Assembly: GCF_003852405.1 (NCBI RefSeq)
Contig: NZ_QAJM01000022.1
Span: 109,628-173,627 of the forward strand
Direction: 5' to 3'
Source of the DNA: Pseudomonas sp. KBW05
GTDB lineage: Bacteria > Pseudomonadota > Gammaproteobacteria > Pseudomonadales > Pseudomonadaceae
Length of the DNA stretch: 64,000 bases
Position 1 is the first letter of the stretch. The number at the start of each line of letters is the position of its first letter. Below the pieces are notes generated by a model that saw nothing but the letters and a program-made list of their open reading frames with translations, searched no databases and was not told the DNA's origin. A program made the translations under genes and the position numbers. Of the stretch, positions 1 through 64,000 are shown one piece after another.

Positions 1-3000
1 CAGGACGGCCAGGGCCAGCGGCCGATGTGGGCCATCGAGAACCGCCTGAACCACCGCGTGGTCAGCCGTGACAGCGGCATGCCGGCGCAATGGGCGTCGG
101 CGCTGACCCCGGACGAACTGAACAAAAGCGTGCTGGTTACCCCGCTGAGCAAAAGCGACTGGCAATTGCGCGGGCTGTTCGACCGCACCGCCGTGCTGGA
201 AGAACTGCTGCCGGCGTTCATCGGCAAGTGCCTGCTGGGCCTGGCGTTCTCGCTGATCCCGGTGCTCGTGCTGGTCAACATGCGCCGCCGCCAGCGTCAG
301 GTGCACGAGGGCCGCCGGCGCTACCAGGATATTTTCGAAGGCACCGGCGTGGCCCTGTGCGTGCTCGACCTGTCCGGGCTCAACGCGTTCTTCGACAAGG
401 CCAGGCTGCAAACCCGCGAACAACTGCGCGACTGGCTGCAAGGCAACCGCGAGCAACGCCAGCAACTGCTGCGGGAACTGCGCATCACCGAGGTCAATCA
501 GGTCGCGGTGCGCCTGCTCAACGTCAGCTCGTGCGAAGAGGCCTGGGAACGCCTGATCGACGATTGCCCGCGCAATGCCACGGCCATCGGCTACCAGGTG
601 CTCGAAGCGGTCCTGACCGAGCAAAAGCAACTGGAACTGGAAATCCAGCTCAACGACGTCGCCGGCAACGAACAATACCTGTGGCTGGTGATGCGCCTGC
701 CGGAGCAGCAGGACGACTTCAAGGCCGTGATCCTGAGCATCAGCGACATCACCAGCCGCAAGCTGATCGAGCTGTCGCTGGTGGAGCGCGAGAGTTTCTG
801 GTCGGACGTGGTACGCACCGTGCCCGACCACCTGTATGTGCAGGACGTGATCAGCCAGCGCATGATTTTCAGCAACCACCACCTGGGCCACACCCTCGGC
901 TATAACAAGGCCGAATTGCAGCAAATGGGCGAGTACTTCTGGGAAATCCTGCTCCATCCCGAAGACGCCGAGCATTACCACGACCTGCGCCAACAGCAGC
1001 GCCAGGCCGGCTATTCGACGCAGTTGCAATGCCAGCTGCGCTTCCGTCACCGCAATAACCAGTGGCGTCGCTTCGATATCCGCGAGCAGGCCCTGGCCCG
1101 GGACAAGGCGGCGCAAGTCACGCGCATCATCGGCGTGGCCAAGGACATCACCGACCAGATCGAAGCCAGCGAATCCCTGCGCGACAGCGAGCAGCGCTAC
1201 CGCATGCTCGCCGAAAGCATCAGCGACGTGATCTGCTCCACCGACAGCCAACTGGCCCTCAACTACATCAGCCCGTCGGTCAGTGCAGTGCTGGGCTATG
1301 ACGTGGATTGGGTGTTCAAGAACGGCTGGCAGTCGATCATCGCCAACCCGCAACAGCTGACCGGCATTTATAGCCTGGTGGAACAGGTCAGCCGTGCCCT
1401 CGGCGATAGCGAGGCGCTGGCCAAGCTGCGCGACGAAGCGCAAACCCAGCTGTTCCTGTTTGACTGCCTGCGCGCCGACGGGCGCAAAGTGCCGATCGAG
1501 CTGCGCCTGGTGCTGGTGTGGGATGAACACGGCACGTTCGAAGGCATCCTCGGCGTCGGCCGCGACATCAGCCAGCAACGCCGCGCCGAGAAAGACCTGC
1601 GCATGGCAGCCACGGTATTCGAACACTCCACCTCGGCGATCCTGATCACCGACCCCGCCGGCTACATCGTGCAGGCCAACGACGCGTTCAGCCGCGTCAG
1701 TGGCTACAGCGTCGCCGATGTGCTCGACCAGTTACCGAACATGCTCACCGTCGACGAGCAGCAGGAAGCCCATCTGCGCTACGTGCTCAAGCAGTTGCAC
1801 CAGCACAGCACCTGGGAAGGCGAAGTGTGGCTCAAGCGCCGCAACGGCGAGCATTACCCGGCGTGGGTCGGCATCACTGCCGTGTTCGACGACGAAGGCG
1901 ACCTGGCCAGCTACGTGTGCTTCTTCAGCGATATCAGCGAGCGCAAGGCCAGCGAGCAGCGCATCCACCGCCTGGCCTATTACGACGCCCTGACCCACCT
2001 GCCCAACCGCACGCTGTTCCAGGACCGCCTGCACACCGCGTTGCAGTCGGCCGAACGGCAGAAGTCGTGGGTGGTGCTGATGTTCCTCGACCTTGACCGC
2101 TTCAAACCGATCAACGACTCCCTGGGCCACGCCGCCGGCGACCGCATGCTCAAGGAAATGGCCACGCGCCTGCTCGGTTGCGTCGCCGAAGACGACACCG
2201 TGGCGCGCATGGGCGGCGACGAGTTCACCTTGCTGCTGCAACCGCGCATCAGCCGCGAAATGGCGCTGAACCGCGCAATCCACGTGGCCGAGCAGATCCT
2301 CGCCAGCCTGGTGAAGCCGTTTGTGCTGGAAGGTCGCGAGTTCTTTGTCACGGCCAGTATCGGTATCGCCCTCAGCCCGCAGGACGGCAACGAGCTGAGC
2401 CAGCTGATGAAAAACGCCGACACCGCGATGTACCACGCCAAGGAACGCGGCAAGAACAACTTCCAGTTCTACCAGGCCGACATGAACGCCAGCGCCCTGG
2501 AACGCCTGGAGCTGGAAAGCGACCTGCGCCACGCCCTGGACCAGAACGAATTCGTGCTCTATTACCAGCCGCAGTTCAGCGGCGATGGCAAACGTTTGAC
2601 CGGCGCCGAAGCCCTACTGCGCTGGCGTCACCCGCGTCGCGGGCTGGTGCCGCCGGGGGACTTTATCCCGGTGCTGGAAGAATTGGGCCTGGTGGTGGAC
2701 GTGGGCGACTGGGTCATCAGCGAGGCCTGCCGCCAGCTCAAGACATGGCACCAGAACAAGGTGCGCGTGCCGAAAGTTTCGGTGAACATCTCGGCGCGGC
2801 AGTTCTCCGACGGCCAACTGGGCGAGCGCATCGCCAGCATCCTTGAAGACACCGGCCTGCCTCCGGCGTGCCTGGAGCTGGAGCTGACCGAAAGTATCCT
2901 GATGCGCGAAGTCAACGAAGCCATGCATATCCTCGACAGCCTGAAAAACCTGGGCTTGAGCATTGCCGTAGACGACTTCGGCACCGGCTATTCGTCGCTC

Positions 3001-3285
3001 AACTACCTCAAGCAATTCCCCATCGACGTGTTGAAGATCGACCGCACCTTTGTCGATGGCCTGCCGTCTGGCGAACAGGACGCGCAGATCGCCCGCGCCA
3101 TTATCGCCATGGCCCACAGCCTGAACCTGGCGGTGATCGCCGAAGGTGTGGAGACCCATGAGCAGTTGGACTTCCTGCGTGAGCATGGTTGCGATGAGGT
3201 GCAGGGGTATCTGTTCGGACGGCCGATGCCGGCGAATCGGTTTGAGGCGCAGTTCAGCAATGATGCGCTGTTCATGTTCGACTGA
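1..3285 (+). CDS. morA: MorA-like PAS-GGDEF-EAL membrane c-di-GMP enzyme (5' end outside window)
   Basis: The reading frame is open from base 1, so the gene starts upstream. Counting from the first visible Met (base 25), there is the end of an extracytoplasmic region, one membrane helix (about residues 66-84), about four PAS modules (95-645), a GGDEF domain (655-820) and an EAL domain (835-1075). The GGDEF motif is intact (bases 2212-2226, RMGGDEF). EAL (2608-2616), [17 protein letters not shown] and [10 protein letters not shown] are also present, so both cyclase and phosphodiesterase sites look competent. The upstream RxxD inhibitory site is replaced by AEDD, which suggests no product inhibition there. 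Domain order plus the adjacent glyA matches MorA of Pseudomonas, a regulator of motility and biofilm through c-di-GMP. That orthology is inference from architecture and remembered synteny. Confidence 0.88.
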
Positions 3286-3305
3286 GACTTTGTGGTGAGG
3301 CTGCT

Positions 3306-3399
3306 GGCCTCTTCGCGAGCAAGCCCGCTCCCACACTTGACCGAGTTCCAACTTTGAAATGCGGTCGAATGTGGGAGCGGGCTTGCTCGCGAAGAGGCC
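3306..3399. repeat. REPIN (REP doublet, arms facing inward)
   Basis: Inverted arms GGCCTCTTCGCGAGCAAGCC and its mirror flank a spacer of about 35 bases. The spacer (TTGACCGAGTTCCAAC...) is nearly the same as in the repeat at 42101-42187, and the arm order is reversed relative to most other copies in this window. Confidence 0.9.
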
Positions 3400-3525
3400 C
3401 TCACAGCCACCGCCCATCCCCAGATGAGCCCCACTTGTCCGCGACATGATGTCCTTTCATATGCCATCTAAAACCCATTGGGTTAGAATGCCCTCCTTTT
3501 CTGCCCCCGATCCTTGAGGACCGCC

Positions 3526-4779
3526 ATGTTCAGCCGTGATTTGACTATTGCCAAGTACGACGCCGATCTCTTTGCCGCCATGGAGCAAGAAGCCGTGCGC
3601 CAGGAAGAGCACATTGAGCTGATCGCTTCGGAAAACTACACCAGCCCAGCGGTCATGGAGGCTCAGGGTTCGGTTCTGACCAACAAGTACGCCGAAGGCT
3701 ACCCAGGCAAGCGCTACTACGGCGGTTGCGAGTACGTCGACGTGGTTGAGCAGTTGGCCATCGACCGTGCCAAGGAACTGTTCGGCGCCGATTACGCCAA
3801 CGTCCAGCCACACGCCGGCTCCCAAGCCAACAGCGCCGTGTACCTGGCCCTGCTGCAAGGCGGCGACACCATCCTGGGCATGAGCCTGGCCCACGGCGGT
3901 CACCTGACCCACGGCGCCAGCGTTTCCTCCTCTGGCAAGCTGTACAACGCCGTTCAATACGGTATCGATGCCAACGGCCTGATCGACTACGACGAAGTCG
4001 AGCGCCTGGCAGTTGAACACAAGCCGAAAATGATCGTGGCCGGTTTCTCTGCCTACTCGCAGATCCTGGATTTCCCACGTTTCCGCGCTATCGCCGACAA
4101 GGTTGGCGCCTACCTGTTCGTCGACATGGCCCACGTGGCCGGTCTGGTCGCCGCTGGCGTCTACCCGAACCCAGTGCCTTACGCTGACGTAGTGACCACC
4201 ACTACCCACAAGACCCTGCGCGGTCCACGTGGCGGCCTGATCCTGGCTCGCGCCAACGCCGACATCGAGAAGAAGCTGAACTCCGCCGTATTCCCAGGCG
4301 CCCAGGGTGGCCCGCTGGAGCACGTGATCGCTGCCAAGGCGATCTGCTTCAAGGAAGCACTGCAGCCTGAGTTCAAGACCTACCAGCAACAAGTGGTGAA
4401 GAACGCCCAGACCATGGCCAGCGTGTTCATCGAGCGCGGTTTTGACGTGGTGTCCGGCGGTACTGAAAACCACCTGTTCCTGCTGTCGCTGATCAAGCAG
4501 GACATTTCCGGTAAAGATGCTGACGCTGCCCTGGGCAAAGCCTTCATCACCGTGAACAAAAACTCCGTGCCGAACGACCCACGTTCGCCGTTCGTCACCT
4601 CCGGCCTGCGCTTCGGTACCCCGGCTGTGACCACTCGTGGCTTCAAGGAAGCAGAGTGCAAGGAACTGGCTGGCTGGATCTGCGACATCCTGGCTGACCT
4701 GAACAACGAAGCCGTGATCGACGCGGTCCGTGAGAAGGTCAAGGCCATCTGCAAGAAGCTGCCGGTGTACGGCGCTTGA
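3526..4779 (+). CDS. glyA: Serine hydroxymethyltransferase
   Basis: This PLP enzyme interconverts serine and glycine with transfer of a one-carbon unit to tetrahydrofolate. The 417-residue length is typical. The PLP-lysine motif [14 protein letters not shown] is at about residue 225, and the N-terminal [11 protein letters not shown] and [13 protein letters not shown] blocks are standard. An in-frame TTG at 3514 could extend the ORF, but TTGAGGA there is the ribosome binding site six bases before ATG 3526, so I use the ATG. It sits directly after morA, as I recall for P. aeruginosa glyA3. Codon use is strongly biased (ACC, CTG, GGC), as in a highly expressed gene. An intrinsic terminator follows immediately. 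Confidence 0.97.
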
Positions 4780-4796
4780 TTGCAGTAGCTTGAATG

Positions 4797-4826
4797 AAAA
4801 GCCCGGCTCTTGAGCCGGGCTTTTTT
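4797..4826 (+). terminator. Rho-independent terminator of glyA
   Basis: A perfect stem GCCCGGCTC/GAGCCGGGC with a two-base loop is preceded by AAAA and followed by six T residues, 17 bases after the glyA stop. Confidence 0.93.
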
Positions 4827-4869
4827 GTGCCTGAAAACACTGCTTTCTCAAGCTGAAATGCAATCAAAT

Positions 4870-4956
4870 GTGGGAGCTGGCTTGCCTGCGATAGCTGACT
4901 TTCAGTTAGCCCATCAGTGCCTGATGCACCGCTATCGCAGGCAAGCCAGCTCCCAC
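4870..4956. repeat. REPIN, variant arm family
   Basis: Arms GTGGGAGCTGGCTTGCCTGC and the reverse complement enclose a spacer of about 30 bases. The arm differs from the dominant family (GCTGGCTTGCCTGCGATAGC instead of GCGGGCTTGCTCGCGAA). Confidence 0.88.
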
Positions 4957-4974
4957 AGTGGATCGGATTTCAAT

Positions 4975-5934
4975 TCAGGATTGGTAAACCTTTGCAAAGC
5001 CGTCGCGAATCTTGTCTTCCGGCAATTCATCGGCAATAAACACAATCACACTCTCCCGCGCCTCGCCCTCGGCCCATTCGGTATCCCAATCGAAACCGTA
5101 GAGCTTGAGCACACCCTGGAACACCATCCGGCGGTCTTCCCCGGCAATGTTCAGCACGCCCTTGTAGCGCAGCAGTTGCTTGCCGTGATCTTCCAGCAGC
5201 TCGTTCATGAACTCGCTGAGCCGGTCAATATCCAGCGGCTGGTCGGTGCGCAGCACCAGGCTGGAGATACGGTCGATAGACGGCGCCTTGCTGACCGGTC
5301 TCAGGCTCATGCCGGCATTGAGGTTGAAGCCACGTACGTCGAGCAATTCGGCCAGGTCGATGTTGCCGTGGTCCACCACGCGAATCGGCGCGCGACGGTT
5401 GATGCGGGTCAGGCGCTCGCTGAGGGCGTCAAAGGTGGCTTCATCCACCAAGTCACGCTTGCTCACCAGCAGGCGGTCGGCAAAGCCGATCTGCGCCTGG
5501 GCGATGGTCTGGGTCAGGTGATGCTCGGCGTGGGCCGCGTCCACCAGGGTGATGATGCCGTCGAGAATGTAGCGCTCACGCAGTTCCTCGTCGATAAAAA
5601 AGGTCTGCGCCACCGGTGCCGGGTCGGCCAGGCCGGTGGTCTCGATCACTAGGCGATCGAAGGCGATCTCGCCGCTGTCCAGGCGTTCGAGCAGCAGGTA
5701 CAGGGCTTTGGTCAGGTCGGTGTGGATGGTGCAGCACACGCAGCCGTTGGACAGGGTCATGACTTGCACCGGTTCATCGCCCAACAGCTGGGTGTCGATA
5801 CCGGCGTCACTGAATTCGTTTTCGATCACGGCGATTTTCAGGCCGTGCTCGGCTTTGAGCAGGTGGCGCAGCAAGGTGGTCTTGCCGGCGCCGAGGAAGC
5901 CGCTGAGGATGGTGACCGGGATGGGAGAGGACAA
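4975..5934 (-). CDS. yjiA: COG0523 (CobW/YjiA) G3E-family P-loop GTPase
   Basis: G3E GTPases of this group act as metal chaperones or insertases; the metal and client here are unknown. Walker A GFLGAGKTTLL lies at residues 10-20, the CxCC metal motif in SNGCVCCTIHTDL, a Walker-B-like VIETTGLADP, and SKRDLVDE as the guanine-specificity region. The ORF continues open upstream through a repeat. The best start is TTG 5934, preceded at seven bases by AGGAG, giving 319 residues beginning MSSPIPVTILSG. It is downstream of cstA and yjiX on the same strand, separated by a REPIN. This is the same gene set as E. coli yjiY-yjiX-yjiA, which supports a shared role. Confidence 0.9.
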   Translation of the reverse strand: MSSPIPVTILSGFLGAGKTTLLRHLLKAEHGLKIAVIENEFSDAGIDTQLLGDEPVQVMTLSNGCVCCTIHTDLTKALYLLLERLDSGEIAFDRLVIETTGLADPAPVAQTFFIDEELRERYILDGIITLVDAAHAEHHLTQTIAQAQIGFADRLLVSKRDLVDEATFDALSERLTRINRRAPIRVVDHGNIDLAELLDVRGFNLNAGMSLRPVSKAPSIDRISSLVLRTDQPLDIDRLSEFMNELLEDHGKQLLRYKGVLNIAGEDRRMVFQGVLKLYGFDWDTEWAEGEARESVIVFIADELPEDKIRDGFAKVYQS

Positions 5935-5972
5935 AACTGATCTCCTGATAACTGAAGGAACACAAAACAAAT

Positions 5973-6060
5973 GTGGGAGCGGGCTTGCTCGCGAAAGCAG
6001 TGTGTCAGCCAGCACATACATCAACTGACAGACCGCTTTCGCGAGCAAGCCCGCTCCCAC
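5973..6060. repeat. REPIN
   Basis: Mirror arms starting GTGGGAGCGGGCTTGCTCGC. It lies between yjiX and yjiA inside a co-directional cluster, where it could stabilise the upstream mRNA. Confidence 0.93.
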
Positions 6061-6090
6061 ATGGGATCACCGCCAGCCCGGACTACCGGG

Positions 6091-6288
6091 TTAGCAGCAT
6101 TTAGGCCCACCCTTGCCACCGTAACGGGCTTCCTGACGCTCTCGGAAGAACGTCTTGTAGTCCATCATCGGCTTGTCCGGGTGCTTGGTTTGCATATGCT
6201 CGACGTACGTGTCGTAGTCGGGCATGCCGACCATCAGGCGCGCGGCCTGACCGAGGTATTTACCGAGGCGACTGATGTCATTGAACAT
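6091..6288 (-). CDS. yjiX: YbdD/YjiX family small protein
   Basis: A 65-residue protein starting [19 protein letters not shown], with [20 protein letters not shown] and ending GGPKCC. This family (DUF466) is almost always encoded next to CstA-type transporters and is thought to be an accessory factor, though its biochemical role is not established. It begins 15 bases after the cstA stop and is clearly in one operon with it. The C-terminal Cys-Cys pair is conspicuous and might bind metal; that is a guess. Confidence 0.93.
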
Positions 6289-6303
6289 GGCTGCAATCCT
6301 CTA

Positions 6304-8370
6304 TCACGCGTCCGGCTGGGCCTGGAACGGGGCTTCTTTATCCGTACGCTCTTTGTTGCCCCAGGCGGCGACGCCGACCTTGAGCGCATAGAACAGGATG
6401 CTGAACACCACGAACAGGAACATCGCCGTCAGCGTTGCGTTGGTGTACGCGTTGTAGATCACGTGCTGCATCTGGTCGATGCTCTTCGCCGGAGCGAGGA
6501 TCTGGCCGTTGGCCAGGGCATCACTGTACTTCTTCGCCAGCGACAGGAAGCCAATCGCCGGGTTGGCGTCGAACAGCTTGATGAAGCCTGCGGTGGTGGT
6601 GCAGATCAGCAGCCAGACGGCTGGCAGCATGGTCACCCAGATGTAGCGTTGGCGTTTCATTTTGATCAGCACAACCGTCGCCAGCATCAGCGCGATACCT
6701 GCCAGCATCTGGTTGGAGATACCGAACAGCGGCCACAAGGTGTTGATGCCGCCCAGTGGGTCGATCACGCCTTGATACAGCAGGTAACCCCACATCGCCA
6801 CGCAACCTGCGGTCGCGATCAGGTTGGCGGTCCACGACTCGGTGCGTTTCAGCGCCGGCACGAAGGAACCCAGCAGGTCTTGCAGCATGAAGCGACCGGC
6901 ACGGGTACCGGCGTCAACCGCCGTAAGGATGAACAGCGCTTCGAACAGGATCGCGAAGTGGTACCAGAACGCCATGGTGTTTTCACCCGGCAGCACACTG
7001 TGCAGGATCTGCGCGATACCTACCGCGAGCGTCGGCGCACCGCCGGCACGGGCCAGGATGGTGGTTTCACCGATGTCGTGGGCCACGGCCGACAGCGCCT
7101 CTGGCGTAATCGCAAAGCCCCAGCTGCTGACGGTTTGCGCCACGGTCACCACGTCAGAACCGACCACCGCAGCCGGGCTGTTCATGGCGAAGTACACACC
7201 TGGCTCGATCACCGAAGCGGCAACCATCGCCATGATGGCCACGAACGACTCCATCAACATGCCGCCGTAACCGATGTAACGCGCATGGCTTTCGTTGGCC
7301 AGCAACTTGGGCGTGGTGCCCGAGGAGATCAGTGCATGGAAACCCGAGACCGCGCCACAGGCGATGGTGATGAACAGGAACGGGAACAGGCCGCCCTTCC
7401 ACACCGGGCCAGTGCCGTCGATGAACTGGGTCAGTGCCGGCATTTTCAGGTCTGGCATGGTGACCAGGATGCCGATGGCCAGGGCGATGATGGTGCCGAT
7501 TTTCAGGAAGGTAGACAGATAGTCACGCGGCGCCAGGATCAGCCACACCGGCAACACCGCGGCGACGAAACCGTAGCCGATCAGCATCCAGGTGATTTGA
7601 ATGCCGGTGAAGGTGAAAGCCTTGGCCCACACAGGATCAGCCGCAATCTGCCCGCCCAGCCAGATCGAACCCAGCAGCAACAGCACGCCGATGATCGAAA
7701 TCTCGCCGATGCGGCCCGGGCGGATGTAGCGCATGTAGATGCCCATGAACATCGCGATCGGGATGGTCGCCATCACCGTGAAGATGCCCCATGGGCTCTC
7801 GGCCAGGGCCTTGACCACGATCAGCGCCAGCACCGCAAGGATGATGATCATGATCAGGAAGCAGCCGAACAGCGCGATGGTCCCCGGAATGCGGCCCATC
7901 TCTTCGCGCACCATATCCCCCAGGGAACGGCCGTTGCGACGGGTGGACAGGAACAGGACCATGAAGTCCTGCACCGCACCGGCCAGCACCACGCCGGCAA
8001 TCAGCCAGAGCGTACCGGGCAGGTAGCCCATTTGCGCCGCCAGCACCGGGCCGACCAGGGGGCCTGCACCGGCAATCGCCGCAAAGTGGTGACCGAAAAG
8101 GATGTGTTTGTTGGTCGGCACATAGTCCAGACCGTCGTTATTGATCACTGCGGGGGTAGCCCGCCGTGGATCGAGTTGCATCACGTTATTCGCGATGAAC
8201 AGGCTGTAGTAGCGGTATGCGACCAGGTAGATGGCCACAGCAGCGACCACAATCCACAAGGCGTTGATCGCCTCGCCGCGGCGCAAGGCCACTACGCCAA
8301 GGGCGCACGCTCCTACGATTGCCAGCACCAGCCAGGGTAGGTGGCGTAGCAGGCTATTATTATTTTTCAT
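6304..8370 (-). CDS. cstA: Carbon starvation protein CstA family transporter
   Basis: A 688-residue polytopic inner-membrane protein (about 16-18 hydrophobic segments) of the CstA/BtsT family, which imports pyruvate or peptides during nutrient limitation. Family signatures visible are HFAAIAGAGPLVGPVLAAQ, SGFHALISSGTTPK and ENTMAFWYHFAI. The ORF can be extended 43 codons upstream, but the Met followed by KNNNSLLRHLPW (ATG at 8370) has a weak GGA box and begins the hydrophobic N-terminus as in homologues. It leads the cstA-yjiX-yjiA cluster. Codons 2-5 form an AAN repeat that matches an Hfq/Crc target, see the separate site. Confidence 0.95.
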   Translation of the reverse strand: MKNNNSLLRHLPWLVLAIVGACALGVVALRRGEAINALWIVVAAVAIYLVAYRYYSLFIANNVMQLDPRRATPAVINNDGLDYVPTNKHILFGHHFAAIAGAGPLVGPVLAAQMGYLPGTLWLIAGVVLAGAVQDFMVLFLSTRRNGRSLGDMVREEMGRIPGTIALFGCFLIMIIILAVLALIVVKALAESPWGIFTVMATIPIAMFMGIYMRYIRPGRIGEISIIGVLLLLGSIWLGGQIAADPVWAKAFTFTGIQITWMLIGYGFVAAVLPVWLILAPRDYLSTFLKIGTIIALAIGILVTMPDLKMPALTQFIDGTGPVWKGGLFPFLFITIACGAVSGFHALISSGTTPKLLANESHARYIGYGGMLMESFVAIMAMVAASVIEPGVYFAMNSPAAVVGSDVVTVAQTVSSWGFAITPEALSAVAHDIGETTILARAGGAPTLAVGIAQILHSVLPGENTMAFWYHFAILFEALFILTAVDAGTRAGRFMLQDLLGSFVPALKRTESWTANLIATAGCVAMWGYLLYQGVIDPLGGINTLWPLFGISNQMLAGIALMLATVVLIKMKRQRYIWVTMLPAVWLLICTTTAGFIKLFDANPAIGFLSLAKKYSDALANGQILAPAKSIDQMQHVIYNAYTNATLTAMFLFVVFSILFYALKVGVAAWGNKERTDKEAPFQAQPDA
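8356..8367 (-). promoter_or_regulatory. Candidate Hfq/Crc (AAnAAnAA) translational repression site at cstA start
   Basis: Read on the minus strand, bases directly after the cstA ATG are AAAAATAATAAT, i.e. four AAN triplets overlapping codons 2-5. In Pseudomonas, A-rich AANAANAA motifs at ribosome binding sites are bound by Hfq with Crc for catabolite repression. The position fits; binding is inferred. Confidence 0.5.
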
Positions 8371-8544
8371 TTTTATATTCCAGCCAGGGTGGACAGAAAG
8401 GACAGCCGTTCCGAGTTTAGCGCTGTTGGCTTTAAAGACCACCCCCCTACGTTGGTCTAGAGCCTTCTGTGGGCAAAAAAAGCAGAAATATCGGGCCAAT
8501 GATGGCGCAGGGCTACAATCCCCCTATCTCCAGAGGGTTTCACC

Positions 8545-8913
8545 ATGACCGAGCAAGCGTCTGATCGCCGTCGTTTCCGCCGGATCGCCTTTGATGCCAA
8601 GACCGAACTTCGGCAAAACGGCCGGGAATGGCCGGTGCAATTGGTGGATTTGTCGTTAAAGGGTTTGTTGGTGCAAAGACCCGAAGATTGGAAGGGCAAC
8701 AAGGCCTTACCGTTCGATGTCGATATACGCCTGGACCCCAAGACCCCGATCAAGATGCAAGTGCGGCTGACCCATGAGGACAATGGGCAATTGGGGTTTG
8801 TGTGCCAGCACATTGACCTGGATTCGATCAGCCACTTGCGAAGGTTGATCGAGTTGAACCTTGGCGATGAGGAAGAGCTGCACCGGGAGTTGGCGGCCTT
8901 GCTGGAGACATAA
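8545..8913 (+). CDS. mapZ: PilZ-domain c-di-GMP receptor (MapZ-like)
   Basis: A 122-residue single PilZ domain. The c-di-GMP binding signature is complete: RRRFRR at residues 8-13 (RxxxR) and DLSLKG at 37-42 (D/NxSxxG). In P. aeruginosa the PilZ protein encoded beside radA is MapZ, which on binding c-di-GMP inhibits the chemotaxis methyltransferase CheR1. The same position between cstA and radA and the same size support this assignment, which is inferred. It is a monocistronic plus-strand gene with a REPIN behind it. With morA nearby, the window carries both a maker/breaker and a receiver of c-di-GMP. Confidence 0.85.
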   Translation: MTEQASDRRRFRRIAFDAKTELRQNGREWPVQLVDLSLKGLLVQRPEDWKGNKALPFDVDIRLDPKTPIKMQVRLTHEDNGQLGFVCQHIDLDSISHLRRLIELNLGDEEELHRELAALLET

Positions 8914-8932
8914 CAAACAACACAAATCAACT

Positions 8933-9020
8933 GTGGGAGCGGGCTTGCTCGCGAATGCGGTGTGTCAGTCGACACAGGTATCAACTGATACACCGCATTC
9001 GCGAGCAAGCCCGCTCCCAC
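8933..9020. repeat. REPIN
   Basis: Mirror arms of the dominant GTGGGAGCGGGCTTGCTCGC family. The spacer contains the inner complementary stretches AATGCGGTGT and ACACCGCATT, so the hairpin extends past the arms. It lies between convergent mapZ and radA. Confidence 0.93.
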
Positions 9021-9042
9021 ATTGGTTTTGCAGTGTTACTGA

Positions 9043-10410
9043 TTATTCGAACAACGCATCCAACGCCTGTTCCAGCCGTGTCACGCCAATAATCTGGATC
9101 CCCGGCGGCGACTCCTTCGGCGCGTTGCCCTTGGGCACGATTGCCCGCTTGAAGCCATGCTTGGCCGCCTCTTTCAACCGCTCCTGGCCACTCGGCACCG
9201 GGCGCACCTCTCCCGACAGGCCCACTTCACCAAACACCAGCAGGTCGTGCGGCAACGGCCGGTTACGCAGGCTGGACATCACCGCCGCCATCAACGCCAG
9301 GTCGGACGCGGTCTCCAACACCTTGACCCCGCCCACCACGTTGAGGAACACGTCCTGGTCGTGGGTCGGAATGCCACCATGGCGATGCAACACCGCCAGC
9401 AACATCGCCAGGCGGTTCTGGTCCAGGCCCAAGGTCACGCGGCGCGGGTTGGCCAGATGGCTGTCATCCACCAGCGCCTGCACTTCCACCAGCATTGGCC
9501 GGGTGCCTTCCCACGTTGCCATCACCACGCTGCCGGGGACTTCTTCCTGGGCGCGCGTGAGGAAAATCGCCGATGGGTTGGAGACTTCTTTCAGCCCCCG
9601 GTCCGTCATGGCGAACACCCCCAGTTCGTTGACCGCCCCAAAGCGGTTCTTCACCGCCCGCAGCAAACGCAGGCGGCCGTCGGACTCGCCTTCGAAATAC
9701 AACACGGTATCCACCATGTGCTCCAGCACCCGAGGCCCGGCCAGCGCGCCCTCTTTGGTCACATGCCCGACCAGGAAGATCGCCGTGCCACTTTGCTTGG
9801 CATAGCGCACCAGCAGGGCTGCGCTTTCACGCACCTGGGAGACGCCACCCGGCGCCGATTGCAGCTGTTCGGTGAAAATGGTCTGGATCGAGTCGATCAC
9901 CATGACCTTGGGCTTTTCGATCCGCGCCGTGGCGATGATGCTTTCGATGCAGGTTTCGGTCATCACCCGCAGTTGGTCCTGGGGCAAGCCCAGGCGACGA
10001 GCGCGCATGGCCACTTGTTGCTGGGATTCTTCCCCCGTGACGTACAACGCCGGCATGCGGCTGGCAATGCTGCACAGGGTTTGCAGGAGGATGGTCGATT
10101 TGCCGATGCCGGGGTCGCCACCGATCAGCACCACCGAGCCGTCCACCAGGCCACCGCCGAGGACGCGGTCCAGCTCACCGGAGGCGGTGGAAAACCGCGG
10201 AATCTCTTCGACGCTGACTTCGGCCAGCGTCTTGATCTGCGCCTGCTGCCCGGTCCAACCCGCACGCCCGGTAGGCGCTGCGGCGCCGCCGCTTTCGATC
10301 ATGGTTTCAGTGAGGGTATTCCACGCACCGCACTCGCCGCACTGGCCGGCCCACTTGGGAAAGGTCGCGCCGCACTCTGTGCAGCCGTACATGCGCTTGG
10401 CCTTTGCCAT
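9043..10410 (-). CDS. radA: DNA repair/branch-migration protein RadA (Sms)
   Basis: RadA is a RecA-like ATPase that promotes branch migration and D-loop extension in recombinational repair. The 455 residues show an N-terminal C4 zinc finger (CTECG...CGECG, residues 10-31), Walker A GGDPGIGKST near residue 97, the RadA-specific KNRFG motif (about 255), and a C-terminal Lon-protease-like domain (GGVKVLETASDLALMAAVMS). The start ATG at 10410 is preceded by GGAGGTTC. Length is as usual. Confidence 0.97.
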   Translation of the reverse strand: MAKAKRMYGCTECGATFPKWAGQCGECGAWNTLTETMIESGGAAAPTGRAGWTGQQAQIKTLAEVSVEEIPRFSTASGELDRVLGGGLVDGSVVLIGGDPGIGKSTILLQTLCSIASRMPALYVTGEESQQQVAMRARRLGLPQDQLRVMTETCIESIIATARIEKPKVMVIDSIQTIFTEQLQSAPGGVSQVRESAALLVRYAKQSGTAIFLVGHVTKEGALAGPRVLEHMVDTVLYFEGESDGRLRLLRAVKNRFGAVNELGVFAMTDRGLKEVSNPSAIFLTRAQEEVPGSVVMATWEGTRPMLVEVQALVDDSHLANPRRVTLGLDQNRLAMLLAVLHRHGGIPTHDQDVFLNVVGGVKVLETASDLALMAAVMSSLRNRPLPHDLLVFGEVGLSGEVRPVPSGQERLKEAAKHGFKRAIVPKGNAPKESPPGIQIIGVTRLEQALDALFE

Positions 10411-10445
10411 TTGAGAACCTCCAACCGAAAAACCGCGATGATAGC

Positions 10446-10985
10446 TCAGCGCGACGCCGGGGTCCGGATTTCACCGCTGGCCAAGCGTGAAGCGCTGTTG
10501 CCGACGGGGTCTTCTGCGTTGAGATCAGCGCCCTTGGCTTTCAGCTCGTCCAACAGCTCAAGGCGCTTGAACAAACCGGCGTACATGGCCGCCGTCTGCC
10601 CGGCGCCATTGCGCTGGTCGGGGTTGCAGTCGGTGCTCAGCAGGCGCTGGGCGATTTTCATCTCGCCCTTGAAGATCGCGCCCATCAGCGCAGTGTTACC
10701 ACGCTTGTCCTGCACACAGGCGTCGGCGCCGGCAGCGAGCAGGCGCTCCACGAATGGGCCCTGGCCGTGATACGCCGCCAGGATCAGCGCGGTGTAGCCC
10801 TTGTCGTCCTGGGTATTGAGGCTGTAGCCAGAGTCGATGAAGGTGTTGAGCATGTCGAGATCGCCACGGCGGGCCGCGTCGAAATAGTAGTCCTGCAACT
10901 GCGCCTTGAGCGCCGCAGGCTCGGGAGCCTCGGCATGGGCGACAAAGGCCAGCATGGCCAACAGCAGTCCTATGGAAATACGCAT
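10446..10985 (-). CDS. ankB: Periplasmic ankyrin-repeat protein (AnkB-like)
   Basis: A 179-residue protein with a cleavable signal peptide (about MRISIGLLLAMLAFVAHA) and four ankyrin-type repeats, e.g. DKGYTALILAAYHGQ and KRGNTALMGAIFKGE. It begins 58 bases after the katB stop on the same strand, so it is in the katB operon. In P. aeruginosa the equivalent AnkB is needed for full KatB activity and peroxide resistance. The function is inferred from this pairing. Confidence 0.87.
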   Translation of the reverse strand: MRISIGLLLAMLAFVAHAEAPEPAALKAQLQDYYFDAARRGDLDMLNTFIDSGYSLNTQDDKGYTALILAAYHGQGPFVERLLAAGADACVQDKRGNTALMGAIFKGEMKIAQRLLSTDCNPDQRNGAGQTAAMYAGLFKRLELLDELKAKGADLNAEDPVGNSASRLASGEIRTPASR

Positions 10986-11043
10986 GGGTGCTCTCCTGCC
11001 AAAGGCCGGCGCCCGATCAAGGGTGCCAGCCGTGACCGACGGA

Positions 11044-12585
11044 TCAGTCCGTCAGTTTGTCTGCCAGCGCCTTCACGCGCGCCAGGTCACCTTTGGCGAC
11101 CTTGGCCACGCCTGTGCCGTACTCAGGGTCTGCCTTGTAGAGGAACGACAGGATGATGTGCTTGCTCTCGTCATCGGTGGTGGCCAGGGAGCCGCCGAAG
11201 TTTTCGATCAAGTCCTGACGCTCTTTCTTGTTGAAGGAACGGTACAGATCGCCCGCCTGCTTGAAGTTCTGCTCACGCTGGATCTTCGCTTGCTGGGTGC
11301 TGCCCGCCAGTGGCGACTGGCTATAGCGCGCGGCTTGCGGCTCTTCCCGTGGCAGCAGGCGGCTTGGCTGATAGTTCACGCCGCTGGTGGTCTTGCCGAA
11401 GTTCATCGCGCCATCCTGGTTGCCGTTGTTGACGGTCACCCGTGGCGCGTTGATCGGCAGTTGCAGGGCATTGGCGCCCAAGCGGTACATCTGGGTGTCG
11501 GCGTAGGAGAACACCCGGCCTTGCAGCAGGCGGTCTTCCGAGGGCTCGATACCCGGCACCAGGTTGGCCGGGGCCATGGCCACCTGTTCGGTTTCCTGGA
11601 ACACATTCGCCGGGTTGCGGTTCAGCACCATCTGCCCGACTTTGCGCTCGGCAACGTTCGGCCAGATCTTGGTGGCGTCCAGTGGGTCGAAGTCAAACTT
11701 GGCCAGATCCTCCGGCTTGAGCACTTGCACGTACAAGTCCCACTTGGGGAAGTCGCCTTTGTTGATATGGGTGACCAAGTCGTTGGTCATGTGGCTGTAA
11801 TCACGCCCCTGCACTTCGGTAACTTGCTTGGGATCAAGGTTCTTGATGCCTTGCAGGCTCTTCCAGTGGAACTTGACGTAGTGCACTTCGCCCTTGGCAT
11901 TGATCAACTTGTAGGCATGTACGCCATTGCCGTCCATTTCACGATAGCTGGCCGGGGTACCGGAGTCGGAGTACAACTCGGTCAATGTACGGGTGGCCTC
12001 GGGAACATGGGAGAAGAAGTCGAAACGGCGCGAATCGTCATCCAGGTTAGTGCGCGGGTCCGGCTTGAAGGCATGGACCATGTCCGGGAACTTGATGGCG
12101 TCACGGATAAAGAACGTCGGGAAGTTATTGCCAACCAGGTCCCAGTTGCCTTCGGCGGTGTAGAACTTGGTGGCGAAGCCGCGTGGGTCGCGCAGGGTTT
12201 CCGGGGAATGGTTACCGTGGACCACGGCCGAGAAACGCACGAATACCGGGGTCGCCTCGCCTGCGGCGAAGACCTTGGCCTTGGTCAGGTCGCTGAGGTT
12301 ATCGGTGACGATGAAGGTACCGTGGGCGCCCGTGCCACGGGCATGCACCACGCGCTCGGGAATGCGCTCACGGTCAAAGCGTTGCAACTTTTGAATAAGC
12401 TGCACGTCCTGGAGCAGTACCGGGCCGTTGGCGCCGGCGGTTTGCGAGTTCTGGTTGTCGCCAACGGCAGCGCCGTTATCGCGGGTCAGGTTGGCGGCCT
12501 GCACCGACAGGGACAGCAGGCTGGCGGTCACCAGCACCAGCACGGATCGCGCTGACACAGGCCCGCGAATCATTGGGTTCTTCAT
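11044..12585 (-). CDS. katB: Catalase KatB, exported
   Basis: A heme catalase of 513 residues, decomposing hydrogen peroxide. An N-terminal signal peptide (residues 1 to about 30, ending LSLSVQA) suggests periplasmic location. The catalytic His lies in RVVHARGTGAHG, and the proximal heme Tyr in RVFSYADTQMYRLG. ATG 12585 has GAGGA eight bases upstream. It is followed by ankB, as in P. aeruginosa katB-ankB, where the operon is peroxide-induced through OxyR. I could not identify a convincing OxyR site in the 287-base divergent region shared with mscL. Confidence 0.95.
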   Translation of the reverse strand: MKNPMIRGPVSARSVLVLVTASLLSLSVQAANLTRDNGAAVGDNQNSQTAGANGPVLLQDVQLIQKLQRFDRERIPERVVHARGTGAHGTFIVTDNLSDLTKAKVFAAGEATPVFVRFSAVVHGNHSPETLRDPRGFATKFYTAEGNWDLVGNNFPTFFIRDAIKFPDMVHAFKPDPRTNLDDDSRRFDFFSHVPEATRTLTELYSDSGTPASYREMDGNGVHAYKLINAKGEVHYVKFHWKSLQGIKNLDPKQVTEVQGRDYSHMTNDLVTHINKGDFPKWDLYVQVLKPEDLAKFDFDPLDATKIWPNVAERKVGQMVLNRNPANVFQETEQVAMAPANLVPGIEPSEDRLLQGRVFSYADTQMYRLGANALQLPINAPRVTVNNGNQDGAMNFGKTTSGVNYQPSRLLPREEPQAARYSQSPLAGSTQQAKIQREQNFKQAGDLYRSFNKKERQDLIENFGGSLATTDDESKHIILSFLYKADPEYGTGVAKVAKGDLARVKALADKLTD

Positions 12586-12872
12586 CGAGGTTTCCTCTGG
12601 TTTTTTTAGTGCACATTCAGTTGTGCTTGCCAGAGGCTAGTGACCCGAGCGCCAGAAGATAAATAGAAAAACACCACCGGGCCGATTGAGAAAAAAATGT
12701 GGTAAGCCGTTGAAATGACGAGTAATTCGCGCGCGATTGATGGCACTTTGCAAACTATTTGCGATTTAATGTGTCGATAAAACCTAACAGTGTTAACAGT
12801 TGTGTCGCGCAAGCCCTCTACGACTGACTTACACTGACCTCCACCCTTCTCATCTGTAACAAGGAATAACCT

Positions 12873-13289
12873 ATGGGCGTGATCAGTGAGTTCAAGGCCT
12901 TCGCGGTCAAAGGTAATGTGGTCGATATGGCCGTCGGTATCATCATCGGCGCAGCCTTCGGCAAAATTGTTTCCTCGTTTGTAGGCGACGTGGTGATGCC
13001 ACCCATCGGTCTGTTGATCGGCGGCGTGGACTTTGGTGACTTGGCGATAACGCTCAAGGCCGCACAAGGCGACGTGCCTGCGGTGGTGCTGGCGTACGGC
13101 AAGTTCATCCAAAGCGTGATCGACTTTGTGATCGTCGCGTTTGCGATCTTCATGGGTGTGAAGGCGATCAACCGCCTGAAGCGTGAAGAGGCCGTGGCGC
13201 CAAGCCTGCCGCCGACGCCGACCAAGGAAGAAGTGTTGCTGGGTGAGATCCGCGATCTGCTCAAGGCACAGAACGACAAACCGCTCTAA
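12873..13289 (+). CDS. mscL: Large-conductance mechanosensitive channel
   Basis: MscL opens under membrane tension to release solutes during hypo-osmotic shock. The 138 residues include the N-terminal amphipathic helix [22 protein letters not shown]1 with [17 protein letters not shown], a periplasmic loop, TM2 ([19 protein letters not shown]) and the charged C-terminal bundle. RBS AAGGAA precedes ATG 12873. It is transcribed divergently from katB and convergently with fpr, with a bidirectional terminator between. Confidence 0.97.
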
Positions 13290-13304
13290 CCGGAACGGGT
13301 TTGA

Positions 13305-13333
13305 AAAAGGCGCCTGCTTGAGGCGCCTTTTTT
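13305..13333. terminator. Bidirectional intrinsic terminator, mscL / fpr
   Basis: AAAAAGGCGCCT, a five-base loop, then AGGCGCCTTTTTT: a near-perfect hairpin with T tracts when read on either strand, between two convergent genes. Confidence 0.93.
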
Positions 13334-13334
13334 A

Positions 13335-14111
13335 TTACCAGTAGTTTTCCACCGCCACCTGGCCCGGGCGTCGGCTCAGGCTCAGCTGCATATCGCGCTG
13401 CTTGAGCAACTGGCGGGTGTCATCGACCATCTGCGGGTTGCCGCAAATCAGCACCCGGGAATGTTCCGGGGCCAGCTCAACGCCTGCGGCGCGCTCCAGT
13501 TCGCCATTTTCGATAAGCGTGGTAATGCGCCCGTTCAAGGCGCCCGGGTGCTGCTCGCGGGTGACGATGGGGATGTAGGTGAGTTTGTGCGCGTACTCGG
13601 CCAGGTATTCGCGCTCACCCAATGTCTTGATCAGTGACTGGTACGCCAGCTCCTTGGCCTCCCGGGCGCTGTACACCAGGATGATGCGCTCAAACTTCTC
13701 CCAGACTTCGAAGTCCTGCAGGATCGACAGGAACGGCGCCACCCCGGTACCCGTGCCCAACAGCCACAGGTCACGCCCGTCGACAAAACGGTTCAGGGTC
13801 AGGAAGCCTGTGGCCTGGCGTTCCACCATCAACGTATCGCCCACCTGCAAGCGGCTCAGCTCGCTGGTGAACTCACCACCGGGGACGACGATGGAAAAGA
13901 AGTCCAGATGCTCATCAAATGGCGACGACACGATGGAATAAGCGCGCCATACGGTGCTGCCATCCGCCTTGGTCACACCCAGGCGTACGAACTGGCCGGC
14001 GGTGAAACGAAAGCCTGGGTCGCGGGTGGTGCGCAGGGTGAAGAGGCTGGGGGTCAGCGATTGCACGTCGAGCAAGGTCTGCCGGGTAAATTTCTCAGCA
14101 CTGGCCGTCAT
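13335..14111 (-). CDS. fpr: Ferredoxin/flavodoxin-NADP(+) reductase
   Basis: FAD enzyme passing electrons between NADPH and ferredoxin or flavodoxin. The 258 residues begin MTASAEKFTRQ (ATG 14111, GGAG box). The FAD motif RAYSIVSSP, the NADP-binding GTGTGVAPFLSIL and the C-terminal VENYW, with its stacking aromatic, are all present and typical of the short bacterial subclass. The ORF can be extended 40 codons upstream, but without a ribosome site. It likely supports oxidative-stress tolerance, as fpr does in P. putida and P. aeruginosa. Confidence 0.95.
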   Translation of the reverse strand: MTASAEKFTRQTLLDVQSLTPSLFTLRTTRDPGFRFTAGQFVRLGVTKADGSTVWRAYSIVSSPFDEHLDFFSIVVPGGEFTSELSRLQVGDTLMVERQATGFLTLNRFVDGRDLWLLGTGTGVAPFLSILQDFEVWEKFERIILVYSAREAKELAYQSLIKTLGEREYLAEYAHKLTYIPIVTREQHPGALNGRITTLIENGELERAAGVELAPEHSRVLICGNPQMVDDTRQLLKQRDMQLSLSRRPGQVAVENYW

Positions 14112-14568
14112 GGGGAACTCCGTTTTACACAGGCGCCTAGTGTCGCTCAAAGCCGTGTGCGCAAACACCGTTGATTTGTACTGGCATTGTCGCGAGCTAA
14201 AGCGCTTGCTTTCCACGCGCGGGGGAAGCATGTCGAGTTGCCATGACCGTTATCCGAAAATCGATGGCCTTAGTTCCGACTAATTATTTAGCTATTAACA
14301 CACTTCCAATTGACCGCTAGATGATATGCACCATGTAACCGCCATCATCCTGATACTACCTACAATCCCTTAAATTCAATAAAAAATCATCAGCCTGCTC
14401 GGTATCTATACAAAAAACTGCTCCGCGTACAAAAACAAGCTGTGTACAACTCGGCGGACAGTGACATTTTTTTCACTTAATCAGGTAAGTCATGTCCTAC
14501 ACTAATTTTCGTGCAGCACTGGGATCAGGACGTACCCAAGCCACGCAGAAACCCATGGAGATTTACTA
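14112..14568. other. 457-base divergent intergenic region fpr / LuxR solo
   Basis: There is no convincing ORF here. The half next to the LuxR gene (about 14280-14530) is clearly more A/T-rich than either neighbour. It contains GTAC repeats around CAAAAACAAGC (about 14427-14447), but I see no standard 20-base lux box. It must hold the fpr and luxR promoters. Confidence 0.6.
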
Positions 14569-15279
14569 ATGGTGAACTGGCGTAACACTCGGCTCCCCAA
14601 ACTGGAAGATAAAAGCGAGATCGAAGCAATTTTTGACATGGTCACCCACCATATCCATGAACTCGGCTTCCAATACTGTTCTTTCACAATGAGCTCTCAA
14701 CTACCCAACAACACAACCAAACCGATCCACATCAACAACTATCCAAATGGATGGAGCAATCTTTATCAACAAGCGCATTTCTTTGACGTAGACCCTGTAG
14801 TTGCCCACTGCAAACGCTGCGTCCTGCCTATCGTATGGGAAGAGAAGGCCTTCAGTGCCGCACCTGGGTTGTGGTCACTGGCCCAATCGTTTGGGGTGCA
14901 TCAGGCATGGACACAACCCGTACACGATTTCCAGGGTGTCTACAGCATGCTGACGCTGGGGCGCAGTAGCGGTGAAGTCAGCCCCCAGGAACTGTATGAA
15001 AAGGCCGGCAACGTATTGTGGCTGTGCCATGCCATGCACGCTGCCGTTGCACAGCAATATGCGGACAAGTCCAGTATCAATGCCCCTTGCACGCTGACAG
15101 CACGAGAAACGGAAATTCTCAAATGGTCAGGCATGGGCAAGACCGCGGAAGAAATCGCCAGCATTATCTCGATCTCGCCGCGCACAGTGGGCTTTCACAT
15201 CAGCAGCGCTCTCAAGAAGCTCGGCGTTACAAACAAGATCGCCGCGGTTCTCTGTGCATCCAGAGCCGGGCTTTTCTAG
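14569..15279 (+). CDS. ppoR: LuxR-family quorum-sensing solo (PpoR-like)
   Basis: A 236-residue regulator with an N-terminal autoinducer-binding domain (about 15-165) and a C-terminal GerE/LuxR helix-turn-helix (about 170-232). The ligand-pocket residues conserved in AHL receptors can be matched: Trp and Tyr in GWSNLY, Asp-Pro in DVDPVV, and Trp in LPIVWEE. The HTH shows ARETEILKW, GKTAEEIA and SPRTVGFH. No luxI synthase gene is within the window, so it is a solo. Position after mscL-fpr resembles what I recall for P. putida PpoR. RBS TGGAG lies eight bases before ATG 14569. The ligand, AHL or otherwise, cannot be read from sequence. Confidence 0.82.
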   Translation: MVNWRNTRLPKLEDKSEIEAIFDMVTHHIHELGFQYCSFTMSSQLPNNTTKPIHINNYPNGWSNLYQQAHFFDVDPVVAHCKRCVLPIVWEEKAFSAAPGLWSLAQSFGVHQAWTQPVHDFQGVYSMLTLGRSSGEVSPQELYEKAGNVLWLCHAMHAAVAQQYADKSSINAPCTLTARETEILKWSGMGKTAEEIASIISISPRTVGFHISSALKKLGVTNKIAAVLCASRAGLF

Positions 15280-15439
15280 CTTATGTAGAAACACCGCATG
15301 TAATCGCGCCGGAAAAAACGTAACATTTACCGCCAATTCTGAGTGATGACGCAGCCCCCGGGTGTCGCCTCGCAGTTCACTCAGACGGTTTGGTCGCCCA
15401 TTGCCGAACACCCATCGATTACCCAGAGCCTCCCCCGCC

Positions 15440-16564
15440 ATGCCCCTGCTCGAAAGCCCCTTCGCCCAGCTCGATCTGATCCGCCAGCCAGAACAACACA
15501 ACGATCCGCTGCAAGCCTTCGATGCCGCCGACGAGTACCTGCTCAGCCATCTGGCGCAGCAGCAACCGAGCGCCGCCACCCGCGTGCTGGTGCTCAACGA
15601 CAGCTTTGGTGCCCTGGCTGCCAGCCTGGAAGGCCGGGTGCAGGTGACCTCCAGCGGCGACTCGTTCCTCGCGGCCCAGGGGCTTGAGAAGAACCTGACG
15701 CGCAACGGCAAGGCCTTCGATGCGGTGCAGTTCATACATGCCAGCCAGGTGCCGAGCGGGCCCTTTGACCGGGTCCTGATCCGTGTCCCAAAAACCTTGG
15801 CGCTGCTGGAAGAACAACTGATCCGCCTGCAAGGCCAACTGGCCCCAGGCGCCGAAGTCATCGCTGGGGCGATGATCAAGCACTTGCCACGGGCCGCCGG
15901 GGAGTTGCTGGAGCGTTATATCGGGCCGATGCACGCCTCGCTCGCCGTAAAAAAAGCACGACTGTTGATCGCCACCGTTGAGGATCGGCCCCTGGCGGTC
16001 TCGCCCTACCCAACCCGCTACACGCTGGACACGCCAGCCATCGAACTGCTCAACCATGCCAACGTGTTTTGCCGCGAAGGCCTGGATATCGGCACGCGTG
16101 CCTTCCTGCCGCACTTGCCGAAAAACCTCGGCAGTGCCCGCGTGGCGGACCTGGGCTGCGGCAACGGTGTGCTGGCGATTGCCAGCGCCCTGCAAAACTC
16201 CGACGCACAGTACACCTTGGTGGACGAGTCCTACATGGCCGTGCAATCGGCGCAGGAGAACTGGCGAACCGCCCTCGGCCAACGTGAGGTGATCGTTCGC
16301 GCCGCCGATGGCCTCGCCGGCCAGGAGCCCGATTCCCTGGACGTGGTGCTGTGCAACCCGCCGTTCCACCAGCAGCAAGTGGTCGGCGACTTCCTCGCCT
16401 GGCGCATGTTCCAGCAGGCACGGGAAACGTTGGTGGTGGGTGGCGCCCTTTATATAGTCGGCAACCGCCACTTGGGTTATCACACCAAGCTGGCACGGCT
16501 GTTTCGCGGCGTAGAGCAAGTCGCCACCACGCCAAAATTTGTGATCCTCAAGGCGCGCAAATAA
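15440..16564 (+). CDS. rlmG: 23S rRNA (guanine-1835-N2) methyltransferase RlmG
   Basis: A 374-residue SAM-dependent methyltransferase with duplicated domains, like RlmG and RsmC. The start MPLLESPFAQLDL, LNDSFGALA, RVPKTLALLEEQL and the C-terminal catalytic block VADLGCGNGVLAIA with VLCNPPFHQQ match RlmG (about 378 residues in E. coli) better than the shorter RsmC. An in-frame extension to 15362 lacks a plausible start site, and ATG 15440 matches the family N-terminus. Confidence 0.93.
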   Translation: MPLLESPFAQLDLIRQPEQHNDPLQAFDAADEYLLSHLAQQQPSAATRVLVLNDSFGALAASLEGRVQVTSSGDSFLAAQGLEKNLTRNGKAFDAVQFIHASQVPSGPFDRVLIRVPKTLALLEEQLIRLQGQLAPGAEVIAGAMIKHLPRAAGELLERYIGPMHASLAVKKARLLIATVEDRPLAVSPYPTRYTLDTPAIELLNHANVFCREGLDIGTRAFLPHLPKNLGSARVADLGCGNGVLAIASALQNSDAQYTLVDESYMAVQSAQENWRTALGQREVIVRAADGLAGQEPDSLDVVLCNPPFHQQQVVGDFLAWRMFQQARETLVVGGALYIVGNRHLGYHTKLARLFRGVEQVATTPKFVILKARK

Positions 16565-16565
16565 A

Positions 16566-16622
16566 AAAACCCTGCCGCTCTTGCGAGGGGCAGGGTTGAA
16601 AGACCGGGCTATCAAGCCCGGT
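16566..16622 (-). terminator. Terminator of the cio operon (with a second hairpin)
   Basis: On the minus strand the hairpin AACCCTGCC/GGCAGGGTT (16568-16597) is followed by seven T residues. A second perfect hairpin, ACCGGGCT atca AGCCCGGT, sits at 16603-16622, just after the last cio gene. The first abuts the rlmG stop, so it also ends the convergent transcript. Confidence 0.82.
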
Positions 16623-16631
16623 GTTGGGATG

Positions 16632-16799
16632 TCAGTGTGTGCTCAGGCCTGCCGCATTCATGAACATCCGCATCAGGCTGGCCACGACAAACAGGGCCAG
16701 CACGCTGCCGGTCCAGATCATCGCCAACCACCCCAGGCGCCGCCACAGTGGCTGTTTCTCGGCCTGTTCAATCTCGTGCAACGAAGGTTTGCCGGACAT
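16632..16799 (-). CDS. DUF2474-type single-helix small subunit of the cytochrome bd-like oxidase
   Basis: A 55-residue ORF below the usual length cut-off: starts MSGKPSLHEIEQAEK, then WRRLGWLAMIWTGSVLALF, a single membrane helix, and ends GLSTH. It begins 12 bases after cioB on the same strand, with AGGAGGGTC-type ribosome site (GGAGG before ATG 16799). Small one-helix proteins encoded after cydAB (CydX/CydS type, DUF2474 in pseudomonads) stabilise the heme site of bd oxidases. The role is inferred by position and topology. Confidence 0.85.
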   Translation of the reverse strand: MSGKPSLHEIEQAEKQPLWRRLGWLAMIWTGSVLALFVVASLMRMFMNAAGLSTH

Positions 16800-16811
16800 G
16801 GAACGACCCTC

Positions 16812-17819
16812 CTAGTGATAACCGTCTTCGTGGGTGACCTTGCCGCGGAACACGTAGTAGCTCCAGAAGGTGTAGCCCAGGATGAACGGGATGATAAACA
16901 GCGTGCCCACCAGCATGAAGCCCTGGCTTTGCGGCGGCGCGGCGGCATCCCAGATCGACACGGACGGCGGGATGATATTCGGCCACAGGCTGATCCCCAG
17001 ACCGCTATAGCCGAGGAAGATCAGCACCAGCGTCAGCAAGAACGGCGTGTAGTGCGCATTGCGCGCCACGGCGCGGATCAGGCCGTACAGGGTCACCAGC
17101 ACCAGGATCGGCACCGGCAGGAACCAGAACAGGTTTGGCAGGGTGAACCAGCGCGCGGCAATTTCCGGGTGCGCCAGCGGCGTCCAGATACTGACAATGC
17201 CAATCACCGCCAACAGCGCGAAGGCCAACGGCCGCCCCAGGTTGTGCATCTTTTCCTGCAACGAGCCTTCGGTCTTCATGATCAGCCAGGTGCAGCCCAG
17301 CAGCGCGTAGGCCACGATCAGCGCCACACCGCAGAACATCGTGAACGGCGTCGCCCAGTCCAGCGAGCCGCCGGCGAACTGGCGATCCACCACCGGGATG
17401 CCATCGATAAAGGCCCCCAGCGCCACACCCTGGAAGAACGTCGCCGCCAGCGAGCCGCCGATAAACGCCTTGTCCCACAGGTGACGCTTGTCGTCCTTGG
17501 CCTTGAAGCGGAACTCGAAGGCCACGCCACGGAAGATCAGGCCGATCAGCATCAGGATCAGCGGCAGGTACAGCGCCGACAACACCACCGAATACGCCAG
17601 CGGGAACGCGCCGAACAACGCCGCGCCGCCGAGGACCAGCCAGGTTTCGTTGCCGTCCCACACCGGGGCGACGGTGTTCATCATCACGTCACGGTCGGTC
17701 TTGCCCGGGATAAACGGAAAGAGGATGCCGATACCCAGGTCGAAGCCGTCCATGACCACGTACATCATGATGCCGAAGATGATGATCACGGCCCAGATCA
17801 GCGGAAGATCAATACCCAT
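16812..17819 (-). CDS. cioB: Cyanide-insensitive terminal oxidase subunit II
   Basis: A 335-residue CydB-family subunit of a bd-type quinol oxidase. It starts MGIDLPLIWAVIIIFGIMMY with YVVMDGFDLGIGIL and has DGNETWLVLGGAALFGAFP. About nine membrane helices are visible. ATG 17819 is one base away from the cioA stop codon, so translation is probably coupled. The ORF extends upstream inside cioA, but that part is an overlapping shadow. Confidence 0.96.
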   Translation of the reverse strand: MGIDLPLIWAVIIIFGIMMYVVMDGFDLGIGILFPFIPGKTDRDVMMNTVAPVWDGNETWLVLGGAALFGAFPLAYSVVLSALYLPLILMLIGLIFRGVAFEFRFKAKDDKRHLWDKAFIGGSLAATFFQGVALGAFIDGIPVVDRQFAGGSLDWATPFTMFCGVALIVAYALLGCTWLIMKTEGSLQEKMHNLGRPLAFALLAVIGIVSIWTPLAHPEIAARWFTLPNLFWFLPVPILVLVTLYGLIRAVARNAHYTPFLLTLVLIFLGYSGLGISLWPNIIPPSVSIWDAAAPPQSQGFMLVGTLFIIPFILGYTFWSYYVFRGKVTHEDGYH

Positions 17820-17820
17820 C

Positions 17821-19275
17821 TCAATGCCCCTTGTGCTGGATGTCGGTGTGCTGCCGTGATGGAGAGTCATGCTCGCTGCCATCATCCGCGGCAGACAGAG
17901 GACGGGCTGGCGTGCGTTTCTGGCCAGGACCACCGTGGGTCGGCTCATCGCCTTCGTGGGTCTGCGGACCTTTGCGCACCAGGCGCATCATGTAGCCCAG
18001 ACCGGCACCGAACAGCGCGAAATACACCACCACGAACAACACCAGGGTGATGGTCATCTGCACCAGGCTGTGCCCGGAGGACGCATCCGCCGTGCGCATC
18101 AGCCCGTAGACCACCCACGGCTGACGGCCAATTTCAGTGGTGAACCAACCGGCGAGAATCGCGATCAACCCCGATGGGCCCATCCACAGCGCCAGGTACA
18201 GGAACGGCTTGGACGTGTACATCTTGTCGCCCCGGCGCAGCCAGAGGCTGAACAGACCGGTGAAGATCATCAGGAAGCCCAGGCCGACCATGACCCGGAA
18301 CGACCAGAACACGATGGTCGAATTGGGGCGATCCTCAGGCGGGAACTCCTTGAGGGCCGGCACCTGTTTGTCCAGGGAGTGGGTGAGGATCAGGCTGCCC
18401 AAGTACGGAATTTCGACGGCGTACTTGGTCTTTTCCGCTTTCATGTCCGGCCAGCCGAACAGGATCAGCGGGGTCGGCTCGTTGCCTTTGTTTTCCCAGT
18501 GGCCTTCAATCGCGGCGATTTTCGCCGGTTGGTGCTTCAGGGTATTGAGGCCGTGGAAGTCACCGATCACCGCCTGGATAGGCGCAACGATCAGGGCCAT
18601 CCACATCGCCATCGAGAGCATTTTGCGGATCGCCGGGTTGTCCTTGCCGCGCAGCAAGTGCCAGGCGGCCGAGGAACCGACGAAAAACGCGGTGGCCACA
18701 AACGCGGCCGTGGCCATGTGCGCCAGGCGATACGGGAAGGACGGGTTGAAGATCACCGCCAGCCAATCGGTCGGAATGACTCGACCGTCGATGATTTCGA
18801 AACCCTGGGGCGTCTGCATCCAGCTGTTGGACGCAAGGATCCAGAAGGTGGAGATCAACGTCCCGACGGCCACCATCACCGTGGCGAAAAAGTGCAGCTT
18901 GCGCCCCACCTTGTTCCAGCCGAACAGCATCACCCCGAGGAAACCGGCCTCAAGGAAGAAGGCCGTGAGCACTTCGTATGTAAGAAGCGGCCCGGTGACG
19001 GCGCCAGCGAAGTCCGAGAAGCGGCTCCAGTTGGTGCCGAACTGGTAGGCCATCACCAACCCGGACACCACGCCCATGCCGAAGTTGACGGCAAAGATCT
19101 TCGACCAGAAATGGTAGAGGTCGCGGTAGGTGTCGTTGTGGGTCTTGAGCCACAGGCCTTCCAGCACCGCAAGGTAACTGGCCAAGCCGATGGTGATCGC
19201 CGGGAACAGGATGTGGAATGAGATGGTGAACGCGAATTGAATTCGGGCGAGATCTAGCGCCTCCAAACCGAACAT
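17821..19275 (-). CDS. cioA: Cyanide-insensitive terminal oxidase subunit I
   Basis: A 484-residue CydA-family subunit. It begins MFGLEALDLARIQFAFTISFH (heme-ligand His near residue 20) and contains GWFTTEIGRQPWVVYG. The quinol-binding Q-loop lacks the long insertion of E. coli CydA, the feature of the CIO subgroup that resists cyanide. The C-terminal tail is hydrophilic and rich in Gly, Arg and His. A perfect Anr/Fnr box lies 157 bases upstream. CioAB lets pseudomonads respire when cyanide or low oxygen blocks heme-copper oxidases. Confidence 0.94.
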   Translation of the reverse strand: MFGLEALDLARIQFAFTISFHILFPAITIGLASYLAVLEGLWLKTHNDTYRDLYHFWSKIFAVNFGMGVVSGLVMAYQFGTNWSRFSDFAGAVTGPLLTYEVLTAFFLEAGFLGVMLFGWNKVGRKLHFFATVMVAVGTLISTFWILASNSWMQTPQGFEIIDGRVIPTDWLAVIFNPSFPYRLAHMATAAFVATAFFVGSSAAWHLLRGKDNPAIRKMLSMAMWMALIVAPIQAVIGDFHGLNTLKHQPAKIAAIEGHWENKGNEPTPLILFGWPDMKAEKTKYAVEIPYLGSLILTHSLDKQVPALKEFPPEDRPNSTIVFWSFRVMVGLGFLMIFTGLFSLWLRRGDKMYTSKPFLYLALWMGPSGLIAILAGWFTTEIGRQPWVVYGLMRTADASSGHSLVQMTITLVLFVVVYFALFGAGLGYMMRLVRKGPQTHEGDEPTHGGPGQKRTPARPLSAADDGSEHDSPSRQHTDIQHKGH

Positions 19276-19592
19276 AAGTCTTCCTCTGTCAGGTAATACC
19301 GGCTGCTGGCGGGAGCCTGCACCCACTGCCCCCACGGATATGGAGTCTGGCGAATTTCATTTCGTTCTTTTTTTAACCAACCACGTAGGGAATCTGGCCT
19401 TTCGGCCGCCAGAGCAATCCCTGGGGAGGTTTTGATCTGGATCAAGCATTGCTGAAAGAGTAGTCCCATTTTCAATGTAGGACGGCGTGGTCTTTTGCCG
19501 CGTGACAGACTGCCTCAGCTCAGTTTCAGCAACTATCTGTTACAACTTAATGCTAATCTCGGCCTCTCCTCCGGCCCTGACCTGAACTCCCG
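19276..19592. promoter_or_regulatory. 317-base divergent control region, cioA / MFS exporter
   Basis: No gene seen. It holds the Anr box annotated separately and a T-rich stretch near 19360-19375. The MFS start has no strong ribosome box. Confidence 0.6.
19432..19445. promoter_or_regulatory. Anr/Fnr box upstream of cioAB
   Basis: TTGATCTGGATCAA matches the consensus TTGAT-N4-ATCAA exactly and is symmetrical. It lies 157 bases upstream of the cioA ATG. In P. aeruginosa, Anr controls cioAB. Whether it activates or represses here depends on the unmapped transcription start. Confidence 0.85.
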
Positions 19593-20831
19593 ATGCCTAG
19601 TGAACCCGCGTTGCTGTTGCGTCACCACCGCCCTTTCATCGCGTTCTGGCTGGCGCGCATCTTCACCGCCAGCGGTTTCCAGATGCTCACCGTGGCCATC
19701 GGCTGGAACCTCTACCAACTGACCGGCAACGTGCTCGACCTGGGTTTGGTCGGCCTGGTGGAATTTGTCCCGCGCGTGCTGTTCATGCTGCACACCGGGC
19801 ATGTGGCCGACCGCTATGAGCGGCGCAAGGTCGCGGCCATCTGCCAGACCGTACAGGCGTTGATCGCATTGTCCCTGGCCATTGGCGGCCTGACCGGCAA
19901 CGTCACCCGCGAGATGATCTTTATCCTCGCCTTCCTGCTCGGCGCCGCACGCTCCTTTGAAATGCCCACCACCCAGGCGCTGCTGCCAAGCATCGTGCCC
20001 AGCGCCTTGTTCCCGCGCGCGGTGGCGTCGTCGCAGTCGGCCCAGCAACTGGCAACCATCGTCGCCCCGGCCCTCGGCGGTTTGCTCTATGCGTTTGGCA
20101 GCGTGTGGGTGTACGGCCCCACCGTCGTGCTGTACCTGATTGCTTGCGGGCTGACCCTCAACCTGCCCGCCCGCCAGACCCCGCTCAACAAGGGCAAGGC
20201 CACCCTGGATTCGCTGCTGGCCGGCATCCGCTTTATCCGCAGCCGCCCGGACATCCTCGGCGCCATCTCCCTGGACCTGTTCGCCGTGCTGCTGGGCGGC
20301 GCCACCGCGTTATTGCCGGTGTTCGCCAAAGACATCCTGCTGACCGGCGCCTGGGGCCTGGGCCTGTTGCGTTCGGCGCCAGCGGTGGGCGCGTTGTTGA
20401 TGTCGTTGTGGCTGGCGCGGTTCTCGGTGGACCGCCACGTCGGCCGAGTGATGTTCACCGCCGTCGGCGTGTTCGGCGTGGCGACCATCGCGTTCGGCCT
20501 GTCCACCTCGTTCTGGTTTTCATTGGCGGTGCTGGTGGTACTCGGCGCAGCGGACATGATCAGCATGGTCATCCGTGCATCCTTCGTGCAGTTGGAGACG
20601 CCGGATGAAATGCGCGGACGGGTCAGCGCGGTCAACGGCCTGTTTATCGGCGCGTCCAACCAGTTGGGCGAGTTCGAGTCGGGGATTACTGCCCACTGGT
20701 TTGGCACCGTACCGGCGGTGGTGATGGGCGGGATCGGCACGCTGATCGTGACCGGGACGTGGATCAAGCTGTTCCCGACCCTGGCCAATCGCGACCGCAT
20801 GCATGTGCCGGCGGAGCAGAAAAGCGCTTAA
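19593..20831 (+). CDS. MFS exporter, DHA3/EntS-like
   Basis: A 412-residue, 12-helix major facilitator. The loop 2-3 signature GHVADRYERRKV and the fold resemble the DHA3 drug or siderophore (EntS-type) exporters. MPSEPALLLRHHRPFIAFWLAR is the N-terminus. The substrate cannot be assigned. It is transcribed divergently from cioA, and the toxin-like gene follows on the same strand after 140 bases, but nothing indicates that the two are functionally linked. Confidence 0.85.
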   Translation: MPSEPALLLRHHRPFIAFWLARIFTASGFQMLTVAIGWNLYQLTGNVLDLGLVGLVEFVPRVLFMLHTGHVADRYERRKVAAICQTVQALIALSLAIGGLTGNVTREMIFILAFLLGAARSFEMPTTQALLPSIVPSALFPRAVASSQSAQQLATIVAPALGGLLYAFGSVWVYGPTVVLYLIACGLTLNLPARQTPLNKGKATLDSLLAGIRFIRSRPDILGAISLDLFAVLLGGATALLPVFAKDILLTGAWGLGLLRSAPAVGALLMSLWLARFSVDRHVGRVMFTAVGVFGVATIAFGLSTSFWFSLAVLVVLGAADMISMVIRASFVQLETPDEMRGRVSAVNGLFIGASNQLGEFESGITAHWFGTVPAVVMGGIGTLIVTGTWIKLFPTLANRDRMHVPAEQKSA

Positions 20832-20971
20832 ACACCGTTACATTGATCCATTTCGCCGGCGCAATGTCGTACCTCAGAGGATGAAGAAGCTGATATAGGT
20901 GCCGGAACTCTTCTTACTACGCAGCCACACAAAAGGAGCTTATTACCGAGAAACACTTCTGGACGACATCT

Positions 20972-23923
20972 ATGCACATCCACGCTACAACCTCGCCCAC
21001 TCAACGCATCTTTCCTGAGCCAGCGTTATCTCACCAAGAGAACGCCCACCCGCCCACTCGTGACAAACGTGCTATCAACTCAAATCCAAGTCAGGAAAAC
21101 AGTGTCAGTGACAACCCTGAACCCGACAAAAATATCGAAACTGGTCAGAAAGTATCTGTACCCGCCAATGTGGGCCCCAACCCCAGCATCGACCCCGTCA
21201 CGACGGAACTTAACGAGTCGTACAAAACCGTCTCACAAGAAGCCTCCCTCTTCCTCAAGAAAAAATTCGCCGAGATGGCCGCGAAGGCACAGTCACCTGC
21301 CGAAAAGGAAAAGTGGGACATAGACCCGGATAACACTTTTCTGGTTACGTTCGATTACAACACCACGGGGGAGCCCCCTTATCCCGCAAAAGTCATCAAA
21401 AGAATCTCCCTGACCCAGGCGCTCATCACGAACGCACAAGATACCCCAGAAGGAAAAGGCTACTTGGTGCCCTACTACCCGGGCGGCCCAGAGGTAATCG
21501 TCAAGCCCGACATAAAAACCGAAAAGCCTGGCGTGTTTGACTTCCCGAGCCGCTTTAACCCAAACAGTGAAAAATCTGACATCACGCACACCTATCAAGG
21601 GATTTACATTGAATCCGCTGAAGAAGCTGCGCCGGTGTACAACGGTGGAAATCAAAGTTCGATCACGCCGAAAGAGTTCAAGAGCCTGATTTGGAAGGCC
21701 GACTTTCAGACACCCTACACGACGTTTCTGGACACGTTCTGGAGCCGTCACAAAGAACAATATCCGACGATAGCCAAAGCATCTTTCGCCAAATCAGCCA
21801 TGGCCCAGCACCAGGAGGGAAGCCTGACCGCCGAGGGTCGGGACCTGGCTATACGGGCTGCAGGTTTACCAGACAACCAAGCGTCATGGCCGGATATCAC
21901 GTATGAACAACTGCAAAAGAACCCACCCAAGGACCCTAACATTGAAGTTGGGTTGCTAAAACTTGGCAACTATCAGTCCACCGACCTTGTGTACATCACC
22001 GATACCAAAGTCAAACTGGACGCCAACGGAAACAAGATCCCTCCCCTGACCCTGCTTTACATACCAGGGAACTCCTCACCCATTCACAGTTTCAGTAGCC
22101 AGGCTGAAATGAAAACATGGCTCGCCGGGCAAATGGCTGATCCGGTTAAACGTGAAGCCATGGCCGCGCACTTTCCCCTTAAGGACAAGCCCAACGGCTA
22201 CGCGCAAGCGGGTATAGACGAGACCCTCGCCGGGCTGGGAACTTGGCCGCAAAAACGCGAAACACCTGGCGGGTTGTTTTCCTATGACCATCGGGCATTT
22301 ACCGGGTACTGGGACCCGCAGGATTTCATCACGACCGAGCCCAGCAACCTGCCGTTCGATGAAGTCGCTAGGCGCCAAAAGGATCGCTCATACGCAGATG
22401 CCGCCACTGAAATAACCACTGATGCAGACGTCAATAAAAAAAATGTCCTGGCCTTCGTGGACAAAGCCATGAAAGCTGCGCTGTTCCTAGCCCCGCTGGC
22501 TTTAGTGATGCCTGAGGTCGAGGCGGCGCTGGGAGTGTTCTATCTGACGGTTGGGGCAACCTCAACGGGTATAGGGATCGACGATAAAATAAAAGGTAAA
22601 CCCAAAGGCAATGAACGAATCATCTTTGGCGTATTCAATGCCGCGTCGGTCGTAGCCCCTCGTATCTTTAAAGGGGGCAGTGCTGGCGAAGGTGTCGTCG
22701 ATGAAGTCAAACCTCCACGGACAATACCCGAGGAGGAGGCCGTGCCGCCCAGCAGCGAAACAACCCCCTCTGCGCCGGCGCCGGAAAATGAAATTGAACC
22801 GCACACCAATCCTAAACCTGGCATTGAGTCGAATGAAATCAAGGACTACGCCGTTGAGGACGGTGAACAACTGATCTCAGGCGTCACCCCAAACGCCAAC
22901 GGTGTCTATTACGTCAAAGGCTCGCGCGGTGAAGACCGGTGGTTGATCAAAGTGAGCTTTGACGAAAACACCACCCGGGTATTTGAGATCAAGAGCAACT
23001 TTAAACTGGGCAGCGACACCGTCGAGATTATCGACCCATTCACCCGCAAACCCGTGATGACGGTACGCAATACCGGAGACGAGACATGGGAAGCGGTTCG
23101 CGTGCAGGGAGGGATAAAACTCCCTTGGCAAAAGAAAGACTCCGGGGCTCAAGAGTTTGATCCTGGCGCCTACGACTACCCGACCAAAGAAGAACCTCAC
23201 TCATCGAAAACGACCGAAAAAATCGATAAACGGCTTAAGCAAGATGCCGACACGTATCACAAAAGCGCAAAGACAAAGGCCCGTCCAACACTTTCAGATC
23301 TGCCCAAAAACGCGTCGCAAAGCGACGTCATTGATACGGTGTATCAAAAGTCACCTGGCATGATTATCGGCGAGGATCATAGCCAGTCTGCTGCGCTGCG
23401 CTTCTCTATCGACAATGCCGAGCGCTTTAAGGCAAACAAAGTGAGCACGTATTATTCAGAAGGGTTCGAACATTCACTTCAACCCGACTTGGACAAATTT
23501 TTCGAAACGGGTGAGTTCTCACCCGCGCTGCGCCAGAACTTAAAGTTGATCGACCGTGCGCACCTCGGGCATGAGCCTTATACGAATAAGAATCTCCTTT
23601 TAACCATGCGAAAGAACGGTATTCGAGTCAAAGCGATTGACGTGCCCTCTGCTGAACCAAAAACCAGGCGACTGAAAAACATGAACTTCTACGCCAGCAA
23701 AGTGATCGAGCACGATCAGGCAATGAACCCGGGGGAGAAATGGGTGGCAAGAGTCGGTAGCGACCACGTATTCACCTACGACGGTGAACCTCCCGTTCGA
23801 GGCATCTCGGAGCTGACGGGCGCAACGGGAGTGTCCATCGACAATGCTCCTTCAAACACCCCAACCTCGATCACTCAATCGCGTGACAAGACCGCAATAT
23901 ATATTGACCTGGAAACTCATTGA
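20972..23923 (+). CDS. Large toxin-like protein: DUF6543-type body with C-terminal EreA/ChaN/TIKI-like domain
   Basis: A 983-residue protein, much more A/T-rich than its neighbours. Residues 1-110 are polar and disordered. Residues about 115-480 resemble the DUF6543 'dermonecrotic toxin' body of pseudomonads (LTLLYIPGNSSPIHSF at 359, then a conserved RxxxxxHF stretch). A hydrophobic segment, 501-536, could insert in membranes. A Pro/Glu-rich linker (570-620) precedes a second region. Residues 790-955 carry the motif series of the EreA/ChaN/TIKI fold also found in the C2 domain of Pasteurella multocida toxin: GEDH (800-803), SEGFEH (829-834), KAIDVP (887-892), and VGSDHV (928-933). No Sec signal, RHS or VgrG part is visible. 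AAAAGGAG lies 34 bases before the ATG, too far for normal initiation, so the start is uncertain. The target is unknown. Confidence 0.75.
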   Translation: MHIHATTSPTQRIFPEPALSHQENAHPPTRDKRAINSNPSQENSVSDNPEPDKNIETGQKVSVPANVGPNPSIDPVTTELNESYKTVSQEASLFLKKKFAEMAAKAQSPAEKEKWDIDPDNTFLVTFDYNTTGEPPYPAKVIKRISLTQALITNAQDTPEGKGYLVPYYPGGPEVIVKPDIKTEKPGVFDFPSRFNPNSEKSDITHTYQGIYIESAEEAAPVYNGGNQSSITPKEFKSLIWKADFQTPYTTFLDTFWSRHKEQYPTIAKASFAKSAMAQHQEGSLTAEGRDLAIRAAGLPDNQASWPDITYEQLQKNPPKDPNIEVGLLKLGNYQSTDLVYITDTKVKLDANGNKIPPLTLLYIPGNSSPIHSFSSQAEMKTWLAGQMADPVKREAMAAHFPLKDKPNGYAQAGIDETLAGLGTWPQKRETPGGLFSYDHRAFTGYWDPQDFITTEPSNLPFDEVARRQKDRSYADAATEITTDADVNKKNVLAFVDKAMKAALFLAPLALVMPEVEAALGVFYLTVGATSTGIGIDDKIKGKPKGNERIIFGVFNAASVVAPRIFKGGSAGEGVVDEVKPPRTIPEEEAVPPSSETTPSAPAPENEIEPHTNPKPGIESNEIKDYAVEDGEQLISGVTPNANGVYYVKGSRGEDRWLIKVSFDENTTRVFEIKSNFKLGSDTVEIIDPFTRKPVMTVRNTGDETWEAVRVQGGIKLPWQKKDSGAQEFDPGAYDYPTKEEPHSSKTTEKIDKRLKQDADTYHKSAKTKARPTLSDLPKNASQSDVIDTVYQKSPGMIIGEDHSQSAALRFSIDNAERFKANKVSTYYSEGFEHSLQPDLDKFFETGEFSPALRQNLKLIDRAHLGHEPYTNKNLLLTMRKNGIRVKAIDVPSAEPKTRRLKNMNFYASKVIEHDQAMNPGEKWVARVGSDHVFTYDGEPPVRGISELTGATGVSIDNAPSNTPTSITQSRDKTAIYIDLETH

Positions 23924-23953
23924 GCGCGGAGCAACAGAAAGCGTCTGAAGCCC

Positions 23954-23999
23954 CCACCGTTTTTTGAGTGACCTGCCCTTGGGAACTCAAAAACGGTGG
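23954..23999. repeat. Long inverted repeat after the toxin-like gene
   Basis: CCACCGTTTTTTGAGT and ACTCAAAAACGGTGG, 15 bases apart, form an almost perfect hairpin (one bulged T). There is no clear T tract beyond it, but the arms themselves contain T6/A5. It may act as a terminator between convergent genes, or be a recombination scar. Confidence 0.7.
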
Positions 24000-24015
24000 C
24001 GTACCCGGCAATGGA

Positions 24016-24462
24016 TCAACGGATATTGAGCAAGGTCTTCAGGGTGTTCTGCGGGCCGTTGATCGACGAGTTGCTGTATTCAAACCAGCCTTGGGCTTCG
24101 ACATTCAGGTCGAATACATAGATGTAGCCCATCAACGTGCCAGCGCCGTTGCACACCTCGCTGACGCTGCCCACCTGGCACACCGGCGTGCGCTGCCCGT
24201 TCAACTCGGCACCGTCGAAGCGGCCCACGGGGTTGTTGCCCAGGCCGACTTCCATCACCGAGACCTTGGTGGGCCCACGGTGGGTACACATCTGCGTGCC
24301 TTGCGCGCGTTCGGGAATGGTTTCGGTGCAACGCGCCGACTCGACCTTGAACACCCGCACCTCGCTCAAGGGCGGTGCAGTCGCGCCCCACACCGGTGCC
24401 GAGCCAAGCCACAGGCCGAGACAAGGGATCAGAGCTAGACTCCACGCGTTGGCTTTTTTCAT
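24016..24462 (-). CDS. Small secreted protein, DUF4879/YolA-like
   Basis: A 148-residue protein with a signal peptide (MKKANAWSLALIPCLGLWLG, cleaved about residue 26) and a mature part with several Cys residues, e.g. ARCTETIPERAQGTQMCTHRG and PVCQVGSVSEVCNG, suggesting two disulfides. It resembles the DUF4879 (YolA) group of secreted proteins of unknown role; the match is by memory. It is monocistronic and convergent with the toxin-like gene, so it could be unrelated or a periplasmic partner. There is no direct evidence either way. Confidence 0.65.
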   Translation of the reverse strand: MKKANAWSLALIPCLGLWLGSAPVWGATAPPLSEVRVFKVESARCTETIPERAQGTQMCTHRGPTKVSVMEVGLGNNPVGRFDGAELNGQRTPVCQVGSVSEVCNGAGTLMGYIYVFDLNVEAQGWFEYSNSSINGPQNTLKTLLNIR

Positions 24463-24684
24463 GCTGTCGATGACCCTGATTTAAACGTCGGCGCAGTATG
24501 CCTCAAGGCCATGATCCTGAGCGATTGTTCACAAGGGCGAGGCCGAACACCACAGGGCCTCGGCTGCTGGTATGATGCGCCGCTTTTTCCGATCCTCTCT
24601 GAAACCACAGGCGCTTGGCGCAGTTTGTGCTTTGACTTAGAGGTCAACAAATCACGACGCAAAATAGCGTCACAGGGAGCCGGC

Positions 24685-25980
24685 ATGCTGGAAAAGCTGT
24701 TTCAACTCAAAGCCCACAACACCAATGTGCGCACCGAGATCCTCGCGGGTATCACCACATTCCTGGCCATGGCCTACATCCTGTTCGTCAACCCGAGCAT
24801 CCTCAGCCAGACCGGCATGGACAAGGGCGCGGTGTTTGTCGCGACCTGCCTGGCGGCGGCCATCGGTTCGACCGTGATGGGCCTGATCGCCAACTACCCG
24901 ATCGCACTGGCGCCGGGCATGGGCCTCAACGCCTTCTTTACCTACACCGTGGTCCTGCACATGGGCCATACCTGGCAGGTGGCGCTGGGCGCGGTATTCA
25001 TTTCGGCGGTGTTGTTCTTCCTGCTGTCGATCTTCCGTATCCGTGAGTGGATCATCAACGCCATCCCCCTGCCCCTGCGCTCGGCGATTGCCGCGGGTAT
25101 CGGCCTGTTCCTGGCGTTGATCGCCCTGCACAACGCCGACATCGTCGTCAGCAACCCGGCCACCATGGTTGGCCTCGGTGACCTGACCAAAGCAGCGCCT
25201 ATCCTTGCCACCCTCGGTTTCGTGCTGATCGTCGCGCTGGAAGCCCTGGCCGTGCGCGGCGCGGTGCTGATCGGCATCCTCGCGGTGACCATCGCGTCCA
25301 TCGCCTTGGGCGTGACCCCATTCGGCGGCGTGGTGTCGATGCCACCGTCCCTGGGCCCGACCTTCCTGCAACTGGACATCAAGGGCGCGCTGGATATCGG
25401 CTTGGTCAGCGTGATCTTCGCTTTCCTGTTCGTGGACTTGTTCGACAACTCCGGCACCCTGATCGGCGTCGCCAAGCGCGCCGGCCTGATGGGCAAGGAC
25501 GGCCACATGCCAAAAATGGGCCGTGCGCTGATTGCCGACAGCACCGCCGCCATGGCCGGTTCACTGCTGGGTACGTCGACCACCACCAGCTATATCGAGT
25601 CCGCCGCGGGCGTGAGCGCCGGTGGCCGTACCGGTTTGACCGCCATCGTCGTGGCGATCCTGTTCCTGCTGGCCCTGTTCTTCTCGCCACTGGCGGGCAG
25701 CGTCCCGGCGTTCGCCACCGCACCCGCGCTGCTGTTCGTGGCTGTGCTGATGACCCAGGGCCTGGCGGAAATCGACTGGGATGACATCACTGTTGCAGCG
25801 CCGGTGGTGATCACCGCCCTGGCGATGCCCTTCACTTACTCCATCGCCAACGGCATCGCCTTCGGTTTCATCGCCTGGACCGCCATCAAGCTGCTTTCGG
25901 GCCGCTACCGTGAGCTGAACCCGGCGCTGGTGATTCTGTCGATTCTGTTTGTGATCAAGCTGGGCTGGTTCAACGCATGA
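24685..25980 (+). CDS. NCS2/AzgA-type purine permease
   Basis: A 431-residue membrane protein of the nucleobase-cation symporter AzgA-like group (adenine, guanine, hypoxanthine). It starts [18 protein letters not shown] with [17 protein letters not shown] and has the family blocks [12 protein letters not shown] and [23 protein letters not shown] 24685 has AGGGAG upstream; the ORF could be extended but has no site there. It overlaps trmA by four bases (ATGA), so the two are translationally coupled. This gene pair is conserved in Pseudomonas. Confidence 0.93.
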
Positions 25981-27056
25981 CTTTTGACGCCGCAAGCTAC
26001 ACCGCTCAACTGCAAGACAAGGTCACGCGCTTGCGTGACCTGTTGGCCCCGTTCGATGCGCCTGAACCACAGGTATTCGACTCGCCGCTGCAGAACTTCC
26101 GCCTGCGGGCGGAGTTCCGCCTGTGGCGCGAAGGCGGTGATCGCCACTACGCGATGTTTTCCCAGGACGACAAGCGCACGCCGATCCTGATCGAAGAATT
26201 CCCCATCGCCAGCCTGCGCATCAACCAGTTGATGCCGCAACTCAAGGCCGCCTGGCAAGCCAGCGCCGCCCTGAGCCACAAGCTGTTCCAGGTGGAGTTC
26301 CTCACCACCCTGGCCGGCGACGCGATGATCACCCTGTGCTATCACCGCCCGCTGGACGAGCATTGGCACACTGCCGCGAACAAACTGGCGGCGGACTTGA
26401 ACGTGAGCATCATCGGCCGCTCCAAGGGCAAACGCGATGTGATCGGCCAGGACTACGTGGTGGAGAAACTCGACGTCGGCGGTCGCACCTTCAGCTATCG
26501 CCAACCCGAAGGCGCGTTCACCCAGCCCAACGGCACCGTGAACCAGAAGATGCTCAACTGGGCCTATGAAGCGCTGGGCGATCGCCCGGATGACCTGCTG
26601 GAGCTGTACTGCGGCAACGGCAACTTCACCCTGCCCCTGGCAACCCGCGTGCGAAAAGTGCTGGCCACCGAGATCAGCAAGACCTCGGTCAATGCCGCCC
26701 TGAGCAACCTCGATGAAAATGCGGTGGAGAACGTCACCCTGGTGCGCCTCTCCGCCGAAGAACTCACCGAAGCCCTGAATGAAGTGCGCCCGTTCCGTCG
26801 CTTGCACGGCATCGACCTCAAGAGCTACGAATTCGGCAGCGTGTTCGTCGATCCGCCGCGTGCCGGCATGGACCCGGACACCTGCGAGCTGACCCGGCGT
26901 TTCGACAACATCCTGTACATCTCATGCAACCCAGAGACGTTGGCGGCGAACATCGCGCAACTGCATGACACGCACCGTATTACCCAGTGTGCGATGTTTG
27001 ACCAGTTCCCGTGGACGCACCACATGGAATCAGGCGTGCTGCTGACGCGTCGCTAG
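25977..27056 (+). CDS. trmA: tRNA (uracil-54-C5)-methyltransferase
   Basis: A 359-residue SAM enzyme making ribothymidine at position 54 of tRNAs (and U341 of tmRNA). The SAM motif [23 protein letters not shown], and the catalytic Cys in YISCNPETL are all present. The C-terminal Glu region [13 protein letters not shown] is intact. The first base of its ATG lies within the last codon of the purine permease. Confidence 0.97.
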
Positions 27057-27082
27057 ACCTGTCAGCCACCCACATCCCCCTG

Positions 27083-27200
27083 TTGGAGCGGGCTTGTGTG
27101 GGAGCGGGCTTGCTCGCGAAGGCAGAGTGTCAGTCACAGTTGCTTAAGCTGACACACCGCATTCGCGAGCAAGCCCGCTCCCACACAAGCCCACTCCCAA
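27083..27200. repeat. Nested REPIN (doublet inside broken arms of another)
   Basis: The core doublet GTGGGAGCGGGC...GCCCGCTCCCAC at 27098-27184 is flanked on both sides by another partial pair of arms, TTGGAGCGGGCTTG (27083-27096) and CAAGCCCACTCCCAA (27186-27200). It looks like insertion of one element into, or duplication of the ends of, another. Confidence 0.88.
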
Positions 27201-27208
27201 CACAGCTT

Positions 27209-27691
27209 TCATGCATCAGTTAAATCGTCAGGTTTCGGAGTGTCCTTGCGCGGCCGCCCGCCCTTCTTGCCATTGGCACGGGCGGCAGCCGCTTTGGCAG
27301 CGCTGCTCTTGCGACCGTTGCGCGCGGCCACCAGGCTTACCGCCAGCTCCATCAGTGGCTGGCTCGTGGCAATCAGGCCGGTGATAGACACGTCCATGTC
27401 CTGAGGTTCACAGCACAGGGCCTTACCGTCAAAACCGACCTCCAACTGCTGGAAGTCCTCCAAGGAAAACCCCTCGAACTCAGGAAGGCCCGCTACGGGT
27501 AAAGAGACTCGGCTGCCGTCGCTGAAGCCTATGGAGATACTCTGGTCTTCATAGCGCACCGAGCTGGCGTTGGCATACAAACGCCTGGTCTTGCGCCCAC
27601 GGGCTATCGCTTTATCAATATCGGCCTCGGTGAGCGGCACATAGGGCCGGACTTTGGCTTTTACGACTTTTACAAATTTATCTTCACCCAT
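27209..27691 (-). CDS. DUF2442 protein (possible antitoxin partner)
   Basis: A 160-residue protein starting MGEDKFVKVVKAKVRPYVPL (ATG 27691, GAGGA box). The central part, SVRYEDQSISIGFSDGSRVSLP, resembles the DUF2442 fold. The C-terminus is basic and low-complexity (SSAAKAAAARANGKKGGRPR), ending KPDDLTDA, as in DNA-binding tails. It overlaps the end of the upstream DUF4160 gene by 22 bases, so the two are coupled. DUF4160/DUF2442 pairs recur in bacterial genomes and have been suggested as toxin-antitoxin modules. The role here is inferred. Confidence 0.8.
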   Translation of the reverse strand: MGEDKFVKVVKAKVRPYVPLTEADIDKAIARGRKTRRLYANASSVRYEDQSISIGFSDGSRVSLPVAGLPEFEGFSLEDFQQLEVGFDGKALCCEPQDMDVSITGLIATSQPLMELAVSLVAARNGRKSSAAKAAAARANGKKGGRPRKDTPKPDDLTDA

Positions 27692-28098
27692 ACTGGAATC
27701 CTCACCAGATTCAAAATTGTCTGCTGCCCCACAGCATCGTGCCAAGCGCGTGCGATTACATGGACACCCGGCCGGATGACCAATCCCGACACCACCTCAT
27801 CCGCCCCCAAGTCCCAGGAATGGTTCTCCAAACAAACCGTCTGAATTTTCTCCCACCAAATCCTCCGCGCCCGCGCCAGATAATGCCGCTGCATCAACGC
27901 CTGACGAATACCCAGCAGAACTGCACCGGGCGGCCGCCGCCGTTCAGGGTCCACATCCCACAACTCCACGCTGTCATCCAGAAAGCTGAAACGAAAGCGC
28001 GCATCCCAACCCGTACCCCTTACATGAACATGCGGCGGGCAATGTTCATCCCTGAGCAACACTGAAATCACAAATCCCTTGTAAGTACCTATTCGCAT
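27670..28098 (-). CDS. DUF4160 protein (possible toxin partner)
   Basis: A 142-residue protein. The first about 80 residues are a DUF4160 domain: MRIGTYKGFVISVLLRDEHC with the signature DEHCPPHVHVRG, and WDARFRFSFLDDSVELWDV. The 3' half (WWEKIQTVCLENHSWDL and onwards) extends past the usual domain length, with GVHVIARAWHDAVGQQ. It is the first gene of a two-gene minus-strand unit. The DUF4160 His-rich motif suggests nucleic acid or metal contact, but no activity is established to my knowledge. Confidence 0.8.
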   Translation of the reverse strand: MRIGTYKGFVISVLLRDEHCPPHVHVRGTGWDARFRFSFLDDSVELWDVDPERRRPPGAVLLGIRQALMQRHYLARARRIWWEKIQTVCLENHSWDLGADEVVSGLVIRPGVHVIARAWHDAVGQQTILNLVRIPVWVKINL

Positions 28099-28284
28099 CG
28101 TAACCCATCTGTTAGGTTATTTTCCGCCCGGTAACAATTTCGCCCCATGTCACCCGACAACCGGCTCCAAAATCCTGAAGCTGTTTCGCAGACTAGTAAC
28201 CGGGAACCAAGCGTCGAATACCGTGTTGTTACCGCGCATAACCGTTCGGTAATCGAACATATCCTCCGCCGTCGATTGACCAAA

Positions 28285-28305
28285 TTAACCATTCAGTACA
28301 TTTTA
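28285..28305. promoter_or_regulatory. Candidate TetR operator upstream of aroQ
   Basis: TTAACCATTCAGTACATTTTA shares 16 of 21 positions, including the entire GTACATTTTA half, with the reverse complement of 32486-32506 upstream of quiC1. It ends 35 bases before the aroQ ATG. Another TAACCGTTCGGTAA-like element lies 40 bases further upstream, inside TTACCG-N12-CGGTAA. Confidence 0.6.
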
Positions 28306-28316
28306 CTTCCACAACT

Positions 28317-28324
28317 AACAATAA
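28317..28324 (+). promoter_or_regulatory. Candidate Hfq/Crc site before aroQ
   Basis: AACAATAA is an exact AAnAAnAA match just upstream of the GGAG ribosome box (28328-28331) and 17 bases from the ATG. This is the usual place for Crc/Hfq catabolite repression in Pseudomonas. It is an inference from motif and position. Confidence 0.5.
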
Positions 28325-28340
28325 CTGTGGAGACCCTCCC

Positions 28341-28781
28341 ATGCCGCCTATCGTGCTGGTGCTCAACGGCCCCAACCTCAACCTGCTCGGCACCCGTGAG
28401 CCTGCAACCTACGGCCATGAAACCCTGGCCGACATCGCCGCGTTGTGCGGGCGCAGCGCCGAGAAGCTCGGGCTGAAAATCGAATTTCGCCAGACCAACC
28501 ACGAAGGCGAACTGCTCGACTGGATCCACGGTGCCCGCACCCGTTGCGCCGGTATCGTGATCAACCCGGCCGCGTGGACGCACACCTCCGTCGCCATCCG
28601 CGACGCACTGGTAGCCAGTGAAGTACCGGTGATCGAAGTGCATTTGTCCAACGTGCATGCCCGTGAAGCGTTCCGTCATCACTCGTTTGTGTCACCCATC
28701 GCCAAGGCCGTGCTGGCCGGTTTTGGCAGCCATGGCTACCACTTGGCCCTGGAACATTTCAGCCAGGTGTTGAACGCATGA
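28341..28781 (+). CDS. aroQ: Type II 3-dehydroquinate dehydratase (catabolic copy)
   Basis: Converts 3-dehydroquinate to 3-dehydroshikimate. The 146 residues contain [16 protein letters not shown] with the catalytic Tyr in [30 protein letters not shown] and the catalytic His in IEVHLSNVH. It overlaps the following shikimate dehydrogenase-like gene by four bases (ATGA) and sits opposite quiC1, so it is the quinate-catabolic copy rather than the biosynthetic one that usually neighbours accB. It is probably controlled by the TetR protein encoded nearby. Confidence 0.95.
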
Positions 28782-29626
28782 AGCCGCGCATTCTCGCCGG
28801 CCTGATCGGCTCCGGCATCCAGGCTTCCCGTACCCCCGCCCTGCATGAACAGGAAGGCGACGCCCAAGGCTTGCGCTACCTGTATCGCCTGATCGACCTG
28901 GATCCGATGCAGCTGAACGTCGATGCCCTGCCCGACCTGCTGGACGCCGCCGAGTTGATGCAGTTCACCGGGCTGAACATTACCTACCCGTGCAAGCAGG
29001 CGATCCTACCGTTGCTCGATGAACTGTCCGACGAGGCTCGCGGCATCGGCGCGGTGAATACGGTGGTGTTCAAGGACGGCAAGCGCATCGGCCACAACAC
29101 CGACTGCCTGGGCTTCGCGGAGGGTTTTCGCCGTAACTTGAGTGATGTCGTGCGTCGGCGTGTAGTGCAAATGGGCGCTGGCGGCGCAGGTGCGGCGGTG
29201 GCCCACGCGCTATTGGCCGAAGGTGTCGAACACTTGAGCATTTTCGACCTGGACAGCGCTCGCGCCCAAGACCTGGTAGACAACCTCAGCCAGCGTTTCG
29301 GCCCAGGCCGCGCCCAGGTCGGCAACCACTTGGAAAATGCCATGGCGGAGGCCGATGGCGTGGTCAACACCACACCGATGGGCATGGCCAAGCTGCCGGG
29401 CACACCGGTGCCGGCGGCCTTGCTGCGGGCTGAGGTGTGGGTGGCGGAAATCGTGTACTTCCCGCTGGAAACAGAACTGCTGCGCGACGCCCGGGCCCTG
29501 GGTTGCCGCACGCTGGATGGCGGCAACATGGCGGTGTTTCAGGCGGTGAAGGCGTTTGAGCTGTTCAGTGGCGAAGCGCCAGATGCGCAGCGGATGCTGG
29601 CGCACTTTCAGGCCATGAATCACTAA
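28778..29626 (+). CDS. Shikimate/quinate dehydrogenase, AroE-like (RifI2/YdiB type)
   Basis: A 282-residue NAD(P)-dependent dehydrogenase. [11 protein letters not shown] replaces the usual SxSPxxHN of biosynthetic AroE, a hallmark of the catabolic or RifI-type paralogues in Pseudomonas. The catalytic Lys ([12 protein letters not shown]) and Asp ([12 protein letters not shown]) are present, as is the Rossmann motif [14 protein letters not shown]. It is coupled to aroQ. It probably oxidises shikimate (or quinate) into the pathway leading to protocatechuate. Confidence 0.88.
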
Positions 29627-29650
29627 ACTGAAGAAACCGGATCAAAAAAT

Positions 29651-29737
29651 GTGGGAGCGGGCTTGCTCGCGAATGCGGTGTATCAGTGAAGGATATGTAG
29701 ACTGACACACCGCATTCGCGAGCAAGCCCGCTCCCAC
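29651..29737. repeat. REPIN
   Basis: Dominant-family mirror arms; the spacer arms AATGCGGTGT and ACACCGCATT extend the hairpin. It lies between convergent aroE-like and tetR genes. Confidence 0.93.
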
Positions 29738-29774
29738 ATTTAGGTTGCATTCCACTCGAAGAGTCGCGTTAGCC

Positions 29775-30440
29775 TCAGGCCTGCAGGTACCGCATCACCG
29801 ACTCACAAATCATGTCCCGATGCCGTTGCTTGATGGCATCATCCGACAGCTCGATCTGGAAAATCTCACTGAAGGTATGGCGGTTGGACACCCGGTAAAA
29901 GCTGAATGAGTTGATCAGCAGGTGCACATCCAACGGCTCCAGCCCCGCACGAAACACGCCCATCTCCGCCCCACGACGCAGGGTCGCGCCGAGGGCTTCA
30001 AGGATGTTGCTGTTCATCGCCTTGATCGACTCCGAACGCTTCACGTACTCGGCGTTGTGGATATTTTCGATGCTGACGATGCGCACAAAATCCACGTTCT
30101 GGTCATGGTGATCAAAGGTGAACTCCACCAGCCGACGGATCGCTTCGCGGGGCTCCAGGGCGGTTAGATTCATCCGGGTTTCAGTGTTGCGGATGTCGCC
30201 GTAAAGCTTCTCCAGCACCTCGACGTACAACTGCTCCTTGCTGCCGAAGTAGTAATAGATCATGCGTTTAGAGGTGTGGATGCGCTCGGCGATGGCGTCC
30301 ACGCGCGCGCCGGACAGGCCTTGCTGGACAAACTCGACGATCGCTTCCTGCAGGATGTTTTCGCGGGTCTTTTCCGGGTTGTTCTTACGACTCTTGCGCG
30401 GCGTTTCGGACGCTACGGAGAGGTCGGGAGTCAGGGTCAT
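29775..30440 (-). CDS. TetR-family regulator of the quinate/shikimate cluster
   Basis: A 221-residue TetR/AcrR protein. The HTH spans about residues 24-65: ENILQEAIVEFVQQGLSG, then IHTSKRMIYYYFGSKEQLY. The C-terminal ligand domain is variable. ATG 30440 starts MTLTPDLSVASETPRKSRK. It lies 80 bases downstream of quiC1 on the same strand, flanked by aroQ-aroE on the other side, so it is likely the local repressor whose operator is the motif shared by 28285-28305 and 32486-32506. Confidence 0.9.
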   Translation of the reverse strand: MTLTPDLSVASETPRKSRKNNPEKTRENILQEAIVEFVQQGLSGARVDAIAERIHTSKRMIYYYFGSKEQLYVEVLEKLYGDIRNTETRMNLTALEPREAIRRLVEFTFDHHDQNVDFVRIVSIENIHNAEYVKRSESIKAMNSNILEALGATLRRGAEMGVFRAGLEPLDVHLLINSFSFYRVSNRHTFSEIFQIELSDDAIKQRHRDMICESVMRYLQA

Positions 30441-30520
30441 GGTGCGCTCACGGCCGTTTTTATTGTGCAGGCGCCGATTATGGGCTGCGGCGCTCCCCGA
30501 AGGAAGCACCGCGCCATTGC

Positions 30521-32422
30521 TCACAACCGCGCTTGGCGCACCGCACCGCTGCGGGATTTGGCCATGGCCGCCAGGCGCACCGCCACGTTGGCTGCGCCGT
30601 AACCGGCATAACCGTTCTTGCGCTGGATGATCTCGAAGAAGAACCGCCCTTCGAACGGTTCGGTGTACACGTGAAACAGCTCACCACCGTTGGCGTCGCG
30701 GTCGTACAACACGTTGTAGTACGCCAGCTCACTGAGGAACTCGTCGTCGAAATCAAACCGCGCCGCGAGGTCATCGTAATAGTTGAGCGGGATATCCAGC
30801 AGCGGCACGCCCGCGTCTTTGGCCCGGCGTACCTCGGCGAAAATATCCGCGCAGTCGAAGGCAATGTGGTGCACACCCGAACCGCGATAGCTCGATAGCG
30901 CGTGGGAAATCGCCGTGTTGCGGTTCTCGGAAATATTCAGCGGCAGACGAACGGAGCTGCAACGGCTGCGCAGCGCGCGGCTTTTCACCAGGCCGTAGGG
31001 ATCGGGCAACACCACTTCGTCGTCGGCCTCGAAATCCAGCAGGCTCTTGTAGAACAGCACCCAACTGTCGAGGCTGTCGGCCGGCAGCGCCATGGCCATA
31101 TGGTCGATGCGCAGCAAGCCACCACCGGCAGCCGGCGCGGTTTGCAGGTTGAAGTCGGTGTCGTACAGCGTGCCTTCGCTAGGGTCCACCAGGTAAATCA
31201 GGCTGCCATCCGGCGCGCGTACGGCGGCCAGTTCCAGCTCATTGGGGCCGACCAAGCCACGATAGGGCTGGCCCTTGTAGGCCACCGCCCGCTCCAGGGC
31301 CTTGGCGCTGTCCTTGACCCGCAGCGCCGTGGCGCACAACGACGGGCCGTGGGCCTCGAAAAAGTTGTGGGCGAAGGAATAGGGTTCGCAATTGAGGATC
31401 AGGTTGATATCACCCTGGCGCAACAGGCTCACGCTCTTGGAGCGGTGCTGGCCGGCCTTGACGAAGCCAAGGCGTTCCAGCCAATGAGTCAGCTTGGCGC
31501 CGAGGCTTTCGTCCACGGCGAATTCGAGGAACTCGATGCCGTCGTATTCGCTGGCGGCCGGGGTGTCGAACAGAATTTCCACCGGTTGCGCCGGTGCTTG
31601 CTGTTGCAGGCGCTCGCGGGTTTTCTCTTCCAGGTACAGCAAGGAGCGCAGGCCGTCCGCCGCATTCGCCCGGGTCGGCGCGGCGCGGAAACCGTCGTTG
31701 AAAATCTCCAGGGACAAGGGCCCTGTGTAGCCACTCTGGATGATCGGTGCAAGAAAGCCCGCCAGGTCGAATTCGCCCTGCCCCGGGAAGCAGCGGAAAT
31801 GCCGGCTCCACTCCAGCACATCCATGGCCAGGATCGGCGCGTCGGCCATTTGCACAAAGAAAATCTTGTCGCCGGGAATCTGCGCGATGCCGCTCGGGTC
31901 GCCCTTGAGCGACAAGGTATGGAAGCTGTCGAGCAGCACGCCGAGGGCTGGGTGATCGACCTGGCGCACCAGGTTCCACACCTGCTGCCAGGTGTTCACA
32001 TGCTTGCCCCAGGCCAGCGCCTCGTAACCGATGCGCAAGCCACGGCGGCCGGCATGTTCGGCCAACAGGCTGAGATCGTCGAGCAAAATGCGCTCATCGC
32101 CCACGCAATCGGCGGAAGCGTTGCTGCACACCAGCACTAGGTCGGTGCCCAGTTCCTGCATCAGGTCGAACTTGCGCTCGGCGCGCTCCAGGTTGCGTGC
32201 CAGGCGGTCGCGACGGCAGCCTTCAAAATCGCGAAACGGCTGGAACAAGGTGATGGCAATCCCCAGGTCGGCACACATCTGCCTAACTTCGCGGGGGCTG
32301 CCGTCGTAATACAACAGGTCGTTCTCGAAGATCTCCACGCCATCAAACCCGGCGGCGGCGATGGCTTCGAGTTTTTCCGGCAGGGTGCCGCTCAAGGAAA
32401 CGGTGGCAATGGAACGTTGCAT
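30521..32422 (-). CDS. quiC1: 3-dehydroshikimate dehydratase fused to an HPPD-like domain
   Basis: Converts 3-dehydroshikimate to protocatechuate for beta-ketoadipate catabolism. Residues 1 to about 275 are a TIM barrel with the expected metal ligands Glu134 (GYEALAWG), Asp165 (LLDSFH), Gln191 and Glu239 (LSLEIF). Residues about 290-633 form a vicinal-oxygen-chelate domain like 4-hydroxyphenylpyruvate dioxygenase. Its His (RIDHMAMAL), His (GVHHIAFDC) and Glu (FFFEIIQR) triad is retained. This two-domain form is known from P. putida. ATG 32422 begins MQRSIATVSLSG with GGGAG before it. The role of the second domain is unclear. Confidence 0.95.
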   Translation of the reverse strand: MQRSIATVSLSGTLPEKLEAIAAAGFDGVEIFENDLLYYDGSPREVRQMCADLGIAITLFQPFRDFEGCRRDRLARNLERAERKFDLMQELGTDLVLVCSNASADCVGDERILLDDLSLLAEHAGRRGLRIGYEALAWGKHVNTWQQVWNLVRQVDHPALGVLLDSFHTLSLKGDPSGIAQIPGDKIFFVQMADAPILAMDVLEWSRHFRCFPGQGEFDLAGFLAPIIQSGYTGPLSLEIFNDGFRAAPTRANAADGLRSLLYLEEKTRERLQQQAPAQPVEILFDTPAASEYDGIEFLEFAVDESLGAKLTHWLERLGFVKAGQHRSKSVSLLRQGDINLILNCEPYSFAHNFFEAHGPSLCATALRVKDSAKALERAVAYKGQPYRGLVGPNELELAAVRAPDGSLIYLVDPSEGTLYDTDFNLQTAPAAGGGLLRIDHMAMALPADSLDSWVLFYKSLLDFEADDEVVLPDPYGLVKSRALRSRCSSVRLPLNISENRNTAISHALSSYRGSGVHHIAFDCADIFAEVRRAKDAGVPLLDIPLNYYDDLAARFDFDDEFLSELAYYNVLYDRDANGGELFHVYTEPFEGRFFFEIIQRKNGYAGYGAANVAVRLAAMAKSRSGAVRQARL

Positions 32423-32485
32423 GGGGCGACTCCCGGCAATTATTGTTTGCGCCAAATTATTCGCCCCCAGTCTACCCACAGCAAT

Positions 32486-32506
32486 TAAAATGTACGAACC
32501 GGTTAG
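32486..32506. promoter_or_regulatory. Candidate TetR operator, quiC1 / MFS divergent promoter
   Basis: TAAAATGTACGAACCGGTTAG contains an AACCGGTT palindrome. The longer imperfect dyad ACTAACC/GGTTCGT on the minus strand has 6 of 7 matching positions. It lies 64 bases upstream of quiC1 and matches the aroQ-side motif at 16 of 21 positions. Confidence 0.65.
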
Positions 32507-32634
32507 TTTTTGGTGCGATTATCGAACACTAAGCCGCTTTGGCGAATTGACGATTTTTTAGCCGCTGCGCACCATCAACGACGCAACCTGACCCAGAACA
32601 CACCATAAAAATTTCAAAAAACGGGTACGACCTC

Positions 32635-33969
32635 ATGCCTCTGCAAAATTCCGCCCTGGCCGCGCGCCCCGGCACCCCGCACGCCGGCATCGGCGACAAG
32701 ATCCGCGGCGCCATGGCCGTGGGTAAGACTCGCTGGGGCATGTTGGCCCTGGTGTTCTTCGCCACCACCCTGAACTACATCGACCGAGCCGCCCTGGGCG
32801 TGATGCAACCGATCCTGGCGAAGGAGATGAGCTGGACGGCGATGGACTACGCCAACATCAACTTCTGGTTCCAGGTCGGCTACGCCATCGGCTTTGTGCT
32901 GCAGGGCCGCTTGATCGACCGCGTCGGCGTCAAACGCGTGTTCTTCTGCGCCGTGCTGTTGTGGAGCCTGGCCACCGGTGCCCACGGCCTGGCCACGTCG
33001 GCCGTTGGTTTCATGGTCTGCCGCTTTATCCTCGGGCTGACCGAGGCCGCCAACTACCCGGCCTGCGTCAAGACCACGCGCCTGTGGTTCCCCGCCGGTG
33101 AACGTGCGGTGGCCACCGGGATCTTCAACGCCGGTACCAACGTTGGCGCGATGATGACGCCGATGCTGCTGCCGCTGATCCTGCACGTGTGGGGCTGGCA
33201 AGCCGCATTCCTGTGCATGGCTTCGCTGGGCGCGATCTGGCTGGTGTTCTGGGGTTTGAAGTACTACAACCCGGAAGACCATCCGAGTGTTAAGCAATCG
33301 GAACTGGACTACGTGCAACGGGAAGTCGAGCCAGAACAACCGGGCGTGCCGTTCAGCCGTATCTTGCGCATGCGCGGTACCTGGGCCTTCGCCATTGCCT
33401 ACGCGCTGACCGCGCCGGTGTTCTGGTTCTACCTGTATTGGTTGCCGCCGTTCCTGAACCAGCAATACAACCTGGGTATCAACGTGACCCAGATGGGCAT
33501 CCCGCTGATCATCATCTACCTGACAGCCGACTTCGGCAGTGTGGGCGGGGGGATTCTGTCGTCGTTCCTGATCGGCCGTGGCATGAACTCGATCAAGGCG
33601 CGGTTGCTGTCGATGCTGCTGTTCGCCTGCTGCATCGTCGGCGTGATCATGGCCGCCGGTTCCAGCCAACTGTGGGTCGCGGTGTTTGCCATCTCCCTGG
33701 CCATCGGTGCGCACCAGGCCTGGACCGCCAACATCTGGAGCCTGGTAATGGACTACACGCCCAAGCACATGATGAGCACCGTGTTCGGTTTCGGCGGCAT
33801 GTGCGCGGCCATCGGCGGCATGTTCATGACCCAGATCGTCGGCCACATCCTCACCGTGACCAACAACAACTACACCGTGCTGTTCACCCTGATCCCGGCG
33901 ATGTACTTCATTGCGCTGACCTGGATGTACTTCATGGCCCCGCGCAAGATTCCTACCGTAGAGGTTTAA
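32635..33969 (+). CDS. MFS anion:cation symporter, probable quinate/shikimate carrier
   Basis: A 444-residue, 12-helix transporter of the ACS family (ExuT/GudP-like). NYIDRAALGVMQPIL in TM1 and GLTEAANYPACVKTTRLWFP are family marks. It starts MPLQNSALAARPG and is divergent from quiC1 across the operator region, so uptake of a quinate-pathway substrate is likely. The substrate itself is inferred from context. The next gene, convergent, starts only one base after its stop. Confidence 0.85.
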   Translation: MPLQNSALAARPGTPHAGIGDKIRGAMAVGKTRWGMLALVFFATTLNYIDRAALGVMQPILAKEMSWTAMDYANINFWFQVGYAIGFVLQGRLIDRVGVKRVFFCAVLLWSLATGAHGLATSAVGFMVCRFILGLTEAANYPACVKTTRLWFPAGERAVATGIFNAGTNVGAMMTPMLLPLILHVWGWQAAFLCMASLGAIWLVFWGLKYYNPEDHPSVKQSELDYVQREVEPEQPGVPFSRILRMRGTWAFAIAYALTAPVFWFYLYWLPPFLNQQYNLGINVTQMGIPLIIIYLTADFGSVGGGILSSFLIGRGMNSIKARLLSMLLFACCIVGVIMAAGSSQLWVAVFAISLAIGAHQAWTANIWSLVMDYTPKHMMSTVFGFGGMCAAIGGMFMTQIVGHILTVTNNNYTVLFTLIPAMYFIALTWMYFMAPRKIPTVEV

Positions 33970-33970
33970 T

Positions 33971-34849
33971 CTACCTACGCCGCTGCTGCCAGGCAGCGGC
34001 CAGCCCGCTCATGCAGATCACCCCGATGCCGACCACCGTGGTCACGTCGGGGGTATGGTTGAACACCAGCCAGCCCAACAACCCCGCAAACACGATCTGG
34101 CAATAGCCAAACGGCGCCAGCAAGGCCGGCGCCGCGAAGCGGAAGGCCTGGGTCAACAGCAAGTGCGCGGTCATCCCACAGGTGCCCAGCGCCAGCATCA
34201 ACACCCCGTGCCACCACGTCGGGATCTGCCAGAAGAACGGCACCAGCGCACTCATCACCAAGGTATTGCACAGGCCGGCGAAGAAGTTGCTGGTGGTCGG
34301 TGTGTCGTATTGGCTGAGGATGCGCGTGAGCAACTGGTAGAAGCAGAAGAACAGCGCCGAACACAGCGGCAGCAGCACCGCCGGGGTGAACAGCTCACCG
34401 CCGGGGTGGATGATGATCAACACGCCGACAAACCCGCAGATCACCGCCAGCCACTGGCCACGTGTGACATGCTCGCCAAGCAGCGGCACCGAGAGGGCTG
34501 TCACCAGGATCGGCGCGAGGAAGTTCACCGCCGTGGCTTCCGCCAGGGGGATGTAATGCAGCGCCGCCGTAAAGAACAGGCTGGTGCCCAACAGGCACAA
34601 CGCCCGCACCACCTGCATGCCCGGCCGTTTGCTGCGCAGCACGCGCAAGCCCGATTGCGGCAGGAAAATCCCCGCCATCAGCAAGGTGTGCACCAGGTAG
34701 CGCGCCCACACCACCATCACGATCGGGTAGAACCCGGCGAGGTATTTGGACAAGGCGTCGTGGCTGGAGAACAGGAAAGTCGCCACCACAATCAGCAAAA
34801 TGCCTTTGAAGGGATGGTTGACGCCGGAGAGGGGAGTGCTGACGGTCAT
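33971..34849 (-). CDS. EamA/DMT-family transporter
   Basis: A 292-residue protein with ten predicted helices and two EamA repeats, e.g. GILLIVVATFLFSSHDALSKY and AALHYIPLAEATAVNFLAPIL. The first possible ATG (34864) lacks a ribosome box, while ATG 34849 has AAGAGA seven bases upstream, so I use MTVSTPLSG. Its stop codon lies one base after the stop of the quinate MFS gene. The substrate is unknown. Confidence 0.85.
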   Translation of the reverse strand: MTVSTPLSGVNHPFKGILLIVVATFLFSSHDALSKYLAGFYPIVMVVWARYLVHTLLMAGIFLPQSGLRVLRSKRPGMQVVRALCLLGTSLFFTAALHYIPLAEATAVNFLAPILVTALSVPLLGEHVTRGQWLAVICGFVGVLIIIHPGGELFTPAVLLPLCSALFFCFYQLLTRILSQYDTPTTSNFFAGLCNTLVMSALVPFFWQIPTWWHGVLMLALGTCGMTAHLLLTQAFRFAAPALLAPFGYCQIVFAGLLGWLVFNHTPDVTTVVGIGVICMSGLAAAWQQRRR

Positions 34850-35032
34850 TGAGTTCTCTTGCATGACGGGCTGAACGCGGGCTGCTCAACCCGGTAATCT
34901 AGCAGCCGGGCCTGCGTCTGCCCCAAGAGCATAACCAAACACTGTGCGAACAGCGCACTAAATCAGCGGATTCGAGTCCAACGTCCCACGTTTGCCCGTG
35001 CGTTGCACACTTTTTAGCCAAGGCCTGCCGTT

Positions 35033-35446
35033 ATGAAAAAAACCCTGTTCGTTCTGTCTGCCGTTGCCCTGCTTGCCGCTTGCAACCAGGAAGCCAAGGA
35101 AGCCCCCAAGCCCGCGCCTGCCTCCGTGCAAGCCACCCTGGTGCCGGCAACCCCGCCCACCGACCAATGGGTCGGCAAGTGGATTGGCGTCGAGGGCCTG
35201 AACCTGACCATCGCCAAGGACGACAGCATCGGCCGTGGTCACTACCTCCTCACCATGCAATACGGCCTCGACGCCGACGACTCGGGCACCTTCAAAGGTG
35301 AAGCCGCCGAAGACGGCATCGCCTTCACCCGCCCGGACGGCCCGCAACTGCTGCGCGCCGGTGACGGCGAAGCCACCGGCCTGAAGTGGCTGGCGGACAA
35401 AAAGGACTGCCTGATCGTGGCAACCGGCGAAGGCTACTGCCGCTAA
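35033..35446 (+). CDS. Small lipoprotein of unknown function
   Basis: A 137-residue protein with a signal peptide and lipobox LLAAC (Cys17), then a Pro/Ala-rich linker (EAPKPAPAS) and a compact domain with DQWVGKWIGVEGLNLTIAK and KKDCLIVATGEGYCR, whose two Cys probably form a disulfide. Asn after the lipidated Cys would favour outer-membrane sorting. It has no co-directional neighbour upstream and is followed by a repeat. Confidence 0.85.
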   Translation: MKKTLFVLSAVALLAACNQEAKEAPKPAPASVQATLVPATPPTDQWVGKWIGVEGLNLTIAKDDSIGRGHYLLTMQYGLDADDSGTFKGEAAEDGIAFTRPDGPQLLRAGDGEATGLKWLADKKDCLIVATGEGYCR

Positions 35447-35490
35447 TAACGTCCATACTCACCCCCTACACTGCAGGAACAGGCTTACAG

Positions 35491-35586
35491 TTGTGGCGAG
35501 GGAGCTTGCTCCCGCTGGAGTGCGCAGCGCTCCCAGGCTTTTGGGGCTGCTACGCAGCCCAGCGGGAGCAAGCTCCCTCGCCACAA
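35491..35586. repeat. REP doublet of a second family
   Basis: Arms TTGTGGCGAGGGAGCTTGCT and its reverse complement. The inner part GCAGC/GCTGC also pairs. The sequence is different from the GTGGGAGCGGG family, and it is the only copy of this family I see in the window. Confidence 0.88.
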
Positions 35587-35630
35587 CACGCTCACTCCTA
35601 TAGATGCACCGACACAAGAGGACCGCCCAC

Positions 35631-36515
35631 ATGCTATGGAAAAAAGGCCGACGCAGCGACAACGTGGTGGATGCCCGCGATGACAGTGGCGGCGGTGGCG
35701 GCATGCGCTTTGGCGGCGGCAAGGGTCTGAGCCTGACCGCCATCGTGCTGATCGTCGGCATTGGCTGGCTGACCGGCCAGGACCCGTTGCAGATCCTCGG
35801 CCAGCTCACCGGCCAGATGGAACAGGCACCGTCGGTCAGCACCCAGACGCGCCAGGCGCCACCGGCCAACGATGAGCAGGCGGATTTTGTCCGCGCGGTG
35901 CTCGGCGATACCGAAGACACCTGGGCCCAGGTGTTCCAGGAAAACGGCCTGGCCTACAAGAACCCGAAACTGATACTGTTCCGTGGCCGGGTGAATTCCG
36001 CCTGCGGCGGGGCCACGTCGGCCAGCGGCCCGTTCTATTGCCCGGCGGACCAGCAGGTGTACCTGGACCTGGATTTCTTCCGGGAAATGTCGCAACGCTT
36101 CCAGGCCGCGGGTGACTTTGCCCAGGCCTACGTGATCGCCCACGAAGTCGGGCACCACGTGCAGACGTTGCTGGGCATCTCGTCGAAAATCCAGGCCGCC
36201 CGCCAGCAAGGTCGGCAGATGCAAGGCGACGGCGGCCTGCTGGTGCGCCAGGAGCTGCAAGCCGACTGCTTTGCCGGCGTGTGGGCCAACCGCGCGCAAA
36301 AGCGCCTGAACTGGCTGGAACCCGGCGACATCGAAGAAGCACTGAACGCGGCCAACGCCATCGGCGATGACCGTTTGCAGCAACAGGGTCAGGGCCGCGT
36401 GGTGCCGGACTCGTTTACCCACGGCACCTCGGCGCAGCGCGTACGCTGGTTCAAGACCGGCTTCGCCCAGGGCCAGATCACTCAATGCGATACCTTTTCC
36501 GCCAAGAGTCTTTAA
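35631..36515 (+). CDS. ypfJ: YpfJ-family neutral zinc metallopeptidase, membrane-anchored
   Basis: A 294-residue protein. A Gly-rich N-terminus (RRSDNVVDARDDSGGGGGMR) is followed by one helix (LSLTAIVLIVGIGWL, about 37-51), then the periplasmic peptidase domain with the HExxH zinc motif in VIAHEVGHHVQ and the third ligand region in ELQADCFAGVWAN. ATG 35631 (AGAGGA upstream) matches the family start MLWKKGRRSDN. The next gene begins immediately after its stop. Confidence 0.92.
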   Translation: MLWKKGRRSDNVVDARDDSGGGGGMRFGGGKGLSLTAIVLIVGIGWLTGQDPLQILGQLTGQMEQAPSVSTQTRQAPPANDEQADFVRAVLGDTEDTWAQVFQENGLAYKNPKLILFRGRVNSACGGATSASGPFYCPADQQVYLDLDFFREMSQRFQAAGDFAQAYVIAHEVGHHVQTLLGISSKIQAARQQGRQMQGDGGLLVRQELQADCFAGVWANRAQKRLNWLEPGDIEEALNAANAIGDDRLQQQGQGRVVPDSFTHGTSAQRVRWFKTGFAQGQITQCDTFSAKSL

Positions 36516-37490
36516 ATGAATAAACGATTGGGATTGCTGCTGGGCCTGTTAGTCAGTTGTTCAACCTGGGCGGCCGGACACGGTGCCAAGGAAGCCAGTC
36601 TTGATCGATTCCCTCTGGAGGCCGGCGACCTCAGCGTCGGCCTGAGCCAGGATTGGCGCCAGCCGCTACCAGACGTGACCCGTGCGTTGATCATCGTGCA
36701 CGGTCGCCTGCGCGACGCGCAGACCTACCTGGAAAGTGGCGAAAAGGCCGCCGCAAATGCCGGACAAGGCGCCAACACCTTGGTCATCGCCCCGCGCTTT
36801 CTGATTGAGGCGGATGCGCAACACGAGCATCTGGATAACCAGATCCTGCGCTGGACCGACAATGGCTGGATGGCCGGCGAACCGTCCACCAGCCCGGGTC
36901 ACATCAGTTCCTACGGCGCACTCGACCAAATCATCAAGCACCTGGGCAACCGCAAGCTGTTCCCGGCGCTGAAGGAAATCGTGGTGGCCGGGCATTCCGG
37001 TGGCGGCCAGGTGGTGCAGCGCTTTGCCCTCACCAGCCACGACCATCCGAAGCTGCAAACCGAAGGCATCAGCCTGCGGTATGTGGTGGCGAACCCTTCG
37101 TCCTACGCCTACTTCACCCCGCAGCGCCCGGTGAAGTTCGATGCGGCCAGTTGCCCGGGGTTCAACGACTGGAAATACGGCATGCAGCACTTGCCGGCCT
37201 ACGCCAAAGGCCAGAGCCCGGCGCAGCTTGAACAGGCTTACGTGTCTCGCAACATCACTTACCTGTTGGGCCAGCAGGACACCGACCCGAATCATCACGC
37301 GCTGGACAAAGGCTGTGAGGCCGAAACCCAGGGGGCGTATCGGTTGGTTCGTGGGCATAACTATTTTGACTACCTCAAGCAGCGGCATCCGCAGTTGGGT
37401 CATCGGTTGGTGGAAGTGCCAGGGGTGGGGCATAACGGGGATGGGATGTTTACGTCGCCTGAAGGCCAGAAAGTCCTGTTTGCACAATAA
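36516..37490 (+). CDS. Secreted alpha/beta hydrolase
   Basis: A 324-residue protein with a signal peptide (about MNKRLGLLLGLLVSCSTWAA). The nucleophile elbow GHSGGGQ follows EIVVAG, LIIVHGRLRDAQTY carries the oxyanion-side HG motif, and the catalytic His is likely in PGVGHNGDGMF near the C-terminus. The ATG directly follows the ypfJ TAA stop, indicating coupled translation. Its substrate is unknown. Confidence 0.85.
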   Translation: MNKRLGLLLGLLVSCSTWAAGHGAKEASLDRFPLEAGDLSVGLSQDWRQPLPDVTRALIIVHGRLRDAQTYLESGEKAAANAGQGANTLVIAPRFLIEADAQHEHLDNQILRWTDNGWMAGEPSTSPGHISSYGALDQIIKHLGNRKLFPALKEIVVAGHSGGGQVVQRFALTSHDHPKLQTEGISLRYVVANPSSYAYFTPQRPVKFDAASCPGFNDWKYGMQHLPAYAKGQSPAQLEQAYVSRNITYLLGQQDTDPNHHALDKGCEAETQGAYRLVRGHNYFDYLKQRHPQLGHRLVEVPGVGHNGDGMFTSPEGQKVLFAQ

Positions 37491-37512
37491 CTGACGAAAC
37501 TGGATAAAAAAT

Positions 37513-37599
37513 GTGGGAGCGGGCTTGCTCGCGAATGCGGTTTTTCAGCAACAAATATGCTGACTGATCCACCGCTTTCGCGAGCAAGCCCGCTCCCAC
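37513..37599. repeat. REPIN
   Basis: Dominant-family mirror arms; the two inner arms differ (GAATGCGG versus CCGCTTTC), so it is slightly degenerate. It lies between convergent genes. Confidence 0.92.
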
Positions 37600-37621
37600 A
37601 TTTTGATCGTCAGAAGCCGAT

Positions 37622-38209
37622 CTAAATCATCCGCCGCAACACTGAGCAATCCTCAGCATGCCAATCGACAAGCGCCGGCCACGGGTTCTCCGGCAAGTTG
37701 ACCAACACCGTGCGCGTCCCCGCCGCCCGGCCGCAATCCAGGTCAAAGCGGTAATCCCCCACCATCACCATCGCGCCCGGCGCCACATCCCACGCCGCCG
37801 CCAGCTTCAACAACCCATCCGGGTCCGGCTTCGGCTTCGCATCATCACGCCCCAGCACATCATCGACGGCAAAGCAGTCCGCCAGGCCAATCGCCTCCAG
37901 GGTGATGTGTGCCAATTCCCGTGCGTTGCGGGTCAGGATGCCCAAACGATAACCGCGCCCGGCCAGCTCACGCACCAAGTCCACGGCGCCGTCTGCGGCC
38001 ACTGAACCCAGCGCCAGCTCGCGCTCATGCTCCAGCAACCACGCATGCTTGGCCGCCGCGACCTCCTTGGGCAACGCCGCCAGGTGGGTGAGGATGTCGT
38101 CCTCAGGTGGAATCTCCAGCGCCTCGCGAATCGCCGCAAAATCATGCACGGCCACCGTGAGGGTGCCGTCCATGTCGAATACCCAGTGTTTAACGTCTGA
38201 CAGGCTCAT
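37622..38209 (-). CDS. HAD-family hydrolase, phosphoglycolate phosphatase-like
   Basis: A 195-residue HAD enzyme. The nucleophile motif FDMDGTL is at residues 11-17, motif II in GILTRNA, the Lys in KPKPDPDGL, and motif IV in MVMVGDYRFDLDCG. A helical cap follows motif I. ATG 38209 overlaps the tesB stop by four bases (ATGA). The ORF extends upstream without a start site. The specificity is unknown. Confidence 0.9.
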   Translation of the reverse strand: MSLSDVKHWVFDMDGTLTVAVHDFAAIREALEIPPEDDILTHLAALPKEVAAAKHAWLLEHERELALGSVAADGAVDLVRELAGRGYRLGILTRNARELAHITLEAIGLADCFAVDDVLGRDDAKPKPDPDGLLKLAAAWDVAPGAMVMVGDYRFDLDCGRAAGTRTVLVNLPENPWPALVDWHAEDCSVLRRMI

Positions 38210-39075
38210 GCCCAATCCTTGCGATGGCGGATCAAACCTTCCTGGGTCACCGACGCCACCAGTTGCCCGGCGCGGTTGTACACGCTGCCCCGGGAAAACC
38301 CACGGGAATTGCCGGCCCACGGGCTGTCCATGGCGTAGAGCAACCAGTCATCGGCGCGCAGGTCGGCGTGGAACCACAGCGCGTGGTCGAGGCTGGCGAC
38401 CTGCATGTCTTTCTGCCACACGGTCTTGCCATGGGGCAGCAACGAGGTGGTCAGCAAACCGAAATCCGAGGCGTAGGCCAACAAGTATTTATGCAGCGCC
38501 GGCGTGTCGGCCAACGCGCCATCAGCACGAAACCACACGTACTTGACCGGATCGGACGGCTGCGGGTTGAACGGGTCTTTTTCAGTGACCGGGCGCACTT
38601 CGATCGGCTTGGGGCACAGCAGCTTGTCGCGCATGTGCTCGGGGATCAGGTGCGCACGTTGCTGGGTCAGCTCCAGCTCCGACGGCAGGTTCTCCGGGCC
38701 TACCACCACGGGCATGGTGGTCTGGTGATCGAAGCCTTCCTCGTCGTATTGAAACGACGTGGTGCAGGTGAAAATCGGGTGACCTTTCTGAATCGCCGTG
38801 ACGCGACGGGTGCTGAAACTGCCGCCATCACGTACGCGGTCCACCGAATACACCACCGGCAATTTTGCATCGCCGGGGCGCAGGAAATAACCATGCAGGG
38901 AGTGCACGTGCCGCGCTTCTTCTACGGTCTGGCTGGCGGCCGACAGAGACTGGCCGAGCACCTGGCCGCCGAACAGTTGGCGAAAACCCAGGTCCTGGCT
39001 GCGGCCGCGAAAGAGGTTTTCCTCGATCGGCTCCAGGGTCAGCAGGTCCACCAGATCTTCCAATACTTGGCTCAT
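38206..39075 (-). CDS. tesB: Acyl-CoA thioesterase II
   Basis: A 289-residue double-hotdog thioesterase that hydrolyses medium and long acyl-CoA. FGGQVLGQSLSAASQTV, HGYFLRPGD, CTTSFQYDEEG and the active-site Asp in SLDHALWFHADLRADDWLLY are as in TesB. ATG 39075 begins MSQVLEDLVDLLTLE. The downstream HAD hydrolase is translationally coupled. Confidence 0.95.
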   Translation of the reverse strand: MSQVLEDLVDLLTLEPIEENLFRGRSQDLGFRQLFGGQVLGQSLSAASQTVEEARHVHSLHGYFLRPGDAKLPVVYSVDRVRDGGSFSTRRVTAIQKGHPIFTCTTSFQYDEEGFDHQTTMPVVVGPENLPSELELTQQRAHLIPEHMRDKLLCPKPIEVRPVTEKDPFNPQPSDPVKYVWFRADGALADTPALHKYLLAYASDFGLLTTSLLPHGKTVWQKDMQVASLDHALWFHADLRADDWLLYAMDSPWAGNSRGFSRGSVYNRAGQLVASVTQEGLIRHRKDWA

Positions 39076-39113
39076 AGAGCAACTCCTACAATCTATGGGG
39101 CATTCCGGGCTGC

Positions 39114-39683
39114 TTATCCGTGCAGCGTGTCCAACCATTGGGCGCGGGTGATGCGGTACAACACATGATGGCGCAGCGGGTCATCGGCTGCGACCTTGGG
39201 GTGTGCAAAATCTGCCTGGGGATCGTAATGCATACCGATGGCCTGCATGACTTTTTGTGATGGCATGTTGGCTTCAGTGGTGAAGGCGACGATTTCATCC
39301 AGTTGCAAGCGATCGAATCCCGCGCGTAATGCGGTCCAGGCCGCCTCGCTCGCGTAACCCAGGCCCCAATGCTCGCGGGCCAGGCGCCAGCCGATCTCGA
39401 CCGCCGGGGTGAACGCCGCGTCAAAGCCGACATTCAGCAGCCCGGTGAGGCCGATGAACTCGCCTGTATCCTTGCGCTGCAAGGCCCACAGGCCAAAGCC
39501 GTATTCGGCGAAGTGGCCGCGAATCCGCCCGATCAGCGCGGCGCTTTCCAGGTGGCTCAATTTGGCCGGGAAGTAGCGCATCACCTGGTCGTCGGCGCAC
39601 ATGCGCGCAAACTCCGGCAGGTCGCTGTCGCGCCATTGGCGCAGCACCAGCCTTGCGCTTTCCAGTTCGAGTATCGGCTCCAT
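39114..39683 (-). CDS. GNAT acetyltransferase, RimJ/RimL type
   Basis: A 189-residue protein starting MEPILELESARLVLRQW. Motif A REHWGLGYASEAAWTALRAGF contains the acetyl-CoA loop, and the ANMPSQKVMQAIGM segment is typical. ATG 39683 has GGAGGGG upstream. It runs just ahead of tesB on the same strand (38-base gap), so the three genes may form one operon. The substrate is unknown. Confidence 0.9.
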   Translation of the reverse strand: MEPILELESARLVLRQWRDSDLPEFARMCADDQVMRYFPAKLSHLESAALIGRIRGHFAEYGFGLWALQRKDTGEFIGLTGLLNVGFDAAFTPAVEIGWRLAREHWGLGYASEAAWTALRAGFDRLQLDEIVAFTTEANMPSQKVMQAIGMHYDPQADFAHPKVAADDPLRHHVLYRITRAQWLDTLHG

Positions 39684-39758
39684 GGGTCCCCTCCCTTGCC
39701 ATGTGCGTGAGTGTACAACGCGGGTAAGATCCGTCGCAGGTTCCCATCAGAAAATCCC

Positions 39759-40679
39759 ATGCCTTTGCCACTGATCTACCACGATGACTACAGCCCCGAG
39801 TTCCCGGCGGACCACCGCTTCCCCATGGACAAGTTCCGCCTGTTGCGTGACCACCTCGTGTCCAGCGGGCTGACCGAGGACAGCCAACTGCTGCGCCCGC
39901 CGTTGTGCCCGCCGGACATCCTGGCCCTGGCCCATGATCCGGGCTACATCGCACGCTACATGGGCGGCGAACTGTCCCGCGAAGACCAGCGCCGCCTCGG
40001 CCTGCCGTGGAACGAAGCCCTGGCCCGGCGCACGGTGCGCGCGGTCGGCGGTTCGATCCTCGCCGCCGAACAGGCGCTGGAACACGGCCTCGCCTGCCAC
40101 CTCGCCGGTGGCACCCACCACGCCCACTACGATTACCCAGCGGGCTTCTGCATCTTCAATGACCTGGCGGTGATCAGCCATTACCTGCTGGCCAGCGGCC
40201 GGGTCAACCGTGTGCTGATCTTCGACTGCGACGTGCATCAGGGTGATGGCACTGCCCGCATCCTCCACGACACGCCGGACGCCATCACCGTGTCGCTGCA
40301 CTGTGAAAAGAACTTCCCCGCGCGCAAGGCCCAGAGCGACTGGGACATCCCACTGCCCATGGGCATGGGCGACGCCGATTACCTCAAGGTGGTGGACGAC
40401 GCACTCAACTACCTGCTGCCGCTCTACCAGCCGGACCTGGTGCTGTACGACGCCGGCGTCGATGTGCACAAGGACGACGCCCTCGGTTACCTCAAGCTGA
40501 CAGACCAAGGCGTGGCCGCCCGCGATGAAAGCGTGATGCGCCACTGTCTGGGTCGCGACATCCCGGTGATGGGCGTGATCGGCGGCGGCTACAGCAAAGA
40601 CCGCCCTGCCCTGGCCCGACGCCACGGCATCCTGCACCACAGCGCACAACGGGTATGGACGTCATCAGGCTGTCATTGA
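39759..40679 (+). CDS. Histone deacetylase-superfamily (acetoin-utilisation type) hydrolase
   Basis: A 306-residue arginase/deacetylase-fold enzyme. The catalytic and zinc motifs are complete: GGTHHAHYDYPAGFCIFND (two active-site His), FDCDVHQGDGT (zinc Asp and His) and DAGVDVHKDD (zinc Asp). It starts MPLPLIYHDDYSPEFPADH. Bacterial members remove acetyl groups from proteins or polyamines; the substrate here is not evident. Confidence 0.92.
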   Translation: MPLPLIYHDDYSPEFPADHRFPMDKFRLLRDHLVSSGLTEDSQLLRPPLCPPDILALAHDPGYIARYMGGELSREDQRRLGLPWNEALARRTVRAVGGSILAAEQALEHGLACHLAGGTHHAHYDYPAGFCIFNDLAVISHYLLASGRVNRVLIFDCDVHQGDGTARILHDTPDAITVSLHCEKNFPARKAQSDWDIPLPMGMGDADYLKVVDDALNYLLPLYQPDLVLYDAGVDVHKDDALGYLKLTDQGVAARDESVMRHCLGRDIPVMGVIGGGYSKDRPALARRHGILHHSAQRVWTSSGCH

Positions 40680-40715
40680 ACTGTGGGCGTTACCCACAAT
40701 GCCTGTGGAACGGCC

Positions 40716-40724
40716 TGTGGATAA
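40716..40724 (-). promoter_or_regulatory. DnaA-box-like nonamer
   Basis: TTATCCACA on the minus strand in the gap before the flavoprotein gene. Two further copies lie on the plus strand inside that gene at 41239-41247 and 41290-41298. The cluster may be chance. Confidence 0.35.
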
Positions 40725-40850
40725 CTTGAGCGTAAGCCGCTGTAAGCCAGCAACTGTATAGCTTGTAGGAAGCTGTACGTTTTTTGATCAGTTGTTTGTG
40801 TTGTCGTCGGGTAGAATGCTCGGCCTGTTTAACCGACCGTAGCCCTCGCC

Positions 40851-42077
40851 ATGTCCCAGACCGCTCCCCACCACGTCACCATTATCGGCGGCGGCCCTGC
40901 CGGGCTGATGGCCGCTGAAGTCCTGAGCCAGGCGGGTGTGCGGGTGGACCTCTACGACGGCATGCCTTCAGTGGGACGAAAATTCCTGCTGGCAGGCGTG
41001 GGCGGCATGAACATCACCCACTCCGAAGCCTACCCGGCGTTCCTGTCGCGCTACGCCGAGCGTGCACCACACATGGCCCCGTTGCTGCGTGGGTTTGGTG
41101 CCGAGGCGTTGTGCGAATGGATACATGGGCTGGGTATCGAAACCTTTGTCGGCACCTCCGGCCGAGTGTTTCCTACCGACATGAAAGCCGCGCCGTTACT
41201 GCGCGCCTGGCTCAAGCGCCTGCGGGACCAGGGCGTGGTTATCCACACCCGGCATCGTTGGACTGGCTGGAACGCCGACGGTGACTTACTTATCCACAGT
41301 CCCGACGGCGAAAAAACTGTCCACAGCAATGCCGTGCTGCTGGCCCTTGGTGGTGGCAGCTGGTCGCGCCTGGGTTCCGACGGGGCCTGGCTCACGTTGC
41401 TGGAAGGCAAAGGCGTGCCCACTGTCGCGTTGCAACCGAGCAACTGCGGCTTCGAAGTGTCGGCCTGGAGTGAGTTGATGGTCAGCAAATTCGCTGGCGC
41501 GCCGTTGAAAAATGTGGCCATCGGCTTGGGTGACGACAAACCTCGGCTCGGCGAGTGCGTCATCACCGCCACCGGTATCGAGGGCAGCCTGATTTACGCG
41601 CTGTCTGCGCCGATTCGCGAGGCGATCAACCAAACCGGCTCGGCCACCGTGCATATCGACCTGCTGCCGAGCAAGCCTGTGGACAAGATTCACGCCGCGC
41701 TAGCCAAGCCCCGTGGTTCGCGCTCGATGAGCAAACACTTGCACAGCCAGTTGGGGCTGGACGGTGTGAAAGCGGCGCTACTGCGCGAGCTGGCGCCGGC
41801 GGAACACTTCAATGACCTGGCGCAACTGGCCGCCGCAATCAAATCCCTGCCGCTGACCCTGGTGAAAACCCGGCCGATGGATGAGGCGATCAGCACCGCT
41901 GGCGGCGTGCCGTTCGAAGCACTGGATGAGCGCTTGATGCTCAAGCAATTGCCCGGGGTGTTTTGTGCGGGGGAGATGCTGGACTGGGAAGCGCCGACGG
42001 GTGGGTATTTGCTGACGGGGTGTTTTGCCAGTGGGCGGGCGGCTGGGCGGGGGATGGTGGAGTGGCTGAGGCGCTGA
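40851..42077 (+). CDS. HI0933/BaiN-like flavoprotein (PP_4765 family)
   Basis: A 408-residue NAD(P)/FAD-dependent oxidoreductase. An N-terminal Rossmann motif VTIIGGGPAGLMAAEVLSQAG is followed by GRKFLLAGVGGMNITHSE. The C-terminal FAD contact is FCAGEMLDWEAPTGGYLLTG. These features fit a TIGRFAM-type family of uncharacterised flavoproteins named after P. putida PP_4765. The rhlE gene is convergent next to it, as I recall for that locus. Substrate unknown. Confidence 0.9.
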   Translation: MSQTAPHHVTIIGGGPAGLMAAEVLSQAGVRVDLYDGMPSVGRKFLLAGVGGMNITHSEAYPAFLSRYAERAPHMAPLLRGFGAEALCEWIHGLGIETFVGTSGRVFPTDMKAAPLLRAWLKRLRDQGVVIHTRHRWTGWNADGDLLIHSPDGEKTVHSNAVLLALGGGSWSRLGSDGAWLTLLEGKGVPTVALQPSNCGFEVSAWSELMVSKFAGAPLKNVAIGLGDDKPRLGECVITATGIEGSLIYALSAPIREAINQTGSATVHIDLLPSKPVDKIHAALAKPRGSRSMSKHLHSQLGLDGVKAALLRELAPAEHFNDLAQLAAAIKSLPLTLVKTRPMDEAISTAGGVPFEALDERLMLKQLPGVFCAGEMLDWEAPTGGYLLTGCFASGRAAGRGMVEWLRR

Positions 42078-42100
42078 AATGAGTGGCGGATTCGAAGCCG

Positions 42101-42187
42101 CCTTCGCGAGCAAGCCCGCTCCCACACTTGACCGAGTTCCAACATGAGAATGCGGTCAAAATGTGGGAGCGGGCTTGCTCGCGAAGG
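42101..42187. repeat. REPIN, reversed-arm class
   Basis: Arms CCTTCGCGAGCAAGCCCGCT and the mirror, with the spacer TTGACCGAGTTCCAACATG. It is nearly identical to the repeat at 3306-3399. Confidence 0.92.
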
Positions 42188-42209
42188 GGCCATCAGCCCC
42201 ACCGAAAAA

Positions 42210-43544
42210 TCACTTCTTCTTACGCGGCCCGGTATTAAACACCGGCACCTTGCGCACCGGCTTGATCGAAGGCTCCGACGGCGCCACTTCCCCGCTGTCC
42301 ACCCACTTGCCCAGGTTGCGCTTGCCGCCACCACCCGATGCTTTTGGCTTCTTCGGCTTTTTCGGCTTCTTCACCACCTGCCCGCTGGCATCGGTGTCCG
42401 GCACACGGTGCTCCGGTTCGAAGTCCGGCTCCATCTTGCGGGTCAACGTCTGACGCGTGAGCATCTCGATGGCCGACAGCATGTTCACTTCATCGGCACA
42501 CACCAGGGAAATTGCCTCGCCGGTGTTGCCCGCACGGCCGGTACGACCGATACGGTGGATGTAGTCTTCCGCCACGATCGGCAGGTCGAAGTTGATCACC
42601 AGCGGCAGGTCTTCGATATCCAGGCCACGGGCTGCCACGTCGGTGGCCACCAGGATCTGCACTTCGCTGGTCTTGAAGCGGTCCAGCGCACGTTGGCGCG
42701 TGGCTTGGGGTTTGTCGCCATGGATGCCGTCGGCGTTGATGCCCAGGCCCTGCAACTTGTCCACCAGCGCGTCCACGCCGTTACGGGTCTTGGCGAACAC
42801 CAGCACCTGCTTCCAACGGCCCTTGCGCATCAGGTGCACAAACAGCTCTGGCTTGCGCTTCTTGTCCACCGGCACCACCCACTGTTTCACGGTGTTGGCG
42901 GCGACGTTGCGCGGGCTGACTTCGATGCTCAGCGGGTCGTTGAGCATCTGCCGGGCGAGCAGGCGGATATCATCGGAGAAGGTCGCGGAGAACAGCAGGG
43001 TCTGGCGCTTTTTCGGCAGCATGCGGTAGATGTTCGCCAGTTCTTCGGAGAAGCCCAGATCGAGCATGCGATCGGCTTCGTCCAGCACCAGGGTTTGCAG
43101 CTGATTAAGCTTCAGCGCGTTCTGGCGGAACAGGTCGATCAGGCGGCCAGGGGTGGCGACCAAGATGTCGACGCCCTTGCGCAGCTTCATCATCTGCGGG
43201 TTGATGCTTACGCCGCCATACACCGCGTAGGTGGTCAGCGGCAGGTTTTGCGCATATTCGGCGACGCTGGCGTGAACCTGCTCGGCCAGCTCGCGGGTCG
43301 GGCACAGGATCAGTGCACGCGCCGAGTTGGCGGCGACTTTCGGCCCTTCCATGGTCAGCAGTTGCAGCAGCGGCAGGGCGAAACCGGCGGTCTTGCCGGT
43401 ACCGGTCTGAGCCGCAGCCATCAGGTCGCGACCGGCCAATACCGCCGGAATGGCTTGCGCCTGCACCGGCGTCGGGGTCTGGTAGCCGAGCGTCTCAAGG
43501 GCGCGCAGCAAGGGTTCGATCAGGCCAAGGGAGGCGAAAGTCAT
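42210..43544 (-). CDS. rhlE: DEAD-box ATP-dependent RNA helicase RhlE type
   Basis: A 444-residue helicase with all core motifs in order: Q motif (TFASLGLIEPLLRALETLGY, TPTPVQ), AQTGTGKT, PTRELA, TPGRL, DEAD (VLDEADRMLD), SAT, TDVAARGLDI and HRIGRTGRAG. The C-terminal tail (residues 390-444) is Lys/Pro-rich (KKPKKPKKPKASGGGGKR) and probably binds RNA. ATG 43544 begins MTFASLG. It unwinds short RNA duplexes, e.g. in ribosome assembly or mRNA decay. Confidence 0.93.
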   Translation of the reverse strand: MTFASLGLIEPLLRALETLGYQTPTPVQAQAIPAVLAGRDLMAAAQTGTGKTAGFALPLLQLLTMEGPKVAANSARALILCPTRELAEQVHASVAEYAQNLPLTTYAVYGGVSINPQMMKLRKGVDILVATPGRLIDLFRQNALKLNQLQTLVLDEADRMLDLGFSEELANIYRMLPKKRQTLLFSATFSDDIRLLARQMLNDPLSIEVSPRNVAANTVKQWVVPVDKKRKPELFVHLMRKGRWKQVLVFAKTRNGVDALVDKLQGLGINADGIHGDKPQATRQRALDRFKTSEVQILVATDVAARGLDIEDLPLVINFDLPIVAEDYIHRIGRTGRAGNTGEAISLVCADEVNMLSAIEMLTRQTLTRKMEPDFEPEHRVPDTDASGQVVKKPKKPKKPKASGGGGKRNLGKWVDSGEVAPSEPSIKPVRKVPVFNTGPRKKK

Positions 43545-43591
43545 GTAGTTACCGTAGGAAAATTCAGCGCAAGCACGCAATGCGCCGCAGT

Positions 43592-44488
43592 TTACCTTAT
43601 TTCGGGCTTGGGCTTGCGCCACTGGGGCAGGCTGATCAGCAGGACGGCACTGATGATTACCAGCATCGCCAGGGCTTCCTCCATGCCGATGGTCTCGCCG
43701 ACGAACACAATCCCGAGCAACACCGCCACCGCCGGGTTCACATAGGCATAACTGGTCGCCGCTGCCGGACGGACGTGTTTGAGCAGGTACATATAGGCGT
43801 TGAAGGCGATGATCGAACCGAACACGGCCAGGTAAGCCAGGGCCAGCCAGCCTTCCAGCGGCGGCATCGCTTGCAAGCGTTCACCGGTCAGCGCGCTGCC
43901 GATCAGCAGCGTTACGCCCGCCACCAGCATCTCCGCCGCACTGGCCATTGCGCCCTGGGGCAACGGCAAGCGTCGGCTCCACACCGAACCGAACGCCCAC
44001 GAAGCGGCCGCGAACAGCAACAAAGCTGCGCCCATCGGGCTCGATTGCAAGGTGCTGCCCATATTGAGCATGGCGATGCCGGCAATCCCCAGGATCACAC
44101 CCGCCCATTCCAGACGGGTATTACGTGCACCCCAGAAATATCCACAGAGCAAGGTAAACAACGGCACCGTCGCCACCGCCAGCGCGGCCACCCCGGACGA
44201 CACCCCGGAATGCTCGGCCAACGTCACCGCGCCGTTGCCGAAGGTCAGCAGCAAGATGCCGATCTTCGCGCACGCCTTCCACTGCTCCCACGTCGGCGCC
44301 GGCACCCCGCGCCAGCGCAGAAAGCCATACATCACCGCCCCCGCCGCCAAAAAGCGAATCCCGCCGAGCATCAGTGGCGGCCAGTACTCCACGCCGATGC
44401 GGATCACCAGGTAGGTGGAACCCCAGATCACATACAACGCAAAAAAGGCGGCGATCAACGGTAAGGGAAAGCGACTTGGGCCAGGCAT
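43592..44488 (-). CDS. yedA: EamA-family drug/metabolite transporter (YedA-like)
   Basis: A 298-residue, ten-helix protein with two EamA repeats. WGSTYLVIRIGVEYWPPL and the 3' repeat AYVNPAVAVLLGIVFVGE are typical of YedA-type exporters of amino acids or toxic metabolites. It is divergent from an Lrp-type regulator at 44649, which probably controls it. The substrate is unknown. Confidence 0.85.
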   Translation of the reverse strand: MPGPSRFPLPLIAAFFALYVIWGSTYLVIRIGVEYWPPLMLGGIRFLAAGAVMYGFLRWRGVPAPTWEQWKACAKIGILLLTFGNGAVTLAEHSGVSSGVAALAVATVPLFTLLCGYFWGARNTRLEWAGVILGIAGIAMLNMGSTLQSSPMGAALLLFAAASWAFGSVWSRRLPLPQGAMASAAEMLVAGVTLLIGSALTGERLQAMPPLEGWLALAYLAVFGSIIAFNAYMYLLKHVRPAAATSYAYVNPAVAVLLGIVFVGETIGMEEALAMLVIISAVLLISLPQWRKPKPEIR

Positions 44489-44648
44489 TGGGTGGCTCTA
44501 TGGCAGGAGATGGGATGCTTATTCTAAAAAGGCAGGCCCTTAAACATAAGTTACAAAACCTGTTTAAACCGCCCATACACTTTTCAAAGCATGGTTATGA
44601 AGGCTATAACCCATGCTTTCGAAAGCCACGCGTGACTGGAGCCTTATC

Positions 44649-45104
44649 ATGGACAAATACGACCGCATGCTCCTCAGCGCCCTGCTCGAAGACGGCCGTG
44701 CGTCCTACGCCCAACTGGCACGCACGGTGAACCTCTCGGCACCGGCCGTGGCTGAACGGGTGGCCAAGTTGGAGGCCAGCGGGGTGATCACCGGGTATCA
44801 GGCCAAGGTCGATCTGTCCAAGGTCGGCTTGCCGATTCAGTGTGTGATTGAACTGCGATTGACCAATCACGGCAGCCAGAAGGTGTATGACGCCCTGGCG
44901 GAAATCCCCGAGCTGACGGAATGCCATCGGGTGACGGGCGATCCGTGCGTGATCATGCAAGCGGCGGTGGGCTCGATGCCGGAGTTGGAGAACCTGATTA
45001 ACCGGGTCGCCAAGTTTGGGTTCAGCAAGACCTCGATCATCTTGTCGAGTGCGATAGAGCGGCGGGTGCCGTTGGCGCAGTTGGAGGTTAAAAATGGTGG
45101 GTAA
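44649..45104 (+). CDS. Lrp/AsnC-family transcriptional regulator
   Basis: A 151-residue protein starting MDKYDRMLLSALLEDGRASY. The N-terminal HTH contains YAQLARTVNLSAPAVAERVAKLEA, and a RAM/AsnC ligand domain follows (VIMQAAVGSMPELENLINRV). It is divergent from the EamA transporter and overlaps the following cyclase by 11 bases, so it probably controls both. Confidence 0.92.
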   Translation: MDKYDRMLLSALLEDGRASYAQLARTVNLSAPAVAERVAKLEASGVITGYQAKVDLSKVGLPIQCVIELRLTNHGSQKVYDALAEIPELTECHRVTGDPCVIMQAAVGSMPELENLINRVAKFGFSKTSIILSSAIERRVPLAQLEVKNGG

Positions 45105-45777
45105 AGTCGTCAGTCTCAGCCATCCGATCAGCCCGCGCATTCCGCTGTGGCCCGGGGATCCGCCAGTGGAATTCGAAGACGTCGCGTCGTTGGAACAGGA
45201 CGGTTATTTCCTACGCCGTTTCAGCATGGGCGAACACAGCGCCACTCACATGAATGCGCCGAACAGCTTCTTTGCTGAGGGGATGGGAATCGAAGGTTAT
45301 CAACCGCAAGACCTGGTGCGGCCTGCGGTGGTGATCGACGTTCGGGCCCAGAGCACTCCGGACTACGAAATCAGCGTGCAGGATATTGAAGACTGGGAGC
45401 GCCAGCATGGGCTCATCGAAGCCGGTTCCGTCGTGCTGATGTACACCGGCTGGCAGCATCTTTGGAATGATCCGACAGCGTTTTTCGGCCAGGACGCACA
45501 GGGCTCGCACTTCCCCGGGATTGGCGAAGCGGCGATTGGTTTTTTGCTGGAGCAGCGTCAGATTGCCGGGGTAGGCATTGACACCCACGGGGTTGATCCG
45601 GGGCAGAGCAGCACGTTTGCGACGAACCATGCGGTGTTGGCGGGGAATGGGATTGTGCTTGAGTGTTTGACCAACCTGGATCAGTTGCCGGCTAAAGGCG
45701 CGACATTGGTGATTGGTGTATTGGCGCTTGAGGGCGGATCGGGATCGCCAGCTTCAGTGATGGCACTCATCGCCTGA
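45094..45777 (+). CDS. Cyclase-family (kynurenine formamidase-like) hydrolase
   Basis: A 227-residue metal-dependent hydrolase. The metal motif here reads GEHSATHMNAPNSF: the family HxGTHxDxP is changed to HSATHMNAP, with Asn in place of Asp. LSHPISPRIPLWPGDPP and FATNHAVLAGNGIVLECLTNL are typical of the cyclase family (PF04199). RBS GGAGG lies within the upstream Lrp gene. Its partner regulator suggests an amino-acid derived substrate. Confidence 0.88.
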   Translation: MVGKVVSLSHPISPRIPLWPGDPPVEFEDVASLEQDGYFLRRFSMGEHSATHMNAPNSFFAEGMGIEGYQPQDLVRPAVVIDVRAQSTPDYEISVQDIEDWERQHGLIEAGSVVLMYTGWQHLWNDPTAFFGQDAQGSHFPGIGEAAIGFLLEQRQIAGVGIDTHGVDPGQSSTFATNHAVLAGNGIVLECLTNLDQLPAKGATLVIGVLALEGGSGSPASVMALIA

Positions 45778-46010
45778 AAACACCAAAAATCTAATGTGGC
45801 AGGTGGTGAGAAAAAAGAAGGGTCTGAGGGCACGACCAGACTTTGCCTACCGACAATTCTGATGGCGATTTAAAGTCGGCTCAAAAGCCCAGTATTTAAG
45901 TGGCCAGCAAGCCCCATCTCTTTCATTCGCAGGATGTTTCCTAGACAATTCCACGGCCTTGTTTCCGTCGGATCGGTTAGCTAGTCTCGCCCAGTCATCG
46001 AATATTCGGT
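45778..46010. other. Gap after the cyclase gene
   Basis: This 233-base stretch holds no ORF, repeat or clear terminator that I can support. It leads into the structured leader at 46014 and must contain that transcript's promoter. Confidence 0.6.
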
Positions 46011-46013
46011 GAA

Positions 46014-46221
46014 CGGACGTGCAAGTCCGACGACGGCAATACGCAACAGCCTTAGCTCCCAACGCCTGCTTTTACTCCTGGCGTTAGTTCGTTATGGCAG
46101 CTGTACGCGGGAGATCTTCGGATCTACCGGACACCGTCACGGTCTTGCACACCCGCGTACTGCTGCCACCCTAAATTCGTGTGCAAGCGAACGGTTGCAG
46201 CTTCTTAACCTGACGGAGAAG
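46014..46221 (+). ncRNA. Candidate structured cis-regulatory RNA leader of the DUF6124 gene
   Basis: Several complementary segments precede the small gene. Hairpin A: CGGAC (46014-46018)/GTCCG (46025-46029), loop GTGCAA. Hairpin B: AACGCC (46061-46066)/GGCGTT (46080-46085). A long helix C pairs 46095-46111 with 46152-46168, 16 of 17 positions. It encloses AGATC-UUCG-GATCT (46112-46125), a C(UUCG)G tetraloop, and ACCG-UCA-CGGT (46133-46143), giving a three-way junction. CTTGCAC (46144-46150) in the junction is complementary to GTGCAAG at both 46019-46025 and 46181-46187, so two exclusive pseudoknots are possible. CTTCT (46201-46205) pairs AGAAG (46217-46221) across the Shine-Dalgarno GGAG (46215-46218). 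The helices are seen in the sequence; the folding and regulatory role are inferred. Confidence 0.6.
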
Positions 46222-46228
46222 TTACACC

Positions 46229-46525
46229 ATGATCAAAGTCACCCCCGATCCACCCCGCTTTCTCAGCGAAGACGCCCTACTCAACCGCCGAGCCATCGAC
46301 TACTACCTCAAAGCCTCCGCCCCGGATGCGCCAAGCTTCATCCTGAATGACAACCTGAGCTTCGAAGACGCCCTCGCCCATGCGGCGGATTTACTGCATT
46401 GCGCGGTGGAGACAGCGCACTCATCGGCAGAATCAATGAATGTGCAGCAGCGGGCAGTGATGCATTTGGTGGAGATGGCGAAGGTGGTCGTGGATCAGGC
46501 GCTGGACTGCACACAGTCTCGATGA
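46229..46525 (+). CDS. DUF6124/DUF3077-type small protein
   Basis: A 98-residue protein starting MIKVTPDPPRFLSEDALLNR with LLHCAVETAHSSAESMNVQQ, and VMHLVEMAKVVVDQALD at the C-terminus. This is the layout I associate with the Pseudomonas DUF3077/DUF6124 family: a small helical protein of unknown function, often in several copies per genome. The ribosome box GGAGAAG lies within a predicted hairpin of the structured leader. It has no partner gene on its strand. A REPIN follows. Confidence 0.8.
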   Translation: MIKVTPDPPRFLSEDALLNRRAIDYYLKASAPDAPSFILNDNLSFEDALAHAADLLHCAVETAHSSAESMNVQQRAVMHLVEMAKVVVDQALDCTQSR

Positions 46526-46541
46526 ACGACACATAACCCCT

Positions 46542-46629
46542 GTGGGAGCGGGCTTGCTCGCGAAGGCGGTGTGTCAGTCAATATATCCGGCGACTGATCC
46601 ACCGCTTTCGCGAGCAAGCCCGCTCCCAC
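46542..46629. repeat. REPIN
   Basis: Dominant-family mirror arms, with inner complementary segments GGCGGT/ACCGCT. It separates convergent genes. Confidence 0.92.
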
Positions 46630-46665
46630 ATTTGAATCTTCTGTGTGCTTGGAATTGTGGTGGGG

Positions 46666-47277
46666 TCAGAAGCCGCGATGTTTCTTCAGGTGTTCGGTGA
46701 TTTTTGCCGCAGGGACTTTCTGCAAGCTGCACAGCAAGTCATGGGACAGTTCACGCAAGCCATGCGTCCCCCGCAGCTCCTGCGCCAGATGCGCCGTAAG
46801 GTTGGCTGCCATTTCCGCATCCGCCATCGCCCGGTGAGCTTTACCGGTGTGGGGCAGTTGGGCAAAGGTGTTCAACGTGCCGAGCTTGTGATTCGGCGCC
46901 GAAGGCATCAGCCGCCGCGCCAGCAGCAACGAACAGGCAAATTTCTGCAAACGGGTACGGCGGATCAAACCCAGTTCAAAGTCCCAGAACTTCTGGTCGA
47001 ACGCGGCGTTGTGCGCCAGCAGCGGCGTAGTGCCGACGAATTCGTTGACCTCGTTCATCACCCGCTCCGCCGGTGGCGCGCTGCGCAGCATGGCGTTGCT
47101 GATGCCGGTGAGTTGTTCGATGAACGCGGGCACGTGCACGCCGGTTTTCATCAGGCTCTGGTAGCGGTCCACGATCTGGCCGCGCTCCAGGATGACCACG
47201 GCGATTTCCGTGGCGCGGCACTGGCTGCTGGGGCTGATGCCGGTGGTTTCAAAGTCGATGACCGCTATACGTTCCAA
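46666..47277 (-). CDS. DnaQ-like DEDDh 3'-5' exonuclease
   Basis: A 203-residue nuclease. The exonuclease motifs are VIDFETTGI (Asp-Glu), LLAHNAAFDQKFW (Asp) and HRAMADAEM (His, Asp). It lacks DNA polymerase III epsilon-type C-terminal extension and is probably a housekeeping DNA or RNA trimming enzyme. The ATG is at 47277, starting MERIAVIDFE. It lies 25 bases after the NYN-domain gene, on the same strand; both are nucleases and likely cotranscribed. Confidence 0.88.
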   Translation of the reverse strand: MERIAVIDFETTGISPSSQCRATEIAVVILERGQIVDRYQSLMKTGVHVPAFIEQLTGISNAMLRSAPPAERVMNEVNEFVGTTPLLAHNAAFDQKFWDFELGLIRRTRLQKFACSLLLARRLMPSAPNHKLGTLNTFAQLPHTGKAHRAMADAEMAANLTAHLAQELRGTHGLRELSHDLLCSLQKVPAAKITEHLKKHRGF

Positions 47278-47302
47278 ACCTGTTCCAACTCCGTCTAACC
47301 AT

Positions 47303-47779
47303 TTATTTGAGCAGCAACGCGCCTTCGATCGGCACGTAGCGGCTGGCGGCGCGTATCAGCGAATTGGCCGTCAGCCCGGGCACACCGTAGGCCACGGCTT
47401 CGACGCCATGTTTGTTGATGATGCGTTCGAGCAGCATGTCGAAATCACCGTCGCCCGAAGCCAGGACGATTTCATCGACATGGTCGGCGGCGTCCATGAT
47501 GTCGAGGGTGATGCCCACGTCCCAGTCGCCCTTGGCCGAGCCGTCGCTGCGCTGGATGTAGGGCTTGAGTTTTACCGTGAAGCCCAGGTTGCGCAGGATC
47601 TGCTGGAATTGCTGCTGCTTGCTGTCGCCCCGGTCGATGGCATAGGCGTACGCCTCGACGATCTGCCCGCGTGAACTGATGTCAGCCCACAGGGCGGCGT
47701 AGTTGAAGTGGCAGCCATACGCTTGGCGCACGGTGTAGTAGAGGTTTTGTACATCGGCGAACACTGCAATTTTCTTCAC
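47303..47779 (-). CDS. NYN (LabA/DUF88) domain ribonuclease
   Basis: A 158-residue PIN-like fold protein. Acidic metal residues are seen in VFADVQNLYYTV, GDWDVGITLDIMD and LASGDGDFDML. This family cleaves or binds RNA; no specific substrate is known here. It starts MKKIAVFADVQN (ATG 47779). The upstream DUF2076 gene is followed by its own terminator, so the NYN-exonuclease pair is probably a separate unit. Confidence 0.88.
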   Translation of the reverse strand: MKKIAVFADVQNLYYTVRQAYGCHFNYAALWADISSRGQIVEAYAYAIDRGDSKQQQFQQILRNLGFTVKLKPYIQRSDGSAKGDWDVGITLDIMDAADHVDEIVLASGDGDFDMLLERIINKHGVEAVAYGVPGLTANSLIRAASRYVPIEGALLLK

Positions 47780-47871
47780 CGCACTTCCCCATGACAGCCA
47801 CTTGGATGCCGGGCGCGCACGCCCGCAAAGGCGCCAGTATGCCAGCCATGGGGGCGTTTCCGAGAAAAATC

Positions 47872-47899
47872 AGCCCGGCGCGACGAAGCGCGCCGGGCT
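47872..47899 (-). terminator. Intrinsic terminator of the DUF2076 gene
   Basis: Perfect 11-base-pair stem AGCCCGGCGCG/CGCGCCGGGCT with a six-base loop. On the minus strand it is followed by GATTTTT. Confidence 0.88.
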
Positions 47900-47907
47900 T
47901 GGGAGGG

Positions 47908-48645
47908 TCAGACGAAGGAATCGTCGTCGCCATCGGTGAATGAATCGTCGGAATAATCGCTGTCGGCAAAGCTGTCCGAGTTGTTGCTGCCCCAGTTGTC
48001 GTTGCCGGCAAACTTCTGGTCGTCGTTGCCCCAGCCGCCTTGATCGCTGGCCGGTGCCGGTTGTTCGATGATTTCTTCCACCACCTGCGGCTGCTGGTTG
48101 TGATGGAACAGGCTGCTGATGCCTTCGGCCAGCAACACACCACCGGCCACACCGGCTGCGGTTTTCATCGCGCCGCCGAGAAAGCCGCTACCCACCGGCG
48201 CGGCGGCGGGAGGCTGTTGATAACTTTGTTGCGGCGCAGGCGGCGGGCTGAACGACGGACGCGTCGGCTCACGCCAGCCACCCGACGATGGCGCCGCGCT
48301 CTGGGCCGGTGGCTGTTCACGGGAACCGCCGCCACCAAAGATGCTCGACAGGAAGCCACCGCTGCTCGGCGCTGCGGCGGGTGCCGCTTGGGCTTTGGCA
48401 CGCTGCAACTCTTCCTGCAACTGCTGGATCTGTTGCGCCTGCTGCTTGTTCTGCGCGTCGAGGCTCTTGAGCGCATGTTCCTGCACCAGGATCGACTGGG
48501 TCATGTAGTACCCGGCCGCCGGTTGGCGCGTCATGTGCTCCTTGATCCGCGCTTCGGCCAGGGCGTCGCGGGGGGCTGAGTCCGTTTCGGCTTGTTGCAA
48601 CCGTGAAAACAGTCCATCGATCAGGGTTTGCTCTTCGCTGTTCAT
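47908..48645 (-). CDS. DUF2076 family protein
   Basis: A 245-residue protein with an N-terminal DUF2076 helix region (MNSEEQTLIDGLFSRLQQAE), a Gln-rich coiled coil (SLDAQNKQQAQQIQQLQEEL, about residues 61-80), a Pro/Ser/Gly-rich linker, one glycine-rich hydrophobic stretch (GFLGGAMKTAAGVAGGVLLA) and an acidic tail (DSFADSDYSDDSFTDG). It is often described as a periplasmic ligand-binding sensor, but I see no clear signal peptide. Function unknown. Confidence 0.85.
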   Translation of the reverse strand: MNSEEQTLIDGLFSRLQQAETDSAPRDALAEARIKEHMTRQPAAGYYMTQSILVQEHALKSLDAQNKQQAQQIQQLQEELQRAKAQAAPAAAPSSGGFLSSIFGGGGSREQPPAQSAAPSSGGWREPTRPSFSPPPAPQQSYQQPPAAAPVGSGFLGGAMKTAAGVAGGVLLAEGISSLFHHNQQPQVVEEIIEQPAPASDQGGWGNDDQKFAGNDNWGSNNSDSFADSDYSDDSFTDGDDDSFV

Positions 48646-48825
48646 GGCGACCTCGTTAGATTGCCGGTAAAAATCGTGGCCTCGCCTGACGTCAGGCTGA
48701 GTGCGATCTAGTTATGGGGGTGTTACGAGTTGTTTCAATGGTCTTTACGCAAGGTTTACGTTTGCGTCCCAAAGGTCACGATCGGTTAAAGTGTCGCCCT
48801 TGCTTTCAGGCCTGCGAAGAACTTG

Positions 48826-49485
48826 ATGAATCCGTTAGACGTGCTGCGCGACTCCTTTCGTTTCACCCTCGGCAACCTGGGCGCCATCGTCCAGTTGTGC
48901 CTGCCGCTGGTGATCCTCGAAGCCCTGCTGCAACAGGTACTCGACCACACGCTGGGCGCGGATGCGTTCCCCGGCTACAGCGTGGTGGTGGGGTTGCTGG
49001 TGTACCCGCTGTACACCGGTGCGTTGATCCTGTTTCTCGACGCCCGCACCCGTGGCGAGTCGCCGCGCACCAAGGATGTATGGGCCATGGCCCTGACCCT
49101 GTGGCCGCGCTTTGCCCTGCTGACGGCCATGAGCACGCTGTTGATCCTGCTGGGGTTGTCACTGTATTTCCTGCCGGGGCTGTGGTTGATGGTGGTGCTG
49201 GCGTTTGCCGAATACCTGCTGGTACTGCGCGGCATGTCGGCACTGGAAGCGATGAAGGAAAGCTTGCGTCTGACCCGTGGGCATTTCTGGCGCATCCTCG
49301 TGTGCCTGCTGAGCGTGATGGCGCCGCTGTGGCTGCTCAAGGGTGCCAGTGTCGCGGCCTACCCCACGCCGGCGCCGCTGCTCGGGTTGGTGATGGACAG
49401 CGCCCACAGCTTCCTGCAACTGTTCACCAGCGTGGTGTTGTTCCGTTTATTCATGCTGATCGGTGGCGATGCCGACGCGCGGTGA
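48826..49485 (+). CDS. yciC: YciC family inner-membrane protein
   Basis: A 219-residue protein with about five or six hydrophobic helices. It starts MNPLDVLRDSFRFTLGNLG and has YLLVLRGMSALEAMKESLRL followed by TRGHFWRILV, as in YciC. The track-style start at TTG 48823 gives only one extra residue; ATG 48826 has GAAG upstream. The next gene (an EEP hydrolase) begins 40 bases later on the same strand. Function unknown, possibly in envelope maintenance. Confidence 0.82.
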   Translation: MNPLDVLRDSFRFTLGNLGAIVQLCLPLVILEALLQQVLDHTLGADAFPGYSVVVGLLVYPLYTGALILFLDARTRGESPRTKDVWAMALTLWPRFALLTAMSTLLILLGLSLYFLPGLWLMVVLAFAEYLLVLRGMSALEAMKESLRLTRGHFWRILVCLLSVMAPLWLLKGASVAAYPTPAPLLGLVMDSAHSFLQLFTSVVLFRLFMLIGGDADAR

Positions 49486-49525
49486 TATGCTCCGTGCCAT
49501 CTCTGAAACGCCATAAGCCGAGCCG

Positions 49526-50614
49526 ATGACCCGTTTATTGCGCATCACCCTGCTGGGCCTGCTGATCAGCGCAGGCCTGCTCACCGCCCTGATCTACAGC
49601 CTGACCTGGCGCCCCGAACCCAAGGAAACCCTGCCCGTCAGCTGCGTCGCACCGCGTGCGCCGACCCTGCTGCCGGGGCAGGCGCTCAAGGTCATGACCT
49701 GGAACGTGCAATACCTCGCCGGCAAGAACTACGTCTTCTGGTACGACACCGCCGACGGCAGCGGCCCGGATGAGCGCCCCACCGTCGAAGACATGGCCTT
49801 CAGCCTCGACGAAGTAGCTCGGGTGATCCGCGACGAACAACCCGACATCCTGCTGTTGCAAGAACTCGACGAAAACGCCAAACCGTCCCACTACCAAGAC
49901 CAGCTTGCCTTGCTGCAGGAACGCCTGGTCGACCTCTACCCATGCAGCGCCCAGGCCTTCGACTGGAAAGCCGACTTCGTCCCCGACCGGCACATCTTCG
50001 GCAGCGTCGGCCGCAAGCTGGCGACCCTCAGCCGCTACCAGATCGAACACGCCGAACGTCTGCAATTGCCTGCGCCCGAGGCCAATATCCTCAGCCGCCA
50101 GTTCCAACCCAAGCCGGCCCTGCTGCTGACGTACCTGCCGCTGAGCGACGGCGGCCAACTGGCCGTGCTCAACACCCGCCTGGACGGCAACGCGCCTGGG
50201 CGCAGTGCCGTGCAAGCGCAAGTGCAAGCCACGCTCAAGCTACTGGATAAATTCGAAGGCCGGGGCACACCCTGGTTGATCGGTGGGGATTTCAACCTGC
50301 TGCCGCTGGGGCAATTCCTACGCCTGGACGCGGCTAAACGCGGGCAGTATTCGCCAGACAGCGAGTTGCATCTGCTGTGGGATAAATACCCGATGATCCC
50401 GAGTAACAGCCAGTCCAGTGGCATTGACCGGGAGAAATGGCTGACGAATTTCCCCAATGATCCGAGCATCGATGGCCCGGATCGTACGCTGGATTACCTT
50501 TTCTACAGCCCGCGCATCAAGCGGGTGGAAGCCAGGGTGCGGCAGGACGATACGTTGCGTATTTCCAACCATTTGCCGGTGATTGCGCGGTTCCTGTTGC
50601 CCGCCGCGCAATAA
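49526..50614 (+). CDS. Endonuclease/exonuclease/phosphatase-family protein, membrane anchored
   Basis: A 362-residue EEP-fold hydrolase. An N-terminal helix (LLRITLLGLLISAGLLTALI) anchors it or acts as a signal. The metal and catalytic residues appear in MTWNVQYL (Asn), LLLQELDE (Glu), GGDFNLLP (Asp, Asn) and the C-terminal ISNHLPVIA, in which the usual SDHxP is changed to SNHLP. The substrate (nucleic acid, lipid or inositol phosphate) cannot be told. It follows yciC closely. Confidence 0.88.
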   Translation: MTRLLRITLLGLLISAGLLTALIYSLTWRPEPKETLPVSCVAPRAPTLLPGQALKVMTWNVQYLAGKNYVFWYDTADGSGPDERPTVEDMAFSLDEVARVIRDEQPDILLLQELDENAKPSHYQDQLALLQERLVDLYPCSAQAFDWKADFVPDRHIFGSVGRKLATLSRYQIEHAERLQLPAPEANILSRQFQPKPALLLTYLPLSDGGQLAVLNTRLDGNAPGRSAVQAQVQATLKLLDKFEGRGTPWLIGGDFNLLPLGQFLRLDAAKRGQYSPDSELHLLWDKYPMIPSNSQSSGIDREKWLTNFPNDPSIDGPDRTLDYLFYSPRIKRVEARVRQDDTLRISNHLPVIARFLLPAAQ

Positions 50615-50636
50615 CGTCCAGTGGGAGCTGGCTTTT

Positions 50637-50724
50637 GTGGGAGCGGGCTTGCTCGCGAATGCGGTGGATCAGTTAACACATGCATCGACTGGCACGCCGC
50701 CTTCGCGAGCAAGCCCGCTCCCAC
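50637..50724. repeat. REPIN preceded by an arm remnant
   Basis: Dominant-family doublet. Directly before it, GTGGGAGCTGGCTTTT (50621-50636) is the head of a different arm family, as also found at 53351. Confidence 0.9.
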
Positions 50725-50740
50725 ATTTTGATCTTCATCG

Positions 50741-53251
50741 TTACGGCTTTCGGGGTTTGATCCTGGCCGTCGCTTCGGCCACCAGCGGATCATCCGGCCA
50801 ATAATGTTTCGGATACCGCCCCTTCAGATCCTTCTTCACCTCGGCGTAGGTACTGCGCCAGAAGTTCGCCAAATCCTGCGTCACCTGCACCGGCCTACGC
50901 GCCGGGGACAGCAGGTGCAACTTGACCACCTGGCGCCCGCCGGCAATACGCGGCGTATCCGCCAAGCCGAATAATTCCTGCAGGCGCACCGCCAGAATCG
51001 GCGGCTGTTCGCTGTAATCCAGACGCACCGATGAGCCCGACGGCACTTTCACATGTTGCGGCGCCAGTTCGTCGAGGCGCTGGGGCAGCGGCCAGGGCAA
51101 CAGGTTGTGCAGGAAGCTGGAGATATCCAGGTTGGCAAAATGACTCAGACGCGAGACTTTGCCCAGATAAGGCATCAGCCAATGTTCGAGGCCGGCGAGC
51201 AAGGCGCCGTCGCTGATGTCAGGCCATTCGCTGGTTTTGCCGGCATCGAGATGGCGCAGCAGCATGACGCGGGCTTGCCATTGACGCAGCTCGGGTGTCC
51301 ACGGCAGTAATTCCAGGCCTTTGCGCCGCACCAGGTTGACCAGCGCCTGGCTACGCGCGGCTTCGTCGAGGCCGGTGAGGGGCTCGCGGCTCAGTACCAG
51401 CTCGCCGACTTTGCGCTGGCGTTCGGCGCGCAGCACGCCTTCGCGTTCGTCCCAGTCAAGTTGGTCGACGTTGCGCACCTGCTCGGCGAGCACCGTGTCG
51501 AACAGCGCCGGATCAAAGTCCGCCGCGAGGTAGATGCGTTCTTCACGCTGGCCCTGGCGGCTGCCGAGGTCGGCAATCACCAGCCACGCTTGTTTCATCA
51601 GGCTATCAGCCTCGGCGAACAGTGCCGCGCGACCATTGGCCAGGCGATATTCGGCGCCACCGGGGCGACGTTGCTGGGCGACGCGGTCCGGGTAGGCCAG
51701 CGCCAGCAAGGCGCCGAGCCAGCGCGGGTGATCGGGGTCGGCCACCGCTTGCGTGGCCTTGCCTCTTAGATAGCCACGGTATTGCCGCGCCAATTGCTTG
51801 GCCCGCTGCACGCCGCCTTGGGTACCGCGCGCGCGTTCTTCGCCGGACAGCAGCGCCAAGCGACTGTGCAAATCCGCCCCGCCACCGCGCAAGATATCGC
51901 GCTCGCCCAGCAGCGCCGCAACATCACATGCCGTGGTCGCCAGGCCCAGATCCTGCCCGCGCAACAGCAAATGGGCGATACGCGGATGGGCCGGCAGCTC
52001 GGCCATTTTCTGGCCGTGGGCGGTGAGTTTGTCGTCATTCAAGGCACCAAGGCGCACCAGCAGATCCTGCGCCTGGGCATACGCCGCGGTGGGCGGCACA
52101 TCCAGCCACACCAGTTGTGTGGGCGTGACGCCCCAGCGTGCGAGTTGCAAGGCCAGGCCGGCGAGGTCGGCAGCGAGGATTTCCGCGCTGCCATACGCAG
52201 CGAGGCCTTCATGCTGGTCTTCGGACCACAACCGGTAACACACCCCCGGCTCCAAGCGCCCGGCCCGACCGGCACGCTGGGTCGCACTGGCGCGGGAGAT
52301 CCGCTGGGTGTCGAGGCGGGTCATGCCGCTACCCGGGTCGAAGCGCGGCACCCGCGCCAGCCCGGCGTCGATCACCACGCGCACGCCGTTGATGGTCAGG
52401 CTGGTTTCGGCGATGTTGGTGGCCAGCACCACTTTACGTTTGCCGGCGGGCGCCGGGTCGATGGCCGCGCGCTGGGCGTTGAGGTCGAGCTCGCCATGCA
52501 GCGGGCAGAGCAGCACATCGGTGCGTTCACCGAGGGCGTCAGCCAGTTGCTGGTTGACCCGGCGAATCTCGGCCTGACCCGGTAGGAAAACCAACACGCT
52601 GCCCGTTTCGTCGTGCAGCGCTTCAAGGATAGTCTGCACCAGGCGCGGCTCGATAAATTCTCCGGCCTGGTACGGCCGCCCCCAGCGTATCTGCACCGGG
52701 AACATGCGCCCTTCGCTGCGCAGAATCGGCGCGTTGTCGAGCAAGCCGGACAGGCGCTCGCCCTCAAGGGTGGCGGACATCAGCAGGATTTTCAGTGGCT
52801 GCTCATCACGAAACAGGTCGCGGCCGTTGAGGCTCAGGGCCAGCGCGAGGTCGGCGTCGAGGCTGCGCTCGTGGAACTCGTCGAAGATCAGCAGCCCCAC
52901 GCCGTCCAGCACCGGGTCGTCCTGCAAGCGGCGGGTGAGGATGCCTTCGGTGACCACTTCGATGCGCGTATTGGGCCCGACTTTGCTGTCGAGACGGATG
53001 CGATAGCCGACGGTTTCACCGACCTTTTCCCCCAGTTCACTGGCCAGCCGTTCGGCGGCGGCGCGGGCGGCGAGGCGGCGGGGTTCGAGCATCAGGATGG
53101 TTTGCCCGGCCAGCCACGGCTCATTCAACAACGCCAACGGCACGCGGGTGGTTTTACCGGCACCGGGTGGTGCTTCCAGCACGGCTTCATGGCGATTCGC
53201 CAAGGCGTCACGCAGGGCGGGTAAAACATCATCGATCGGCAACGAATTCAT
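50741..53251 (-). CDS. hrpB: ATP-dependent RNA helicase HrpB
   Basis: An 836-residue DEAH-box helicase. Motif I PPGAGKTTRVPLALL, motif II IFDEFHERSLD, motif III MSATLEG, the helicase-C motifs LATNIAETSLTI and QRAGRAGRLEPG, and the C-terminal HrpB region are all present. ATG 53251 begins MNSLPIDDVLPALRDAL. The 32-residue extension upstream has no ribosome site. Its physiological RNA target is unclear; family members influence mRNA processing. Confidence 0.95.
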   Translation of the reverse strand: MNSLPIDDVLPALRDALANRHEAVLEAPPGAGKTTRVPLALLNEPWLAGQTILMLEPRRLAARAAAERLASELGEKVGETVGYRIRLDSKVGPNTRIEVVTEGILTRRLQDDPVLDGVGLLIFDEFHERSLDADLALALSLNGRDLFRDEQPLKILLMSATLEGERLSGLLDNAPILRSEGRMFPVQIRWGRPYQAGEFIEPRLVQTILEALHDETGSVLVFLPGQAEIRRVNQQLADALGERTDVLLCPLHGELDLNAQRAAIDPAPAGKRKVVLATNIAETSLTINGVRVVIDAGLARVPRFDPGSGMTRLDTQRISRASATQRAGRAGRLEPGVCYRLWSEDQHEGLAAYGSAEILAADLAGLALQLARWGVTPTQLVWLDVPPTAAYAQAQDLLVRLGALNDDKLTAHGQKMAELPAHPRIAHLLLRGQDLGLATTACDVAALLGERDILRGGGADLHSRLALLSGEERARGTQGGVQRAKQLARQYRGYLRGKATQAVADPDHPRWLGALLALAYPDRVAQQRRPGGAEYRLANGRAALFAEADSLMKQAWLVIADLGSRQGQREERIYLAADFDPALFDTVLAEQVRNVDQLDWDEREGVLRAERQRKVGELVLSREPLTGLDEAARSQALVNLVRRKGLELLPWTPELRQWQARVMLLRHLDAGKTSEWPDISDGALLAGLEHWLMPYLGKVSRLSHFANLDISSFLHNLLPWPLPQRLDELAPQHVKVPSGSSVRLDYSEQPPILAVRLQELFGLADTPRIAGGRQVVKLHLLSPARRPVQVTQDLANFWRSTYAEVKKDLKGRYPKHYWPDDPLVAEATARIKPRKP

Positions 53252-53366
53252 ACTGGCTCCAAAGCAGAGCGGCGAGTATAACGGCGAACGGCCGAGTGCC
53301 GGTGCTGGTCTCAGAAACGCCGCCCACTTCGATTGTGAATGCAATCAAAGGTGGGAGCTGGCCTGT

Positions 53367-53454
53367 GTGGGAGCGGGCTTGCTCGCGAAGACGGAGTGTC
53401 AGTCAACAGATGTACCGACTGATCCACCGCTTTCGCGAGCTGGCCCGCTCCCAC
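53367..53454. repeat. REPIN with partial arm before it
   Basis: Dominant-family doublet with a mutated right arm (GAGCTGGCCCGC). It is preceded by GTGGGAGCTGGCCTGT (53351-53366), another arm head of the variant family. Confidence 0.9.
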
Positions 53455-53508
53455 ATTGGATCTTCGTCGCTTATAGTCCCGTATCAATCGTATTCAGGAG
53501 ATTTCCCC

Positions 53509-53928
53509 ATGCGTATCGCTTCCCGTGTCCTCGGCGGTGTCCTTACCGTCACCCTGTTGAGCCAATTGACGGCCTGCGGTTCGATCTTCTACCCGGATCG
53601 CCGTGGCCAGATCGACGGCAAGATCGACCCGACGATTGCCGTGCTCGACGCCGTGGGCCTGTTGTTCTACGTGATCCCTGGCCTGATCGCCTTTGGCGTG
53701 GACTTCGCCACCGGTGCGATCTACTTCGAACCGGGCAAGACCGCGCAGGTTGCGCCAGAGAAACTGCACGAAGCCATCGGCGCCGACGGCAAGGTCGATA
53801 ACGCCAAGCTGCAAACCATCATCCAGAAAGAAACCGGCCACACCCTTCCGCTGGACGACCCGCGCATGATCCAGTTCAAGGGCAGCGTGCAACAACTCGC
53901 CTCCCTCGGCCTGCAACCCGCCGCCTAA
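53509..53928 (+). CDS. Small lipoprotein of unknown function
   Basis: A 139-residue lipoprotein with signal peptide and lipobox LTAC (about Cys23). A conserved GSIFYPDRRGQIDGKIDPTI region and a second hydrophobic segment (LDAVGLLFYVIPGLIAFGVDF, about 46-66) follow. Some databases call such proteins polyribonucleotide nucleotidyltransferase; no catalytic feature of that enzyme is present. RBS AGGAG precedes ATG 53509. fieF follows after 15 bases, so it is probably the first gene of a two-gene unit. Confidence 0.85.
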   Translation: MRIASRVLGGVLTVTLLSQLTACGSIFYPDRRGQIDGKIDPTIAVLDAVGLLFYVIPGLIAFGVDFATGAIYFEPGKTAQVAPEKLHEAIGADGKVDNAKLQTIIQKETGHTLPLDDPRMIQFKGSVQQLASLGLQPAA

Positions 53929-53943
53929 GGATTCGACCCGTCT

Positions 53944-54837
53944 ATGACCAGCAGCCCCGAACACGCCAGGCTCCTGCGCCTGGCCACCCGCGCTTCGGTC
54001 GGCGTGGCCTGCGCGCTGATTATCACCAAGGCCATCGCCTGGTGGCTCAGCGGCTCGGTGAGCATGCTCGCCGGGTTGACCGACTCGCTGCTGGACGGCG
54101 TCACCTCGCTGCTGAACTTGATCGCGGTGCACTACGCCCTGCGCCCGGCCGATGACGATCACCGTTACGGCCACGGCAAGGCGGAGTCACTGGCGGGCAT
54201 GGCCCAGGCCCTGTTTATCGGCGGCAGTGCGGTGTTGATCGCGCTGCAAGCTTATGAGCGCTTGCAGCACCCGGAACCGGTCGGCGCGCCGTGGCTAAGC
54301 ATTGGCGTGATCATTTTTTCGCTGGTGCTGACGGTGGCGTTGCTGATGCTGCAACACCGGGTGGTCCGCGAAACCGGCTCCAACGCGGTGCGGGCCGACT
54401 CGCTGCACTATCGCTCGGACTTGCTGCTCAACGGCAGCATCCTGGTGGCGCTGGTGATTGCCGGCCTGGGTTTTCATCAGGTGGATGCGTGGTTCGGCCT
54501 GGGCATCGCCGCCTACATTTTGTGGAGTGCGGTCCAGATCGCCCGGGAAAGCTTTGCAGTGTTGATGGATGAAGAGCTGCCGGCAGACGTCAGCCAGCAC
54601 ATGCTGGAACTGGCCCGCAGCGTACCCGGCGTGCTCGGCGCCCACGACTTGCGCACGCGCATCTCGGGCAACCACTGGTTTGTGCAGTTGCACCTGGAGT
54701 TGCCGGGGGAATTGACGCTGTCGGTGGCCCACGCCATCAGCGACCAGGCCGCCGATGCGATCCATAACGCCTACCCGCGCGCCGAAGTGCTGGTGCACGC
54801 CGACCCGCGGGAAGTGGTCACGGGAAACAAGGCCTAG
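53944..54837 (+). CDS. fieF: Cation diffusion facilitator (ferrous iron/zinc efflux)
   Basis: A 297-residue CDF transporter. Metal residues are seen in LTDSLLDGVTSLLNL (DxxxD) and the TM4-loop HRYGHGKAESLAGM, with the TM5 RADSLHYRSDLL DxxxD-type site. Six helices and a cytoplasmic C-terminal domain are present. It exports divalent metals (Fe, Zn) with proton exchange. Its stop overlaps the convergent DUF6515 gene by three bases. Confidence 0.93.
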   Translation: MTSSPEHARLLRLATRASVGVACALIITKAIAWWLSGSVSMLAGLTDSLLDGVTSLLNLIAVHYALRPADDDHRYGHGKAESLAGMAQALFIGGSAVLIALQAYERLQHPEPVGAPWLSIGVIIFSLVLTVALLMLQHRVVRETGSNAVRADSLHYRSDLLLNGSILVALVIAGLGFHQVDAWFGLGIAAYILWSAVQIARESFAVLMDEELPADVSQHMLELARSVPGVLGAHDLRTRISGNHWFVQLHLELPGELTLSVAHAISDQAADAIHNAYPRAEVLVHADPREVVTGNKA

Positions 54838-55907
54838 TACTGCACCTGATACCCGCGACTGCTCAGGCAGTTGCCCTGGGCCTGGCGGTAGGTTTGCACC
54901 ACCGCCGGGTCGGGGGCGTAGGTGACTTGTTGCGGGTCGAAGCCGCTTTGCTGCACGGCCCAGCGATAACAGTCATAACCGTCCTGCTGCACCTGGGCCG
55001 GTGACTGGCCGTTGGCGGGATAGGCCACCACGTCATAGCCATTACCCTGCGGCGCCGGTTGTGGCGCGGGCACTTGCGTGGGCGGTTGCACCACCACGTA
55101 CTGCTGGGAGCTGCTTTCATAGGTGTAATAAGCACCGGCCGCGAGGAAGAACAGCGCGCTGCCCACCCACACTTCCCGCGCGTAGTCCGGCAGGTATTGC
55201 ACGCGGATGCCGTACGGTGGCGTCACCACGACATAACGCGGGCCCTGCGGGCGATACCAGTAGCCGCCGGAGAAGAAGTAGTCCTGGCCACGGTAAGGCA
55301 CGCGGTAGTTGCGGTCGGGGAAGCGGTCGATCACGTACCCAGGGCGATGCTGCGGGCCAGGGCCCCAGCCATTGCCGTGCCCGTCGGGGCGGCCTGGCCA
55401 GCGGTTGTCGCCAGGGCGGTTATTGTTGTAGCCGCCGTTGTTGCCGGGACGCGAGCCAGGGCCGCCGACCTCCCAGTGCTGATTGCCGTCGTTGCGGCGG
55501 GGGATGTCGCGGTAGTAACCCTGGCGCGGTTCCTGGGTCTGGCGCACGGTGTCGGGGCGGCTCTGGATCGGCAGGTTGTTCGACGGCTGCGGTTGCACGG
55601 GCCGACTCGGCTCATTGCCCGGCTGACGCCCCTGCCAATGGTCGTTCTGGCCACCGCGCTGTTCGAAATGCTGATTCTGCGGGCGAGGCTGATTGTTCTC
55701 CGGCCGTGGCTGATTGTTTTCAGGCCGTGGCGCGTTGTTCTGCTGGCGTGGCGGTTCATTGCCCTGCTGTCGGCCGCCGCCCTGGCCGCGCTCATGCTGC
55801 CCCCCGCCTTCAGGCCGTGGGGTGTTATCACGCTCGTCGGCCAATGCTTGCGCGCCAACGGTGACCATCAGCAAACCTACACCTGTCAAACGCCAGATGC
55901 GCTTCAT
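54834..55907 (-). CDS. DUF6515-type secreted protein with low-complexity Gln/Asn/Pro/Arg tract
   Basis: A 357-residue protein. After a signal peptide (MKRIWRLTGVGLLMVTVGAQ, cleaved after ALA), residues 30-180 are low-complexity with repeated RPENNQPRPENNQPRPQNQ. A folded part follows with RVPYRGQDYFFSGGYWYRPQ, a hydrophobic segment (VGSALFFLAAGAYYT), and a C-terminal GYDCYRWAVQQSGFDPQQV region with two Cys. ATG 55907 has GAGGAA upstream. It resembles DUF6515 proteins, a role-less surface family. Confidence 0.85.
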   Translation of the reverse strand: MKRIWRLTGVGLLMVTVGAQALADERDNTPRPEGGGQHERGQGGGRQQGNEPPRQQNNAPRPENNQPRPENNQPRPQNQHFEQRGGQNDHWQGRQPGNEPSRPVQPQPSNNLPIQSRPDTVRQTQEPRQGYYRDIPRRNDGNQHWEVGGPGSRPGNNGGYNNNRPGDNRWPGRPDGHGNGWGPGPQHRPGYVIDRFPDRNYRVPYRGQDYFFSGGYWYRPQGPRYVVVTPPYGIRVQYLPDYAREVWVGSALFFLAAGAYYTYESSSQQYVVVQPPTQVPAPQPAPQGNGYDVVAYPANGQSPAQVQQDGYDCYRWAVQQSGFDPQQVTYAPDPAVVQTYRQAQGNCLSSRGYQVQY

Positions 55908-56322
55908 GCTATTCCTCACTGCGGATTAGGGCCTATCCATGAGACTGGAAAAGCACGGCCCGGTTCTCGGACAGGTTATCAGTCACGAGAAACATTTTCG
56001 CAGGCAAAAGAAAAGGGGTGACCCGTCGGCCACCCCTTGAGAACTTCGTCCTGGCTCAACGCTTTTGACGTTGGCTCACCTCACGCCGTCTTGTGGACAG
56101 TGTGCAGCCTGGAGGCCGGCTCAACCCTGCTGGGGTGGCGGCCGCAGCGCACCTGATTGGGCGGGCTGCTGTGGACTGTTGTCCAGGCGGTGATTCTGTT
56201 GATAAAGATACCCGCCAGCGCCCGGCAGATGATTGCGAAGATTGCGTCAATAAACAGTGCTTGCGCAATTTTTAACCCTTCATAGATAATTCGCCGCAAT
56301 AGTTACGACAAAGGCCAACCCA
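55908..56322. other. 415-base divergent gap with minus-strand terminator and possible tiny ORF
   Basis: It holds the terminator at 56013-56038 and, on the minus strand, a possible 72-codon ORF (TTG 56299 to 56081) beginning with RRIIYEGLKIAQALFIDAIF. It has no ribosome box. Plus-strand TTGCGC and GATAAT elements 18 bases apart (about 56262-56291) look like a promoter of the Lrp gene. Confidence 0.5.
56013..56038 (-). terminator. Intrinsic terminator, minus strand
   Basis: AAGGGGTG/CACCCCTT hairpin; on the minus strand it is followed by TTCTTTTG. No confirmed minus-strand gene lies upstream, so a short transcript from about 56300 is implied. Confidence 0.75.
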
Positions 56323-56802
56323 ATGAGCAAGCTTGACCGATACGACCTGAGTATTTTGGCGGAATTGCAGCGTGACGCGCGGATCTCCAACCAGGAGTTG
56401 GCCGAACGCATCGGCTTGTCGCCATCGCCGTGCTCGCGCCGGGTCAAGCAGTTGGAGGACGACGGCTACATCGCCCGCCAGGTTGCCCTGCTCGACCGCA
56501 AGATGCTGGGCCTGAGCCTCACCGCTTACGTGCTGATCGGCATGGACCGGCACACACCGGAGCGTTTCGAGAACTTCGAAGCAGCGATCCGCACCCTGCC
56601 CCAGGTGCTGGAATGCAGTTTGGTCACCGGGATGGATGCTGACTATCAGTTGAAGGTGGTGGTGCCGGATATGGATCACTATCAGAAATTGCTGCTGGGA
56701 CATCTCACGCGCATTGATGGCGTGACCAGCGTGCGGTCGAGCTTTGTGCTCAACCAAGTACTCAACAGCACCGAGCTACCCCTGACTCACCTGCGCACCT
56801 GA
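56323..56802 (+). CDS. Lrp/AsnC-family transcriptional regulator
   Basis: A 159-residue regulator starting MSKLDRYDLSILAELQRDAR. The HTH contains NQELAERIGLSPSPCSRRVKQ, and the ligand domain RTLPQVLECSLVTGMDADYQ. It is longer and different in the HTH from the Lrp protein at 44649. The target is unknown; no aminoacid-metabolism gene is adjacent. Confidence 0.9.
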   Translation: MSKLDRYDLSILAELQRDARISNQELAERIGLSPSPCSRRVKQLEDDGYIARQVALLDRKMLGLSLTAYVLIGMDRHTPERFENFEAAIRTLPQVLECSLVTGMDADYQLKVVVPDMDHYQKLLLGHLTRIDGVTSVRSSFVLNQVLNSTELPLTHLRT

Positions 56803-56826
56803 TCTCAAACACAATGAAGATCCCCT

Positions 56827-56844
56827 GTGGGAGCCCGCTCCCAC
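56827..56844. repeat. Collapsed REP palindrome
   Basis: GTGGGAGCCCGCTCCCAC is a perfect 18-base palindrome made of just the outer ends of a REPIN, with the inner sequence lost. Confidence 0.75.
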
Positions 56845-56928
56845 ATTTGGATTGCACTTCGATCCAGGTCAATGTTGCGTCTGTAACGCTGCCGTATACT
56901 TGCCCGCCTGCCCTGTCGGAAGCCCCCC

Positions 56929-57147
56929 ATGAACAACATCGACCCCGCCCTCTTCGAAGAATGGATGATGACCGGCCTGGTCACCATTCTGATCATTTTC
57001 ATGGGCTTTATCGTCTGGGACCTGGCGAAGAAGTCCAAGGCCGGGCGCTTTGGCTCGTTCATCCTGTTCTTCGTGCTGGGCCTGGGTGTGGCCGCGTTCA
57101 TCATCAAGAGCGTGGTGATCGGCCTGATCGAGTCCGGCGCCCTATAG
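56929..57147 (+). CDS. DUF2788 family small membrane protein
   Basis: A 72-residue protein starting [20 protein letters not shown] with two hydrophobic helices (residues about 16-32 and 46-66) separated by a basic [12 protein letters not shown] loop. It matches DUF2788 in size and N-terminus, by memory. Its stop overlaps the end of rluE. No function is known. Confidence 0.85.
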
Positions 57148-57777
57148 GCGCGCCGGCACTTCCTTCCACTGGCCCTGGTCCAGGCCGTCGATCGTCCAAT
57201 CGCCAATTCGCACACGCACCAGGCGCAAAGTGGGCAAGCCCACTGCCGCCGTCATACGCCGAACCTGGCGGTTGCGCCCTTCTCGAATCACCAACTCCAG
57301 CCACGACGTGGGCACGCTTTTGCGAAAGCGCACCGGTGGGTTGCGCGGCCATAAATCGGGCTCGGCCAACTGCCGGGCTTCGGCGGGCAAGGTCATGCCG
57401 TCGTTGAGTTCCACACCGGCACGCAGGCGTTGCAGTTGTTCTTCGCTCGGTTCGCCTTCCACCTGCACCCAATAGGTTTTCGCCAGCTTGTGCTTGGGGT
57501 CGGCAATCCGCGCCTGCAACTGGCCATCGTTGGTCAGCAGCAGCAAACCCTCGCTGTCACGGTCCAGGCGGCCCGCCGGGTAGATGCCGGGGATGTCGAT
57601 GAAATCCTTGAGGGTCGCGCGCCCACCTTCGTCGCTGAACTGGGTCAGCACGTCGAATGGCTTGTTGAACAGGATCAGCTTCGGCTCGGCCGGCGGAGCC
57701 TTGGCAACGCGACGCGCGGCGGAATATGGGGGTTTCACGCCAGGGCGGCGCGAATCGGGACGGGTGGGACGGGACAT
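57142..57777 (-). CDS. rluE: 23S rRNA pseudouridine(2457) synthase
   Basis: A 211-residue RsuA/RluE family synthase. The catalytic Asp is in [16 protein letters not shown], and KTYWVQVEG and [11 protein letters not shown] are standard. A basic N-terminal extension ([18 protein letters not shown]) is present, with no S4 domain, as in RluE. ATG 57777 begins MSRPTRPD. Confidence 0.92.
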
Positions 57778-57848
57778 GGCTTCGGTACATCTAACAGTCA
57801 GGACCGACAATGCTAGTGGCCTGACCGTTAAATGACCATCCCAACCGC

Positions 57849-59321
57849 TTAGCGGAACGGCGGCTCGTCGAAGCTGCGCAGTTTGCGCGAGTGCAGCGAG
57901 TTGAGTTCGGTGCGCAGCAGATCCACCGCCTCGATGCCGATCTTCAAGTGCTGGCTCACCGCACGCTCATAGAACGCGTTGGCCGAACCCGGCAGCTTGA
58001 TCTCGCTGTGCAGCGGTTTATCCGAGACACACAGCAACGTGCCATACGGCACACGCAAACGATAACCCTGGGCGGCGATGGTGCCGCTTTCCATGTCCAC
58101 CGCCACGGCGCGGGACAGGTTGATCAGCGGCCGTTCCTGGGCCCAGCGCAGTTCCCAGTTACGGTCGTCGTAGGTCAGCACGGTGCCGGTACGCAGGCGT
58201 TTTTTCAGCTCTTCGCCTTTTTCGCCCGTGACGTTGGCCGCCGCTTGCTGCAAGGCCATTTGCACTTCGGCCAGGGCCGGGATAGGGATATTCGGCGGCA
58301 CCACCCGGTCGAGAATCCCATCGCGGCGCATATAGGCGTGGGCCAGTACGTAGTCACCGATGGTCTGGGATTGGCGCAGGCCGCCACAGTGGCCGATCAT
58401 CAGCCAGCAATGCGGACGCAGCACAGCCAGGTGATCGGTGATGTTCTTGGCGTTGGACGGGCCGACACCGATGTTCACCAGGGTCACGCCGTGGCCATCA
58501 GTGGCCTGCAAGTGATAGGCCGGCATCTGGTAGCGATGCCAGACCACGCCCGCCGCAATCGCCGACGCTTCGCCGTGATCCATGCTCTTGTCGATCACCA
58601 CGTTGCCCGGCAGCACCATGCGGATGAAGCGCGGGTCGCTGCGCAGTTGTTCCAGGCCATGCAGGATGAACTGGTCCACATAGCGGTGGTAGTTGGTCAG
58701 CAGGATCCACGGCTGCACATGGCGCCAGTCGCTGCCGGTGTAGTGCACCAGGCGGCGCAGGGAAAAGTCCACGCGGGCGGCATCGAACAGCGCCAGGGGC
58801 AGCGGGTCGGTGTTTTCCCAGTCGTAGAGGCCGTCGGCGATGCCATCGGTGGCGGCCGACAGGTCGGTGCTCGGGAACACGCGGGCCAGGGTCGCGGCGG
58901 TCACGCCGGAGCCGGCCAGTTCGTCGCCCTGCTCCACCACGTACGGGTACGGGATGTTCTGCTGGCTGACGCCCACTTCCACCGTCACGGTGAAGTCGTG
59001 CATCAACGGCACCAGTTGCTCCAGCAGATACTTACGGAACGCGGCGGGATGGGTGACGGTGACGCTGTAGGTCCCCGGCAACTGGACCTTGGCGTATGCC
59101 CGGGTAGTCTGTGGGACTTCGCCGTGGCAGTGGTAGGTCAGGCGCAGTTCCGGGTAGCGAAACAGCGCGCGTTGTTCGGCGTCGGGTTCGACGCGGTCTT
59201 TGAGGTATTGCTTGAGGGCTTGGTTGAGTGCGCCGGTAGCACGCTCATGCAGAGCCGCCAGCCGGTCCACGGCTTCTTCGGCGGATTGAACGACAACAAA
59301 AGCTTCGGTCACGGTAAGCAT
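57849..59321 (-). CDS. amn: AMP nucleosidase
   Basis: A 490-residue enzyme cleaving AMP to adenine and ribose 5-phosphate. An N-terminal regulatory domain (residues 1 to about 185, with [17 protein letters not shown]) precedes a nucleoside-phosphorylase fold catalytic domain ([30 protein letters not shown], and [14 protein letters not shown]). Length agrees with E. coli Amn. It is convergent-independent and may participate in purine recycling and metabolic control. Confidence 0.96.
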
Positions 59322-59402
59322 CCTGTGTTCTGACGTGCAGGCCTTTATCTTGCCTGTATCCCGGGCCTACTGAAACAGTGCAATTGGAATGCGATTAATA
59401 AT

Positions 59403-59489
59403 GTGGGAGCGGGCTTGCTCGCGAATGCGGTGGGTCAGCTACTGAATAGGTGACTGATACACCGCATTCGCGAGCAAGCCCGCTCCCAC
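59403..59489. repeat. REPIN
   Basis: Dominant-family mirror arms with GAATGCGGTG and CACCGCATTC extensions. It lies in the gap between amn and the downstream acyl-CoA dehydrogenase gene. Confidence 0.93.
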
Positions 59490-59502
59490 ATTTTGATCGT
59501 GT

Positions 59503-61158
59503 TTATTCAGAGAGGTTGGGGGTGGACCTCGTGACGATGGTTTCCACATCCACCCCACGCGGCAACGTGCCATAAACGCGGCCGGACGATTCGCCGAGGC
59601 GACTGGCAATAAACCCATCACTGACCGCCCCATTCCCCGCCTCCAGCAACAGCTTGGCCTGCAACGCCACGGCGATGTCCTCGGTGAGTTGCCGCGCACG
59701 GTACTGGATGTCCTGGGTGTCCATAAACGCCGACTTCAACTGCTCGATATGCCGCGCCAACTGCTTGTCACCGTGCCCATCCCCCAGCTCGACAAACAAC
59801 GCCTCCAACACCCCCAGCTCTTTCGACAGCGCGCGCAGCACATCCAGGCACTGCACATTGCCGGAACCTTCCCACGTCGAATTCACCGGTGCCTCACGGT
59901 ACAGGCGCGGCAGGATGCTGTCCTCGACATACCCGGCACCGCCCATGCACTCGGCGGCTTCGTTGATCATTGCCGGCGCGCGCTTGCAGATCCAGTACTT
60001 GCCCACCGCCGTCACCAGCCGGGCGAACTTGGCTTCCTGTTCATCCCCAAGGTGATCCAGCGCACGACCCATGCGCATGCTCAGCGCCAGCGCCGCTTCG
60101 CTCTCCAGCGCCAGGTCGGCGAGGACGTTTTGCATCAACGGCTGTTCGCTGAGTACACGACCGCCCACCGTCCGATGGGCGCAATGATGGCTGGCCTGGG
60201 TGAGTGCCTGGCGCATCAGGGCGCTGGAGCCGACCATGCAATCGAAGCGGGTCATGGCGACCATTTCGATGATGGTCGGTACGCCACGGCCTTCTTCGCC
60301 AATCATCCACGCCAGGGCGCCACGGAACTCCACTTCGCTGGAGGCGTTGGAGCAGTTGCCGAGTTTGTTTTTCAGGCGCTGGATATAGAACTCGTTACGC
60401 GTGTCATCCGGGCGGTGCCGGGGCAGCAGGAAACAGGTGAGGCCCTTGTCGGTCTGGGCCAGGGTCAGGAAGGCATCGCACATCGGTGCCGAGCAGAACC
60501 ATTTGTGCCCTACCAGCTCATACGCCTGCCCGGGGCCGCCGGCGCCCACCGGAAACGCGCGGGTGGTGTTGGCGCGCACGTCGGTGCCGCCCTGCTTCTC
60601 GGTCATGGCCATGCCGATGGTGGCCCCGGCTTTATGGGCGATGCCGACGTTGCGTGGATCGTATTCGGTGTTGAGGATTTTCGGCAGCCAGATGTCCGCC
60701 AAGTCGGGTTGCAGCCGCAGGGCCGGCACACAGGCGAAGGTCATGGTCAACGGGCAACCGGTGCCGGCTTCGGCCTGGCTGTGCAGGTAGGTCAAGCCGG
60801 CGCGGGCCACGTGGGCGCCCGCCTGCGGATGCGCCCATGGCATCGATGGCAGGCCGTGCTCGACGGCCGTGCGCATCAGCTCGTGGTAGGCCGGGTGGAA
60901 CTCCACCAGGTCGATGCGATGGCCATAACGATCGTGGCTGTTGAACACCGGCTTGTTTTGATTCGCCAGGAACCCGGCCGCCATCAGCGGGCCACCGGCC
61001 AGCGCACCGTAGGCATCCAGGCGCGCCTCGGCCCAGCCGGCGCCAAAGCGCCGCGACCACTCTTGCAAGGGCACGTCGATGCGGAACAGGTTGATGCCGT
61101 CCAGGGACGGCGGCTGGTTGGTGACGTCGTGGGTTTCGGCGAACTGATGCAGGTTCAT
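59503..61158 (-). CDS. aidB: AidB-like acyl-CoA dehydrogenase
   Basis: A 551-residue FAD protein. MAMTEKQGGTDVRANTTRAF and HKWFCSAPMCDAFLTLAQTD are FAD-binding blocks, and YREAPVNSTWEGSGNVQCLD includes the region around the active-site residue. The length and N-terminal layout (PSLDGINLFRIDVPLQEW) fit AidB, the alkylation-response dehydrogenase of E. coli, better than ordinary short-chain acyl-CoA dehydrogenases. True substrate uncertain. Confidence 0.85.
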   Translation of the reverse strand: MNLHQFAETHDVTNQPPSLDGINLFRIDVPLQEWSRRFGAGWAEARLDAYGALAGGPLMAAGFLANQNKPVFNSHDRYGHRIDLVEFHPAYHELMRTAVEHGLPSMPWAHPQAGAHVARAGLTYLHSQAEAGTGCPLTMTFACVPALRLQPDLADIWLPKILNTEYDPRNVGIAHKAGATIGMAMTEKQGGTDVRANTTRAFPVGAGGPGQAYELVGHKWFCSAPMCDAFLTLAQTDKGLTCFLLPRHRPDDTRNEFYIQRLKNKLGNCSNASSEVEFRGALAWMIGEEGRGVPTIIEMVAMTRFDCMVGSSALMRQALTQASHHCAHRTVGGRVLSEQPLMQNVLADLALESEAALALSMRMGRALDHLGDEQEAKFARLVTAVGKYWICKRAPAMINEAAECMGGAGYVEDSILPRLYREAPVNSTWEGSGNVQCLDVLRALSKELGVLEALFVELGDGHGDKQLARHIEQLKSAFMDTQDIQYRARQLTEDIAVALQAKLLLEAGNGAVSDGFIASRLGESSGRVYGTLPRGVDVETIVTRSTPNLSE

Positions 61159-61248
61159 GACGGGCCTCCTGGAAAAAAGGCCACGGTCATTGGCGGCCTG
61201 AATTTCAGTTAAGCACCGGCACTGCGCTTAAAAAAGTGGCATAGGCGC

Positions 61249-63621
61249 CTAATGTCCGGCGCTTTCGCCCTCGACCTGGCACAGCACACAGCGCTCCAGC
61301 ACCGCTTGCAACGCCTCGAAACGCACGGGTTTGGCCAGCCGTTCGGTGATGCCGATGCCGTGGCAGCGCTCACGGTCTGAGGTATTCAGCGATGAACTCA
61401 GGGCTATGACCGGCAGCTCACCGCAGCCGGGCAAGGCACGGATCTGACAACACAACGAGAAGCCGCCTTCAGGCACATCCAGCAATACCGCCTCGAACGT
61501 TTCCGCCTGCAAGGCCGCCAATGCCGCTGGGCCGCTGTCCACGGTTTTGACCCGGTAACCGAGCTTGAGCAGCATGCCGCGCACCGCCAACTGGCCGACG
61601 CTGTTGTCATCCACCAATAGCACTGCGCAATCCTGCGGCGCGCGCTGCGGGATCGGCCCGGCGGCTTTCGGCTCGGACGGCACCGGCTTGACCTCGACTT
61701 CCAACTGGAAGCGACTGCCCTTGAGCGGTTCGGAATGATGGGTCAGGCGCCCGCCCAATAACTCGATCAACTGCCGGCAAATCGCCAGGCCAATGCCCAG
61801 GCCACCGTATTCACGGGTGGTCGAACCGTCGAGCTGGAAGAAGCGCTGGTACAGCGTGGCCTCGTCGAGAAAGGCAAAGCCGATGCCACTGTCGGTGACG
61901 ATAAAGCTCAGGCGCAGCGCACCCGCGCCATCGGGCATACCGACTACACGCACGCGTACGGCGCCCTGATGGGTGAACTTGAAGGCGTTATCCAGCAGGC
62001 AATCCAGGCACTGAGTCAGCTTGTCCGCATCGCCGATCACCCGGTCCGGCAGTTCATCCGCCACATCAATGGAAAACGCCAGGCCCTTGCTTTGCGCGCT
62101 GGCGCTGAATTGCTGGCGCAGGGTATCGAGCACGCCGCGCAGGCTGAACACTTGCGGCTGGGCGGTGAGTCGGCCGGCTTGCAGCTCGGTGAGGGTGAGG
62201 ATGCCGTTGACCATGCGCATCATGTCCCGTGCCGAGCCGGCGGCAGTCTGCTGGTACTGCGCGAGGTCGTCGTCCAGGGGAACGGTTTGCATCAGTTCGA
62301 GGGAACCGATCACGCCGTTCATCGGGGTGCGCAGTTCGTGGGTCAAGGTGGCGAGAAATTCGTCCTTGAGCCGGTTGCTGCGGGCCAGTTGCTGGTTGAG
62401 CACTTCAAGTTTCTGGCTGGCATCGAACAGGATCTGCGCCTGCTGCTCGCGCATGCCGTTGATGCGATCCGCCAGGGCCAGGGACAACAGTGCTACCTCG
62501 ATGGCCGAGCCGATCTGGCTGGCGTACATGGTGAGGAAGACGTTGGGCAGGTAGCCCAATACCATCATGGTGTTCACCACCCCACCGAGCAGGAAGGCCG
62601 ACCAGGCAATGATGAAATACCGCGCCATGCGCTGGCCGCACAGCCAGGCTTTGATCGCGGCAATAAAGATGGTCACGGTGAACACCAGCGCCAGGCCGGT
62701 CGCCAGGCGCAGGGCCACGGCGTAACTGGTCAGCAGCGCCAGCGCCATCACCAGCGCGCCGCACGCGGCCAGCACCAGCAAGATGCGGTCGAGCCATCGG
62801 CTGTGCTGCGCGGTATGCAGGAAGCTGCGCGCGAACAAGCTGCCGAACAGCGCCGCCGAGCCAATCAGGAACGGCACCGCGGCATTCGTCCACCACGGGT
62901 TGTTCGGCCAGAAATACTCCACGGCCACGCCGTTGACCGACAGTTGGTACAAACCGAACGAGGCGATATAGAGGATGTAATAGAGGTAACTGGTGTCGCG
63001 CACGCTCAGGTAGATGAACAGGTTGTAGATCAACATGCCCAGCAAGACGCCGTAGATCGCGCCCAACACGTAGAGGCGCAGCGGCTGCTGTTCCAGGTAG
63101 GCGGTGCCGGCCCAGAGGGTCAGTGGCGCCTGGATCGAACCTTCACTTTGCAGGCGCAGGTAGATCGTCTCCTGCTGGTCGGGCACGAAATTGAGCTTGA
63201 ACAGGTAGTTGCTCTGGCGCACTTCCCGGCTGGAAAACGGCAGCGCGCTGCCGGTACGGGTGCTAAGGCGGTAGGTGCCGGTGCTGTCGCTCTGGTACAG
63301 GTCCAGGTGATTGAGCGGCGGGTAGGCCAACTCGAGAAACCAGGTGCGTGGCGCGCGGGGATCCTTGGCCTGGTAATGCAGGTCGATCTTGAGCCAGAAC
63401 ACCGAACGCGAATAACCGGCATTGAGGGTGGCTTTGTCGTGGGGCTTGAACTGGGCGGTGTAAGCGGGGGAGCTGACTTCGGCGATGGTAAGGGCGTCGG
63501 TGGGGTCTTCGAGCACTTGCATCACTCGGCCCAGGGGCAGGCTTCGCGTGTCCTGGTTGAACCCGATGGCGTTGGCGAGCAGCGGCAACCCGCACAACAA
63601 TAAGATCAAAAAATAGCGCAT
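61249..63621 (-). CDS. ladS: Hybrid sensor kinase LadS (7TMR-DISM, HisKA, HATPase, REC)
   Basis: A 790-residue hybrid kinase. Signal peptide (1-18), periplasmic 7TMR-DISMED2 domain (about 25-170), seven helices (about 180-385), HisKA with His428 in TLTHELRTPMNG, HATPase with the N box DNAFKF and G boxes, and a receiver domain (about 664-780) with Asp715 in VLLDVPEGG. In P. aeruginosa LadS, calcium-responsive and feeding the Gac/Rsm pathway, the phospho-sites are at equal positions. The receiver lacks the usual MPxMDG segment after the Asp, having only VPEGG. Neighbouring thiD supports the ortholog call. Confidence 0.95.
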   Translation of the reverse strand: MRYFLILLLCGLPLLANAIGFNQDTRSLPLGRVMQVLEDPTDALTIAEVSSPAYTAQFKPHDKATLNAGYSRSVFWLKIDLHYQAKDPRAPRTWFLELAYPPLNHLDLYQSDSTGTYRLSTRTGSALPFSSREVRQSNYLFKLNFVPDQQETIYLRLQSEGSIQAPLTLWAGTAYLEQQPLRLYVLGAIYGVLLGMLIYNLFIYLSVRDTSYLYYILYIASFGLYQLSVNGVAVEYFWPNNPWWTNAAVPFLIGSAALFGSLFARSFLHTAQHSRWLDRILLVLAACGALVMALALLTSYAVALRLATGLALVFTVTIFIAAIKAWLCGQRMARYFIIAWSAFLLGGVVNTMMVLGYLPNVFLTMYASQIGSAIEVALLSLALADRINGMREQQAQILFDASQKLEVLNQQLARSNRLKDEFLATLTHELRTPMNGVIGSLELMQTVPLDDDLAQYQQTAAGSARDMMRMVNGILTLTELQAGRLTAQPQVFSLRGVLDTLRQQFSASAQSKGLAFSIDVADELPDRVIGDADKLTQCLDCLLDNAFKFTHQGAVRVRVVGMPDGAGALRLSFIVTDSGIGFAFLDEATLYQRFFQLDGSTTREYGGLGIGLAICRQLIELLGGRLTHHSEPLKGSRFQLEVEVKPVPSEPKAAGPIPQRAPQDCAVLLVDDNSVGQLAVRGMLLKLGYRVKTVDSGPAALAALQAETFEAVLLDVPEGGFSLCCQIRALPGCGELPVIALSSSLNTSDRERCHGIGITERLAKPVRFEALQAVLERCVLCQVEGESAGH

Positions 63622-63753
63622 AGAGCCCCAGCGTGGCCTGTCCGGTTATGTCAAAAAGCCCCCATTCCTTTTGAGAAGACGTATACCGGCGATACTGTTA
63701 GTAATTTGGATCCACTCTAGCATAGCTGCTAAAGGCCACTAGAGGCCATGTAA

Positions 63754-64000
<247 letters not shown>

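What the first reader, a model, noticed from the sequence alone, without database searches (positions are those of the whole stretch)
46011..46228. Elaborate structured RNA leader upstream of a DUF6124-type gene
Within about 200 bases there is a 17-position helix (46095-46111 with 46152-46168, 16 pairs) closing a three-way junction. Inside it are a hairpin with a C(UUCG)G tetraloop (46112-46125) and a second hairpin (46133-46143). Two copies of GTGCAAG (46019-46025, 46181-46187) are each complementary to the single CTTGCAC at 46144-46150, so they could compete in two exclusive pseudoknots. The Shine-Dalgarno itself lies in a CTTCT/AGAAG hairpin. This looks like a cis-acting switch or a structured trans-acting RNA rather than an ordinary gap. 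I do not know of a described riboswitch with this form.
Basis: partly seen in the sequence, partly recalled or inferred. Interest (0 to 1): 0.85.

Follow-up and report, generated by a model that had tools for sequence, protein, structure and literature searches.

The report
Chromosomal C4 antisense RNA gene switch
The structured leader is a C4 antisense RNA, a type of RNA known from phage immunity, and it is one of many chromosomal copies in Pseudomonas, each of which seems to carry its own pairing code and to silence the small protein gene just behind it.

Summary
The leader is real but not an unknown riboswitch. Window 46090-46173 is a C4 antisense RNA (Rfam RF01695, 59 bits, cut-off 45), the kind of RNA that silences phage P1's antirepressor. 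Segment a (46144-46150) pairs with a1 upstream and a2 downstream.

This unit is one of many. Four Pseudomonas genomes hold 145 C4 hits and 132 DUF6124/DUF3077 genes; 116 C4-gene pairs stand together. The helices covary strongly. The a/b codes differ between paralogues and match their own targets (z 21-35, n=144). In relatives of this very unit with the same a, b and b2 change together, 20 of 23 of them at the same chromosomal site.

Best explanation: each unit makes a processed antisense RNA that blocks translation of its own gene. Pairing is shown by sequence; processing and repression are inferred.

C4, and multi-copy C4-like RNAs in Acinetobacter, are in print; I found no description of this Pseudomonas family in the papers searchable here. 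New variant of a known kind. What DUF6124 does is unknown, but it is under purifying selection (dN/dS 0.09-0.25).

The parts
45920..45958 (+). Conserved stretch upstream of the promoter-like hexamers; a variant of the element shared among C4 units (putative operator)
   Evidence: Similar text at the same distance in L024 and in relatives of this unit; the commoner variant is found only before C4 units in three other genomes. The function is inferred.
45959..45987 (+). Promoter-like hexamers TTGTTT, 17 nt, TAGTCT
   Evidence: Sequence; such sites stand at about -61 and -37 from a1 in many of 140 units. The strict consensus scan found no promoter here.
46014..46029 (+). a1 hairpin: stem CGGAC/GTCCG with a1 (GTGCAAG, 46019-46025) in and beside the loop
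   Evidence: Fold; complementarity a:a1 7 nt; a1 of 6 nt or more found in 140 of 140 units.
46032..46036 (+). b1 (GACGG), second upstream site, complementary to loop b
   Evidence: 5-nt match, weak on its own; family-wide z 21.5, among relatives of this unit only z -2.4.
46090..46173 (+). C4 antisense RNA (closing stem 46095-46111/46152-46168; hairpin 46112-46125; stem 46126-46129/46140-46143)
   Evidence: RF01695, 59 bits; fold; covariation.
46130..46139 (+). Loop b (GACACCGUCA), anti-Shine-Dalgarno code
46144..46150 (+). Segment a (CUUGCAC)
46176..46191 (+). a2 hairpin: TTCG/CGAA stem presenting a2 (46179-46187)
   Evidence: Fold; 9-nt match to a.
46211..46218 (+). b2 (TGACGG, 46211-46216) overlapping the Shine-Dalgarno GGAG (46215-46218)
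   Evidence: compensated changes in relatives; b2 lies in the Shine-Dalgarno zone in 95 of 103 units.
46229..46525 (+). DUF6124/DUF3077 gene, 98 aa
   Evidence: Pfam E 1.3e-8 and 4.4e-8; dN/dS 0.09-0.25.

Best explanation
The leader is a self-contained C4 antisense unit. One promoter makes a transcript a1-b1-C4-a2-b2-gene. The C4 part is cut out as an RNA of about 80 nt (inferred from phage C4). Its single-stranded segment a and loop b pair with a2 and b2 of the same or another copy of the transcript; b2 covers the Shine-Dalgarno, so translation of the DUF6124 protein is blocked (inferred from P1/P7 C4). The a1-b1 copy upstream offers the same address and probably holds or titrates C4 before it acts (inferred). 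Shown here: family membership, covarying fold, complementary sites that change together, and one unit beside most genes of the family. Inferred: processing, repression, and relief by a signal that acts on the shared upstream element or on free C4.
For: Rfam match over the gathering score, also at the five other places of this genome with DNA similarity. Helix covariation: 19 of 22 pairs with double changes. Cognate complementarity above non-cognate for a:a2, b:b2, a:a1, b:b1 (7.0 v 3.8, 7.2 v 4.7, 7.0 v 4.5, 6.7 v 5.1 nt; z 34.6, 32.1, 31.9, 21.5; n=144). Duplex energies: own -23 to -26, foreign -14 to -15 kcal/mol; the target prefers its own C4 in 13/13, 27/35, 29/41 and 34/53 cases. In 24 sequences with constant a, b and b2 change together: CCGUCA/UGACGG, CUUGC/GCAAG, CUUUG/CAAAG, UUUUG/CAAAA, UUCCGC/GCGGA (z -5.9, 0 of 5000 permutations); 20 of the 23 relatives lie at the same RNase T site. 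b2 lies in the Shine-Dalgarno zone in 95 of 103 units and the GG at the known processing point is kept in 139 of 140. Gene association: 116 of 132; C4 and DUF6124 counts in 60 genomes correlate, Spearman 0.88. Some chromosomal C4s precede Bro-N genes, one of which matches phage anti-repressor families, the P1 arrangement.
Against: I found no expression or processing data for Pseudomonas. In the window unit b:b2 is only 6 nt and b:b1 only 5 nt, and 5-nt matches are common by chance. The permutations do not correct for relatedness. 29 of 145 C4 hits lack a detected DUF6124/DUF3077 gene and 16 of 132 genes lack a C4 in range. 39 of 142 targets are predicted to pair better with some other C4 of the genome. 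The strict promoter scan found nothing. The a1b1 model RF03163 is not reached in the window unit.
Confidence: 0.85

Rival explanations
1. Cis-only switch: a pairs with a1 or with a2 inside one transcript as exclusive pseudoknots, and no free C4 RNA acts.
For: All sites lie on one transcript and a can pair with only one of a1 and a2 at a time. The C4 3' strand is weakly complementary to the text after a2 (z -5.4, but only 0.85 kcal/mol better than non-cognate).
Against: The known C4 RNAs are processed RNAs that act on separate mRNA (PMC5320573 and PMC12197685, passages). The GG of the processing point is kept in 139 of 140 units.
Confidence: 0.1
2. Metabolite riboswitch.
For: Compact junction in a 5' leader next to a Shine-Dalgarno hairpin.
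Against: The helices are kept while loops and joints vary, the reverse of a ligand pocket, and the variable parts follow their targets. Rfam names it C4.
Confidence: 0.02
3. The chromosomal C4s are anti-phage RNAs aimed at phages or satellites that use C4.
For: Pseudomonas phages and viral contigs carry similar C4s. For 11, 14, 22 and 12 of 38 phage-type targets some chromosomal C4 of the four genomes pairs within 2 kcal/mol of the phage's own.
Against: The same is seen for targets of other chromosomes (4 of 41 up to 32 of 53), so there is no sign of aiming. Most C4s have their own gene as best partner.
Confidence: 0.05
4. Toxin-antitoxin-like unit: DUF6124 is harmful when made and C4 is its RNA antitoxin. 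This is a claim about the role and is compatible with the best explanation.
For: In P1 the C4-controlled region carries icd, which blocks cell division (PMC8201110, passages). DUF6124 is a small protein under purifying selection.
Against: No toxicity data; no match to a known toxin in Pfam, NCBIfam, PHROGs or PADLOC; no PDB fold match at E 0.001.
Confidence: 0.25

Closest known systems
C4 antisense RNA of phages P1 and P7 (Rfam RF01695)
   Same: Same fold, segment a and loop b, sites before and after the RNA (the former as in the c4-a1b1 motif), b2 on the ribosome binding site
   Different: Chromosomal; up to 55 hits per genome; the target is mostly a DUF6124/DUF3077 gene instead of icd/ant; both a and b differ between copies
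Group 1 C4-like sRNAs of Acinetobacter baumannii (PMC5320573, passages and abstract text seen)
   Same: Many C4 copies in one genome; reads there suggest C4-like processing
   Different: That paper leaves the targets open and reports variation in a'; here matching sites lie in the same unit, b varies strongly too, and the target gene family is named from sequence
c4-a1b1 motif (Rfam RF03163)
   Same: An a1 hairpin and b1 stand upstream of C4; three other loci reach the cut-off (L004, L006, L190)
   Different: The window unit does not reach the cut-off
Type I toxin-antitoxin modules (recalled)
   Same: An RNA thought to repress a small protein gene beside it
   Different: C4 is made from the same strand, upstream of the gene; toxicity is untested

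Membership tests
C4 antisense RNA (RF01695) | Covariance-model score over the gathering cut-off | tested here: met
   59 bits against 45
C4 antisense RNA (RF01695) | Three-stem fold supported by covariation | tested here: met
   Closing stem and first hairpin: 97.6% of cells paired, 0 of 500 shuffles as high. Second hairpin: only by fold of the window and by eye in relatives
C4 antisense RNA (RF01695) | a and b complementary to the downstream mRNA, b at the ribosome binding site | tested here: met
[quoted passage not shown]
   Only the GG is seen, in 139 of 140 units
C4 antisense RNA (RF01695) | Represses translation in trans | not testable with these tools
   needs reporters
C4 antisense RNA (RF01695) | Carried by a phage (origin of the family, not a formal criterion) | tested here: not met
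   Copies are spread over the single contigs of G010, G036 and G049; one DUF6124 query hit 1 of 50,697 phage records and 0 of 72,556 plasmids; prophage content of the genomes was not mapped
c4-a1b1 (RF03163) | Model score over the cut-off | tested here: not met
   No hit in the window, although a1 and b1 are present by sequence
Riboswitch | Conserved ligand-binding core | tested here: not met
   Loops and joints are the variable part; no ligand test was possible
Type I toxin-antitoxin | Toxic small protein | not testable with these tools
   No family or fold match

The most novel reading that the evidence does not exclude
The units form a chromosome-wide set of RNA-coded sensors: an incoming or induced transcript with a matching a-b address (of a phage, a satellite or another unit) soaks up the cognate C4 and so switches on the matching small protein, which acts on the invader or on the cell. 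The heteroimmunity logic of P1 and P7 would have been domesticated into tens of private channels in one genome.
Probability: 0.08. Interest if true: 0.9.

Novelty: new variant of a known kind. Interest (0 to 1): 0.6.

Why it matters
It gives a genus-wide family of unnamed small genes a testable mode of control. It offers tens of natural RNA pairing codes with matched targets in one genome, a rare resource for studying how antisense specificity evolves. It also makes a question left open for Acinetobacter testable, namely what multi-copy C4-like RNAs regulate: here, on sequence evidence, mostly the gene beside them.

Tried and rejected
Anti-phage aiming: tested, no better than control. Selection for privacy of codes within a genome: tested, pairwise cross-talk is 0.039 within and 0.039 between genomes, so no sign of it. 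A cis hairpin between the C4 3' strand and the text after a2: only weakly supported. Fold search with the DUF6124 model: no PDB match at E 0.001, so no function is claimed from structure. NCBIfam, PHROGs and PADLOC: nothing convincing for DUF6124. Riboswitch: rejected (see rivals). Papers on C4 in Pseudomonas or on DUF3077/DUF6124: searches gave no description of this family; the library lacks most subscription papers, and one search was too broad to add much.

Rows dropped: of 145 C4 hits, L150 (partial) was left out (n=144); L147 and L151 too (n=142); L122 and L142 too (n=140). Protein statistics use the 103 of 116 units with a clean start codon. The b statistics of relatives use 24 of 30 sequences, those with a = CTTGCAC. 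RNase T loci were fetched for the best 30 of 116 genomes, with 1.5 kb on each side. The viral C4 scan reported 100 stretches, of which 80 loci were given and used.

Full report
What is there. Window 46090-46173 matches Rfam RF01695, C4 antisense RNA, with 59 bits against a cut-off of 45 (E 7.7e-9). What completes the picture is loop b (46130-46139): its CCGUCA is complementary to UGACGG at 46211-46216, which overlaps the Shine-Dalgarno GGAG (46215-46218) of the gene at 46229.

The gene. It encodes 98 aa and matches DUF6124 (E 1.3e-8) and DUF3077 (E 4.4e-8). Between 7 orthologues (21 pairs) dN/dS is 0.09-0.25, so the protein is kept. AlphaFold gives three helices at modest confidence (pLDDT 77.8, pTM 0.50) and no PDB match at E 0.001.

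How common. In 60 genomes of the genus, 55 have a C4 match and 48 a DUF6124 match at E 0.001; counts reach 54 and 43 per genome and correlate (Spearman 0.88; 5 genomes with neither, 7 with C4 only, 0 with DUF6124 only). In one search at most 60 candidates per genome were scored, so C4 counts are lower bounds. In four genomes searched more deeply there are 145 C4 hits (13, 36, 41 and 55; 141 over the Rfam cut-off) and 132 DUF6124/DUF3077 genes; 116 pairs lie in the same direction within 500 nt. Of 80 named loci found by protein similarity, all Pseudomonas, 70 have a C4 on the same strand by a model built here from such sequences. In a phylum sample 6 of 398 genomes have DUF6124 over the cut-off, all of this genus. 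One DUF6124 query hit 1 of 50,697 phage records, at the edge of a tailocin- or prophage-like cluster, and 0 of 72,556 plasmids. A scan of viral contigs gave 12 relatives; in 10 of 12 the contig ends within 36 bases after the gene, which I read as chromosomal flank.

Covariation. On 58 dissimilar C4s, 97.6% of cells in 22 pairs form standard pairs (shuffles 84.4%), 19 pairs have double changes, and 174 cells are doubly changed (shuffles 41.6); no shuffle of 500 reached any measure, and sliding the partner by 1-3 columns drops pairing to 33-44%.

Antisense sites. For 144 units the mean longest complementarity is 7.0 nt (a:a2), 7.2 (b:b2), 7.0 (a:a1) and 6.7 (b:b1), against 3.8, 4.7, 4.5 and 5.1 for foreign targets; z 34.6, 32.1, 31.9 and 21.5 over 2000 permutations. 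This does not remove relatedness, and individual units often tie with some foreign target. With bars of 6 nt for a and 5 nt for b, 131 of 140 units have all four sites, 5 nt for b being a weak bar. Duplex energies within each genome favour the own pair by about 10 kcal/mol on average; the target prefers its own C4 in 103 of 142 cases, and 76 of 142 targets have no other C4 of the genome within 2 kcal/mol of their own. The relatives of the window unit are the cleaner test: 24 sequences with the same a carry several different b codes with matching b2 (z -5.9, 0 of 5000). 20 of the 23 relatives have the RNase T gene in the same place, so most are true orthologues. For b1 this test is weak (z -2.4, 49 of 5000).

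Evolution. Ten tandem pairs lie within 6 kb. In 8 both proteins are readable, 92-99% identical; all 8 differ in b and 7 in a. Still, cross-pairing within 2 kcal/mol of the own pair is predicted in 3 of these 8 (L017/L101, L050/L107, L087/L088). Of the other two pairs, L058/L079 share a and b completely (L079 lacks a clean start) and L081/L134 share a only. Among 83 within-genome pairs with at least 85% identity in the last 65 residues, 15 share the 8-nt a segment and 11 are predicted to cross-talk. Two orthologues with dN 0.013 (L169, L173) have different b codes. Cross-talk is as rare between as within genomes (0.039 each), so I do not claim selection for privacy.

Context. At the RNase T site beside the window unit, 12 of 29 relatives fetched have a C4: 6 like the window unit and 6 in the other orientation. 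Of the latter, 4 show a frame like the Bro-N protein of L102 (by eye; L189 is the same unit as L102), 1 a short frame, and 1 is cut by the locus end. The products of L016, L102 and L149 match Pfam Bro-N, and that of L102 matches phage anti-repressor families in PHROGs (best E 1.4e-11), which echoes P1. A 32-nt element, CCTACNNCTNCGCCAGAATCCGCCGGCTTGTG, occurs 60 times in three genomes with up to 3 mismatches, all 60 within 300 nt 5' of a C4, with 0 hits for the reversed control. The window unit has a different variant.

Phage relatives. Pseudomonas phages and IMG/VR contigs carry similar C4s. Of 84 distinct C4 units from viral contigs and four phage records, 36 precede DUF6124-like and 10 other chromosome-type frames (probably flank), 19 a frame of about 52 aa of a distinct kind, and 19 something else, sorted by simple motif rules. 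The scan word was the chromosomal consensus, so this sample is biased.

Literature. P1/P7 C4 blocks translation near the ribosome binding site of ant mRNA (PMC12197685, passages); Ant, Icd and C4 belong to the P1 immunity region (PMC8201110, passages). C4 is cut by RNase P, a' gives specificity and b' covers the ribosome binding site; A. baumannii has a large group of such RNAs with targets not known, and its authors note that Weinberg et al. predicted C4 in Pseudomonadales (PMC5320573, passages). RNase P processing of C4 is also named in PMC11143913 (one passage). Weinberg 2010 lists C4 for Proteobacteria and phages (PMC2864571, passages). DUF3077 appears in one paper of the library, in passing (PMC9630843, passages).

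Verdict. Membership in C4: met on the sequence and fold features tested here; processing and repression could not be tested. Working model: self-silencing antisense unit, 0.85. Role of the protein: open.

Noticed in passing
window 56015-56268, - strand: Strong match to Rfam RF00629, Pseudomonas sRNA P24 (252 bits).
   Followed up: no
window 46542-46630: Large inverted repeat (GTGGGAGCGGGCTTGCTCGCGAA...) just after the DUF6124 gene, of the kind called REP in Pseudomonas (label recalled); similar repeats stand in L002.
   Followed up: no
L016, L042, L102 (= L189), L149, L180, L187, L194: C4 units in front of Bro-N type frames (Pfam for L016, L102 and L149; by eye for the others); L102 and L180 begin with MIKVTPNPP like DUF6124 proteins.
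   Followed up: partly
genomes G010, G036, G049; for example upstream of C4 in L065: A 32-nt upstream element found only before C4 units (60 of 60 sites): a possible common operator.
   Followed up: partly
L028, L038, L040, L044, L048, L049, L054, L063, L068, L075, L117, L127, L140, L144-L146: C4 units before other small proteins of 87-106 aa; the five scanned (L028, L044, L049, L068, L127) have no Pfam match over the cut-off.
   Followed up: partly
viral contigs L294-L373 and phage stretch L290: Phage-type C4s often precede a frame of about 52 aa (M.ALNPSKIRALAHRRMALAALHANSSL...); two versions scanned, a viral and a chromosomal one (L011), have no Pfam or PHROG match.
   Followed up: partly
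L006 1384-1585 and 2469-2602: A C4 unit beside a tRNA gene with overlapping Rfam hits c4-a1b1 and isrK upstream of C4, and a radC RNA further on.
   Followed up: no
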